Source: Clostridium tyrobutyricum DSM 2637 = ATCC 25755 = JCM 11008
GTDB lineage: Bacteria; Bacillota; Clostridia; Clostridiales; Clostridiaceae
Assembly (NCBI RefSeq): GCF_000359585.1
Contig: NZ_APMH01000037.1
Coordinates: 1-40,378, forward strand
Length of the DNA: 40,378 bases
Direction of reading: 5' to 3'
Every line of letters begins with the position of its first letter. Position 1 is the first letter of the stretch. The notes beneath the pieces are model-generated. The model worked only from the letters and a program-made list of their open reading frames with translations, was not told where the DNA came from and searched no databases. Below, one piece after another: positions 1 through 40,378 of this stretch. A program made the position numbers and the translations under genes.

Positions 1-36
1 CAACTTATAAAAAGAATTTACTTGATCTATAAGTAT

Positions 37-74
37 AAAATATCCTGGATAGTTAAAACTATCCAGGATATTTT
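37..74 (-). terminator. Rho-independent terminator after gltB-gltD
   Basis: A 16-base perfect inverted repeat (arms 37-52 and 59-74, loop of six) lies 22 bases beyond the gltD stop. In the minus direction the hairpin is followed by TTTTATACTT, and the T-run on the other side would let it work in both directions. Confidence 0.85.
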
Positions 75-95
75 TTATAACTTTTAAACCATATT

Positions 96-1526
96 CTATT
101 TAAGAAAAGTATCTCCCATTAAATATTTATCTACATATTTTGCTGTAGTTCTTCCATCATGTATTGCCTTTACAACAAGTGATTGACCTGTCCTCATATC
201 TCCAGCAGAAAATACTCCTTTAACACTTGTCATATTTTCCTTTGAAGTTATAACATTTCCCCTCTTATCATACTCTAGTGATAAATCATCCAATAATCCT
301 TCATGTTGTGGATGTAAAAATCCCATAGCTATAAGTACCAAATCTGCATCTATATCAAATTCACTGCCTTTTAATTCATTAAATTTCATAACTCCATTAT
401 CATCTTTATACCATTTTACTTCAGTGCAATGAAGTTTTTTAACCGACCCGTCCTTGCCTATAAATTCCTTAGTGGATATGTTCCACTTACGTTCACAACC
501 CTCTTCATGGGATGTTGTAGTTTTTAATGTTCGTGGATAAGTTGGCCAAGGCATAGTTTTATCTCTATTAACAGGAGGTTTTGGCATTATCTCAATCTGA
601 CAGACTTTTTTTGCACCTTGCCTTATGGCCGTACCTATACAATCTGAGCCAGTATCTCCACCACCAATTACAACTACTGACTTACCTTTGGCTGTAATAT
701 CTGAATCTATTTTTTTATTTGAATTCTTTTTATTTTGCAATGATAAATAATCTACTGCAAAATATATACCATCAAGTTCTCTTCCTGGAGCTTTCAAATC
801 TCTGGGCATAGTAGAACCTCCTGCTAGTACTACTGCGTCAAATTCATTTAACAGATCTTTATAATTTATATTGACTCCTACATTTATGTTTGTTTTAAAT
901 TCTATACCTTCTTGTTTCATAAGATCAACTCTTCTTTGAACTACAGCTTTTTCAAGCTTAAAATCAGGTATACCATACCTCAAAAGCCCGCCAATCTCAT
1001 CATGTCTTTCAAAAACAACTACACTATGTCCTACAGAATTCAATTGCGCTGCTGCAGCAAGTCCTGAAGGACCTGAGCCAACGACAGCTACCTTTTTTCC
1101 AGTCCTATTTTTAGGAGGATTAGGTTTAACCCATCCTTCTTTAAATGCTTTTTCTATAATCATATATTCTATTTCTCTAATAGATACTGGGTTGTAATTT
1201 ATTCCTAATGTACATGATGCTTCACAAAGAGCTGGACATATCCTTCCTGTAAACTCAGGGAAATTATTTGTAAGTGAAAGTCTTTTATATGCTTTTTCCC
1301 AATCATCATTATAGGAAAAATCATTCCAATCAGGAATTAAGTTTCCAACAGGACATCCCCAATTACAAAACGGAGTACCACAATTCATACATCTTGCAGC
1401 TTGTTCTTCCATATTTCTTAATGAAAGAGGAGTATGAACCTCCTCGTAATCCTTAACTCTTTCCTTTACAGGTCTTGTAGCAAAATCTTTTCTATCAAAT
1501 TCCTTAAATCCACCTAATTTTCCCAT
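96..1526 (-). CDS. gltD: Glutamate synthase small (beta) subunit
   Basis: The beta subunit of glutamate synthase is an FAD protein that passes electrons from NAD(P)H to the large subunit, which makes glutamate from glutamine and 2-oxoglutarate in the cytoplasm. The 476-residue product has the family's usual length. The N-terminal cluster-binding cysteines are visible (Cys46, 49, 54 and 58, then a GRICPALCEASC segment). An FAD-binding GSGPSGLAAA motif follows near residue 150, and a nucleotide-binding GGGDTGSDC motif near residue 287. It is the second gene of a two-gene operon, starting 20 bases after gltB, and a strong terminator follows. Family membership is certain; NADPH rather than NADH as donor is assumed from homologues. 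Confidence 0.97.
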   Translation of the reverse strand: MGKLGGFKEFDRKDFATRPVKERVKDYEEVHTPLSLRNMEEQAARCMNCGTPFCNWGCPVGNLIPDWNDFSYNDDWEKAYKRLSLTNNFPEFTGRICPALCEASCTLGINYNPVSIREIEYMIIEKAFKEGWVKPNPPKNRTGKKVAVVGSGPSGLAAAAQLNSVGHSVVVFERHDEIGGLLRYGIPDFKLEKAVVQRRVDLMKQEGIEFKTNINVGVNINYKDLLNEFDAVVLAGGSTMPRDLKAPGRELDGIYFAVDYLSLQNKKNSNKKIDSDITAKGKSVVVIGGGDTGSDCIGTAIRQGAKKVCQIEIMPKPPVNRDKTMPWPTYPRTLKTTTSHEEGCERKWNISTKEFIGKDGSVKKLHCTEVKWYKDDNGVMKFNELKGSEFDIDADLVLIAMGFLHPQHEGLLDDLSLEYDKRGNVITSKENMTSVKGVFSAGDMRTGQSLVVKAIHDGRTTAKYVDKYLMGDTFLK

Positions 1527-1546
1527 TAATTATATATCACCTTTCA

Positions 1547-4500
1547 TTAAGATACTTTAACTGACTGCTTATTTTTTGCAAGTATACGCTTATAAGCAGT
1601 AGGGATAACTTTCCTAAATTTAGATTTAAGTTCATCCCAATTATCTAAAATACTCTTCGCTTTTGAACTATTTGTATTTTCATGATGTTCTTTTATTAAA
1701 TCATATACTAAAGATTCATCATCATTTTCAAGTTCATTAATTTCTATCATATCCATATTACATTTCTTACTAAAATCATTTTTCTCATCTAAAACATAAG
1801 CTACTCCACCGGTCATTCCTGCTCCAAAATTTCTTCCAGTACTTCCTATAACTACTATTGTCCCACCTGTCATGTATTCACAACAATGGTCTCCTACACC
1901 TTCTACTACAGCCAAAGCCCCACTATTTCTTACACCAAATCTTTCTCCTGCCATACCATTTACAAACAACTTTCCACTAGTAGCTCCATATAATATGGTA
2001 TTTCCGGCAATGAAACTGTCTTGTGCCCTATAAGCTGCGTTTTCTGGCGTTTCTATTATAATTTTAGCTCCAGACAATCCTTTTCCTACATAATCATTAA
2101 CATCACCTACAAGTTTTAATGTAAGTCCCTTCATTCCAAAAGCTCCAAAACTCTGTCCTGCAGATCCTTTAAAATTAAATACTATGGTATCCTCAGGAAG
2201 ACCTTCTTTGCCAAATTTCTTAGCTATTCTTCCGCTTAACATAGTTCCCACACTTCTGTTAACATTTTTAACTTCAAAATTCCCGCTTACATATTTTTTA
2301 TCATTAAGTGCTGGATATGCAACTTCTATTAGAGTATGATCAAGAGCCTTATCTATTCCATGATCCTGTAATATAGTACAATATGTCTTTATTTTTTCAG
2401 GTATATCTGGCTTATATAATATGTTGGAAAAATCAAGTCCTTTAGTCTTCCAGTGGTTTAATACTTCTTGATCCTTAACTCTAAGTTTGTCAACCCTTCC
2501 AATCATTTCATTCATAGTTCTAAATCCTAATTTAGCCATATACTCCCTAACTTCAGTTGCTATAAAAGTTAAGAAATTTATTATATATTCTGGCTTACCT
2601 TTAAACTTTTTCCTCAATTCAGGATCTTGAGTTGCAATTCCCATAGAACACATATTACAATGACAGTTTCTAAGAAGAGTACAACCCAATGTTACTAATA
2701 TACTGGTTGCAAATCCAAATTCCTCAGCTCCAAGTAAAGCTGCTACTATTACATCTCTGCCAGTTTTAAGCTGACCATCCGTTTGAAGTCTTACCCTGCT
2801 CCTCAAATTGTTTAACAACAAAACTTGATGAGTTTCTGAAAGGCCTATTTCCCAAGGTGTACCTGCATATCTCATGGAAGAAAGTGGTGATGCTCCTGTT
2901 CCTCCATCATGTCCGCTTATAAGTATCAAATCTGCATGTGCCTTTGCAACACCTGCTGCTATTACACCTACTCCTACCTCAGAAACCAATTTTACACTAA
3001 TTCTACTATTTGGATTTACACTCTTTAAATCATATATAAGTTGTGCCAAATCCTCTATAGAATATATATCATGATGTGGTGGTGGTGAAATAAGTGCTAT
3101 TCCAGGAGTAGAATGTCTAACTTCTGCTACAAAATGATCTACTTTAGGTCCAGGCAGATGCCCGCCTTCACCAGGTTTAGCCCCCTGAGCAACCTTTATT
3201 TGAATTTCATCTGCATTTACCAAATAATTGGTAGTAACTCCAAATCTAGCTGATGCTACCTGTTTTATAGCACCTCTTTTATTTTGACCATCACTGCCTA
3301 CCTTAAATCTTCTATCATCTTCTCCACCTTCACCTGAATTACTCTTAGCTCCAATTTTATTCATGGCAATAGCTATGGTTTCATGTGTTTCCCTACTAAG
3401 TGCGCCTAAAGACATAGCTCCAGAACAAAATCTTTTTATTATCTCACTTACAGGCTCTACCTCTTCAATTGGGATTTCATTATTACCATCAGTATTAAAC
3501 TCAAAAAGACTTCTAAGTGTACATGGTTGTTTACTTTGATCATTTATTAAATTTGCATATTCCTTATACATATTATAATCATTGGTTCTAGATGCAAGTT
3601 GCAATTTATAAATGGTTGTAGGATTAAATAAATGGAACTCTCCATCTTTTCTCCACGAATACAAACCACCTACATCCAATGCCAAAGAAGAATTTCTGAA
3701 TCTATTAAAAGCCTTCTTATGCCTCAATAAAACTTCTTTAGCTACAGTGTCTATTCCTATTCCACCTATTGTAGTTGTAGTACCTTTAAAGTATTCATCT
3801 ACAAATTTCTGGTCTAAACCCAATGCTTCAAATATTTGGGCTCCATGATAACTTTGTATAGTACATATACCCATTTTAGAAAGTATTTTCAAAAGTCCAC
3901 CACAGATTGCATTTATATAATTTGATATTGCTTTTTCTTTAGAAACCTTCTTTATAGATCCATTATCTATTAGATTTTCCATAGATCTATATGCTAAATA
4001 TGGGCAAACAGCACTGGCACCATAACCAATAAGAAGTGCAAAGTGAGTAGTTTCCCTGGCTTCTCCTGTTTCTATTACAATAGATACCTTAGTTCTAGTC
4101 TTCTTCTTTATAAGATAATGATGAACCGCTGATACTGCAAGTAAACTTGGTATAGTAGCTTCATATTCGTCTATCTTTTTATCACTTAATACAATTATGT
4201 TATATCCTTCTTCTACTTTTGTGCCAACCCTTTCACAAATTAATTTAAGTGCCTGCTTAAATCCAGATATGCCGCTATCATATTTAAATGTTATAGGAAC
4301 CGTTGTGGTTTTAAAGTTTACATTCCTCATATTTTTTATTTTAGCCATTTCAGCATCAGTTAAAATTGGATTTTCAAGTTCTATAAATGGATCCTCTATT
4401 TTGCCTTTGCTCAATATATTATTTTGAGGTCCCAAATAATTCATAAGAGACATTACTACTCCTTCTCTTATAGGATCAATTGGCGGATTGGTAACTTGTG

Positions 4501-6073
4501 CAAATAACTGCCTAAAATATGAAAATAAAATTTGTGGTCTGTTGGACAAAACTGCAAGAGGTGTATCATTTCCCATGGAACCAATCGGTTCCTTTCCACT
4601 TTCAGCCATGTATTTAAGTATTAGTTTTAAATCTTCCATAGTATAACCAAAAGCTTGTTGTTCCTCTCTTAAAACTTCTGGGCTCATATTATTATTTACT
4701 GAAACATCTTTAAAATCTTCAAGTGTTTTTTTAGTACCGTCTATATAATTTCCATAGGGTTTCTTTGTAGCAATTGACTTTTTAAGTTGTGCATCATCTA
4801 TAATTTTACCTATTTTTGTATCAACCAAGAACATCTTTCCGGGATTTAGGCGCCCTTTTTCAATTACTTCTTCAGGCTCAAATTCCAAAACTCCTAATTC
4901 AGAGGCCATAGCAACCTGGCCATTTTTTGTTATTACATATTTTGCAGGTCTAAGACCATTTCTGTCCAGTGTAGCTCCTATTTGAGTTCCATCTGTAAAG
5001 AATACAGCTGCAGGTCCATCCCAGGGTTCTATTAAAGAAGAATGATACTCGTAAAAGTCCTTTTTATATTTTGGCATATCCTTATTCTTTTCCCAAGCTT
5101 CTGGAATAAGCATCATCATTGCATGAGAAATGCTTCTTCCATCTGCAACTAACAATTCAAACATATTGTCTAAAGATGCAGAATCACTGCCATTAGGTGT
5201 TATAATAGGAAATAATTTTTCTATATCATTCTTAAATGCACTTGATTTTAAAATACCTTCTCTAGCATTCATCCAATTTCTATTTCCTCTTATAGTATTT
5301 ATCTCACCATTGTGTGCTAAATATCTAAAAGGCTGTGCTAAATCCCATGTAGGGAAGGTATTTGTACTAAATCTTTGATGTACTAATGCTATTGCACTTT
5401 TAAAATTTATGTCATTCAAATCAAGATAGTATCCGGATATTTGATCTGCAAGAAGAAGCCCTTTATATACTATCGTTTTACTTGACAGAGAACATATGTA
5501 AAAATATTCAGCATTCCTTTTTACTAATTTCTTGACTTCATTTTCTGCTCTTTTTCGTATTACATATAATTTTCTTTCAAATTGGATCTGATCTTCCGAA
5601 CAATTTTCTACAAATACCTGCCTTGCTATAGGTTCTGTTCCTCTAGCAGTTTCGCCAATTCTTCGATCATCCGTAGGGACATTACGCCATCCTAATATTT
5701 TTTGTCCTTCTTCTTTTATTATTCTCTCTAAAATTCCTTCACATTGATATCTAATTGCAGGTTCCTTAGGTAAAAATACCATTCCAACTGCGTAACGACC
5801 CACTTTAGGAAGTGATATTCCTGCATTGTCACAATTTATTCTAAAAAATTCATCTGGTATTTGAACAAGTATTCCAGCTCCATCTCCAGTTTTAGGATCT
5901 GCACCAACAGCACCTCTATGAGTTAAATTAACTAATACTTGAAGTCCTTTCTTTACAATATCATGAGATTTTTCACCCTTAATATTTGCAACGAAACCAA
6001 CTCCACAATTATCTTTTTCAAATTTTGGGTTATAGAGTCCTTGCTTTGGTGGTAATCCCCCAACTAATTTCAT
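1547..6073 (-). CDS. gltB: Glutamate synthase large (alpha) subunit
   Basis: The large subunit hydrolyses glutamine in its N-terminal amidotransferase domain, channels ammonia, and aminates 2-oxoglutarate at an FMN site. The 1508-residue length is typical. The N-terminal nucleophile is Cys23 in DNCGVGF, so a 22-residue propeptide is expected to be removed. The central and FMN-binding regions are complete (for example GEGGEDDRRF and KPGEGGHLPG), the 3Fe-4S cysteines lie in CTLLRNCHCNMCSMG, and the C-terminal GXGXG beta-helix domain is present (AGERFGVRNSGALAVVEGVG). The start codon has an AGGGGGC ribosome site. The gene leads the operon with gltD. The 180-base leader has no recognisable riboswitch but holds a 12-bp hairpin. 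In some Clostridium the symbol gltA is used for this subunit. Confidence 0.97.
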   Translation of the reverse strand: MKLVGGLPPKQGLYNPKFEKDNCGVGFVANIKGEKSHDIVKKGLQVLVNLTHRGAVGADPKTGDGAGILVQIPDEFFRINCDNAGISLPKVGRYAVGMVFLPKEPAIRYQCEGILERIIKEEGQKILGWRNVPTDDRRIGETARGTEPIARQVFVENCSEDQIQFERKLYVIRKRAENEVKKLVKRNAEYFYICSLSSKTIVYKGLLLADQISGYYLDLNDINFKSAIALVHQRFSTNTFPTWDLAQPFRYLAHNGEINTIRGNRNWMNAREGILKSSAFKNDIEKLFPIITPNGSDSASLDNMFELLVADGRSISHAMMMLIPEAWEKNKDMPKYKKDFYEYHSSLIEPWDGPAAVFFTDGTQIGATLDRNGLRPAKYVITKNGQVAMASELGVLEFEPEEVIEKGRLNPGKMFLVDTKIGKIIDDAQLKKSIATKKPYGNYIDGTKKTLEDFKDVSVNNNMSPEVLREEQQAFGYTMEDLKLILKYMAESGKEPIGSMGNDTPLAVLSNRPQILFSYFRQLFAQVTNPPIDPIREGVVMSLMNYLGPQNNILSKGKIEDPFIELENPILTDAEMAKIKNMRNVNFKTTTVPITFKYDSGISGFKQALKLICERVGTKVEEGYNIIVLSDKKIDEYEATIPSLLAVSAVHHYLIKKKTRTKVSIVIETGEARETTHFALLIGYGASAVCPYLAYRSMENLIDNGSIKKVSKEKAISNYINAICGGLLKILSKMGICTIQSYHGAQIFEALGLDQKFVDEYFKGTTTTIGGIGIDTVAKEVLLRHKKAFNRFRNSSLALDVGGLYSWRKDGEFHLFNPTTIYKLQLASRTNDYNMYKEYANLINDQSKQPCTLRSLFEFNTDGNNEIPIEEVEPVSEIIKRFCSGAMSLGALSRETHETIAIAMNKIGAKSNSGEGGEDDRRFKVGSDGQNKRGAIKQVASARFGVTTNYLVNADEIQIKVAQGAKPGEGGHLPGPKVDHFVAEVRHSTPGIALISPPPHHDIYSIEDLAQLIYDLKSVNPNSRISVKLVSEVGVGVIAAGVAKAHADLILISGHDGGTGASPLSSMRYAGTPWEIGLSETHQVLLLNNLRSRVRLQTDGQLKTGRDVIVAALLGAEEFGFATSILVTLGCTLLRNCHCNMCSMGIATQDPELRKKFKGKPEYIINFLTFIATEVREYMAKLGFRTMNEMIGRVDKLRVKDQEVLNHWKTKGLDFSNILYKPDIPEKIKTYCTILQDHGIDKALDHTLIEVAYPALNDKKYVSGNFEVKNVNRSVGTMLSGRIAKKFGKEGLPEDTIVFNFKGSAGQSFGAFGMKGLTLKLVGDVNDYVGKGLSGAKIIIETPENAAYRAQDSFIAGNTILYGATSGKLFVNGMAGERFGVRNSGALAVVEGVGDHCCEYMTGGTIVVIGSTGRNFGAGMTGGVAYVLDEKNDFSKKCNMDMIEINELENDDESLVYDLIKEHHENTNSSKAKSILDNWDELKSKFRKVIPTAYKRILAKNKQSVKVS

Positions 6074-6122
6074 GTAATTGCCCCCTTTAATTTTTCGGTT
6101 TAGTTTAAATTATATATTTATT

Positions 6123-6152
6123 AATGAAATTTTTCAACAAAAAAATTTCATT
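6123..6152. repeat. Perfect 12-bp hairpin in the glt leader
   Basis: Arms 6123-6134 and 6141-6152 are perfectly complementary with a six-base loop. Read on the plus strand the hairpin runs straight into seven Ts, so it has terminator form pointing away from gltB. Read on the minus strand it is a hairpin about 50 bases upstream of the gltB start. Its role is unknown. Confidence 0.55.
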
Positions 6153-6255
6153 TTTTTATTTATTTTTTATAAAAACTATACTATTTAATTAAAATAAGTA
6201 AAATTATAATAATTTTTGATAATTTTATTCAATTATCTTAAACATTTTATATGCT

Positions 6256-8607
6256 TTACCCATTTAATGACATAAGTACTGAAAGTTTTGCCATATCAAA
6301 AATCGAATTTCTTTCATCATATATAGTTATATCCTCTTTTATACATTTATTCTTTTTATCTATATTGAACAAGCTTGCCATGCTTTTATTTAGTGATCCA
6401 TTAATAATAGATCCTGATAATTCTTTTATATTATACATATTATTTATAGTACAATCTACAGTTTCCATATATTTAGCTTTAATTATATTTCTCCTTTTAA
6501 TAGTAGTTAGTGCTAAAAATACAAGTTTATTTATGTCTTCTCTAGAGTGGAAATCAATTTTCCAATAATTTTCACATATATAAACAACTGCCTTATTCAA
6601 CTGTTTTAAATATATATCTATATTTTCTTTTCCCAAGCAAAATGCCAATATAGACATTGATGTTGTCTCAACCTTATCTTCCAGGCTACTATCTTCATAA
6701 TCTACAAATGAACCGTCTGCAAATTGATTTTTAGCAATTATTCTAAGTAACCTTTCTCTTGGATACTTATTATGTAAATATGAATTATCATCAATAATAT
6801 TCTCCTGACAAGTTTTATAAAAGAAACCCGATTTACTTTTAATACTTATCTGCTCCCCTAAAGTTTTTTCACTAACTTTTATTGGAATTATATTTCTAAG
6901 TTGAATACCAAGAACTGGTTCTTCCCTCAATTCCATAAGTATAAAAGTAGTTTCAGAACTTATAATTTCATTCTCCTTGGATATTTGTATGATTTTTTTT
7001 CGCATAGCCTCTCTTTTTTTGCCGCGTTCTGCTTTCATAGCTGCTTCAATAGATTTTATTCTTTTTCTAGCCCATACTTTTTTTAATAAGTTTGCATTTT
7101 CTTCTGTATTAAAATTATCAATATCTATTTCACTTAAATATTCAGATTCATTAACATTTCCACTTAATACTATATGGCCTTCTACTTCTCCTACCACGCT
7201 AGCAAATATTGAAAATAGTTCTCTGTCATACATATATTTAATTGTTCTAGGATATGATGCCTCTACTTTTAATCTTCCCCAATCAATTTTTATATTATCA
7301 ACTTGAGGATTTTGTATTCTGTTTAATTGCCTAACAACTATATCTTCGATTCTTTCATTTTCTCCTATAAATTCCGATTTTCCTGAACTCTCATGAGATA
7401 ATTTATTTAAGAAATGATTATTAACAAATTCCCCTACACCAAAAGCAAATATTCTATTGTCCCCAACATTTTCTTTTACATACGAAAGTATTTTGTCTTC
7501 TTCATTAACCTGATCATCTGTAAATATAAGTATAGTATTTTCTTTTGTTCCCTTTTCAAGACTGTATTTTATACCTTCAAATATATCTGAACTCAATTCA
7601 GTATTTAAATCATCTATCCATTTAGAAGCTTCTCTCAATGATTGTGCATTATATCCAAGCGATTCACCTTTTGAAAAACTATAGAGTTTATTTCCCATAG
7701 CCACTATATCAAAAGTATCCCCCTCAGATAAATTCCTAATACAAAGATGCAATGCATTTTTAGCCTGATTTAACTTCTCTCCTTCCATGGTATAAGAAAT
7801 ATCAATTAGAAATACATAATTTTTATTTCCTTCCAATTCAAATTTATCCAATTTAGGAATCATCCTTATGTACACTATACCTTTTTTTTCATCGTTTTTC
7901 TTATACTCATATATCATCCCATCTGCTTCTAAAGTTTCTTTTTCCCGCATAATAATTGTAAAATCTTTATCAATATGACTGGATTTTTCATCAAGGCTTA
8001 TTTTTGCTATGGTCTCTCCATCTCTATCTATTCTTATATTATGATATGGTGATTTAAACTCCAAATTAGTTAATGATTCAACTATTATATTTATTTTAAA
8101 TTCAAAATCTTCACTTTTAAAATTTTTTACACTTGAAGCACTATCCTTATTGAATATTTTAGGTTCAGAAATAGCTGGTATAGTTAATTTAAATTCATTT
8201 TTTGCATAATCCAATTCATCCATATAGGAAAATTTTATTTTTACTTTTTCACCTGATATTATCTTACCTATATTTATCTTGAAAAAATGAGGACTAAATT
8301 CTTCTAAAGAGAATGTAGTATCTCCTGATCTCCTGGCATTCTCATATATCTTATTTGCCTTGCTCTTATCCTCTACTACTGCTTTTAAAGTCTTTCCACC
8401 TATTTCAGCTTCAAACCCAGATATAACAGCAGTATCTGGAATTGGGAAGGCATATACTCCTTCAATATCTTTCTTACCTACATTTTCATATATTTGATTT
8501 ATGGTTATTTCCCCATATCCTGCACATAAATTTCCATTTATATCTACCTTTTTAAGAAGTATTTCACCATAATTATTTTTATTTAATTTCAAATGAGATA
8601 TTAACAT
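6256..8607 (-). CDS. VIT and von Willebrand factor A domain protein
   Basis: The 783-residue product has an N-terminal VIT (vault inter-alpha-trypsin) domain at about residues 5-130, with the typical GVYAFPIPDTAVISGFEA segment. A von Willebrand A domain follows at about 263-430. Its metal site (MIDAS) is recognisable but variant: D269-I-S-Y-T273 in place of DxSxS, with LSSDI later and FTDD for the last aspartate. The C-terminal third contains a segment like the alpha/alpha-barrel repeats of terpenoid-cyclase-like folds (IIAKNQFADGSF, near 640). I see no signal peptide or membrane span, so it is probably cytoplasmic. The start has an AAGGAGGA site. It stands alone between glt and the sugar-acid cluster. 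Function is unknown; such proteins are usually thought to mediate protein contacts. Confidence 0.85.
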   Translation of the reverse strand: MLISHLKLNKNNYGEILLKKVDINGNLCAGYGEITINQIYENVGKKDIEGVYAFPIPDTAVISGFEAEIGGKTLKAVVEDKSKANKIYENARRSGDTTFSLEEFSPHFFKINIGKIISGEKVKIKFSYMDELDYAKNEFKLTIPAISEPKIFNKDSASSVKNFKSEDFEFKINIIVESLTNLEFKSPYHNIRIDRDGETIAKISLDEKSSHIDKDFTIIMREKETLEADGMIYEYKKNDEKKGIVYIRMIPKLDKFELEGNKNYVFLIDISYTMEGEKLNQAKNALHLCIRNLSEGDTFDIVAMGNKLYSFSKGESLGYNAQSLREASKWIDDLNTELSSDIFEGIKYSLEKGTKENTILIFTDDQVNEEDKILSYVKENVGDNRIFAFGVGEFVNNHFLNKLSHESSGKSEFIGENERIEDIVVRQLNRIQNPQVDNIKIDWGRLKVEASYPRTIKYMYDRELFSIFASVVGEVEGHIVLSGNVNESEYLSEIDIDNFNTEENANLLKKVWARKRIKSIEAAMKAERGKKREAMRKKIIQISKENEIISSETTFILMELREEPVLGIQLRNIIPIKVSEKTLGEQISIKSKSGFFYKTCQENIIDDNSYLHNKYPRERLLRIIAKNQFADGSFVDYEDSSLEDKVETTSMSILAFCLGKENIDIYLKQLNKAVVYICENYWKIDFHSREDINKLVFLALTTIKRRNIIKAKYMETVDCTINNMYNIKELSGSIINGSLNKSMASLFNIDKKNKCIKEDITIYDERNSIFDMAKLSVLMSLNG

Positions 8608-8713
8608 AAGCTATTCCTCCTTCATATTAACTACAATGCACTATATCATATATAGATTTTACCATACTTAATTGTACTATTCATAATAAGTATTAAATTT
8701 AAATATAAAAATT

Positions 8714-8755
8714 GCCCATATATTAAGATACTTTTTACAAATCTTATATATAGGC
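8714..8755 (-). terminator. Terminator after the GntP permease gene
   Basis: Imperfect inverted repeat, arms 8714-8729 and 8741-8755 with one bulge. In the minus direction it ends in GGGC followed by AATTTTTATATTT, 22 bases beyond the permease stop. Confidence 0.7.
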
Positions 8756-8776
8756 ATAAATTTAAATTGTTCCTTT

Positions 8777-10150
8777 TTATCCTAAAAAGAAATTTAAAAT
8801 AAGTAAGGCAATTAATCCAGTAATACATGCAAGTGTAGAAGTAATGGACCATACTTTCATCTGTTCCTTAACATTACTTATTCCAATTGATTCATTAATA
8901 ACCCAAAAATATGAATCATTAAAATACGAAAACATCATAGAACCTACACAAGCCGCAAGTGCTGCAAAAACAGGATCAATGTGAAGTGTTGAAATCATTG
9001 GAGCAGTTACAGAAGCAGCAGTTGTCATAGCTACTGCACCTGAACCTTGTATTACTCTTAACAAACATGAAATAATAAAAGGTAGAAGAATTGGAGGTAT
9101 ACTTGTTTTTGAAATACTGGTTGCAATATATGTTCCAACTCCACTGTTTTGTATAATCATGCCAAGTGCTCCACCACCACCAACTAATAATATTAATTTA
9201 CCACTTGCCTTAAGTCCTTCTTCCATGGCATCTAATGTTTCTTTTCTAGATAGATTCCCTGTTAATCCAAATATAGCAATTAGCAATCCAATTGATAGTG
9301 CAATTATTGGTGAGCCTGCAAAAGATAAAATTGAAGCTAAAATATTATTCTTAAAACTTAATGATTTTAAAACTGTATTTAATAATATCAATAATATTGG
9401 TACTACTATTGGTGCAAAAGCCATAGATCCAGAAAGAGATTTTTTATTAGTATTAGTATTAATATTATTACTACTAATAACTTTTTTTTCTGAAGGTCTT
9501 ATCCATCCATCCTCATCATTATTTGGAAGTTGATATATTTTATTTCCCAGATATCTTGCATATGGAATTATGACACAAATAATTGGTATAGAAATAATAG
9601 CTCCAAACAACATAAATTTTCCAATATTAACATTTAAAATACCTGCAACACCTATAGGCCCAGCAGCAGGTGGAACCAAAGTATGACTCAGCAACAATCC
9701 TCCTGCCAGAGATATACCTAATGAAACAACTGATTTACCTGTTTTTTTGGATAGTCCTTTAACTAATGGTGATAAAATAATAAATCCAGAAGTACAGAAA
9801 ATAGATAATGATGTAACAAATCCAGAAGCTGCCAAAGCTTCTTCTTCCTTCTTGTGACCAAACAATTTTATAAATGCATTTGCCATTACTTCCGTTGCAC
9901 CTGATACTTCAAGTAGTTTACCAAGCATAACACCAAATCCAATGATAATGCCAATACTGCTTAGTGAATTACCAAATCCCTTCGTAATTGACGAAATAAC
10001 ATCTTGTTGATTCATTCCACCTATTATCCCTACAGTAATTGAACAAATAATCAATCCCAGAAATACGTGCACTTTTGTTTTTGTAATTAAAAATACAAGC
10101 AAACATATACCAATAATCAATCCAAATATCATTTGTATTCCAGAAATCAT
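8777..10150 (-). CDS. GntP-family sugar-acid permease
   Basis: A 457-residue integral membrane protein made almost entirely of hydrophobic segments, of the gluconate:H+ symporter (GntP) family. Family-typical stretches are visible: a long N-terminal hydrophobic run, LVPPAAGPIGVAGIL in the middle, GGGGALGMIIQNSGVG, and LRVIQGSGAVAMTTAASV towards the C-terminus. It is the last gene of a cluster with a DUF1537 kinase, 31 bases downstream of it and probably on the same mRNA. Known members take up aldonic acids with protons. From context the substrate here is probably a four-carbon acid such as D-threonate or D-erythronate; that is inferred, not read from the sequence. Confidence 0.9.
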   Translation of the reverse strand: MISGIQMIFGLIIGICLLVFLITKTKVHVFLGLIICSITVGIIGGMNQQDVISSITKGFGNSLSSIGIIIGFGVMLGKLLEVSGATEVMANAFIKLFGHKKEEEALAASGFVTSLSIFCTSGFIILSPLVKGLSKKTGKSVVSLGISLAGGLLLSHTLVPPAAGPIGVAGILNVNIGKFMLFGAIISIPIICVIIPYARYLGNKIYQLPNNDEDGWIRPSEKKVISSNNINTNTNKKSLSGSMAFAPIVVPILLILLNTVLKSLSFKNNILASILSFAGSPIIALSIGLLIAIFGLTGNLSRKETLDAMEEGLKASGKLILLVGGGGALGMIIQNSGVGTYIATSISKTSIPPILLPFIISCLLRVIQGSGAVAMTTAASVTAPMISTLHIDPVFAALAACVGSMMFSYFNDSYFWVINESIGISNVKEQMKVWSITSTLACITGLIALLILNFFLG

Positions 10151-10181
10151 TTTCTCATCCCTCTTTCAAATTTATAATAAT

Positions 10182-11498
10182 TTAATCTTCAACGCTATAT
10201 TGGCTTGATGTTTTAGTTTTCAAGTAATTAACACATTTACTTAATGTATTTTTAGTTCCTACTAATCCTCCTTTTGTTATAATAGGTTTCTTATCGAAAA
10301 TTCCTCCTATTACTCTTCCATAGATAGCCAGTGGAATAACCTCATCTTTTACTTCTATACCCTCTGCATTTATTTTACTGCAGAAAGCCTCAGTAACATC
10401 TCCTCCAGACGTATAAACACTTCCTATACCATTTCCCAGCTTATTAATTATTCTATAAACTATTTCGGCTATGGAAGCCGTTATCAATCGTGAACATTCT
10501 TTTTTATCCAGCCTATATTTCTTGCCTATTTCATAAAAATCTAATACATCATTATCTTCTGTGGTAGTTGTAACAACTAAAATATCGTAATCCTTTTCTT
10601 TATTTACAACTTCATTCACTATTTGATTTATCTCCGTATCCTTTTCTTCTTTATTTAAAAATTTAATTGTATTAGCTTTTACAATTAGCGGATTATATTT
10701 TGTTCTTAAATAATTTATCTGCTCTCTTGTTAAACTACTTGCACTGCCAATTCCACATAATACTTTTTCTCTAATTTTTAATCCTTCATCTTTTTTATAA
10801 AATATGTTTGCTGCAGCTGCAGTAAAGGGACCTGGATCAACTGATACAAACTTTATTTTGCTATCTATACATGCCTTAGCAATTTCATCAATATCCTCAT
10901 TTGTACATGCATCAATAACTATAATTTCACTGTCATCTTTTACATTTTGTATAATTTCATTTTTTATTATATTAGATCCTTTCAATACTTTATCCAAAGA
11001 TATAAAACCTACTTTACGCTTACTTTGATTTTTTATTATTTCAGTTACTCTAGATGTTTTTACAGGTGATGTAGGGTCCTTCGAAACTTCTGTATTCTCA
11101 AGAGGAACCCCATTTACAAGCAAGAAGTCTCCTATACTTACACGTCCAGAATTAGGAAATGAGGCAACAACGATAGCTTTGGTATCATTTCCTAAATTAT
11201 CAATAATACTGTCAATTTCATATCCAACATTTCCTCTTAAAGTTGAGTCAATTCTTTTACTAAAAAATATATTCTCTTTATTTTCAAATAAATTTACAGC
11301 ATTATAAACTTTGTTATATGCATCGTTAGCTGACATACCTCTGCTATTAGTTGTTATACTCAAAACATCAAATTTTTCAAACTTAGATAAATCAGATTTA
11401 TCAAGTAAGGTTCCTACCTTCAATCCATTTTTAGCAAGTATTGCTCCTGTATCATTAGCACCTGTTAAATCATCCGCTATAATTACTGTTTTCAACAT
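10182..11498 (-). CDS. dtnK: Four-carbon acid sugar kinase (DUF1537 family)
   Basis: The 438-residue product belongs to the DUF1537 kinases, which phosphorylate four-carbon sugar acids (D-threonate, D-erythronate, 3-oxo-tetronate) on C4 with ATP. The N-terminal substrate domain opens with the family signature ADDLTGANDTG (residues 9-19). The C-terminal nucleotide domain has TSGGDVTEAFC and GGIFDKKPIITKGGLVGTKNTL-type glycine-rich segments. The start has an AAAGGAGAGAGG site. It sits next to a pdxA-family gene, the partner that marks the D-threonate pathway (DtnK then PdxA2, giving dihydroxyacetone phosphate and CO2). The symbol dtnK is therefore a reasoned guess; denK or otnK activity cannot be excluded. 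Confidence 0.85.
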   Translation of the reverse strand: MLKTVIIADDLTGANDTGAILAKNGLKVGTLLDKSDLSKFEKFDVLSITTNSRGMSANDAYNKVYNAVNLFENKENIFFSKRIDSTLRGNVGYEIDSIIDNLGNDTKAIVVASFPNSGRVSIGDFLLVNGVPLENTEVSKDPTSPVKTSRVTEIIKNQSKRKVGFISLDKVLKGSNIIKNEIIQNVKDDSEIIVIDACTNEDIDEIAKACIDSKIKFVSVDPGPFTAAAANIFYKKDEGLKIREKVLCGIGSASSLTREQINYLRTKYNPLIVKANTIKFLNKEEKDTEINQIVNEVVNKEKDYDILVVTTTTEDNDVLDFYEIGKKYRLDKKECSRLITASIAEIVYRIINKLGNGIGSVYTSGGDVTEAFCSKINAEGIEVKDEVIPLAIYGRVIGGIFDKKPIITKGGLVGTKNTLSKCVNYLKTKTSSQYSVED

Positions 11499-11545
11499 AT
11501 TAACCTCTCTCCTTTAATAAATTGTATTTAATAGTAATTTTAAAG

Positions 11546-11560
11546 ATCAAACGCTTACAT
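11546..11560 (-). promoter_or_regulatory. Candidate CcpA (cre) site
   Basis: Minus-strand ATGTAAGCGTTTGAT agrees with the cre consensus WTGNAANCGNWNNCW at all but one of the fixed positions (A where C is expected). It lies downstream of a possible -10 box (TATAAT, 11592-11597) and upstream of the kinase start. A roadblock or repression role by glucose signalling would suit a sugar-acid operon. Confidence 0.45.
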
Positions 11561-11615
11561 ATAATATGTGAATTGATATTTTACAATAAGCATTATATTT
11601 ACATTTTTACTTTAT

Positions 11616-11720
11616 TTATGATAAACTAATTATGATAAGTTGTTATATTCTTTGTAAGATGCCTCTTTTTGTTTTATAGATTTGATTTAAGGGATCTTTT
11701 CTACATAAACAAATTGAGGC
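11616..11720. repeat. Repeats in the gap upstream of the kinase gene
   Basis: The 252-base gap between pdxA2 and the kinase gene holds two elements. One is a direct repeat TTATGATAA (11616-11624 and 11630-11638, 14-base period). The other is an imperfect inverted repeat GCCTCTTTTTGTTT / AAACAAATTGAGGC (11661-11674 and 11707-11720, two mismatches, 32-base loop). The first could be an operator. The second could be a weak terminator for pdxA2 or mRNA structure. Confidence 0.4.
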
Positions 11721-11750
11721 TTTCATTTATATTTAGCTATTTGTATTACT

Positions 11751-12749
11751 CTAAATTAAAAATCCAGGTCCATATTTAGCTGCTAATAAAATAGACTCTA
11801 CCATACTAACATCACTTGCTTTTCCAGTTCCTGCTATATCAAATGCTGTTCCATGGTCTACTGAAGTTCTTAAAAATGGCATGTTATTTGTAAGTGAAAT
11901 TGTTCTTTCAAAATCAACCATTTTAGTAGCAATATGTCCCTGATCATGATAAAGTGAAAGAACTGCATCATATTTTCCATTTAATGCCTGATAAAATACT
12001 GAGTCCGCACCAATTGGTCCATTAATATCCACACCTCTTTCTTGTAAATTCTTAACAGCTGGGAAGATATATTTAACTTCTTCATCACCAAAAAGACCAT
12101 GTTCACCAGAATGTGGATTAAGTCCTGCTATAGCCATATGAGGTTTTTCAATCCCCAATACTTTTAATGCCTTTTCACATCTAACTATAAATTTTTCGAT
12201 TCCTTCCTTCGTAATTAACTCACAAGCCTTTCTAAGTGGTACATGTCTGCTATAAAAAAATACTTTTAATCCCCTTACTTCAAACATAGTTAATGGATCC
12301 GGTGTATTAGTAAGTTTTTCAAGAACTTCAGTATGCCCTATATATGGAACACCTGCAGCTTTAAATGACTCCTTGTTCAAAGGTGTTGTTGCAATTGCAG
12401 TTACTTTTTTATCTAGTGCAAGCTTGATAGCATATGAAAGATAATCAAAAGCTGCCTGACCACACTGTGCCTGTACTTTTCCATACTCCAATTTTGAAAT
12501 GTCAATATTATTTAAATTAATATAATCTATAGTTCCTAAAGTATATTTACCTTCATCAGGTTTTGAAACAACATTTAGCTTCAATGAAGATTTCGTTATT
12601 TCCAATGCCTTGCGTAAAACTTCATAATCCCCTATAACTAAAGGTTTACATTGATAGTAAATTTCTTTGTTTTTAAGTGCTTTAACTACAATTTCAGGTC
12701 CTACTCCTGCAGGATCTCCCAATGTAATTGCAATAATAGGTTTATTCAT
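11751..12749 (-). CDS. pdxA2: PdxA-family 4-phosphoerythronate/threonate dehydrogenase
   Basis: The 332-residue product is a full-length member of the PdxA family of NAD-dependent, metal-dependent dehydrogenases. It opens with [12 protein letters not shown], and the metal-binding and substrate segments are present ([33 protein letters not shown]). Classical PdxA makes vitamin B6 from 4-phosphohydroxy-threonine. PdxA2 paralogues next to a DUF1537 kinase instead oxidise and decarboxylate D-threonate 4-phosphate or D-erythronate 4-phosphate to dihydroxyacetone phosphate. The DeoR regulator 47 bases upstream, the kinase and the permease all favour the catabolic role. The start has an AGAGGAGA site. 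Sequence alone does not separate the two roles with certainty. Confidence 0.88.
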
Positions 12750-12796
12750 CTATATCTCCTCTTTTCAATTTATTTATATTAATTAACGTATGAGAA

Positions 12797-13558
12797 TTAA
12801 ACAAATACGCAACTATCTAAATCTGATTCATTAAAATCATCAATAAGTTTCTGTGATTGTTTATCAACAATAATTCCTGTCAATTCACTAAGATCACATA
12901 CCTTAAGCATGCTTCTTTTACCATATTTATTACTACTAGCAAGCAAAAATGATTTTTCACTTGTTTTTATAAATGTACGCTTTAAATACATTTTTTCAAT
13001 ATTGGTAGTCATAAATCCTTTACTTATATCAAAGGCATCACATCCTAGAAAACAAGAATCTACATTATACTTTTCTATAATCTTACATGTTTCAATACCA
13101 TTGCATCCTTTTGATTTCATAGAAACTTTACCTCCTACTAATGTAACTTCTATATTTTCAAAGTCACTTAAAAAAAGGGCAATTTTCAAATTAGTTGTTA
13201 TAACTTCTAAATCTTTAACATTTACTATACATTTCGCCATTTCCATTATGGTAGTACCAGTATCTAAAATAATTGTAGTATTAGGCTTAATAAATTCAGC
13301 AGCTTTTTCTCCTATTAAATGCTTTTCATTAATCATGTATTTTTCTTTTTGAAAATAGCTTTCTTCCTTGATTATGGGACTTTTAATTATAGCTCCTCCG
13401 AATGTTCTATCAATAAGCCTTTGATTTTCCAAGAAGGATAAATCTTTTCTTATTGTAACTTCAGATACATTCAATTTTTTCGAAAGTTCTAATACGGTTA
13501 CATTTTTAGCTTTTAAAATATAATCATATATTTTTTCTCTTCTCTCCAATGCAAACAT
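12797..13558 (-). CDS. DeoR/GlpR-family transcriptional regulator
   Basis: A repressor of about 253 residues. It has an N-terminal DeoR-type winged helix (RREKIYDYILKAKNVTVLEL, then SEVTIRKDLSFLE) and a C-terminal sugar-phosphate-sensing domain of the ribose-5-phosphate isomerase type (LDTGTTIMEMAK, TTNLKIALFL, VTLVGGKV, FLGCDAFD). I place the start at 13558 because TGGAGAAG lies six bases before that ATG, while the ATG four codons upstream has no ribosome site. It leads a probable operon with pdxA2 and likely also controls the kinase-permease pair. The effector is probably a phosphorylated intermediate of the pathway, by analogy with the family. Direct repeats upstream look like its own operator. 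Confidence 0.9.
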   Translation of the reverse strand: MFALERREKIYDYILKAKNVTVLELSKKLNVSEVTIRKDLSFLENQRLIDRTFGGAIIKSPIIKEESYFQKEKYMINEKHLIGEKAAEFIKPNTTIILDTGTTIMEMAKCIVNVKDLEVITTNLKIALFLSDFENIEVTLVGGKVSMKSKGCNGIETCKIIEKYNVDSCFLGCDAFDISKGFMTTNIEKMYLKRTFIKTSEKSFLLASSNKYGKRSMLKVCDLSELTGIIVDKQSQKLIDDFNESDLDSCVFV

Positions 13559-13613
13559 AATCTTCTCCATTTCAAAATAAATATTTATTCTTTGAAAGCA
13601 AATTTATTATATC

Positions 13614-13643
13614 ATATGCTTCATATACTTTCAATATGTTTCA
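13614..13643. promoter_or_regulatory. Three phased 10-bp direct repeats, likely DeoR-type operator
   Basis: Plus strand ATATGCTTCA, TATACTTTCA and ATATGTTTCA are immediately consecutive with exactly 10-bp spacing (13614-13623, 13624-13633, 13634-13643). On the coding strand they read TGAAACATAT, TGAAAGTATA and TGAAGCATAT. DeoR-family repressors of Firmicutes commonly bind direct repeats one helical turn apart. The array starts 56 bases upstream of the chosen regulator start. Confidence 0.5.
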
Positions 13644-13758
13644 TTGTATTTTGTTTATTAAATTTTTCACAAAATCCAGAAAGTAAAATCATAAGATTGC
13701 AAAAATAATTGCTAAATTAAACAGATATTATTTAGTTTGACATATATCATATAATTTA

Positions 13759-13795
13759 AAATAACCCACCTTTTTAAATCATAGATGGGTTATTT
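13759..13795 (-). terminator. Terminator after mnmA
   Basis: Inverted repeat AAATAACCCA / TGGGTTATTT (13759-13768 and 13786-13795), with further partial pairing inside. In the minus direction it is followed by TAAATTATAT. It lies 33 bases beyond the mnmA stop and separates it from the DeoR regulator promoter. Confidence 0.75.
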
Positions 13796-13827
13796 CTATA
13801 TACAATTTTGTGTATTCATGAAACTAC

Positions 13828-14904
13828 CTACAATATTTTATCAATAGTTCCTCCACCAACCATTACATTATCCTGATAAAATACTGCTGATTGTCCTTTC
13901 GTTATTGCTCTCTGTGGTTCTTTAAATATTACTTTTACCATTCCATTTTTATCTGGTATTATTAAAGCATCTTTGGGTTTTGCAGAATACCTTATCTTGC
14001 ACTGTACACTTACAGGTTCTATGAGTGTTTCAAATGGCATGAAGTTTACTTGATTTATTAAAAATTCTGTTTTAAACAAATCTTGTTCATTTCCAAGAAC
14101 TACTTCATTTCTAACAGGATCTATATTGATTACATACATTGGAACTCCAAAAGCAATGCCAAGTCCTTTTCTCTGTCCTATGGTATAATATACTATACCT
14201 TTGTGCTTGCCAAGTACTTTTCCACTTTTGTCTACAAAATTACCACCTTTTATCTTCCCATTCAACTGCCTATTTATATAGGCTCCATGGTTATTGTCAG
14301 GTATAAAGCAAATTTCTTCACTGTCTCTTTTATTGTGGACAGCAAGACCTATTTTTTTGGCAATTTCTCTTATTTCAGTCTTTTTATAAAATCCACATGG
14401 CATCAAAGTGTGTGCCAATTGAAATTGATTTAAACCATATAATGCATAAGTTTGGTCTTTTCTATCATCTTTAGATTTTGTGAGTACATACCTGCCATTA
14501 ATTTTATCCACATTAGCATAATGACCTGTAGCTACATAACTTGCTCCTAATTCCATGGCTTTTATCAAAAGCTCGTCAAATTTTAAAAATTTATTACAGG
14601 CAATACAAGGATTAGGTGTTCTACCTTTTTTATACTCATTTATAAAATAATCTATAACATTTTTCTTAAAAGAATCTCTAAAGTTCATGACATAATATGG
14701 TATATCAAGATCATATGCAACCATTCTTGCATCATCTACTGCACTAAGTGAACAGCAACCGCTTTCCATATTTTCATAAAATTTGTCATTCTGCCAAACT
14801 TGCATAGTGACTCCTATGACATCATATCCTTGTTCCTTAAGAATATATGCAGCAACAGAACTATCTACTCCTCCGCTCATACCTATTACTACTTTTTCTT
14901 TCAT
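13828..14904 (-). CDS. mnmA: tRNA-specific 2-thiouridylase MnmA
   Basis: MnmA activates uridine 34 of tRNA-Lys, -Glu and -Gln with ATP and inserts sulfur to give 2-thiouridine. The 358-residue product has the PP-loop [13 protein letters not shown] at residues 8-20, the catalytic cysteines at Cys100 (TPNPCIAC) and Cys199 (SEEICFIPD), and the C-terminal beta-barrel. It follows the cysteine desulfurase gene by 41 bases, so the sulfur donor and user are co-transcribed. A second wobble-uridine enzyme, mnmM, lies at 32.6 kb in this window. Confidence 0.97.
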
Positions 14905-14945
14905 TTATAATCACCTACTCTATTCATCTGTTGTAATTTTACTGT

Positions 14946-16100
14946 TTATTCCTGACTTTTAGTTTCTCGCAAACTCTTAACTGATTCTGTTATTTTATCT
15001 ATTACAAAATCAACTTCATCTTCTGTTGTTTCTGCTCCTAATGTAAGTCTTAGGGCACTGTTTGCCATATCCCTTTCAAGTCCTATTGAGGTCAGTACAT
15101 GAGATGGTTCTATTGATCCTGCTGAACAAGCACTTCCACTTGACGCATAAATTCCAATATCATCTAAAACTACTAATAGTATTTCACCGTCCACTCCCTT
15201 AAAAGACACATTTACATTTCCAGGCAGTCTGTTTGTTCTTGGACCATTTAGTTTACTTTCCGGTATCTTTAACAAACCATCAATTAATTTATCTCTAAGT
15301 TCCATAAGCCTTTCTGATTCAATTTTCATATCTCTTGCAGCAAGTTCAATTGCATAACTCATCCCAACTATTCCAGGTACATTTTCAGTTCCAGCTCTTT
15401 TATCTCTTTCCTGACTTCCCCCATGTATTAAATTGTCAATTTTAGTACCCTTTTTTATATAAAGAGCACCCATGCCCTTAGGTCCATAAAATTTATGCGA
15501 TGACATAGATAATAAATCTATATTCATTTCTTTAACATCAATTGGAACATGTGTAATTGCCTGAACTGCATCTGTATGAAATAATATATTTTTTTCTTTT
15601 AAAAATTTTCCTATTTGCTGGATAGGTTCAATTGTACCTATTTCATTATTTGCAAACATAATAGAAACAATTATTGTATCCTCTCTAATAGCATGTTTAA
15701 GTTCATCTATATTAACAAATCCATCTTTATCTACATTAAGATATGTCACATCAAATCCCTGTTTCTCCAAATATTTAGCAGTATTTAAAATTGCATGATG
15801 TTCAATATTGGTAGTAATTATATGCCTGCCTTTATTTCTATTTGCAAAAGCAGCTCCCTTAAGAGCCCAATTATCCGATTCTGATCCACCATTTGTAAAA
15901 AAGATTTCATCTTTTCTAGCATTTATTACATCCGCCACCTTTTGTCTTGCTTTACTTATAACAGCTTTATTTTTTCGAGCTATATTATAAATCGAAGATG
16001 GATTTCCAAAATACTCAGTAAAATATGGAATCATTTCTTTTAATACTTCTGGTTTAACAAAAGTAGTAGCTGAATAATCCATATAAATTTGCTTTTCCAT
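14946..16100 (-). CDS. nifS: Cysteine desulfurase (NifS/IscS type)
   Basis: This PLP enzyme removes sulfur from cysteine as an enzyme-bound persulfide for Fe-S clusters and tRNA thiolation. I choose the start at 16100, giving 384 residues. AGGAG lies ten bases before that ATG and the product then opens with the canonical MEKQIYMDYSATT; the ATG 13 codons upstream lacks a ribosome site and adds a non-homologous tail. Lys203 in SSHKFYGPKG is the PLP lysine, and Cys325 in SGSACSAGSIEPSHV is the persulfide cysteine. In many clostridia iscR and nifU flank this gene; here neither is present and mnmA follows directly, which suggests a tRNA-thiolation role. Confidence 0.95.
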   Translation of the reverse strand: MEKQIYMDYSATTFVKPEVLKEMIPYFTEYFGNPSSIYNIARKNKAVISKARQKVADVINARKDEIFFTNGGSESDNWALKGAAFANRNKGRHIITTNIEHHAILNTAKYLEKQGFDVTYLNVDKDGFVNIDELKHAIREDTIIVSIMFANNEIGTIEPIQQIGKFLKEKNILFHTDAVQAITHVPIDVKEMNIDLLSMSSHKFYGPKGMGALYIKKGTKIDNLIHGGSQERDKRAGTENVPGIVGMSYAIELAARDMKIESERLMELRDKLIDGLLKIPESKLNGPRTNRLPGNVNVSFKGVDGEILLVVLDDIGIYASSGSACSAGSIEPSHVLTSIGLERDMANSALRLTLGAETTEDEVDFVIDKITESVKSLRETKSQE

Positions 16101-16416
16101 AATTATCGCACTCCTATAACTAATAAAATTTCTTTCCAATTCAGAGTATTTTACTATGATATAATGATATTGTATTTTATAATAAAATGCAATATTTATT
16201 TGTTAAAATCAGCTTATTAATAAAAATTGCAATTTTAATCTACACTAATTATTATACTAATCAATTCAATTTAATGATACATTAATATACAATCAATTTT
16301 AACATCTGTTGTGAAATATTATCCATATATTCATGCCATTCCCTAACATATATTTTTCTAAAATGCAGAAACTTTAAATGTAATCAATAAATTTAGTTTA
16401 AAAGGAGAGATTAATT
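16101..16416. promoter_or_regulatory. Divergent intergenic region nifS / spore protein
   Basis: AT-rich gap holding the divergent promoters. Plus strand CATATA (16324-16329), a 17-base spacer and CATATAT (16347-16353) loosely resemble a sigma-G forespore promoter, as expected for a small acid-soluble spore protein, but the -35 match is weak. No iscR binding site or RNA structure was recognised. Confidence 0.3.
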
Positions 16417-16617
16417 ATGGCATATAATAATAGTAACAAATTAGTAGTTCCTGAAGCTAAGGCAAGATTAGATCAATTTAAAATGGAATCAGCTCAAGAA
16501 GTTGGAGTAAATTTAAAACAAGGTTATAATGGAGATTTAACTTCAAGAGAAGCTGGATCAATAGGTGGTAATATGGTTAAAAAAATGGTAGAAGCATATG
16601 AACAAGGTTTAAAATAA
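16417..16617 (+). CDS. Alpha/beta-type small acid-soluble spore protein
   Basis: The 66-residue product is an alpha/beta-type SASP, a protein made in the forespore that coats and protects spore DNA and is degraded at germination. Family features are LVVPEAKARLDQFKMESAQE near the N-terminus, an EVGV segment matching the GPR protease cleavage region, and the conserved DNA-binding core NGDLTSREAGSIGGNMVKKM. The ribosome site AAGGAGAG is strong. It is the only intact plus-strand gene I can support here and is monocistronic, ending in a strong hairpin. It shows that the organism is a spore-former. Confidence 0.97.
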   Translation: MAYNNSNKLVVPEAKARLDQFKMESAQEVGVNLKQGYNGDLTSREAGSIGGNMVKKMVEAYEQGLK

Positions 16618-16630
16618 TATATAATTAAAA

Positions 16631-16670
16631 ATTTATGCTGATAAAAATATATGTTTTTATCAGCATAAAT
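16631..16670. terminator. Bidirectional terminator between spore protein and hbd-like gene
   Basis: 17-bp perfect inverted repeat, arms 16631-16647 and 16654-16670 with a six-base loop. It lies between the stop codons of two convergent genes (16617 and 16675), so it can end both transcripts. Confidence 0.85.
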
Positions 16671-16674
16671 TCAA

Positions 16675-17610
16675 TTAATTGGCATCCTTTTTTAAGAAAT
16701 ATAAAAGTAGGTCTGTTCGTTCTTTTTGTTTTTTTCCTAAATCCCCTTTAGACCAATTATAAAATCCTTTTCCACTTTTACTTCCTAAATCACCTTTTTC
16801 AATCTTTTCTTTCATTAATTCAAATGGCTTTTTATAATCACACAGATCTTTAAATAAATAAGATGATATATTGTAAAATATATCCAGTCCCCCTAGATCT
16901 GCACTGCTTAATGGTCCTGTAACTGGAAGTCTTCGACCATGTCCATATTCCATAGCCTTGTCTACTTCTTCTGGTTTTGCCCATCCTTGCTCTACTATAT
17001 ACATAGCCTCTCTTAGAAGTGCAAGCTGTAATCTATTTCCTATAAAACCAGCACACTCTTTTTCCATACAAACAGCTTTCTTCCCTATAAATTCAATTAA
17101 TTCCTTTGTCTTTAATACAGTATCCTTAGAAGTTTTTTCCCCAGGTACTATTTCTACTAATGGAATTAATTGAGGTGGGTTCCAAAAGTGAGCTACCACT
17201 ACTCTCTCTGGATGTTTTGTAACTTCCCCTATTTTTGTAGGACTAAGTCCTGAAGTGTTTGTAGCAAGAATAACATCGTATTTACAAAGAGCATCCAACT
17301 TTTCAAAAAATTTTCTTTTGATCTGCAAGTCTTCGGCTAAAGACTCTATTACAAAATCTGTTCCTTTAGAGGCTTCTTCAATAGTTTTGACCCCTTTTAT
17401 TCTATCTAATATACTTTTACAAGTACCATCATCTAATTCTCCTTGTGATTCTAATCGTCCTAAGTCCTCTTTTATAGCACTAAATCCTCTTTTAAGACTT
17501 GCATCTGACCTACCGTACATAGTTACATTTAAACCAGCCATTGACGAAAATAATGCTATGCCATGTCCCATAGTTCCAGTACCTAAAACTGATATACTTT
17601 TTATATTCAT
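16675..17610 (-). CDS. 3-hydroxyacyl-CoA (3-hydroxybutyryl-CoA) dehydrogenase family protein
   Basis: The 311-residue product is a member of the 3-hydroxyacyl-CoA dehydrogenase family, which interconverts 3-hydroxyacyl-CoA and 3-oxoacyl-CoA with NAD(P). The Rossmann motif GTGTMGHG is at residues 10-17 and ATNTSGLSP follows. The catalytic histidine lies in VVVAHFWNPPQLIPLVEIVPG-type sequence, whose HxWNPP form differs from the HFFNP of the classic butyrate-pathway Hbd. The C-terminal helical domain is present (GFIGNRLQLALLREAM, GDLGSKSGKGFYNW). It is therefore a divergent paralogue, perhaps with another hydroxyacyl substrate. It follows an AtoE-type transporter by 42 bases, with its own AAGGAGG site, so the pair may take up and oxidise a short-chain hydroxy acid. 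Confidence 0.87.
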   Translation of the reverse strand: MNIKSISVLGTGTMGHGIALFSSMAGLNVTMYGRSDASLKRGFSAIKEDLGRLESQGELDDGTCKSILDRIKGVKTIEEASKGTDFVIESLAEDLQIKRKFFEKLDALCKYDVILATNTSGLSPTKIGEVTKHPERVVVAHFWNPPQLIPLVEIVPGEKTSKDTVLKTKELIEFIGKKAVCMEKECAGFIGNRLQLALLREAMYIVEQGWAKPEEVDKAMEYGHGRRLPVTGPLSSADLGGLDIFYNISSYLFKDLCDYKKPFELMKEKIEKGDLGSKSGKGFYNWSKGDLGKKQKERTDLLLYFLKKDAN

Positions 17611-17652
17611 ATCAAAATTACCTCCTTTTTTTATATTATATCATTTACATAT

Positions 17653-19014
17653 TCAAGCTATTATTAAAAATGTACCCAATATAATTATACCTGTATAAAA
17701 TAAATCTATTATGCAAAATCCCATTATATCTCTTGCTCCAAGTCCAGCTATCGCAAGTGCCGGTAATGCCCAAAATGGTTGTATCATACTTGCCCAGGCA
17801 TCTCCCCAGGATATAGCCATTGCTGCTATACTTGAACTTATTCCAAGATGTGAAGCAGCTGGCATAATTATTGGAGCTTGAAGTGCCCATTCACCACCTC
17901 CTGATGGAATAAATATAGTACAAAATGCAGTACTTAATACTGTAAATAAAGAAAACGTTTTAGGTGTTGCTATACTTATAAGTCCAGAAGCAATAGTCTT
18001 TCCAAGAGAAATCCCCATAACATTCGTTCCTATCATCATGCCCATTATTCCAGCATAGAATGGAAATTGAATAATTATTCCTGTAGTAGCTTTTACTCCT
18101 GAAGCTGCAGCATTAAGAAATTTTCTTGGAGTTCCATGAAGAAGTATGCTCAAAAACAAGAATGTAAAATTAACTACATTTAAATCTAGTTTAAATCCCT
18201 TAGTCGCAAAATAGTAAATAGTGTATATAATGCCCATACATCCGATAATTACTGAAATCACTGAACTATTTTCCAGTCTTTCTGCAGGTGTCATTTCCTT
18301 TTTTGATTTATTCAAACTTTTAACTGGTATTTCATCTTCTAATCTTTTAGGATCTATAATAAATATATCTTTTCCTTTTGGGTGCATAAACCAATTTACA
18401 ACTGGCATGGTAACTAAAATTATTATTACTATAAATAAATTATAATGACTGAACAAGGTTTGACTAGTAGGTATGGCAGAAGTTATGATGCCTGCACTTA
18501 CAGTTTTTACATCTTGTCCTCCTGCAGCAATCGTAAGTGGTATTGAGCCAGATAATCCACCATGCCATACTACAAATCCAGAGTATGCAGAAGCAATTAA
18601 AAGTCTATAATCAACTTTCGGAACTTTTTTAGCTATTTCTTTTGCCAATATTGCACCTAGTATAAGACCAAATCCCCAATTTATCCAGCATGCTATACCA
18701 GCAGAAACTGTAGTTATTATTATAGCCTGACATGGCGTTTTGGGAATAGAAGCTATCTTTTTAATTCCCTTATTTACTACAGGAGTATTGGCAAGTGTAT
18801 GACCTGTAACTACTACTAAAGCCATCTGCATTGAGAACGACAGTAATCCCCAAAATCCTGAATTCCAATGTATAAGCATATCAAGAGGAGTTTGCCTGGT
18901 GACTATTATGCCAGCTATAAACACTATTACTGTAAGTATTGATGCAAATAGAAATGGATCTGGTAAGTATTTTTGGACTAGTATAACACATGCATTGGTG
19001 ATCTTTTTAAACAT
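17653..19014 (-). CDS. AtoE-family short-chain fatty acid transporter
   Basis: An integral membrane protein of 453 residues from the short-chain fatty acid transporter (AtoE) family. It begins with a short cytoplasmic segment and YLPDPFLFASILTVIVF. Family-typical stretches are GHTLANTPVV, CWINWGFGLILGAILAKE and the C-terminal FIPSGGGEWALQAPII and SWGDAWASMIQPFWALP. I place the start at 19014 because AAGGAAGG precedes it; an ATG ten codons upstream has no ribosome site. AtoE members carry butyrate or acetoacetate. It leads a two-gene unit with the hydroxyacyl-CoA dehydrogenase gene. A sigma-54-like promoter sequence lies about 75 bases upstream. Confidence 0.9.
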   Translation of the reverse strand: MFKKITNACVILVQKYLPDPFLFASILTVIVFIAGIIVTRQTPLDMLIHWNSGFWGLLSFSMQMALVVVTGHTLANTPVVNKGIKKIASIPKTPCQAIIITTVSAGIACWINWGFGLILGAILAKEIAKKVPKVDYRLLIASAYSGFVVWHGGLSGSIPLTIAAGGQDVKTVSAGIITSAIPTSQTLFSHYNLFIVIIILVTMPVVNWFMHPKGKDIFIIDPKRLEDEIPVKSLNKSKKEMTPAERLENSSVISVIIGCMGIIYTIYYFATKGFKLDLNVVNFTFLFLSILLHGTPRKFLNAAASGVKATTGIIIQFPFYAGIMGMMIGTNVMGISLGKTIASGLISIATPKTFSLFTVLSTAFCTIFIPSGGGEWALQAPIIMPAASHLGISSSIAAMAISWGDAWASMIQPFWALPALAIAGLGARDIMGFCIIDLFYTGIIILGTFLIIA

Positions 19015-19087
19015 AAATTTCACGTCCTTCCTTATTTTTCTCAATTATCGGTATAAATTAAACTTTTTATAATTATATTTTAATAAA

Positions 19088-19102
19088 GCAATTTATATAC
19101 CA
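19088..19102 (-). promoter_or_regulatory. Possible sigma-54 promoter of the atoE-type operon
   Basis: Minus strand ATGGTATATAAATTGCTTT has GG, exactly ten bases, then GC. It keeps the TTGCT of the -12 element but has TGGTAT where TGGCAC is expected at -24. Predicted start of transcription is near 19077, 63 bases upstream of the gene. A 9-bp inverted repeat (19120-19128 and 19134-19142) lies just upstream. Confidence 0.35.
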
Positions 19103-19119
19103 TATTTAAAATCACCTAT

Positions 19120-19142
19120 TAATGTATACTCTTTATACATTA
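19120..19142. repeat. 9-bp inverted repeat upstream of the atoE-type gene
   Basis: TAATGTATA, five bases, TATACATTA: perfect arms typical in size of a dimeric regulator operator. It is immediately upstream of the sigma-54-like sequence. Confidence 0.4.
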
Positions 19143-19224
19143 TAAACCATTAGTTTTTAGCTGATTTCGCCAATAAACCAATAGTCTGCATTGTATACTT
19201 TATTTACATGTATATTCTGTTTAC

Positions 19225-19262
19225 AAAAAAAATTGTCAGTTTTATTAACTGGCAATTTTTTT
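19225..19262 (-). terminator. Terminator after folT
   Basis: Arms 19227-19240 and 19247-19260 pair with one wobble (AAAAATTGYCAGTT type). In the minus direction the hairpin ends in a run of Ts. It starts seven bases beyond the folT stop. Confidence 0.85.
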
Positions 19263-19266
19263 ATTC

Positions 19267-20058
19267 TTAAACTTTCTCTACTATTCTTTTTTCCAATAAC
19301 TGATAATAATACATGAGTATGCATATAATATAAGAATCTATTAGTGTAATAAATATTGTTTGAAACATCCTTGGAATCCACAATATCATAAACCCTTTTG
19401 CCATAAGTGCAGGAGTGAATATAAGTAAAATATAAGTATTAAGGGTAGACACTATGATTCCCGATATTCCAAGAGCAATTACAAGTTTAAAATATCTACT
19501 GTTTACATATTTATAAACTTTTCCAGTTCTTTTGTTTATGAAAGTATTTATAACTAATAACAAAAGACCTATTACAGCTACGATCATAAATCCTATTCCT
19601 AAATATTGAGATTTTTGACCTAAATTTAAAAGTATTCTGCTCCATACCATAGAAGGCATAAATTTTGTAAATAAAAAATTCACTAATCCAACTAAAAGCA
19701 TAATCACAAAAAATATTCCATAATATTTTTTTACTTTATAAATATCCGCTTTTCTTATAATTCTCCATATGAGCACAGGCAAAATTCCTGCCAATACATT
19801 GGTTATAGTCAAAAGTGGAATGTAACCTCCCATAGGAGCTATAACATAGCCTAGTAAATCTACAAGTCCACCTGCAATTCCTCCATAAAGAGGTCCAAAT
19901 AGAAGACCTGGGAGAACATAAAATATTGCAGCAAAGCTTATTCTCATAGTAAGTATTCCACCTGCTACTATATTTATTGAAAAAGTTCTTATAACAAGTG
20001 CAATAGCTACAAACAATGCTGTAGTAACAAGGGCTTTAGTATTCATATTATTGTTCAT
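19267..20058 (-). CDS. folT: Folate ECF transporter substrate-binding (S) component
   Basis: A 263-residue membrane protein with about six hydrophobic segments, matching the folate-family S components of energy-coupling factor transporters. Family features are the N-terminal TKALVTTALFVAIALVIRTF and MRISFAAIFYVLPGLLFGPL, then GGIAGGLVDLLGYVI. It captures folate and works with a shared EcfA-EcfT module, which is not in this window. GGAGG lies six bases before the ATG. The upstream tetrahydrofolate riboswitch independently confirms the substrate. A terminator follows the gene. Confidence 0.92.
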   Translation of the reverse strand: MNNNMNTKALVTTALFVAIALVIRTFSINIVAGGILTMRISFAAIFYVLPGLLFGPLYGGIAGGLVDLLGYVIAPMGGYIPLLTITNVLAGILPVLIWRIIRKADIYKVKKYYGIFFVIMLLVGLVNFLFTKFMPSMVWSRILLNLGQKSQYLGIGFMIVAVIGLLLLVINTFINKRTGKVYKYVNSRYFKLVIALGISGIIVSTLNTYILLIFTPALMAKGFMILWIPRMFQTIFITLIDSYIICILMYYYQLLEKRIVEKV

Positions 20059-20121
20059 ATCTTTCCTCCATTTTTAAATAAAATAATCAATATAAAAATA
20101 GTTTTATTAGAAAAATAAAAC

Positions 20122-20165
20122 ACCTCTTTTCTCTTTAATGTGGTCACATTAAAGAGAAAAGAGGT
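20122..20165 (-). terminator. Riboswitch-controlled terminator upstream of folT
   Basis: 21-base perfect arms (20122-20142 and 20145-20165) form a long hairpin. In the minus direction it is followed by GTTTTATTTTTCT. It is the expression platform of the folate riboswitch; its 5' arm and loop can instead pair with bases upstream (see the riboswitch entry). Confidence 0.88.
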
Positions 20166-20188
20166 AAATAAATACGTATCCCTTTAAT

Positions 20189-20293
20189 GTAACAGTGGAA
20201 GCAACATTGCATCGTAAGCTTCAAAACCGAGCTTTTCGTTTAGAGGCAACTTCCCATCCTCTAACACTTTACGCACAATATTTACTCTGCTAC
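20189..20293 (-). ncRNA. Tetrahydrofolate (folT/THF) riboswitch aptamer
   Basis: The minus-strand sequence carries the hallmarks of the THF riboswitch: GAGTAAA, GCGTAAAGTG, GAGGATGGGAAGTTGCCTC, ACGAAAAGCTCGG and GATGCAATGTTGCTTCCACTG. The closing P1 helix can be drawn as GTAGCAG (20293-20287) with CTGTTAC (20195-20189). Just downstream GUUACAUUAAAG can pair over 12 bp (one wobble) with CUUUAAUGUGAC in the terminator hairpin. P1 and this antiterminator share bases and so exclude each other. Folate binding would stabilise P1, free the terminator and shut off folT. Confidence 0.9.
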
Positions 20294-20361
20294 TTTTATA
20301 TTCAATTCATTATAATAATATAATATTACAATATTATTGATAAAACAAGTCTATTTTCCAA

Positions 20362-20862
20362 TTAATTTTCTAATTTATTTCCTCTTTGAAGAGATGTAAG
20401 CCCTGTACGAATACTTTCTTTAATTCCATAAGGTCTCATAAGTTCAATAAAAGAAGATATTTTCCTTTCACTACCAGTTATTTCAATTATCATACTTTTT
20501 TCATCCATATCAAGTACTTTTGCTCTAAAAGTATGGGCAATTTCCATAATAAGCACTTTATTATTGGAATCTGCTGAAACTTTTACTAGTGAAAGTTCTC
20601 TTGCAACAGCTTTATGATCACTTAGGTCTATTACCTTTATAACTTCAATTAACTTATTTAATTGTTTGTTTATCTGTTCAAACATATAATCATCGCCAAC
20701 AGAAACTATAGTCATCCTTGATATTTCAGGATCTTCTGTAATTCCTACAGTAAGACTATGAATATTATAGCCTCTTCTGCTAAATAGTCCAGCAATTTTA
20801 CTTAGAACCCCTGGATGGTTTTCTACTAATACTGACAACACATATTTTTTTATAGCAATCAC
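20362..20862 (-). CDS. ilvN: Acetolactate synthase small (regulatory) subunit
   Basis: The 166-residue regulatory subunit of acetohydroxyacid synthase stimulates the catalytic subunit and gives end-product inhibition, usually by valine. The N-terminal ACT domain is clear (LSVLVENHPGVLSKIAGLFS, RRGYNIHSLTVG). The C-terminal domain includes the ELSLVKV and ITG-S-RKISSFIELMRPYG-type segments. It starts 11 bases after ilvB1 ends, in the same operon, so it is under the same tandem Leu T-box control. No small subunit gene accompanies the second ilvB. I see no terminator between ilvN and the folT riboswitch 68 bases on. The symbol ilvH would be equally acceptable. Confidence 0.95.
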   Translation of the reverse strand: MIAIKKYVLSVLVENHPGVLSKIAGLFSRRGYNIHSLTVGITEDPEISRMTIVSVGDDYMFEQINKQLNKLIEVIKVIDLSDHKAVARELSLVKVSADSNNKVLIMEIAHTFRAKVLDMDEKSMIIEITGSERKISSFIELMRPYGIKESIRTGLTSLQRGNKLEN

Positions 20863-20873
20863 CCCGTATTTTT

Positions 20874-22490
20874 TTAAAACGTACTTTCATGTGGGTCAAC
20901 AACACACTCTATTAAAAATGCCCTATCTGAATTTAAAGCTTTTTCAAAAACAGTCTCAAACTCATCGTCTTTTTCAACTCTTTCTGCACATATTCCATAA
21001 GATTCTGCCAGTTTTACAAAATCCGGATTTGTTTTAAAATTAACTCCAAATTCTCCTTCACATTTTTTATCCTGAATTTCCCTTACCATGCCCAATCCTA
21101 AGTTATTAAAAATAATCATAACAATATTCACATCATATTCTTTAACAGTTCCAAGCTCAAAGAGACTCATCTGAAATCCAGCATCACCAGCAACTGCTAT
21201 TACATTTTTATCAGGGCATCCCATTTTAGCGCCTATAGCTGCTGGTATTGAATATCCCATGGTTCCAAGCCCACCAGAAGTTAAAAATTTTCTATTGCCC
21301 ATAATTTTAAAATTCCGTGCACACCAAATTTGATTTTGTCCTACATCGGTTATTAATATAGATTCTTCATCCAGCTTTTTAGAAACATTGTTTAATGCAT
21401 ATCTAGGATTTATTTTATCTGTTGGATTTTTATTTATTTCAATACTATTTTTCCATATTCTAATTTGATTTATCCAATTTTCCGTATCTATAGGGGTTAT
21501 TTCTTTTATCAATTTTGATAAAACATTTTCAATATCACCAACTACTGGAATGAAGGTTTCTAAATTTTTCCCTATTTCAGCAGGATCTATATCTATATGA
21601 ATTACATCTGCATTTTTCGCAAAATCCTTTATTCCTCTTGTAGTCCTATCTGTAGCTCTAGCACCTATGAGTATTAGAACATCTGCATTATCTACAGCTT
21701 TATTTGCATAATCAAATCCATGAGTTCCTATTAAACCCACATAATAATTACTATCTTCATTAATACTTCCTTTTCCCATCAATGTGTGCACAACAGGTAT
21801 ATTGGATTTTTCTACAAATTCTCTTAATTTATTTTCAGCCTTTGCGAGTATAACTCCTCCACCTGCACAAATAATTGGTCTTTTACTAGTTTTAATTCTT
21901 TCAATTATTTTCCTTATCTGACCTATATGTCCCTTTGTAGTAGGCTTATATCCTCTTATATTAACAACTTCAGGGTATTTAAAATCAATATCTTCTTCCA
22001 TTATATCTACAGGTATATCTACAAGCACAGGGCCTTTTCTACCTGTATTAGCTATATAAAACGCCTCTTTTATAGTTTTAGGAATAAATTTAGATTCCCT
22101 TACAAGGAAACTATATTTTGTAAATGATTCTGTAGCACCCGTTATATCTAATTCCTGAAATACATCTCTTCCGATTAACGTAGATTTAACCTGACCTGTA
22201 ATAATAACCATTGGAATGGAATCCATATATGCTGAAGCAATACCTGTAATAAGGTTTGTAGCACCTGGGCCAGATGTAACAATACAAACACCTACTTTTC
22301 CGGTAGACCTAGCATAGCCACTTGCAGAATGGCCTGCTGCCTGTTCCTGTCTTACTAATACATGTTTTATATCTGACTTTCTCAACGCTTCATATATAGG
22401 AACTACTGCAGCACCTGGATATCCAAATACCATATTCACTTCTTCTTTTTTTAAACATTGGATAATAGCTTCAGCAGCCTTCATATTCAT
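20874..22490 (-). CDS. ilvB: Acetolactate synthase catalytic subunit 1 (Leu T-box controlled)
   Basis: This ThDP enzyme condenses pyruvate with pyruvate (towards Val, Leu) or with 2-ketobutyrate (towards Ile). The 538-residue product has the catalytic glutamate Glu49 in VRQEQAAGHSASGYA and the ThDP/Mg motif GDAGFQMSLFELGT. Two features set it apart from its paralogue at 25.7 kb. First, the segment that usually reads GMVRQWQ is GMVREIQ, with Ile472 at the tryptophan known to favour 2-ketobutyrate (Trp464 of E. coli AHAS II). Second, the usual C-terminal VPPGAS tail is missing; the protein stops at DPHESTF. It precedes ilvN and follows two tandem T-boxes with leucine specifiers. Family membership is firm; substrate preference is inferred. 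Confidence 0.93.
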   Translation of the reverse strand: MNMKAAEAIIQCLKKEEVNMVFGYPGAAVVPIYEALRKSDIKHVLVRQEQAAGHSASGYARSTGKVGVCIVTSGPGATNLITGIASAYMDSIPMVIITGQVKSTLIGRDVFQELDITGATESFTKYSFLVRESKFIPKTIKEAFYIANTGRKGPVLVDIPVDIMEEDIDFKYPEVVNIRGYKPTTKGHIGQIRKIIERIKTSKRPIICAGGGVILAKAENKLREFVEKSNIPVVHTLMGKGSINEDSNYYVGLIGTHGFDYANKAVDNADVLILIGARATDRTTRGIKDFAKNADVIHIDIDPAEIGKNLETFIPVVGDIENVLSKLIKEITPIDTENWINQIRIWKNSIEINKNPTDKINPRYALNNVSKKLDEESILITDVGQNQIWCARNFKIMGNRKFLTSGGLGTMGYSIPAAIGAKMGCPDKNVIAVAGDAGFQMSLFELGTVKEYDVNIVMIIFNNLGLGMVREIQDKKCEGEFGVNFKTNPDFVKLAESYGICAERVEKDDEFETVFEKALNSDRAFLIECVVDPHESTF

Positions 22491-22512
22491 CTCTCCTCAT
22501 ACTTTTTGGGAT

Positions 22513-22724
22513 ACAAAAAAACAGACTCTCCCATGGGGCGAGAAGTCTGTTTCGCGGTACCACCCAAATTTTACTTAATTAAATAACGGCACTATATGCT
22601 GGCACAGCTTACTTAGTTCAGCCTACAACTTGAGGGTGAGTTTTCAATATAAATATTTTATAGGCTCGCACCATTACCTACTCTCTTTGAAAATACATAT
22701 ATTTACTTGTCCCTTTCAAAGTTT
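22513..22724 (-). ncRNA. T-box leader, proximal copy upstream of ilvB-ilvN (Leu, CUC)
   Basis: Minus-strand leader with Stem I from about 22724, the specifier CUC at 22640-22638 (in GAAAACTCACCCTCAAG), the T-box sequence TGGGTGGTACCGCG (22566-22553) and a terminator hairpin with AAACAGAC / GTCTGTTT arms followed by a T-run (about 22513-22552). UGGU would pair with the ACCA end of uncharged tRNA-Leu. It lies 22 bases upstream of the ilvB start. The codon was assigned by lining up all five leaders on the shared (C/U)UGAGUU region. Confidence 0.92.
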
Positions 22725-22763
22725 TTATATATAAATGTCACACTTTTTGCTCATAATCCTACA

Positions 22764-22784
22764 CACTAAACACTAAACACTAAA
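22764..22784. repeat. Three tandem copies of CACTAAA between the two T-boxes
   Basis: Exact heptamer repeated three times (22764-22770, 22771-22777, 22778-22784) in the short spacer separating the two T-box leaders. Probably replication slippage; no function seen. Confidence 0.6.
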
Positions 22785-22837
22785 TATTATAATTTAAAAT
22801 ACCAATATACTAAATTTGTCATATTTGAAAATCAGCA

Positions 22838-23056
22838 TAAAAAAAACAGCACTTCCCTTGAGGCGAGAAATCTGTTCGCGGTACCACCCAAATTTATTAC
22901 TTAATTCAATAACGATTCACATCGGCTCAGCTTACTACTAATTCAGCCTGCAACTCAAGGGCGAGTTTAATATGAAATATTTATGGGTTTTCACCAAATC
23001 CCACTCTCTTAAAAATAATTAACACATCTAATATTCCCTGTCATAGTCTTTATCAT
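22838..23056 (-). ncRNA. T-box leader, distal copy upstream of ilvB-ilvN (Leu, CUC)
   Basis: A second complete T-box in the same orientation. Stem I starts near 23056 (AAGACTATGACAGGG), AGAGAGTGGG follows, the specifier is CUC at 22965-22963 (in AAACTCGCCCTTGAG), the T-box sequence is TGGGTGGTACCGCG (22890-22877), and the terminator AACAG...CTGTT is followed by eight Ts (to 22838). It diverges from the proximal copy in loops and spacers, so the duplication is not recent. In tandem, both terminators must be opened by uncharged tRNA-Leu. Confidence 0.92.
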
Positions 23057-23070
23057 TTAACTTTGTCATT

Positions 23071-23099
23071 ATTATAATATAAATAAAATATTATGTCAA
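23071..23099 (-). promoter_or_regulatory. Consensus sigma-A promoter for the tandem T-box / ilvBN operon
   Basis: Minus strand TTGACA (23099-23094), exactly 17 bases, TATAAT (23076-23071): a perfect match to the vegetative consensus. The -35 box is made from the last two sense codons of the upstream cysteine-rich gene. Transcription should start about 10 bases before the distal T-box Stem I. Confidence 0.88.
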
Positions 23100-23471
23100 T
23101 AGTTCTTTCACATCTTTATAAACAAGTTTGTTTGATATACCACCATAATATCTTATGATTCCATCAATAACAGTTATAGGTGCGTCAAATCCTCTGTCTA
23201 TAACATCCAATACTCTATCTTTTTCATCTGTCTCAAATCTATTATCATCTAATTCTATAAAATTCACATTTACTTTTCCGCATACATCTGTAAGGTTCAA
23301 AAAGTCATTTAAGCTCCTGTATGCATCTATAATTGTCCTTGTTTCTGTATTACAATTGCTGCATCCACTTTTACTTGAACATGAATTACAACCAGTATCC
23401 TTATTACTACAACATCCTCCAATTATTTTCTTGTTTTTTTCTCCATATATATTAACTTTAATAATATCCAT
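23091..23471 (-). CDS. Small cysteine-rich, thioredoxin-fold-like protein
   Basis: The 126-residue product is not confidently recognised. A conserved-looking N-terminal strand (MDIIKVNIYGEKN) is followed by a cysteine cluster: Cys20-Cys21, then two CxxC pairs at 28/31 and 37/40. The rest (VNFIELDD, FDAPITVIDGIIRYYGG) resembles the thioredoxin-like fold of the small YuzD-type disulfide oxidoreductase family, with the cis-proline-like APIT. A metal-binding or redox role is plausible. It stands alone between the ilvD terminator and the ilvBN promoter, and the -35 box of that promoter overlaps its stop. Confidence 0.7.
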   Translation of the reverse strand: MDIIKVNIYGEKNKKIIGGCCSNKDTGCNSCSSKSGCSNCNTETRTIIDAYRSLNDFLNLTDVCGKVNVNFIELDDNRFETDEKDRVLDVIDRGFDAPITVIDGIIRYYGGISNKLVYKDVKELLT

Positions 23472-23595
23472 ATAATTAAATTCACCTCTTCAAAATAAAA
23501 TCTTTAAACAATATTATATCATAATTATTTTTTCCACTAATCTTAATTATATAATTATTAAAATAAATATCTTGCATTATTTTCATAAAAAATTA

Positions 23596-23641
23596 ATAGT
23601 TCAGTACCGATTGAATTTTTATTCAATCGGTACTGAACTAT
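23596..23641 (-). terminator. Long hairpin terminator after ilvD
   Basis: 21-bp perfect arms (23596-23616 and 23621-23641) with a four-base loop. In the minus direction it is followed by TAATTTTTTATG. It sits 36 bases beyond the ilvD stop and separates ilvD from the cysteine-rich gene. Confidence 0.88.
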
Positions 23642-23677
23642 ATTAGTATTCTTTAAAAACTTTATTAATACTTAAAA

Positions 23678-25336
23678 CTATTTTAACACTGCACCTGTAT
23701 TGGCAGAAGTAACTAACTTACCATATCTAGCCAAATACCCTTTTTTTACTTTAGGTTCAGGTTTTACATACCTTTTCTTTCTTTCTTCTAATTCTTTGGC
23801 ATCTACTTTTAATTCCAATTTTTTATTTTTTATGTCTATAAATATAGTATCTCCTTCTTCTACAAGTCCAATCAATCCACCTTCCATTGCCTCAGGGGAT
23901 ACATGTCCTATAGAAGCTCCTCTTGTAGCTCCAGAAAATCTTCCATCTGTAAGAAGTGCCACATCTTTGTCAAGTCCCATACCTGCTATAGCAGAAGTTG
24001 GTGAAAGCATCTCCCTCATTCCTGGGCCGCCTTTTGGTCCTTCATATCTTATTACAATTACATCACCTTTATTTATCTCATCTCCAAATATAGCCTTAAC
24101 TGCTTCTTCCTCAGAATTATAAACTCTAGCAGGACCTTCATGTACCATCATTTCTTTTGCTACGGCAGACTCTTTAACTACTGCTCCATCTACTGCAAGA
24201 TTTCCTCTAAGTATTGCAAGTCCTCCCTTAGGACTGTACGCATTATCTATACTTCTGATAACATCACGATTGAGGACATTATATTCTTTTATAGTTTCTC
24301 CTATAGTTTTTCCTGTAACAGTCATGGAATCTTCAGCAATTAATCCTTTGCTGGAAAGTTCATGCATAAGGGCCGGTATTCCACCCGCCATATGAAGATC
24401 TTCCATATGATGTTTTCCACTTGGACTTAATTTTATAAGACAAGGTGTTTTCTGACTTATTTCATCAAATAAATCCAAATCAAGTTTTATTCCAGCTTCA
24501 TGAGCTATAGCAGGAAGATGAAGTACAGTATTAGTAGATCCAGCCATTGCCATATCCATAGTTATAGCATTTTTAAATGCATCCAGTTTTAATATGTCAC
24601 TTGGACGTCTATTGTTTTTTACACAGTCCATTACATACATTCCTGCATATTTCGCAAGCTGTCTTCTCTCTCCAGTCTGTGCAAGTGCAGTTCCATTTAG
24701 AGGAAGTCCCATTCCAAGCACTTCTGTAAGACAATTCATGCTATTTGCTGTAAAAAGCCCTGAACATGATCCACAACCTGGACATGATTTTTTAGCTTCC
24801 TCTTCAAGCTGGTCTTCCGTTATTTTTCCATCACTGCAAGCTCCAACTTGCTCAATACAAGTACTAAAATCTAATACTTTTCCATTTGATTTGCCGGCTC
24901 TCATAGGGCCACCACTTACTACAACTGATGGTATGTCAAGTCTTGCAGCTGCCATAAGCATTCCTGGAACCACTTTATCGCAATTAGGGATAAGTACCAA
25001 TCCATCAAAACCATGAGCAGTTGCCATAGCTTCAATAGAATCAGCTATAAGTTCCCTGCTAGCTAAAGAGAACTTCATACCAACATGTCCCATTGCAATT
25101 CCATCACAGACTGCAATTGCAGGAAACTCCATAGGTGTTCCTCCAGCCATAGCTACTCCGAGTTTTGCCGCCTTGGCTATTTCATCTAAATGCATATGGC
25201 CTGCAACTACTTCATTTTGCGAATTTACTATTCCTATAAGAGGTCTTTCAATTTCCTCTTTAGTATATCCCATTCCATACATAAGGGCTCTAGCAGGAGC
25301 ACCTTTTATTCCTTTTTTTATTGAATCACTTTTCAT
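23678..25336 (-). CDS. ilvD: Dihydroxy-acid dehydratase
   Basis: IlvD dehydrates 2,3-dihydroxyisovalerate and 2,3-dihydroxy-3-methylvalerate to the keto acids that lead to valine/leucine and isoleucine, using an oxygen-sensitive Fe-S cluster. I take the start at 25336 (552 residues): GGGAGG lies nine bases before that ATG, while the in-frame TTG 11 codons upstream has no site. Cluster and active-site cysteines are visible: Cys77 in [10 protein letters not shown], Cys119 in NCDKVVPGM, and Cys191 in [16 protein letters not shown]. The C-terminal [19 protein letters not shown] is intact. The gene has its own isoleucine T-box and its own terminator. Confidence 0.97.
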
Positions 25337-25384
25337 ATTGTGAAACCTCCCTGAATAATCTATTTTCAAAGTTCTAATTTTTTG

Positions 25385-25590
25385 TAAAAAAATAAGCCTC
25401 TGTCTGGGTCAAGAAGCTTTGCGGTACCACCCAATTCTTTTAATTAATTAATAACGGCAATACCGGCACAGCTTAATTATATTTCAGCTTACAACTCAAG
25501 AGTGATTTTCAAAAGTTTTAGATATATGGGTTTTCACCTTTTCCCACTCTCTATTAAATCCTACACTATTTACTCTTCTCCATCATAGTT
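25385..25590 (-). ncRNA. T-box leader of ilvD (Ile, AUC)
   Basis: Stem I starts at AACTATGATGGAG (25590), AGAGAGTGGG follows, the specifier is AUC at 25506-25504 (in GAAAATCACTCTTGAG), and the T-box is TGGGTGGTACCGC (25433-25421). The terminator AAGCTTCT / AGAGGCTT ends in a run of seven Ts. It controls ilvD by charging of tRNA-Ile. A promoter TTGCCT (25641-25636), 17 bases, TATTAT (25618-25613) precedes it. Confidence 0.93.
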
Positions 25591-25612
25591 TTTTAAATTC
25601 TAAATTACATAT

Positions 25613-25641
25613 ATAATAAACTTTATATATAATTTAGGCAA
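25613..25641 (-). promoter_or_regulatory. Sigma-A promoter of the ilvD T-box transcript
   Basis: TTGCCT, 17-base spacer, TATTAT on the minus strand, about 12 bases upstream of the predicted transcription start near 25605. It lies between the ilvB2 stop and Stem I, so ilvD can be made independently of ilvC-ilvB2. Confidence 0.7.
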
Positions 25642-25699
25642 CATATTTTTTAAACTTTTTTATGAAATTTATATTTAAACTAAAATTCACTTAATAACT

Positions 25700-27379
25700 C
25701 TAACCTATACTATCTGTTATAGATGCTCCTGGAGGTACTATTGGAAATACCTTTTCATTTATATCTATACTACATTCTATTATTATAGGTTCTCTTTTCT
25801 CCAAAGCAAATCTTAAGCAATCTTCTATTTCATTATTATTTTCTATTTTTAAGGTTTTTATTCCGTATGCTTCACCTAATTTTAATATATCCACATCATC
25901 AGTTAATTCTGTAAAACAATATCTTCTATTATAAAACATCTCCTGCCATTGATGAACCATACCAAGTGAATTATTATTCAGAACCAATTGAATAACAGGT
26001 AATTTATATTTTGAAATAGTAGCAAGTTCATTACAATTCATTTTAAAGCTTCCATCACCAGCTACATTTATTACTCTCTTGTCAGGATTTCCAACACAGG
26101 CTCCAATTGCAGCACCAAGCCCAAATCCCATAGTTCCCAACCCACCTGAAGTTAAGAATGTTCTTGGTTTTAAAAACTTAAAATATTGTGCAGTCCAAAT
26201 CTGATTTTGACCTACTTCTGTTGTCACTATACAATCTCCACCTGTTAATTCATATAATGTCTCTATAATATGTCTAGGACTTACATAATCTTTTTTCTCT
26301 GAATCGTTATTTTCTATTTTTAGTTCTTCATTTTTCTTTGATGAAATTATTTTTCTCATCCATTTACTGTGATTCTGGTTTTTTATACTTGAATTCAACT
26401 TTTCTAAAATATTTTTTATATCACCTTTTATTGTTAAATCTACATCTATATTCTTTCCAAACTCTTTTTCATCTATATCTATATGAATTATTCTAGCATT
26501 TTTAGCAAAAGTGCTTACTTTACTTATAACTCTATCACTAAATCTTGCACCTATAGCAATTAACAAATCGCAATCATTTATAGCCTGATTTGAAGTATGT
26601 GTTCCATGCATTCCAAGCATACCTGTATAATTATCCCTGTCCTGCGGGAAAGCACCCGTGCCCATAAGAGAACAAGAAATTGGAGTATCTAATTTATCTA
26701 CAAATTTTGATAATTCATCTTCTGCACCAGATGACACAACTCCGCCACCTGCATATACCATAGGTCTTTCACTATTCTCTATGATTTTAATTGCTTTATT
26801 TAAAGCATTTTCATGTTTATTCGAAAACAAATCATATATTAATTCATTTTCTATACTATTTAAAGACATTTCACTAATTTCAGAAACCTGGACATTCTTT
26901 GGCACTTCTATAACTACAGGTCCTTTTCTACCACTAGTTGCTATTTTAAATGCCTCATCTATTACACTCTTTATGTTTTCTACTTTATCAATTGTAAAAG
27001 TTTTCTTTGTTATAGTTCCAGTTATACTTCTTATATTTACTTCTTGAAATGAATCTTTTCCTACTAAACTTACAGGTACTTGACCTGCAAACACTATAAT
27101 TGGCACAGAATCCATATATGCTGTAGCAATACCTGTAACAGTATTTGTGGCACCAGGTCCTGAGGTTGCAAGTGCAACCCCAACCTTTCCTGTGGACCTA
27201 GCATAGCCATCTGCAGCATGAGAAGCTCCCTGCTCATGCGCAGTAATTATATGATTTATCTTATCTTTCATATCATATAATGCATCATATATAGGTAAAA
27301 CTGCTCCACCGGGATATCCAAATATAGTATCAACTCCATGCTGTACTAGACATTCTAAAAGCATTTTAGCTCCCTTCAT
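25700..27379 (-). CDS. ilvB2: Acetolactate synthase catalytic subunit 2 (Val T-box controlled)
   Basis: A second 559-residue acetohydroxyacid synthase large subunit. It has Glu49 in TAHEQGASHAADGYA, the ThDP/Mg motif GDGSFKMNCNELAT, and the complete substrate-specificity segment GMVHQWQ with Trp478. It also keeps the C-terminal tail FPIVPPGASITDS. By family knowledge this form should accept 2-ketobutyrate well and act in both the isoleucine and valine branches. It starts 29 bases after ilvC and shares that gene's valine T-box. No small subunit gene is adjacent, so it either uses IlvN from the other operon or works alone. Confidence 0.95.
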   Translation of the reverse strand: MKGAKMLLECLVQHGVDTIFGYPGGAVLPIYDALYDMKDKINHIITAHEQGASHAADGYARSTGKVGVALATSGPGATNTVTGIATAYMDSVPIIVFAGQVPVSLVGKDSFQEVNIRSITGTITKKTFTIDKVENIKSVIDEAFKIATSGRKGPVVIEVPKNVQVSEISEMSLNSIENELIYDLFSNKHENALNKAIKIIENSERPMVYAGGGVVSSGAEDELSKFVDKLDTPISCSLMGTGAFPQDRDNYTGMLGMHGTHTSNQAINDCDLLIAIGARFSDRVISKVSTFAKNARIIHIDIDEKEFGKNIDVDLTIKGDIKNILEKLNSSIKNQNHSKWMRKIISSKKNEELKIENNDSEKKDYVSPRHIIETLYELTGGDCIVTTEVGQNQIWTAQYFKFLKPRTFLTSGGLGTMGFGLGAAIGACVGNPDKRVINVAGDGSFKMNCNELATISKYKLPVIQLVLNNNSLGMVHQWQEMFYNRRYCFTELTDDVDILKLGEAYGIKTLKIENNNEIEDCLRFALEKREPIIIECSIDINEKVFPIVPPGASITDSIG

Positions 27380-27408
27380 AGTATCACAGCCTCCTTTTTA
27401 TATAATAA

Positions 27409-28422
27409 TTACTCGTTTGAAGGATTTTCTTCAATCCAAGACATCATTCCTCTAAGTCTCTTTCCTACTTTTTCTAATTGAGTATCTGCTTCTATTCTTC
27501 TTCTAGCTTCAAGAGTTGGTCTTCCTATCTTATTTTCAAGTAACCAATCTTTTGCAAAAGTTCCATCCTGTATTTCTTTAAGAACTTTCTTCATTTCTTT
27601 TCTTACACTATCATTTATAAGTCTGTTTCCTATCTTGTAGTCACCATATTCAGCTGTATCACTTATTGAATGTCTCATTTTGCTCATGCCGCCTTCATAC
27701 ATCAAGTCAACAATCATCTTCATTTCATGGAAGCATTCAAAGAACGCATTTTCAGGAGCATATCCAGCTTCAACTAATGTATCGAAACCTGCCTGTATAA
27801 GGGAACAGATTCCTCCGCAAAGTACTGCTTGCTCACCAAATAAATCAGTTTCAGTTTCTATCTTGAAGGTAGTGTTCATAACCCCTCCTCTAGTTCCGCC
27901 AACTCCTTTTCCATAAGCTAATGCATAATCTTTGCCTTTTCCTGTATAATCCTGATATACTGCATACAAGCATGGAACTCCACCGCCTTCAGTATATTGT
28001 TTTCTAACTATATGACCAGGTCCTTTAGGTGCTATCATAAGTACATCTATATTTTTAGCTGGTACTATCTGATTGAAGTGAATATTGAATCCATGTGAAA
28101 ATAATAATGCATCTCCATCTTCTAGGTTATCTCTTACACTTTCTTCATATATCTGTTTTTGTTTTTCATCTGGTAAAAGCATTGCTACAAGTTGTGCCTG
28201 CTTAACTGCTTCAGCTACTTCATATACCTTAAATCCATAGTCTTCAGCCTTTTTCCAGGATTTGCTACCCTTATATAATCCGATTATTACATCAAGTCCA
28301 CTATCTTTTAAATTTAATGCTTGAGCATGTCCTTGGCTACCAAATCCAAGTACTGCTATTTTCTTTCCTTTCAAAAGGTCTAAATTTGCATCCTCATCAT
28401 AATAAACTTTTAATGGTTCCAT
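27409..28422 (-). CDS. ilvC: Ketol-acid reductoisomerase
   Basis: IlvC isomerises and reduces acetolactate or acetohydroxybutyrate to the dihydroxy acids used by IlvD. The 337-residue class I enzyme has the Rossmann motif GFGSQGHA (26-33) and the cofactor loop GLYKGSKSW, whose serines are usual for NADPH binding. The Mg ligands are Asp193 and Glu197 in ETDLFGEQ, and the knotted C-terminal domain is intact ([17 protein letters not shown]). The start has an AGGAGGAA site. It leads the ilvC-ilvB2 operon under a valine T-box. Confidence 0.97.
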
Positions 28423-28601
28423 AAAAATTTCCTCCTAAAAATAATTTATTTATACTAATTATGTATTTTAATTAGTAGCTAGCATTTTAATATTAATTAA
28501 ATGAAATTTATGACTATTTTAAATTTTAAGACTATTATATGTACACAAATAAACTTAATATTTATGCATTCTATAAATAACTAAAATCATAAATTTTTGT
28601 A

Positions 28602-28820
28602 TAAAAAAAGCAACCAACATTCTCTGCTTTGGGGCGAGAAGTCTGGTCGCGCGGTACCACCCAATTTTTTTACTTAAAGTAATAACGGTTTCTACCGATA
28701 AAGCCTACTCAAAGTTCAGCTCATAACTCCAGGGCTACCTTCAATAGCTATATTATGAGATTTCACCAAAATCCTCATTCTCTAAAAAATAGTCACTATC
28801 TACTCTTCCCTATCAATGTT
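28602..28820 (-). ncRNA. T-box leader of ilvC-ilvB2 (Val, GUA)
   Basis: Stem I starts near 28820 (AACATTGATAGGGAAGAGTA). The specifier aligned with the other leaders is GUA at 28738-28736 (in GAAGGTAGCCCTGGAG). The T-box is TGGGTGGTACCGC (28663-28651), and a terminator with GCGACCA / TGGTTGC arms ends in a T-run. It reads tRNA-Val charging. It lies 180 bases upstream of ilvC. Confidence 0.92.
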
Positions 28821-28854
28821 TTTTACATTCTACAATTTATGCTAATTAATACAA

Positions 28855-28883
28855 ATTATAATACTATAAACCAATCATGTCTA
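28855..28883 (-). promoter_or_regulatory. Sigma-A promoter of the ilvC T-box transcript
   Basis: Minus strand TAGACA (28883-28878), 17 bases, TATAAT (28860-28855). Confidence 0.7.
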
Positions 28884-29176
28884 TAAATAATGATTTACTT
28901 CAAATCGTATATTTAGATTGAACAAATTACTTAATTAATATTTAGTGTATGTGACGATAATAATACCTTATGAATAGAATGTCAATAGTTTTTTGATTTT
29001 TTTGTTACAAAAGCTTGTTTTTAATATAAATAAAACTCACTTTAAAAAACAAGTTTTATTTATATTAAATTTAATTTTCTTTATTTATATTAACAAAATG
29101 CTATATTTTTAGATGTTTTATTATTGATATATTGTTTTTAGAAAGTAATTTAATGAAAATTACTTATTTGTTGTAT
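28884..29176. other. AT-rich divergent spacer with an 18-bp inverted repeat
   Basis: No gene is visible. The one structured element is an 18-bp perfect inverted repeat TTTAATATAAATAAAACT / AGTTTTATTTATATTAAA (29020-29037 and 29052-29069) with a 14-base loop that contains a second, overlapping pairing (CTTGTTTT with AAAACAAG). It lies between the divergent promoters of the ilvC T-box and the orphan T-box. Confidence 0.6.
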
Positions 29177-29205
29177 TTGACATAAATAATTTTTTATAGT
29201 ACTAT
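29177..29205 (+). promoter_or_regulatory. Sigma-A promoter of the orphan T-box
   Basis: TTGACA (29177-29182), 17 bases, TACTAT (29200-29205). The -35 is perfect. Predicted transcription start is near 29212, seven bases before Stem I. Confidence 0.75.
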
Positions 29206-29218
29206 TAGTTCCAATAAA

Positions 29219-29432
29219 AAACTATGATGGAGATAAGTAAACAAAATATGCTTTCAGAGAATTGGGCATGGTGGAAACCAATAAGCTAAAATTGTTGAAA
29301 ATCACTCCTGAGTTGCAAACTGAAAATAAAAGTAAGTTACGCCGGCACAGCCGTTATCTATAATTAAGTAATACTTTGGGTGGTACCGCGGCAAATAGAC
29401 GCCCCATTAACTGGGAGTCTATTTGCCTTTTT
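29219..29432 (+). ncRNA. Orphan T-box leader (Ile, AUC) with no downstream gene
   Basis: A complete plus-strand T-box. It has Stem I AACTATGATGGAG, an AGAGAATTGGGC segment, specifier AUC at 29301-29303 (GAAAATCACTCCTGAG), T-box TGGGTGGTACCGCG (29377-29390) and a perfect 11-bp terminator GGCAAATAGAC / GTCTATTTGCC (29390-29400 and 29417-29427) followed by Ts. The next 2.2 kb on this strand is antisense to topB, whose stop codon is only about 50 bases away. Its parts are all intact, and it is very like the ilvD leader around the specifier (both isoleucine). Confidence 0.92.
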
Positions 29433-29483
29433 ATATTCTACTTTTAATTAATTGTACAATAAATATTTAGTGTATATTTAATA

Positions 29484-31655
29484 TCATTTATTCTGATTTT
29501 TAAATTTGCTGAGTGCATCTGCCAGTGCAGAATTAATAGGTTCTTTGTTTTCATTATGCATTTTGTTCATATATTTTGAAATTTCTCTTTTATTTAACTT
29601 ACTTTCACTTTTGTTAAATCTTTTTTTAAAAGATGCTAATTTTTCTCTAAAACCACAATTAGAACAAACATAAATTTTACCATCCCCATGTCCGCGGAGT
29701 TCCATTTTCTTATGACATTCCGGACATCTTGCATTGGTAAACACTGCAATATTCTCTCTATAACCGCAATTTCTATCCTGGCACACTAGCATTCTGCCGC
29801 GTTTTCCTTTAACCTCCAGCATATACTTTCCACAATTAGGGCATTTTTCCCCAGATAGATTGTCATATTTAAATTTACTATTACTACTACTAACATTATT
29901 AACTAATTCAACAGCATATTCTCTCATATCCCTTAAAAATACTTTTGGGTCTTTTTTCCCTTTACTAATCTCATCCAATGTCTTTTCCCATTTCGCAGTT
30001 AATAATGGTGATTTTAGTCCTCTAGGTACTAAATTTATAAGTTGTTTTCCCTTTGAAGTAGGTATTATTTCCTTGCCTCTCTTTTCTAAATAAAACATAT
30101 TGAAAAGCTTATCTATTATATCCGCTCTTGTAGCAACAGTTCCAATTCCTCCAGTTTCTCCAAGCGTATCCGCATATTTTTTATCCATTTTTACATACTT
30201 CTGAGGATTTTCCATAGCTGATAATAATGAGGCTTCATTAAACCTTGGTGGAGCCTTTGTTTGAAGTTTTTCCAATTCTATTGAAATGACATCAATGGAG
30301 TCTCCTCTTTTTGGAACAGATGAATGATCTTCTACATTTTGTTTGTTATTTACATAGATTTTTTTCCATCCAAGATTTTTTGGTGCATTTCCCTTCCAAG
30401 AAAAAATTTCTTTACCTATATTGGCTTTTATAGATGTCTCTATATATTCATAAGGTGGAAGCATAACAGATATAAATCTCTTAACTACTAAATCATATAT
30501 ATTTCTTTCTTCCAAACTCAAACGGGATATGGGAATACTTTCTTCAGTTGGTATAATAGCATGATGATCTCCTATTTTACTATTGTCAACGAAATTTTTA
30601 TTTGCATTTATCCCATTTTTTAATATTTCATTTATAAAAATTCCATATTGACTTAAGCATATAGATTTTAGACGATCTTTCAGCGTGCCAACTATATCAG
30701 TTGAAATATATCTTGAATCAGTTCTAGGATATGTTAATATCTTATAGTTTTCATATAATCTTTGCATTATAGACAATGTCTGTTTAGCTGAATATCCAAA
30801 TAATTTATTACCATCCCTCTGAAGTTCTGTTAAATCATATAGTTTTTGAGGAAACTGCTTTTTACAATGTGTATTTACTTCTATAATTGTACATTTTTGA
30901 TTTTTCAGATGATTCGCTAGATTATTAGCCTTTTCTCCTTCAAAAATATTACTATTACCTTTACTATCTGTCCATTTCAAATTAAAATATTTAGTTTTTG
31001 CTTCTACATTATAGTAATCTTTAGGTTTGAAATTATTTATCTCTTCTTCCCTATTAACTATCATTGCAAGAGTAGGTGACTGCACTCTACCTGCTGTAAG
31101 TTGAGCATTATATTTGCATGTCAGGGCACGTGTAACATTTAAACCTATAATCCAATCCGCTTCAGCTCTGCACTTTGCTGCATCATATAAATAATCATAT
31201 TTTGAAGATGACTTTAAATTTCTAAATCCATCATTTATAGCTTTTTGAGTTTGAGAAGAAATCCATAATCTTTTTAATGTTTTTTTAATATGTGCCTTTT
31301 CTATTATCCACCTTGCTACAAGTTCCCCTTCTCTTCCTGCATCTGTAGCAATAACTATTTCTGATATATCTTTTCTATTCATCTGTGATTTGACTATATT
31401 AAACTGCTTTCCAGTCTGCTTTATGACTACCAATTTAAGATATTTAGGAAGCATGGGTAAATCTTCCATATTCCAACTTTTGTATTTTTGATCATAAACC
31501 TCTGGGTCAGCTAATGTAACCAAGTGTCCAAGGGCCCATGTCACTACATATTTATCTCCTTCAATATATCCTCCATTTTTTCTATTACAGTGAAGTACTT
31601 TTGCTAAATCTTTTCCTACAGAAGGTTTTTCTGCCAGCACTAATATTTTGCTCAT
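29484..31655 (-). CDS. topB: DNA topoisomerase III
   Basis: A 723-residue type IA topoisomerase that relaxes and decatenates DNA through a 5'-phosphotyrosine intermediate. The Toprim domain opens with LVLAEKPSVGKDLAKVL and has the acidic site ATDAGREGE (residues 103-111). The active-site tyrosine is Tyr309 in ILTYPRTDSRYIS. After the core come two C-terminal zinc-ribbon segments (CPNCGKYML...CQDRNCGY and CPECHKKM...CSNCGF) and a basic tail. It starts with a GAAAGGAA site and stands alone; I see no good terminator after its stop. The orphan T-box points into its 3' end. Confidence 0.96.
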   Translation of the reverse strand: MSKILVLAEKPSVGKDLAKVLHCNRKNGGYIEGDKYVVTWALGHLVTLADPEVYDQKYKSWNMEDLPMLPKYLKLVVIKQTGKQFNIVKSQMNRKDISEIVIATDAGREGELVARWIIEKAHIKKTLKRLWISSQTQKAINDGFRNLKSSSKYDYLYDAAKCRAEADWIIGLNVTRALTCKYNAQLTAGRVQSPTLAMIVNREEEINNFKPKDYYNVEAKTKYFNLKWTDSKGNSNIFEGEKANNLANHLKNQKCTIIEVNTHCKKQFPQKLYDLTELQRDGNKLFGYSAKQTLSIMQRLYENYKILTYPRTDSRYISTDIVGTLKDRLKSICLSQYGIFINEILKNGINANKNFVDNSKIGDHHAIIPTEESIPISRLSLEERNIYDLVVKRFISVMLPPYEYIETSIKANIGKEIFSWKGNAPKNLGWKKIYVNNKQNVEDHSSVPKRGDSIDVISIELEKLQTKAPPRFNEASLLSAMENPQKYVKMDKKYADTLGETGGIGTVATRADIIDKLFNMFYLEKRGKEIIPTSKGKQLINLVPRGLKSPLLTAKWEKTLDEISKGKKDPKVFLRDMREYAVELVNNVSSSNSKFKYDNLSGEKCPNCGKYMLEVKGKRGRMLVCQDRNCGYRENIAVFTNARCPECHKKMELRGHGDGKIYVCSNCGFREKLASFKKRFNKSESKLNKREISKYMNKMHNENKEPINSALADALSKFKNQNK

Positions 31656-31691
31656 TATTTATTTCCTTTCATTGATTGTATTAATAATACA

Positions 31692-31724
31692 TAAAATTAA
31701 AAACTCATATATGTTTATGAGTTT
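31692..31724 (-). terminator. Terminator-like hairpin in the topB leader
   Basis: AAACTCATA / TATGAGTTT (31701-31709 and 31716-31724) with a six-base loop. In the minus direction it is followed by TTAATTTTATG. It lies about 45 bases upstream of the topB start, so it is either a second terminator for the upstream gene or an attenuator of topB. Confidence 0.5.
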
Positions 31725-31786
31725 CAATTCATATTATACGATTTATTATTTTTGTTTACAAGCAATCTGTCTATGCTAATATACTA

Positions 31787-31820
31787 TTAAAGCGATAATT
31801 TATATAAATTATCGCTTTAA
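31787..31820 (-). terminator. Terminator after the thiamine-binding-family gene
   Basis: 15-bp perfect arms (31787-31801 and 31806-31820) with a four-base loop, six bases beyond the gene's stop. The T-run after the hairpin is short. Confidence 0.7.
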
Positions 31821-31825
31821 TTGGT

Positions 31826-32125
31826 TCATAATTTTTCTTTTACAGAATTAATTTTTTGGTCCATAGAAGCCCTTTTATCTCTTCTATCATCTATACTTAT
31901 TGAAGTAATAACTCTTTTAGCACCATTTTCAAAAGGCACTTCATGCATCTTCCTTACAATTTCAAATATAACATCCAATTCCCCTTCAATAACTGTAGAC
32001 ATTGGAGTAAGTTTATATTTAACCCGTTTATCCTTTTCTAGTACTCTATGACAATTAGCCACATATTTGCTGACGCTTGTAGATTCAGTTCCTAAAGGAA
32101 CTATAGTCAATTGTGCTATAGCCAT
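31826..32125 (-). CDS. MTH1187-family thiamine-binding protein (DUF77)
   Basis: The 99-residue product is a full-length member of the small MTH1187/YkoF-like (DUF77) family, with the typical AQLTIVPLGTESTSVSKYV start, YKLTPMSTVIEGELD in the middle and RVITSISIDDRRDKRASM near the end. Structures of relatives show a ferredoxin-like fold that binds thiamine or its pyrimidine; the cellular role is not well established. GGAAGG precedes the ATG. It is the last of a loose run of three minus-strand genes (mnmM, HesB-like, this gene) with short gaps. Confidence 0.88.
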   Translation of the reverse strand: MAIAQLTIVPLGTESTSVSKYVANCHRVLEKDKRVKYKLTPMSTVIEGELDVIFEIVRKMHEVPFENGAKRVITSISIDDRRDKRASMDQKINSVKEKL

Positions 32126-32171
32126 ACTTTACACCTTCCATCAATATATTTTATATATAAAAATAATATTC

Positions 32172-32498
32172 CTAAACATTTTTTGAGCATCCATCACATC
32201 CTGAAGGTGGTGCTATAAAAGGCTTCAATTCCAATCCTTTACCATTATTTTCTGAATTGGATAAGATTTCGAATCCACTGCATACATTTATAAGTTCCCT
32301 TGTGGTTATAAAATTAATGTCTTTAACTTGATCGGAAACATCATCATCTTCAACTTTTCCAATATCAATATTAAATACAGGTCCACTACAGTTTGTGCCT
32401 AAATAATTTATTCTCAAATTATAATCTTGTACATTACTGGATTCTAAAAAGCTTTTAAATTCATCATATGCTTCATCACTAATTTTCATAAATTTCAT
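32172..32498 (-). CDS. HesB/IscA-like Fe-S protein
   Basis: A small protein of 108 residues with the HesB/IscA fold. I place the start at 32498, where GGGAGGG precedes the ATG; the ATG 11 codons upstream has no such site. The segment LRINYLGTNCSGPVFNIDIG and the C-terminal PPSGCDGCSKNV match the HesB-related family of clostridia, some members of which carry selenocysteine at a conserved cysteine. Here that position is an ordinary cysteine (in GTNCSGP), and no in-frame UGA is used. Likely an iron-sulfur carrier or assembly accessory. No suf or isc genes are adjacent. Confidence 0.85.
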   Translation of the reverse strand: MKFMKISDEAYDEFKSFLESSNVQDYNLRINYLGTNCSGPVFNIDIGKVEDDDVSDQVKDINFITTRELINVCSGFEILSNSENNGKGLELKPFIAPPSGCDGCSKNV

Positions 32499-32592
32499 AA
32501 GGATACCCTCCCTTAAAGTATAATAGTTCATAATAATATTAGTAGATATTATACCATTTTATTAACCACTTAACAAATAAAATTTATATAAA

Positions 32593-33162
32593 TTATCTTT
32601 TTTCAATTATTATGAGCATCGGTGGACTATTTACCTGATTTGCAAAACACAATTTAACTACATTATATGTTCTTTGATTTAAATTTTTAATATAATCTTC
32701 CAATGCATCTCTCTCATGATTTCCCTCTTCATGTCCATAATATACCACTAAAATTACTATTCCATTTGCCTCAATTAAATCTAAAGCCTTTTTTAATCCA
32801 AGTAGTGTAGTATCAGCAGTAGTTGTAATAGAATGGTCTCCTTTAGGCAAGTATCCTAAATTAAAAATGACAAGCTTTACTTTATCATTTATGTACATAT
32901 CCATATTCTCATGACTATCATTTATCAATTTCACATGTTGTAAAATGCCATTTTTAGATATCTTCTCATATGTATTTTTTAGTGCAGTTTGTTGTATATC
33001 AAAAGCATATACCTTACCTGAGTCCCCTACAAGTTCTGATAAAAATAATGTATCATTTCCATTTCCCATAGTAGCATCAACTACAATATCACCCTTGTTG
33101 ATCTTTTTTCTACATATATCTTTAGCAATATTTACGGCATTTGTGAAATAATTTTTATTCAT
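32593..33162 (-). CDS. mnmM: tRNA wobble-uridine methyltransferase MnmM (YtqB family)
   Basis: The 189-residue product is a class I SAM-dependent methyltransferase of the YtqB family, recently named MnmM, which adds the final methyl group when mnm5s2U34 is made in Gram-positive tRNAs. SAM motif I is VVDATMGNGNDT (27-38), motif II is VYAFDIQ, and the family-specific FNLGYLPKGDHSITT (from 99) and YYGHEEGNHERDALE are present. GAGGAAG precedes the ATG. MnmA, which thiolates the same nucleotide, is encoded 18 kb away in the same window. The annotation rests on family motifs; older databases call it rRNA methyltransferase. Confidence 0.9.
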   Translation of the reverse strand: MNKNYFTNAVNIAKDICRKKINKGDIVVDATMGNGNDTLFLSELVGDSGKVYAFDIQQTALKNTYEKISKNGILQHVKLINDSHENMDMYINDKVKLVIFNLGYLPKGDHSITTTADTTLLGLKKALDLIEANGIVILVVYYGHEEGNHERDALEDYIKNLNQRTYNVVKLCFANQVNSPPMLIIIEKR

Positions 33163-33233
33163 TATCGTACTTCCTCTATGATTTAATTTATAACTTTATA
33201 ATATATTATATCACAATAAAATACTTTTAAATT

Positions 33234-33461
33234 TTATATTGCATTAGGTCCAGGATTTCTGCCTTTTATACAAGAATTACTGCAATCTTTTGTATTATAT
33301 AATCTAATAAAATTAACGTAAGAAAGAATAAAACCTATGCCGCACATCAAAGAAGCAAGTGCACCTGTCATAATAATTAATTTTATTTCTCCATACATAT
33401 AATTACTGAAGATGATTCCTAACACACTTAATACAATAAAAACTATGCTTGCAATTTTCAT
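33234..33461 (-). CDS. Small hypothetical membrane protein
   Basis: A 75-residue protein with two hydrophobic segments (about residues 3-22 and 28-52) and a short polar tail containing two cysteines (DCSNSC). GAAAGGAA precedes the ATG. It is 71 bases upstream of mnmM on the same strand. I do not recognise the family; the codon pattern and ribosome site suggest it is real. Confidence 0.55.
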   Translation of the reverse strand: MKIASIVFIVLSVLGIIFSNYMYGEIKLIIMTGALASLMCGIGFILSYVNFIRLYNTKDCSNSCIKGRNPGPNAI

Positions 33462-33605
33462 TTAATTTCACATTCCTTTCAATAAAATTTATATATTATT
33501 CTTGTATTATAATAATATACAAATAGTTTGTCCATGTTCATATAGCAAAAAAAATTCATTGATATATATAATCATATAGCTACCCTTTGAATATCAGTTA
33601 TTTTC

Positions 33606-33860
33606 CTAACTGGCAAAACCATGAAACAGCTCCCTTGAACTCAACATAAAATAGAGTTCTCCCTGTAATTCCCCAAAATAAAATTTTACACATCTAAACA
33701 GATTCGCTAGATCTCCATTTATATCGTTGTAAATTTCCATATTAACCAATTTATCTTTTGAAAATAATACCCATGCCTCACCCTCAAATATTTATATGTA
33801 TCTATTGAATTTTTCAGGGAATCGTTTGACTATTTCCTTCCTGGGTAATTTCTTTTCGCC
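33606..33860 (-). pseudogene. Remnant of an unrecognised protein, internal stop
   Basis: Minus-strand translation gives about 85 residues of protein-like sequence (WIGEKKLPRKEIVKRFPEKF, then FEGEAWVLFSKDKLVNMEIY, LFRCVKFYFGELQGELYFML), interrupted by one in-frame TAA after RYI. No start with a ribosome site is present. I do not recognise the family. It begins a 1.4-kb decayed region. Confidence 0.45.
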
Positions 33861-33975
33861 TATCCAATTATTAGTATTGCAACAAGTTCACTAGATCCAA
33901 GCTTAACAGGATATCACGATATAATAGGATTAGGTTGGGAATAAAATTCTAATGGCAATTATGTAAGAATAATAA

Positions 33976-34449
33976 ATGAGTGGGATACATCATTATCTAA
34001 CTTCTATAATTTTAACAACTGTAAATGCCATAAATTATATAAAAACTAAAGTTACAGAAAATACTGATATAGAAGTTATTGGTGGAACCAGCGTAATTCC
34101 AATTTTTGTAATTAATGAAATAAATAATGCCGTAAGTGAAGGTAATACAATGATATCTTTTAAAGATAAAAATTTAGAACAAGCAATAAGATAAAATATA
34201 AATAAGTCTACTGGTACTTTATATAAAAATGATATAGATAAGATATCTGAAATAAATTTTTATTATAACAAAATAAAAAATATTAGTGGAGTTGAAAATT
34301 TAACTGCCTTACAGAAACTTGGATTAGGCGGCAACCAGATAACCGATATAAGTTCCATCAAAAATTTAACTAATTTAAAATATATCTCGTTTTCTGGTAA
34401 TCAAATATGGAATGTCAAATACAGAAAAGTTTCTTATAGACATGAGTAA
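33976..34449 (+). pseudogene. Remnant of a cell-wall-binding / leucine-rich-repeat surface protein
   Basis: One reading frame of 158 codons with a single in-frame TAA (34192-34194). Before the stop, AINYIKTKVTENTDIEVIGG and TSVIPIFVINEINNA resemble a cell wall binding repeat 2 (PF04122) unit, followed by ISFKDKNLEQAIR. After the stop the frame continues as leucine-rich repeats (ISGVENLTALQKLGLGGNQI, then TDISSIKNLTNLKYISFSGN). The frame lacks a signal peptide and good ribosome site, and the repeats break off abruptly, so both ends are missing. The parent was probably a secreted clostridial surface protein. Confidence 0.75.
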
Positions 34450-34470
34450 TAAATAAGATTCAGTGGAGGA

Positions 34471-34899
34471 ATTAAAATAACGGATAAAATTGCAATGGCT
34501 AATATAGAAAGTAAACTTTATGATTATTTTAATAAAGACAAATTGCTTGAAGATTTAAAATCAGATATTAAACTTAAATCTAAAGTTAGATGCTAACTAT
34601 AAAGATATAACATTTAAAGAATTTTCAAAAATGTTTTTAAGCCATGCTGAGCTGTACAAGGAAGATAATACATTAAGTCTTACAGTACTGTTTTGAACGG
34701 AGTTGAGACATTGAATAATTCAGAAATGCTAAAAGTTTAAAACATGGATATTCAAAACTGTATTGATACTTTCGTAAAAGACAATCTATCAGTTTCTATA
34801 ATTATAGATGAAAAAAGATGTGTAATAAAAGTTCAACGTCAATGGAAAATATTAAAAAATGGTAGATATGGTATGGAAACTATAAACAAGTATTTTTGA
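34471..34899 (+). pseudogene. Frameshifted remnant of an unrecognised protein
   Basis: Plus-strand pieces of one protein in different frames: TDKIAMANIESKLYDYFNKD with LLEDLKSDIKLKSK (to 34596), then LDANYKDITFKEFSKMFLSH, then TVLNGVETLNNSEMLKV, a TAA, and NMDIQNCIDTFVKDNLSVSI and onwards to 34899. At least two frameshifts and one stop. GTGGAGGA near 34464 may be the old ribosome site. Not recognised; it directly follows the leucine-rich-repeat remnant. Confidence 0.5.
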
Positions 34900-34960
34900 C
34901 AAATTTTTGCCATTTTGGCTTTTTACTTAAAATCCCATTAAAAATCCTATCAAAAATATA

Positions 34961-34998
34961 ATACCCCCGACTGCATTTATCCATGCAATCGAAGGTAT
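34961..34998 (-). terminator. Terminator after the CoA-transferase / GntP operon
   Basis: 16-base arms (34961-34976 and 34983-34998, a few mismatches) with a six-base loop. In the minus direction it is followed by TATTATATTTTT. It lies eight bases beyond the permease stop. Confidence 0.82.
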
Positions 34999-35006
34999 AC
35001 AGCCAT

Positions 35007-36401
35007 TTATACGAAGTGGAAAATACTTTGCATAAATATGAGGAAGAAACAAGTTCCTGCTTTAAGTAAAGTTACAGCAAAAATATCTTTATAAGCTTGT
35101 TTATGGGTTAATCCTGCAATTCCCAAAAGTGTAATTACAGCTCCATTATGAGGTAAAGTATCCATACCACCTGATGCCATGGATGCAACTCTATGAAGCA
35201 GTTCGGGGCTTATTCCTGTACTGGCCGCCCATTCTGCATACTTTTTTCCAAACATATCAAGGACAATACTCATACCACCTGATGCCGATCCTGTAACTCC
35301 GGATAAAACATTTACACTAACAGCTTCTGATAAAAGAGGACTACCATGAGGATTTATATTTATAAGTGCATTGGCTATTGATTTAAATCCTGGAAGTGTC
35401 TTTATAACGTTTCCAAACCCAACTTCAGATGCTGTATTCATAACAGCCAATAGGGAACCAATGGCTCCTGCATTTATTGTTCTTGCCAGATTACCTTTCA
35501 TACTTTTTGGATTAATACAAAATGCAATTATAGTTCCAAACACTAATGCAATTATAAGTGCCCAATTGTTCATGGAACCTACCACTCCATCTTTAGGCAT
35601 ATTATAAGGTTTTTGAGTTACCCATGAAATTATATCCCAGTTTGGGAAAATCACTTTTTGTAAAACTAAAGTTATGGCCAACACAGCAACAAGAGGGATA
35701 ATCGACATCCACATATTAGGTATATTTTTATCATCAGCTGTTTCAGGCTCATTAATATGACCTGAACCATACCCTTCACCTGATGCTTGAGCACAACGTT
35801 TACGCCACTCTAAATAAAATATTCCTCCAATTAACATTATTACAGACCCCAATGTTCCAAAAACAGGTGCTGCATATAAATCAGTGTTGAAAAATTTCAT
35901 AGGTATTGTATTTTGAATCTGAGGTGTACCGGGAAGTGAATCCATAGTAAATGAAAATGCACCTAGAGCAATAGTAGCCGGAACAAGTCTTTTAGGAATA
36001 TCTGCTTCTTTAAAGATAGATGCAGCAAATGGATATACTGCAAATGCTACTACAAAAAGACTTACTCCCCCATAAGTTAAAATGGCAGCTGACAAAACTA
36101 CAGAGAATATTGCTTTATCTTTTCCAAGCTTTTCTACAATTGTTTTAGCAATTGACTTTGCAGCTCCAGATTCTTCCATGGCCTTGCCAAATACAGCTCC
36201 CAACAAGAAAAATGGAAAATATATCTTTACGTAGTTGCCTAGATTAGGTAAGAACACTTCTGTATAAGTTGGTAAAAGAGACATTCCTGAAAATAATGCT
36301 GCAAGAAGAGCAAAAATAGGGGCAAAGAAAATAACAGAAAAACCTTTATAGGCCATGAATATTAATAATCCCAAACTTGCTATAATTCCTATAACTGCCA
36401 T
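35007..36401 (-). CDS. GntP-family permease (organic or hydroxy acid)
   Basis: A 464-residue polytopic membrane protein of the GntP family, related to proposed D-beta-hydroxybutyrate permeases. Recognisable segments are FFLLGAVFGKAMEESGAAKS, TYGGVSLFVVAFAVYPFA, SLPGTPQIQNTIPMKFF, and near the end GGMDTLPHNGAVITLLGI, with LSGVTGSASGGMSIVLDMFG. It differs clearly from the GntP protein at 8.8 kb. It starts 25 bases after the CoA-transferase gene and must share its sigma-54 promoter. The substrate is probably a short carboxylic or hydroxy acid that the transferase then activates; this is inferred from the pairing. Confidence 0.9.
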   Translation of the reverse strand: MAVIGIIASLGLLIFMAYKGFSVIFFAPIFALLAALFSGMSLLPTYTEVFLPNLGNYVKIYFPFFLLGAVFGKAMEESGAAKSIAKTIVEKLGKDKAIFSVVLSAAILTYGGVSLFVVAFAVYPFAASIFKEADIPKRLVPATIALGAFSFTMDSLPGTPQIQNTIPMKFFNTDLYAAPVFGTLGSVIMLIGGIFYLEWRKRCAQASGEGYGSGHINEPETADDKNIPNMWMSIIPLVAVLAITLVLQKVIFPNWDIISWVTQKPYNMPKDGVVGSMNNWALIIALVFGTIIAFCINPKSMKGNLARTINAGAIGSLLAVMNTASEVGFGNVIKTLPGFKSIANALININPHGSPLLSEAVSVNVLSGVTGSASGGMSIVLDMFGKKYAEWAASTGISPELLHRVASMASGGMDTLPHNGAVITLLGIAGLTHKQAYKDIFAVTLLKAGTCFFLIFMQSIFHFV

Positions 36402-36426
36402 TTAGAAAACCTCCATACAATTTATT

Positions 36427-38019
36427 TTATACATTGCTTAATTCTCCTGGGAATTCTTTTGATGATTGTCCAATATTTATTCCTATTGGTTCTTCTTTAA
36501 ATATTCTTTCATCCATTATCTTTAAATTTTCAGATATTTTAGGCCTAAAATCCATATGATCCAATATGTCCTTTTTCATATCTATACCTGGAGCTATTTC
36601 CTCTAAAAAGAGACCTTCTTTTGTCAATCTAAATACTGCTCTTTCAGTTATATAAAGTACTGTTTGTCCAATACTCTGAGCATATTGACCACTGAAAGAT
36701 ATCTGTTCAACAGTATCTATAAATTTATTGAACTTTCCATCCTTTTCTATATTAAGTTTTCCGTTTTCCACTTTGACCTTTAAACCACCTGCTGTAAATG
36801 TTCCACAGTACACAACTTTTTTGGAATTTTGACTTATATTAATAAATCCTCCACAACCTGCAATTTTAGGCCCAAATTTGCTTACATTTATATTACCATC
36901 TCTGTCACACTGAGCAAGCCCTAAAAATGCTACATCAAGACCTCCTCCATCGTAATAGTCAAATTGACTTGCCTGATCAAGTATGCTTTGAGGATTAGTT
37001 GAAGCACCAAAGCTCAGTCCACCTGAAGGTACTCCTCCTATACCACCTGATTCTATAGTCAATGTCATTTCATCTGCAATGCCTTCTTCATTGGCAACTG
37101 TCGCTATTCCTTCTGGTATTCCAATGCCAAGATTAGTTACAGAATTTGGAACAAGCTCCATAGCCGCTCTTCTGGCTATAACCTTTCTTTCATTAAGTTG
37201 CATAGGAACTATGGAATTCACTAAAAATCTTGCTTCTCCAGAATATGATGGATTATAGTTTTCACTAAAAGTCTGCATATGATTTTTAGGTTGTGATACA
37301 ACTATAGCATCTACATATATTCCAGGTATCTTTACTTTTTTAGGATCTAAAGATCCTTTTGATACTACTTGTTCAACTTGTACGATAACTATACCTCCTG
37401 AGTTCTTTGCAGCTTGAGCCATAGCTGTTGCATCTAATATTGCCGCTTCTTTTTCCATAGTAGCATTTCCAAATTCATCAGCATAAGTAGCTCTTAAAAT
37501 TACAACATCCAATGGTATAGTTTTATAAAATAAATATTCTTTTCCTCCTATATTTATAAGTTCTACTATGTTTTCTTTAGTAATTGTATTTAACTTTCCA
37601 CCTTCAAGTCTAGGATCTATAAAAGTCTTTAATCCAACATGGGTTATGGTTCCCGGCCTTTTAGCAGCAATATCTCTATACAATTGTGATATTATTCCCT
37701 GGGGCAGATTATACGCTTCTATTTTATTGTCAAGAGCTAATTTCTGAAGTTTAGGACTTAATGCCCAATGTCCACCTATTACTTTACTGACTAATCCTTC
37801 ATGTCCAAAATGATTCAGTCCTCTATCAGCGCTGTCACCTTGTCCCGCAGCATAAATCAATGTTAGATTTTTAGGAGTACGATTTTCAATATAATTTTCT
37901 TCAATTTCAGATGTAATATCCTCTGGATGTGCACATCCAACAAAGCCACCTACTGCAACAGTATCTCCATCTTTTATTAATTTAACTGCCTTGTCCTTAG
38001 ACATTAATTTTGACTTCAT
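36427..38019 (-). CDS. Single-chain acyl-CoA:acetate/3-ketoacid CoA-transferase
   Basis: A 530-residue class I CoA-transferase with the alpha and beta halves fused, as in propionate CoA-transferase (Pct) and YdiF. It moves CoA from an acyl-CoA to a free carboxylic acid through a glutamyl-CoA intermediate. The N-terminal half has DGDTVAVGGFVGCAHPEDIT. The catalytic glutamate is Glu323 in TIESGGIGGVPSGG, followed by FDYYDGGGLDVAFLGLAQCD. Its exact substrate cannot be read from sequence. It leads the operon with the GntP permease, from a sigma-54 promoter about 40 bases upstream, and a sigma-54 activator gene lies next upstream. The start has an AAGGGGGA site. Confidence 0.92.
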   Translation of the reverse strand: MKSKLMSKDKAVKLIKDGDTVAVGGFVGCAHPEDITSEIEENYIENRTPKNLTLIYAAGQGDSADRGLNHFGHEGLVSKVIGGHWALSPKLQKLALDNKIEAYNLPQGIISQLYRDIAAKRPGTITHVGLKTFIDPRLEGGKLNTITKENIVELINIGGKEYLFYKTIPLDVVILRATYADEFGNATMEKEAAILDATAMAQAAKNSGGIVIVQVEQVVSKGSLDPKKVKIPGIYVDAIVVSQPKNHMQTFSENYNPSYSGEARFLVNSIVPMQLNERKVIARRAAMELVPNSVTNLGIGIPEGIATVANEEGIADEMTLTIESGGIGGVPSGGLSFGASTNPQSILDQASQFDYYDGGGLDVAFLGLAQCDRDGNINVSKFGPKIAGCGGFINISQNSKKVVYCGTFTAGGLKVKVENGKLNIEKDGKFNKFIDTVEQISFSGQYAQSIGQTVLYITERAVFRLTKEGLFLEEIAPGIDMKKDILDHMDFRPKISENLKIMDERIFKEEPIGINIGQSSKEFPGELSNV

Positions 38020-38067
38020 ATTGAATCCCCCTTCATATGATAATAAAATATATTACACTATTATATA

Positions 38068-38087
38068 TAGCAAATATTATGCCAAAA
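38068..38087 (-). promoter_or_regulatory. Sigma-54 promoter of the CoA-transferase operon
   Basis: Minus strand TTTTGGCATAATATTTGCTA fits the -24/-12 consensus: TTGGCA, then GG and GC separated by exactly ten bases, and TTGCT. Predicted transcription start is near 38058, leaving a 38-base leader with the ribosome site. The activator of the correct type is encoded immediately upstream. Confidence 0.82.
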
Positions 38088-38246
38088 TGAAGAAGACTCC
38101 AATTCAAGCTTTAAAAAACTTTAATTCAATTAATATGTCTATTATATATTCATAAATATTTATATTTTTCTCTTATTGTCTTAAATTAACTGGATTTATG
38201 GACAGTGTATAGATTATTTACATGTCAATATTTTTAACTGGCTATA

Positions 38247-39962
38247 CTAATGTCTTAAATTATATTCTTCTATCTTTTTATATAAACCAGCCCTGCTTAT
38301 TCCAAGTATATTTGCAGTCTTATTTTTATTCCAATGATTTTTATTGAGACATTCCAAAATAACATGTTTTTCAACCTCTGAAACTATATCCTTTAAATAA
38401 TTAGTTTCATTAATATAATTTCTATAATTTTTTGATTTACAATCTGCCAATCTCTCTGGAAGATGATAAGTTTTTATTATTAGGTCTGAATCCAACATAT
38501 CTACAGCTCTTTCAATAATATTTTCCAACTCCCTTACATTGCCCGGCCAATCATATGATACAAGGCAGCTCATGGCCTCCTTTGATATACCCTCAACATA
38601 TATCCCCAATTTAGTAGCTATTTTAATTTTCAAACTATTTGCAAGCAGTGGAATATCTTCTTTTCTTTCTCTTAATGGAGGAATAACTATTCTCATTACA
38701 TTAAGCCTATAGTAAAGATCTTCCCTGAATTTTCCTTTTTTTATACTGTCCTCAAGATTCTTATTTGTAGCTGCAATTATTCTTACATTAATCTCCTTTA
38801 TTATATTTCCACCTACTCTTTCAATTTCCCTATCCTGTATAACTTTTAACAACTTTGCCTGCATATACATTGGCATATCGCCTATTTCATCTAAAAATAT
38901 AGTGCCTCCATTGGCCAATTCAAATTTTCCATTTTTGCCTCCCTTTTTAGCTCCAGTAAAAGAACCTTCTTCATATCCAAATAGCTCTGATTCAAACAGC
39001 TCAGAAGGAATAGCTGCACAATTTATTTCCACAAATGGTCCCAAATATCTGCCACTTGCATTGTGAATTCCATGGGCAAATAACTCCTTGCCAGTACCGC
39101 TTTCACCTGTTATAAGTACATTAGAATCAGTTTTGGCAACCTTTAAAGCCATTGATTTTACTTTCTGTATCTTAGGTGAATTGCCTATAATATTTTTAAT
39201 AGAATATCTTGCCTTTCTTTCCTTGCCAAGTTCATTCTTATATACTTCAATTTCTCTTTCTAAATTATTTAATTTTTTACTTAAAGTATAGAAATCTCCA
39301 ATGTCCTTGAATATGACTTTTCCTACAGCTCCTATAATCTTATTTTCTTCCTTGATTGGTACACGTACTGCAATCATCTTGTTTCCTCTTATCTCCTGAA
39401 TATCTCCTATTTTTACATTTCCGCTCTTTATTACTTCATGTAATTTTGTATTTTCTATTACATCCCGTACATCTTTTCCCTCTGGGTCACTGCACCCTAA
39501 AAATTCCTTATAGGCTTTGCTCATCATCGTTATAACACCGTTTTCATCAACTAGAACTACACACTCGTTAAGCGTATTCATTATAGTGTTTAAAATATCT
39601 ATATATATTTCATTATCTAATAGCTTTTCCTGCATCTTTTTATTATCTGTTATGTCTTTAAAAATTGCCAGTGCTCCTTTAACTTGTCCTTTAATAATTA
39701 TAGGAATTCTACTTGTCATAAATTCTCTGTTGTTCGCAAAAAAATTCTTGTTTAATTCATCCTTACCTGTTTTTAAAATTCTATTTAATTTTGTTTCAGG
39801 CACCGCATCTTCTATATATTTTCCTATATTCTCTTTTGAGTTAATTGAAAGTATCTCTTCGGCTCTGTTATTTGCTATGATTAGTTTTCCACTTTCGTCT
39901 ATACCTATTAAAGCTTCGTTTATATTTTGTACTACCAATTCAAAACATTTTTCCAAAAACAT
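38247..39962 (-). CDS. Sigma-54-dependent transcriptional activator (PAS-PAS-AAA+-Fis)
   Basis: A 571-residue bacterial enhancer-binding protein. It has two N-terminal PAS domains (about 5-110 and 118-225), a short linker helix, and an AAA+ ATPase with Walker A GESGTGKE (286-293), the sigma-54 contact loop GSFTGA (333-338, a known GAFTGA variant) and Walker B GGTIFLDEIGD (352-362). A Fis-type helix-turn-helix lies at the C-terminus (NKTANILGISRAGLYKKIEE). The PAS pair probably senses a small ligand or redox state; which one is unknown. The lone start has AAGGAG at a rather long distance. It very likely activates the downstream CoA-transferase operon. Confidence 0.94.
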   Translation of the reverse strand: MFLEKCFELVVQNINEALIGIDESGKLIIANNRAEEILSINSKENIGKYIEDAVPETKLNRILKTGKDELNKNFFANNREFMTSRIPIIIKGQVKGALAIFKDITDNKKMQEKLLDNEIYIDILNTIMNTLNECVVLVDENGVITMMSKAYKEFLGCSDPEGKDVRDVIENTKLHEVIKSGNVKIGDIQEIRGNKMIAVRVPIKEENKIIGAVGKVIFKDIGDFYTLSKKLNNLEREIEVYKNELGKERKARYSIKNIIGNSPKIQKVKSMALKVAKTDSNVLITGESGTGKELFAHGIHNASGRYLGPFVEINCAAIPSELFESELFGYEEGSFTGAKKGGKNGKFELANGGTIFLDEIGDMPMYMQAKLLKVIQDREIERVGGNIIKEINVRIIAATNKNLEDSIKKGKFREDLYYRLNVMRIVIPPLRERKEDIPLLANSLKIKIATKLGIYVEGISKEAMSCLVSYDWPGNVRELENIIERAVDMLDSDLIIKTYHLPERLADCKSKNYRNYINETNYLKDIVSEVEKHVILECLNKNHWNKNKTANILGISRAGLYKKIEEYNLRH

Positions 39963-40043
39963 AGATGAACAACACTCCTTATTTCATTCTATAAATAAGC
40001 TACCTAATTATATTATATTAATACTATATTTTTTTATCAAAGA

Positions 40044-40078
40044 AAAAAAGTTGAGAACTATAATATCTCAACTTTTTT
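40044..40078 (-). terminator. Terminator after the zinc-ribbon gene
   Basis: 13-bp perfect arms (40044-40056 and 40066-40078) with a nine-base loop, flanked by A- and T-runs. It lies eight bases beyond the stop of the zinc-ribbon gene. Confidence 0.8.
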
Positions 40079-40085
40079 AAATTCA

Positions 40086-40342
40086 TCAATCTTTTTTCCA
40101 TCTCTTTAAATTTGGAAGAACATTTTCCATAAGTGATATTGCTTCATTTTCTGCCATACCCTTTTCTACCATAAAAGGGACACAAGCTTTAATCATCTTT
40201 TCCATAGTTATATCGGGCTGTTTAAATTCTCCCTTTTCATAGCAATATATACAGTATTCATGATTTTTCCCTTGCTCAATTCAGTACCATAAAGTTCTTC
40301 GCTTAATGGCATCCCACAACTTTGGCAATACTTCTGTTCCAT
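40086..40342 (-). pseudogene. Zinc-ribbon domain protein gene with a frameshift
   Basis: From an ATG at 40342 with a strong AAGGAGG site the frame reads MEQKYCQSCGMPLSEELYGT and then runs to an early stop (MNTVYIAMKRENLNSPI). One frame over, the expected continuation is intact: NHEYCIYCYEKGEFKQPDIT, MEKMIKACVPFMVEKGMAEN, then LPNLKRWKKD and a stop at 40086. The two halves together make a typical small putative zinc-ribbon protein of about 85 residues with CxxC pairs. One missing A in a run of five (40264-40268) explains the break. It could be a true mutation or a sequencing error. Confidence 0.8.
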
Positions 40343-40378
40343 AATATATCCTCCTTGTATAATGTGGTTATAACATTC

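Follow-up and report, generated by a model that had tools for sequence, protein, structure and literature searches.

A conserved isoleucine T-box without a gene, and the possible pairing of its read-through RNA with the leader of the divergent operon

Introduction

Several described regulators come close to the system considered here. SreA of Listeria is a trans-acting riboswitch whose terminated form acts on prfA, and Rli55 is a riboswitch-gated RNA that sequesters a protein. FasX-type small RNAs pair with the extreme 5' end of an mRNA and are not riboswitch-gated. Riboswitches can also act in antisense. The available passages of PMC9943018 describe a SAM riboswitch of this kind at ubiG-mccBA in C. 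acetobutylicum and a cobalamin riboswitch at pocR in Listeria, and the survey counts 107 antisense against 15,851 sense T-boxes.

The window, which is the whole stretch of 40,378 nucleotides from Clostridium tyrobutyricum that was analysed, carries a T-box that no gene follows. It resembles a transcriptional-class T-box riboswitch (RF00230) in having a promoter, a stem I with specifier, a UGGN bulge and an antiterminator/terminator, but it differs from the usual T-box riboswitch in that no coding region comes after it and in its proposed output, an RNA pairing with the leader of another transcript. The noncoding RNA as riboswitch output would be shared with SreA and Rli55, neither of which senses tRNA, and binding to the very start of the target RNA would be a trait in common with FasX-type small RNAs, whereas here the output would be riboswitch-gated. 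As in the antisense-acting riboswitches described in the available passages of PMC9943018, the riboswitch is located 3' of a convergent gene. However, those riboswitches overlap the convergent gene that they regulate. In the loci considered here the convergent gene is not always the same, and the RNA is proposed to act on the divergent transcript, reached via a repeated segment. Some of the loci reported below may be in the supplementary tables of PMC9943018. No T-box acting through a separate RNA was found in the literature searched, a search that subscription papers mostly lay outside, and none appears in the available passages of PMC9943018, PMC11477304, PMC7778990, PMC9045289, PMC5640608, PMC5951919, PMC7583486 and PMC12452182.

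Results

An intact isoleucine T-box with no gene behind it

The original prediction placed an intact isoleucine T-box without a gene at 29177-29484(+). That observation is confirmed and the range is correct; the valine T-box of ilvC and the complementarity set out below were not part of the prediction. The geneless T-box and its neighbours comprise the following features.

29177..29205 (+): promoter of the geneless T-box, with TTGACA at 29177-29182, a 17-nt spacer and TACTAT at 29200-29205
29215..29409 (+): leader of the geneless T-box, with an AUC specifier (isoleucine) at 29301-29303 within GTTGAAAATCAC and a UGGU bulge at 29381-29384
29390..29432 (+): intrinsic terminator and T-run, with an outer stem of 11 pairs (29390-29400/29417-29427), an inner helix and the T-run at 29428-29432
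29428..29477 (+): read-through segment, proposed partner of the 5' end of the ilvC transcript, with a 14-nt exact core at 29462-29475 and a second block at 29428-29440 (blocks placed by eye)
29484..31655 (-): topB (TIGR01056, 764 bits), convergent neighbour, thought incidental; its stop at 29484 is about 50 nt beyond the T-run
28957..28985 (-): ilvC promoter, TTGACA-17-TATTAT with its first base at 28985 and a predicted start at about 28950, conserved in ten loci of the genus
28891..28950 (-): initial 60 nt of the ilvC transcript as predicted, proposed as the target, with the exact 14-nt core at 28937-28950
28627..28825 (-): valine T-box of ilvC (118.8 bits), GUA at 28738-28736
27409..28422 (-): ilvC, ketol-acid reductoisomerase (TIGR00465, 458 bits; NF004017, 551 bits), divergent neighbour

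The RF00230 match at 29215-29409(+) reaches 117.1 bits against a gathering score of 93 (cmscan, E 1.9e-25) and spans model positions 1-219, and the predicted transcript start lies at about 29212. The element thus shows a full-length model match, a specifier codon with a UGGN bulge, and an antiterminator/terminator alternative. Its terminator folds at -23.3 kcal/mol (z -6.5; equally stable shuffles 0/200). No cis-regulated same-strand gene was found 3' of it in the window or in the relatives described below, with one possible exception (L097). The genome itself has 32 T-boxes at E <= 0.001, and for 31 of them a same-strand ORF of 90 aa or more starts, by mechanical start calls, 16-365 nt past the T-box match; the sole exception is 29215-29409(+).

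Further T-boxes in the window precede an ilvB (two, leucine, CUC) and ilvD (one, isoleucine; 90.6 bits, slightly under the gathering score), their specifiers read by eye from alignments, and a THF riboswitch lies at 20191-20291(-) with 78.3 bits. Just 5' of the ilvC valine T-box there is a second promoter-like site at 28855-28883(-), TAGACA-17-TATAAT (11/12), from which ilvC RNA without the proposed pairing segment could start.

The geneless T-box is conserved in two genera

The segment was searched in 59 relatives, 12 of which belong to the same genus. A geneless orthologue with promoter and terminator, divergent from ilvC, occurs in nine of these 12 (G001, G002, G003, G005, G006, G007, G008, G009 and G011), and in all nine the next gene past it is on the opposite strand. 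This convergent gene is topB in G002, a membrane-type ORF of 312-314 aa in G001, G003, G005, G006 and G008, and other ORFs in G007, G009 and G011; in G008 topB is the second gene, behind the membrane-type ORF. Mean column identity from stem I to the T-run is 83% across the ten genus loci. The aligned -10 element of the nine relatives, read by eye, is TATAGT in seven and TATATT in two, and the terminator stem has changed bases on both sides with pairing kept. A small downstream gene was rejected as the output, as none of the ten genus loci has, past the terminator, an ORF of at least 12 codons with an SD-like motif. In L032 and L033 two tandem ilvC copies adjoin the geneless T-box.

The three genus relatives without the geneless T-box (G004, G010 and G012) have a single isoleucine T-box directly on ilvC (specifiers read by eye from alignments). 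By contrast, the ilvC T-box carries the valine context GAAGGUAGCC in all 11 ilvC loci that have a geneless T-box.

In a family-wide search, 36 of 206 genomes matched at E <= 1e-12 with three candidates scored per genome. Thirteen of the 36 belong to the genus of the window, and nine of the 23 outside it were inspected (G013, G015, G150, G151, G152, G161, G190, G191 and G193), so that the spread given here is a lower bound. In a second genus, g48, three of four genomes matched and contain five more geneless T-boxes, three in G193 and one each in G190 and G191. Together with the window and the nine genus relatives this makes at least 15 loci. Each of the 15 has another operon on its divergent side: ilvC at 11 loci, cimA at two, and ilvD and an MFS gene at one each. 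In g48 these neighbours are ilvC (L099), ilvD (L096; TIGR00110, 812 bits), an MFS transporter (L097; PF07690) and citramalate synthase (L100, TIGR00977, 686 bits; L098, assigned by likeness of its start to L100). Four of the five g48 T-boxes have an opposite-strand gene next downstream. At L097, by contrast, a plus-strand ORF begins roughly 200 nt beyond the terminator (+468 counted from the match start), which leaves a convergent downstream gene at 14 of 15 loci.

The AUC specifier and GGTGGTAC, which holds the UGGN bulge, are present at all 15 loci, and all eight of the other 14 geneless T-boxes that were run through cmscan pass the RF00230 gathering score. In six of the 15 the antiterminator reads UGGUACAGCG, not UGGUACCGCG (L031, L032, L033, L098, L099 and L100). 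With this degree of preservation, a function of the geneless T-box is almost certainly conserved.

The read-through segment is complementary to the start of the divergent transcript

One short motif occurs both at the ilvC start and beyond the terminator, and it turned out to belong to a longer match. Promoters resembling TTGACA-17-TATNAT precede the divergent transcripts at all 15 loci (the script searched for TTGACA), and the first 60 nt of these transcripts are predicted to pair with the 90 nt after the T-run, the pairing beginning no later than the fourth nt of the predicted RNA. The part of the RNA that read-through alone would produce is about 60-90 nt long, and its complement lies in the opening ~60 nt of the divergent transcript.

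In a 15 x 15 matrix of predicted duplexes, cognate pairs average -31.4 kcal/mol against -20.4 kcal/mol for non-cognate pairs, and 0/200,000 permutations were as low; the same was seen with 12 representatives (0/200,000), and six representatives gave p 0.0014, kinship being only partly removed in all of these comparisons. After row and column means are subtracted, the cognate residual is negative at 15/15 loci. With 35-nt leaders, the ten genus loci give -21.3 against -18.3 (p 0.0005). When each locus was scanned on both strands (449-1183 scan windows per locus), the read-through segment ranked first in 11 of 15 scans and second in two more. As a negative control, ordinary divergent T-box pairs of genus g4 (three pairs, six comparisons) gave z from -2.4 to +1.5 and nothing comparable.

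The pair in the window itself is among the weakest, with -18.8 kcal/mol and z -2.0; 39/1183 other scan windows are equal or better, and its segment is the fifth of the 15 for its own leader. With the 35-nt leader z is -3.0 and 11/1190 scan windows are as good. The L038 pair is weak too (20/1183, z -2.6). In both loci, the longest exact complement is 14 nt, a length reached in 0/400 shuffles. The longest exact run is also unusual in L032, L033, L037 and L096 (6, 3, 1 and 9 of 400 shuffles), borderline in L097 (20/400) and L098 (31/400), and unremarkable, at 75-330 of 400, in L031, L034, L035, L036, L039, L099 and L100. What speaks for the predicted pair in the window is the 14-nt exact core together with orthology.

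Other complementary stretches exist. The 5' flank of the ilvC valine T-box (28820-28832) is complementary to 29428-29440. Farther past the terminator, the ilvC leader has another complementary stretch, at +370 to +490 in L031, +480 to +600 in L032 and +423 to +543 in L037, counted from the promoter. Between the two ilvB T-boxes of the window, 22762-22784 holds ACACTAA three times, the ilvB RNA reading UUUAGUGU. This site pairs with the ilvC RNA start at -28.5 kcal/mol, more strongly than the geneless T-box's own segment. Among scan windows other than the geneless T-box's own, the region between the ilvB T-boxes ranks first against the ilvC leader in L031 (-27.4) and in the window (-28.5), and second in L032 and L033, which like L031 have similar sites between their ilvB T-boxes. 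Such a site could bring a leucine signal to ilvC, or hint at another role of the repeat. Finally, G004, G010 and G012 also conserve the ilvC leader start although they lack the geneless T-box, and it is therefore partly kept for other reasons.

Across the loci the complementarity is conserved and follows the target, as a base-pairing RNA would require, and from these comparisons we regard the pairing as very probably real.

Target leaders without a recognisable stem I and the probable sign of the effect

The leaders of L096 (ilvD), L097 (MFS), and L098 and L100 (cimA) keep GGGTGGTACCGCG and a terminator and have no recognisable stem I. They score only 22.6-32.4 bits to RF00230 against the gathering score of 93; the L098 alignment skips the stem I part of the model, and absence in L096, L097 and L100 was judged from sequence. 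That antiterminators persist with no sensor beside them suggests an external source of sensing, for which the divergent T-box is the obvious candidate.

Putting these observations together, we consider it fairly likely that the geneless T-box is an isoleucine-gated noncoding RNA that acts on the leader of its divergent neighbour, probably as an activator. With charged tRNA-Ile, the RNA would end at the terminator. With uncharged tRNA-Ile, RNA polymerase would read through the terminator and add the pairing segment, which would anneal to the 5' end of the ilvC leader RNA. An isoleucine signal would thereby reach an operon whose own T-box reads valine. Given real pairing, the sign of the effect seems more probably positive, and activation could come about by favouring antitermination in the target leader. 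A switch within the target leader alone was considered and rejected as the folds are inconsistent: no consistent switch was found in the leader folds, in which the first 60 nt reach the T-box region with probability >= 0.66 in only four of eight leaders.

A specific version of this reading, which we put forward tentatively and think somewhat unlikely, divides sensor and switch between two RNAs. Stem I of the geneless T-box would hold tRNA-Ile, the read-through segment would tether it to the leader, and the tRNA acceptor end would stabilise the antiterminator of the target in trans. In g48, a sensor available in trans would have allowed the leaders to lose stem I, with three pairs in one genome keeping private pairing sequences. 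Activation and this division are both favoured because the target leaders named above keep the antiterminator without a sensor of their own. Against the division, the ilvC targets have a full T-box of their own, and the tRNA acceptor end would have to quit the first antiterminator.

The opposite sign is improbable. A repressing antisense RNA would pair at the target 5' end and cause cleavage or block the target. The predicted duplexes are long, reaching up to 50 pairs, and long RNA duplexes are the usual substrate of double-strand RNases, which would suit such an RNA. However, isoleucine synthesis would then be shut off during isoleucine shortage, and the leaders without stem I would have nothing else recognisable to turn the operon on.

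RNA pairing or a DNA motif

Instead, the repeated segment could be an operator in the DNA, bound by a regulator of BCAA genes, with the T-box as a bystander. ATTTAGTGT-like repeats do occur at the start of ilvC, beyond the terminator and in the interval separating the ilvB T-boxes, with similar ones at the ilvD and MFS loci. At the cimA loci, however, the sequence is another one on both sides: the cimA leaders are unlike the ilvC leader and the adjoining segments have changed along with them, which argues against one fixed protein-binding DNA motif. The matches run to ~60 nt, and differences between leader and segment are of the G-U-tolerated kind in 31 cases and of the non-tolerated kind in seven, the cases not being independent. 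In the genome of the window ATTTAGTGTATRT has five hits against four for the reversed control. G193 is instructive, as each of its three geneless T-boxes (MFS, cimA and ilvC) matches its own neighbour best, with -28.8, -42.1 and -34.9 for own-neighbour pairs and -13.2 to -19.4 for the other pairs. The distal copy is without the ilvC promoter, and the homology therefore begins at the transcribed part; a second minus-strand ilvC promoter at this copy was rejected, the conserved TTGACA/TATTAT being absent there by eye. These patterns favour RNA pairing over a fixed DNA operator, which we rate as quite improbable.

Discussion

The meaning that emerges differs from the one first envisaged: a geneless isoleucine T-box has been conserved, and the RNA that it would yield on read-through is complementary to the leader of the divergent neighbour. 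An RNA with its own role was among the possibilities raised at the outset, and it gains from this complementarity across loci. A recent loss of the regulated gene, by contrast, does not fit a geneless form that recurs in nine of 12 genus relatives and in three of four genomes of a second genus. In the comparison of relatives that was suggested for the ilvC-topB interval, nine of the 12 are geneless; gene-bearing forms appear in g4 and g43, and G004, G010 and G012 have T-boxes directly on ilvC.

That the element is a functionless relic of gene loss or inversion, its repeat the fossil of an old leader, is highly improbable. Comparable T-boxes do precede genes in g4 and g43 (G150, G151 and G161), namely a 561-aa ORF that looks like ilvD by eye in G150 and ilvC in G161, and G013 has tandem T-boxes before ilvC. 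A gene-bearing ancestor of the geneless T-box is plausible because of these T-boxes, and the regulated gene may have moved, as was suggested. However, T-box, promoter and terminator are intact in 15 loci of two genera, and the complementarity tracks the target. Antisense control of topB, which read-through would enter after ~50 nt, is scarcely credible, as topB has no evident link to isoleucine and follows directly at just two of the 15 loci, those of the window and of G002; the T-box does point into topB by neighbourhood in the window, but the convergent gene differs between relatives, which removes antisense to topB as a conserved role. Titration of tRNA would not explain the conserved complementarity past the terminator.

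If the pairing RNA operates as proposed, a riboswitch that senses tRNA would have come to gate a regulatory RNA, and two amino-acid signals would converge on one operon, one through its own T-box and one through that of its neighbour. It would also be a natural case in which riboswitch sensing and switching are divided between two RNAs, and the orthogonal pairing sequences from a single genome could be copied into engineered circuits. T-boxes without a gene would then not be elements to write off as relics.
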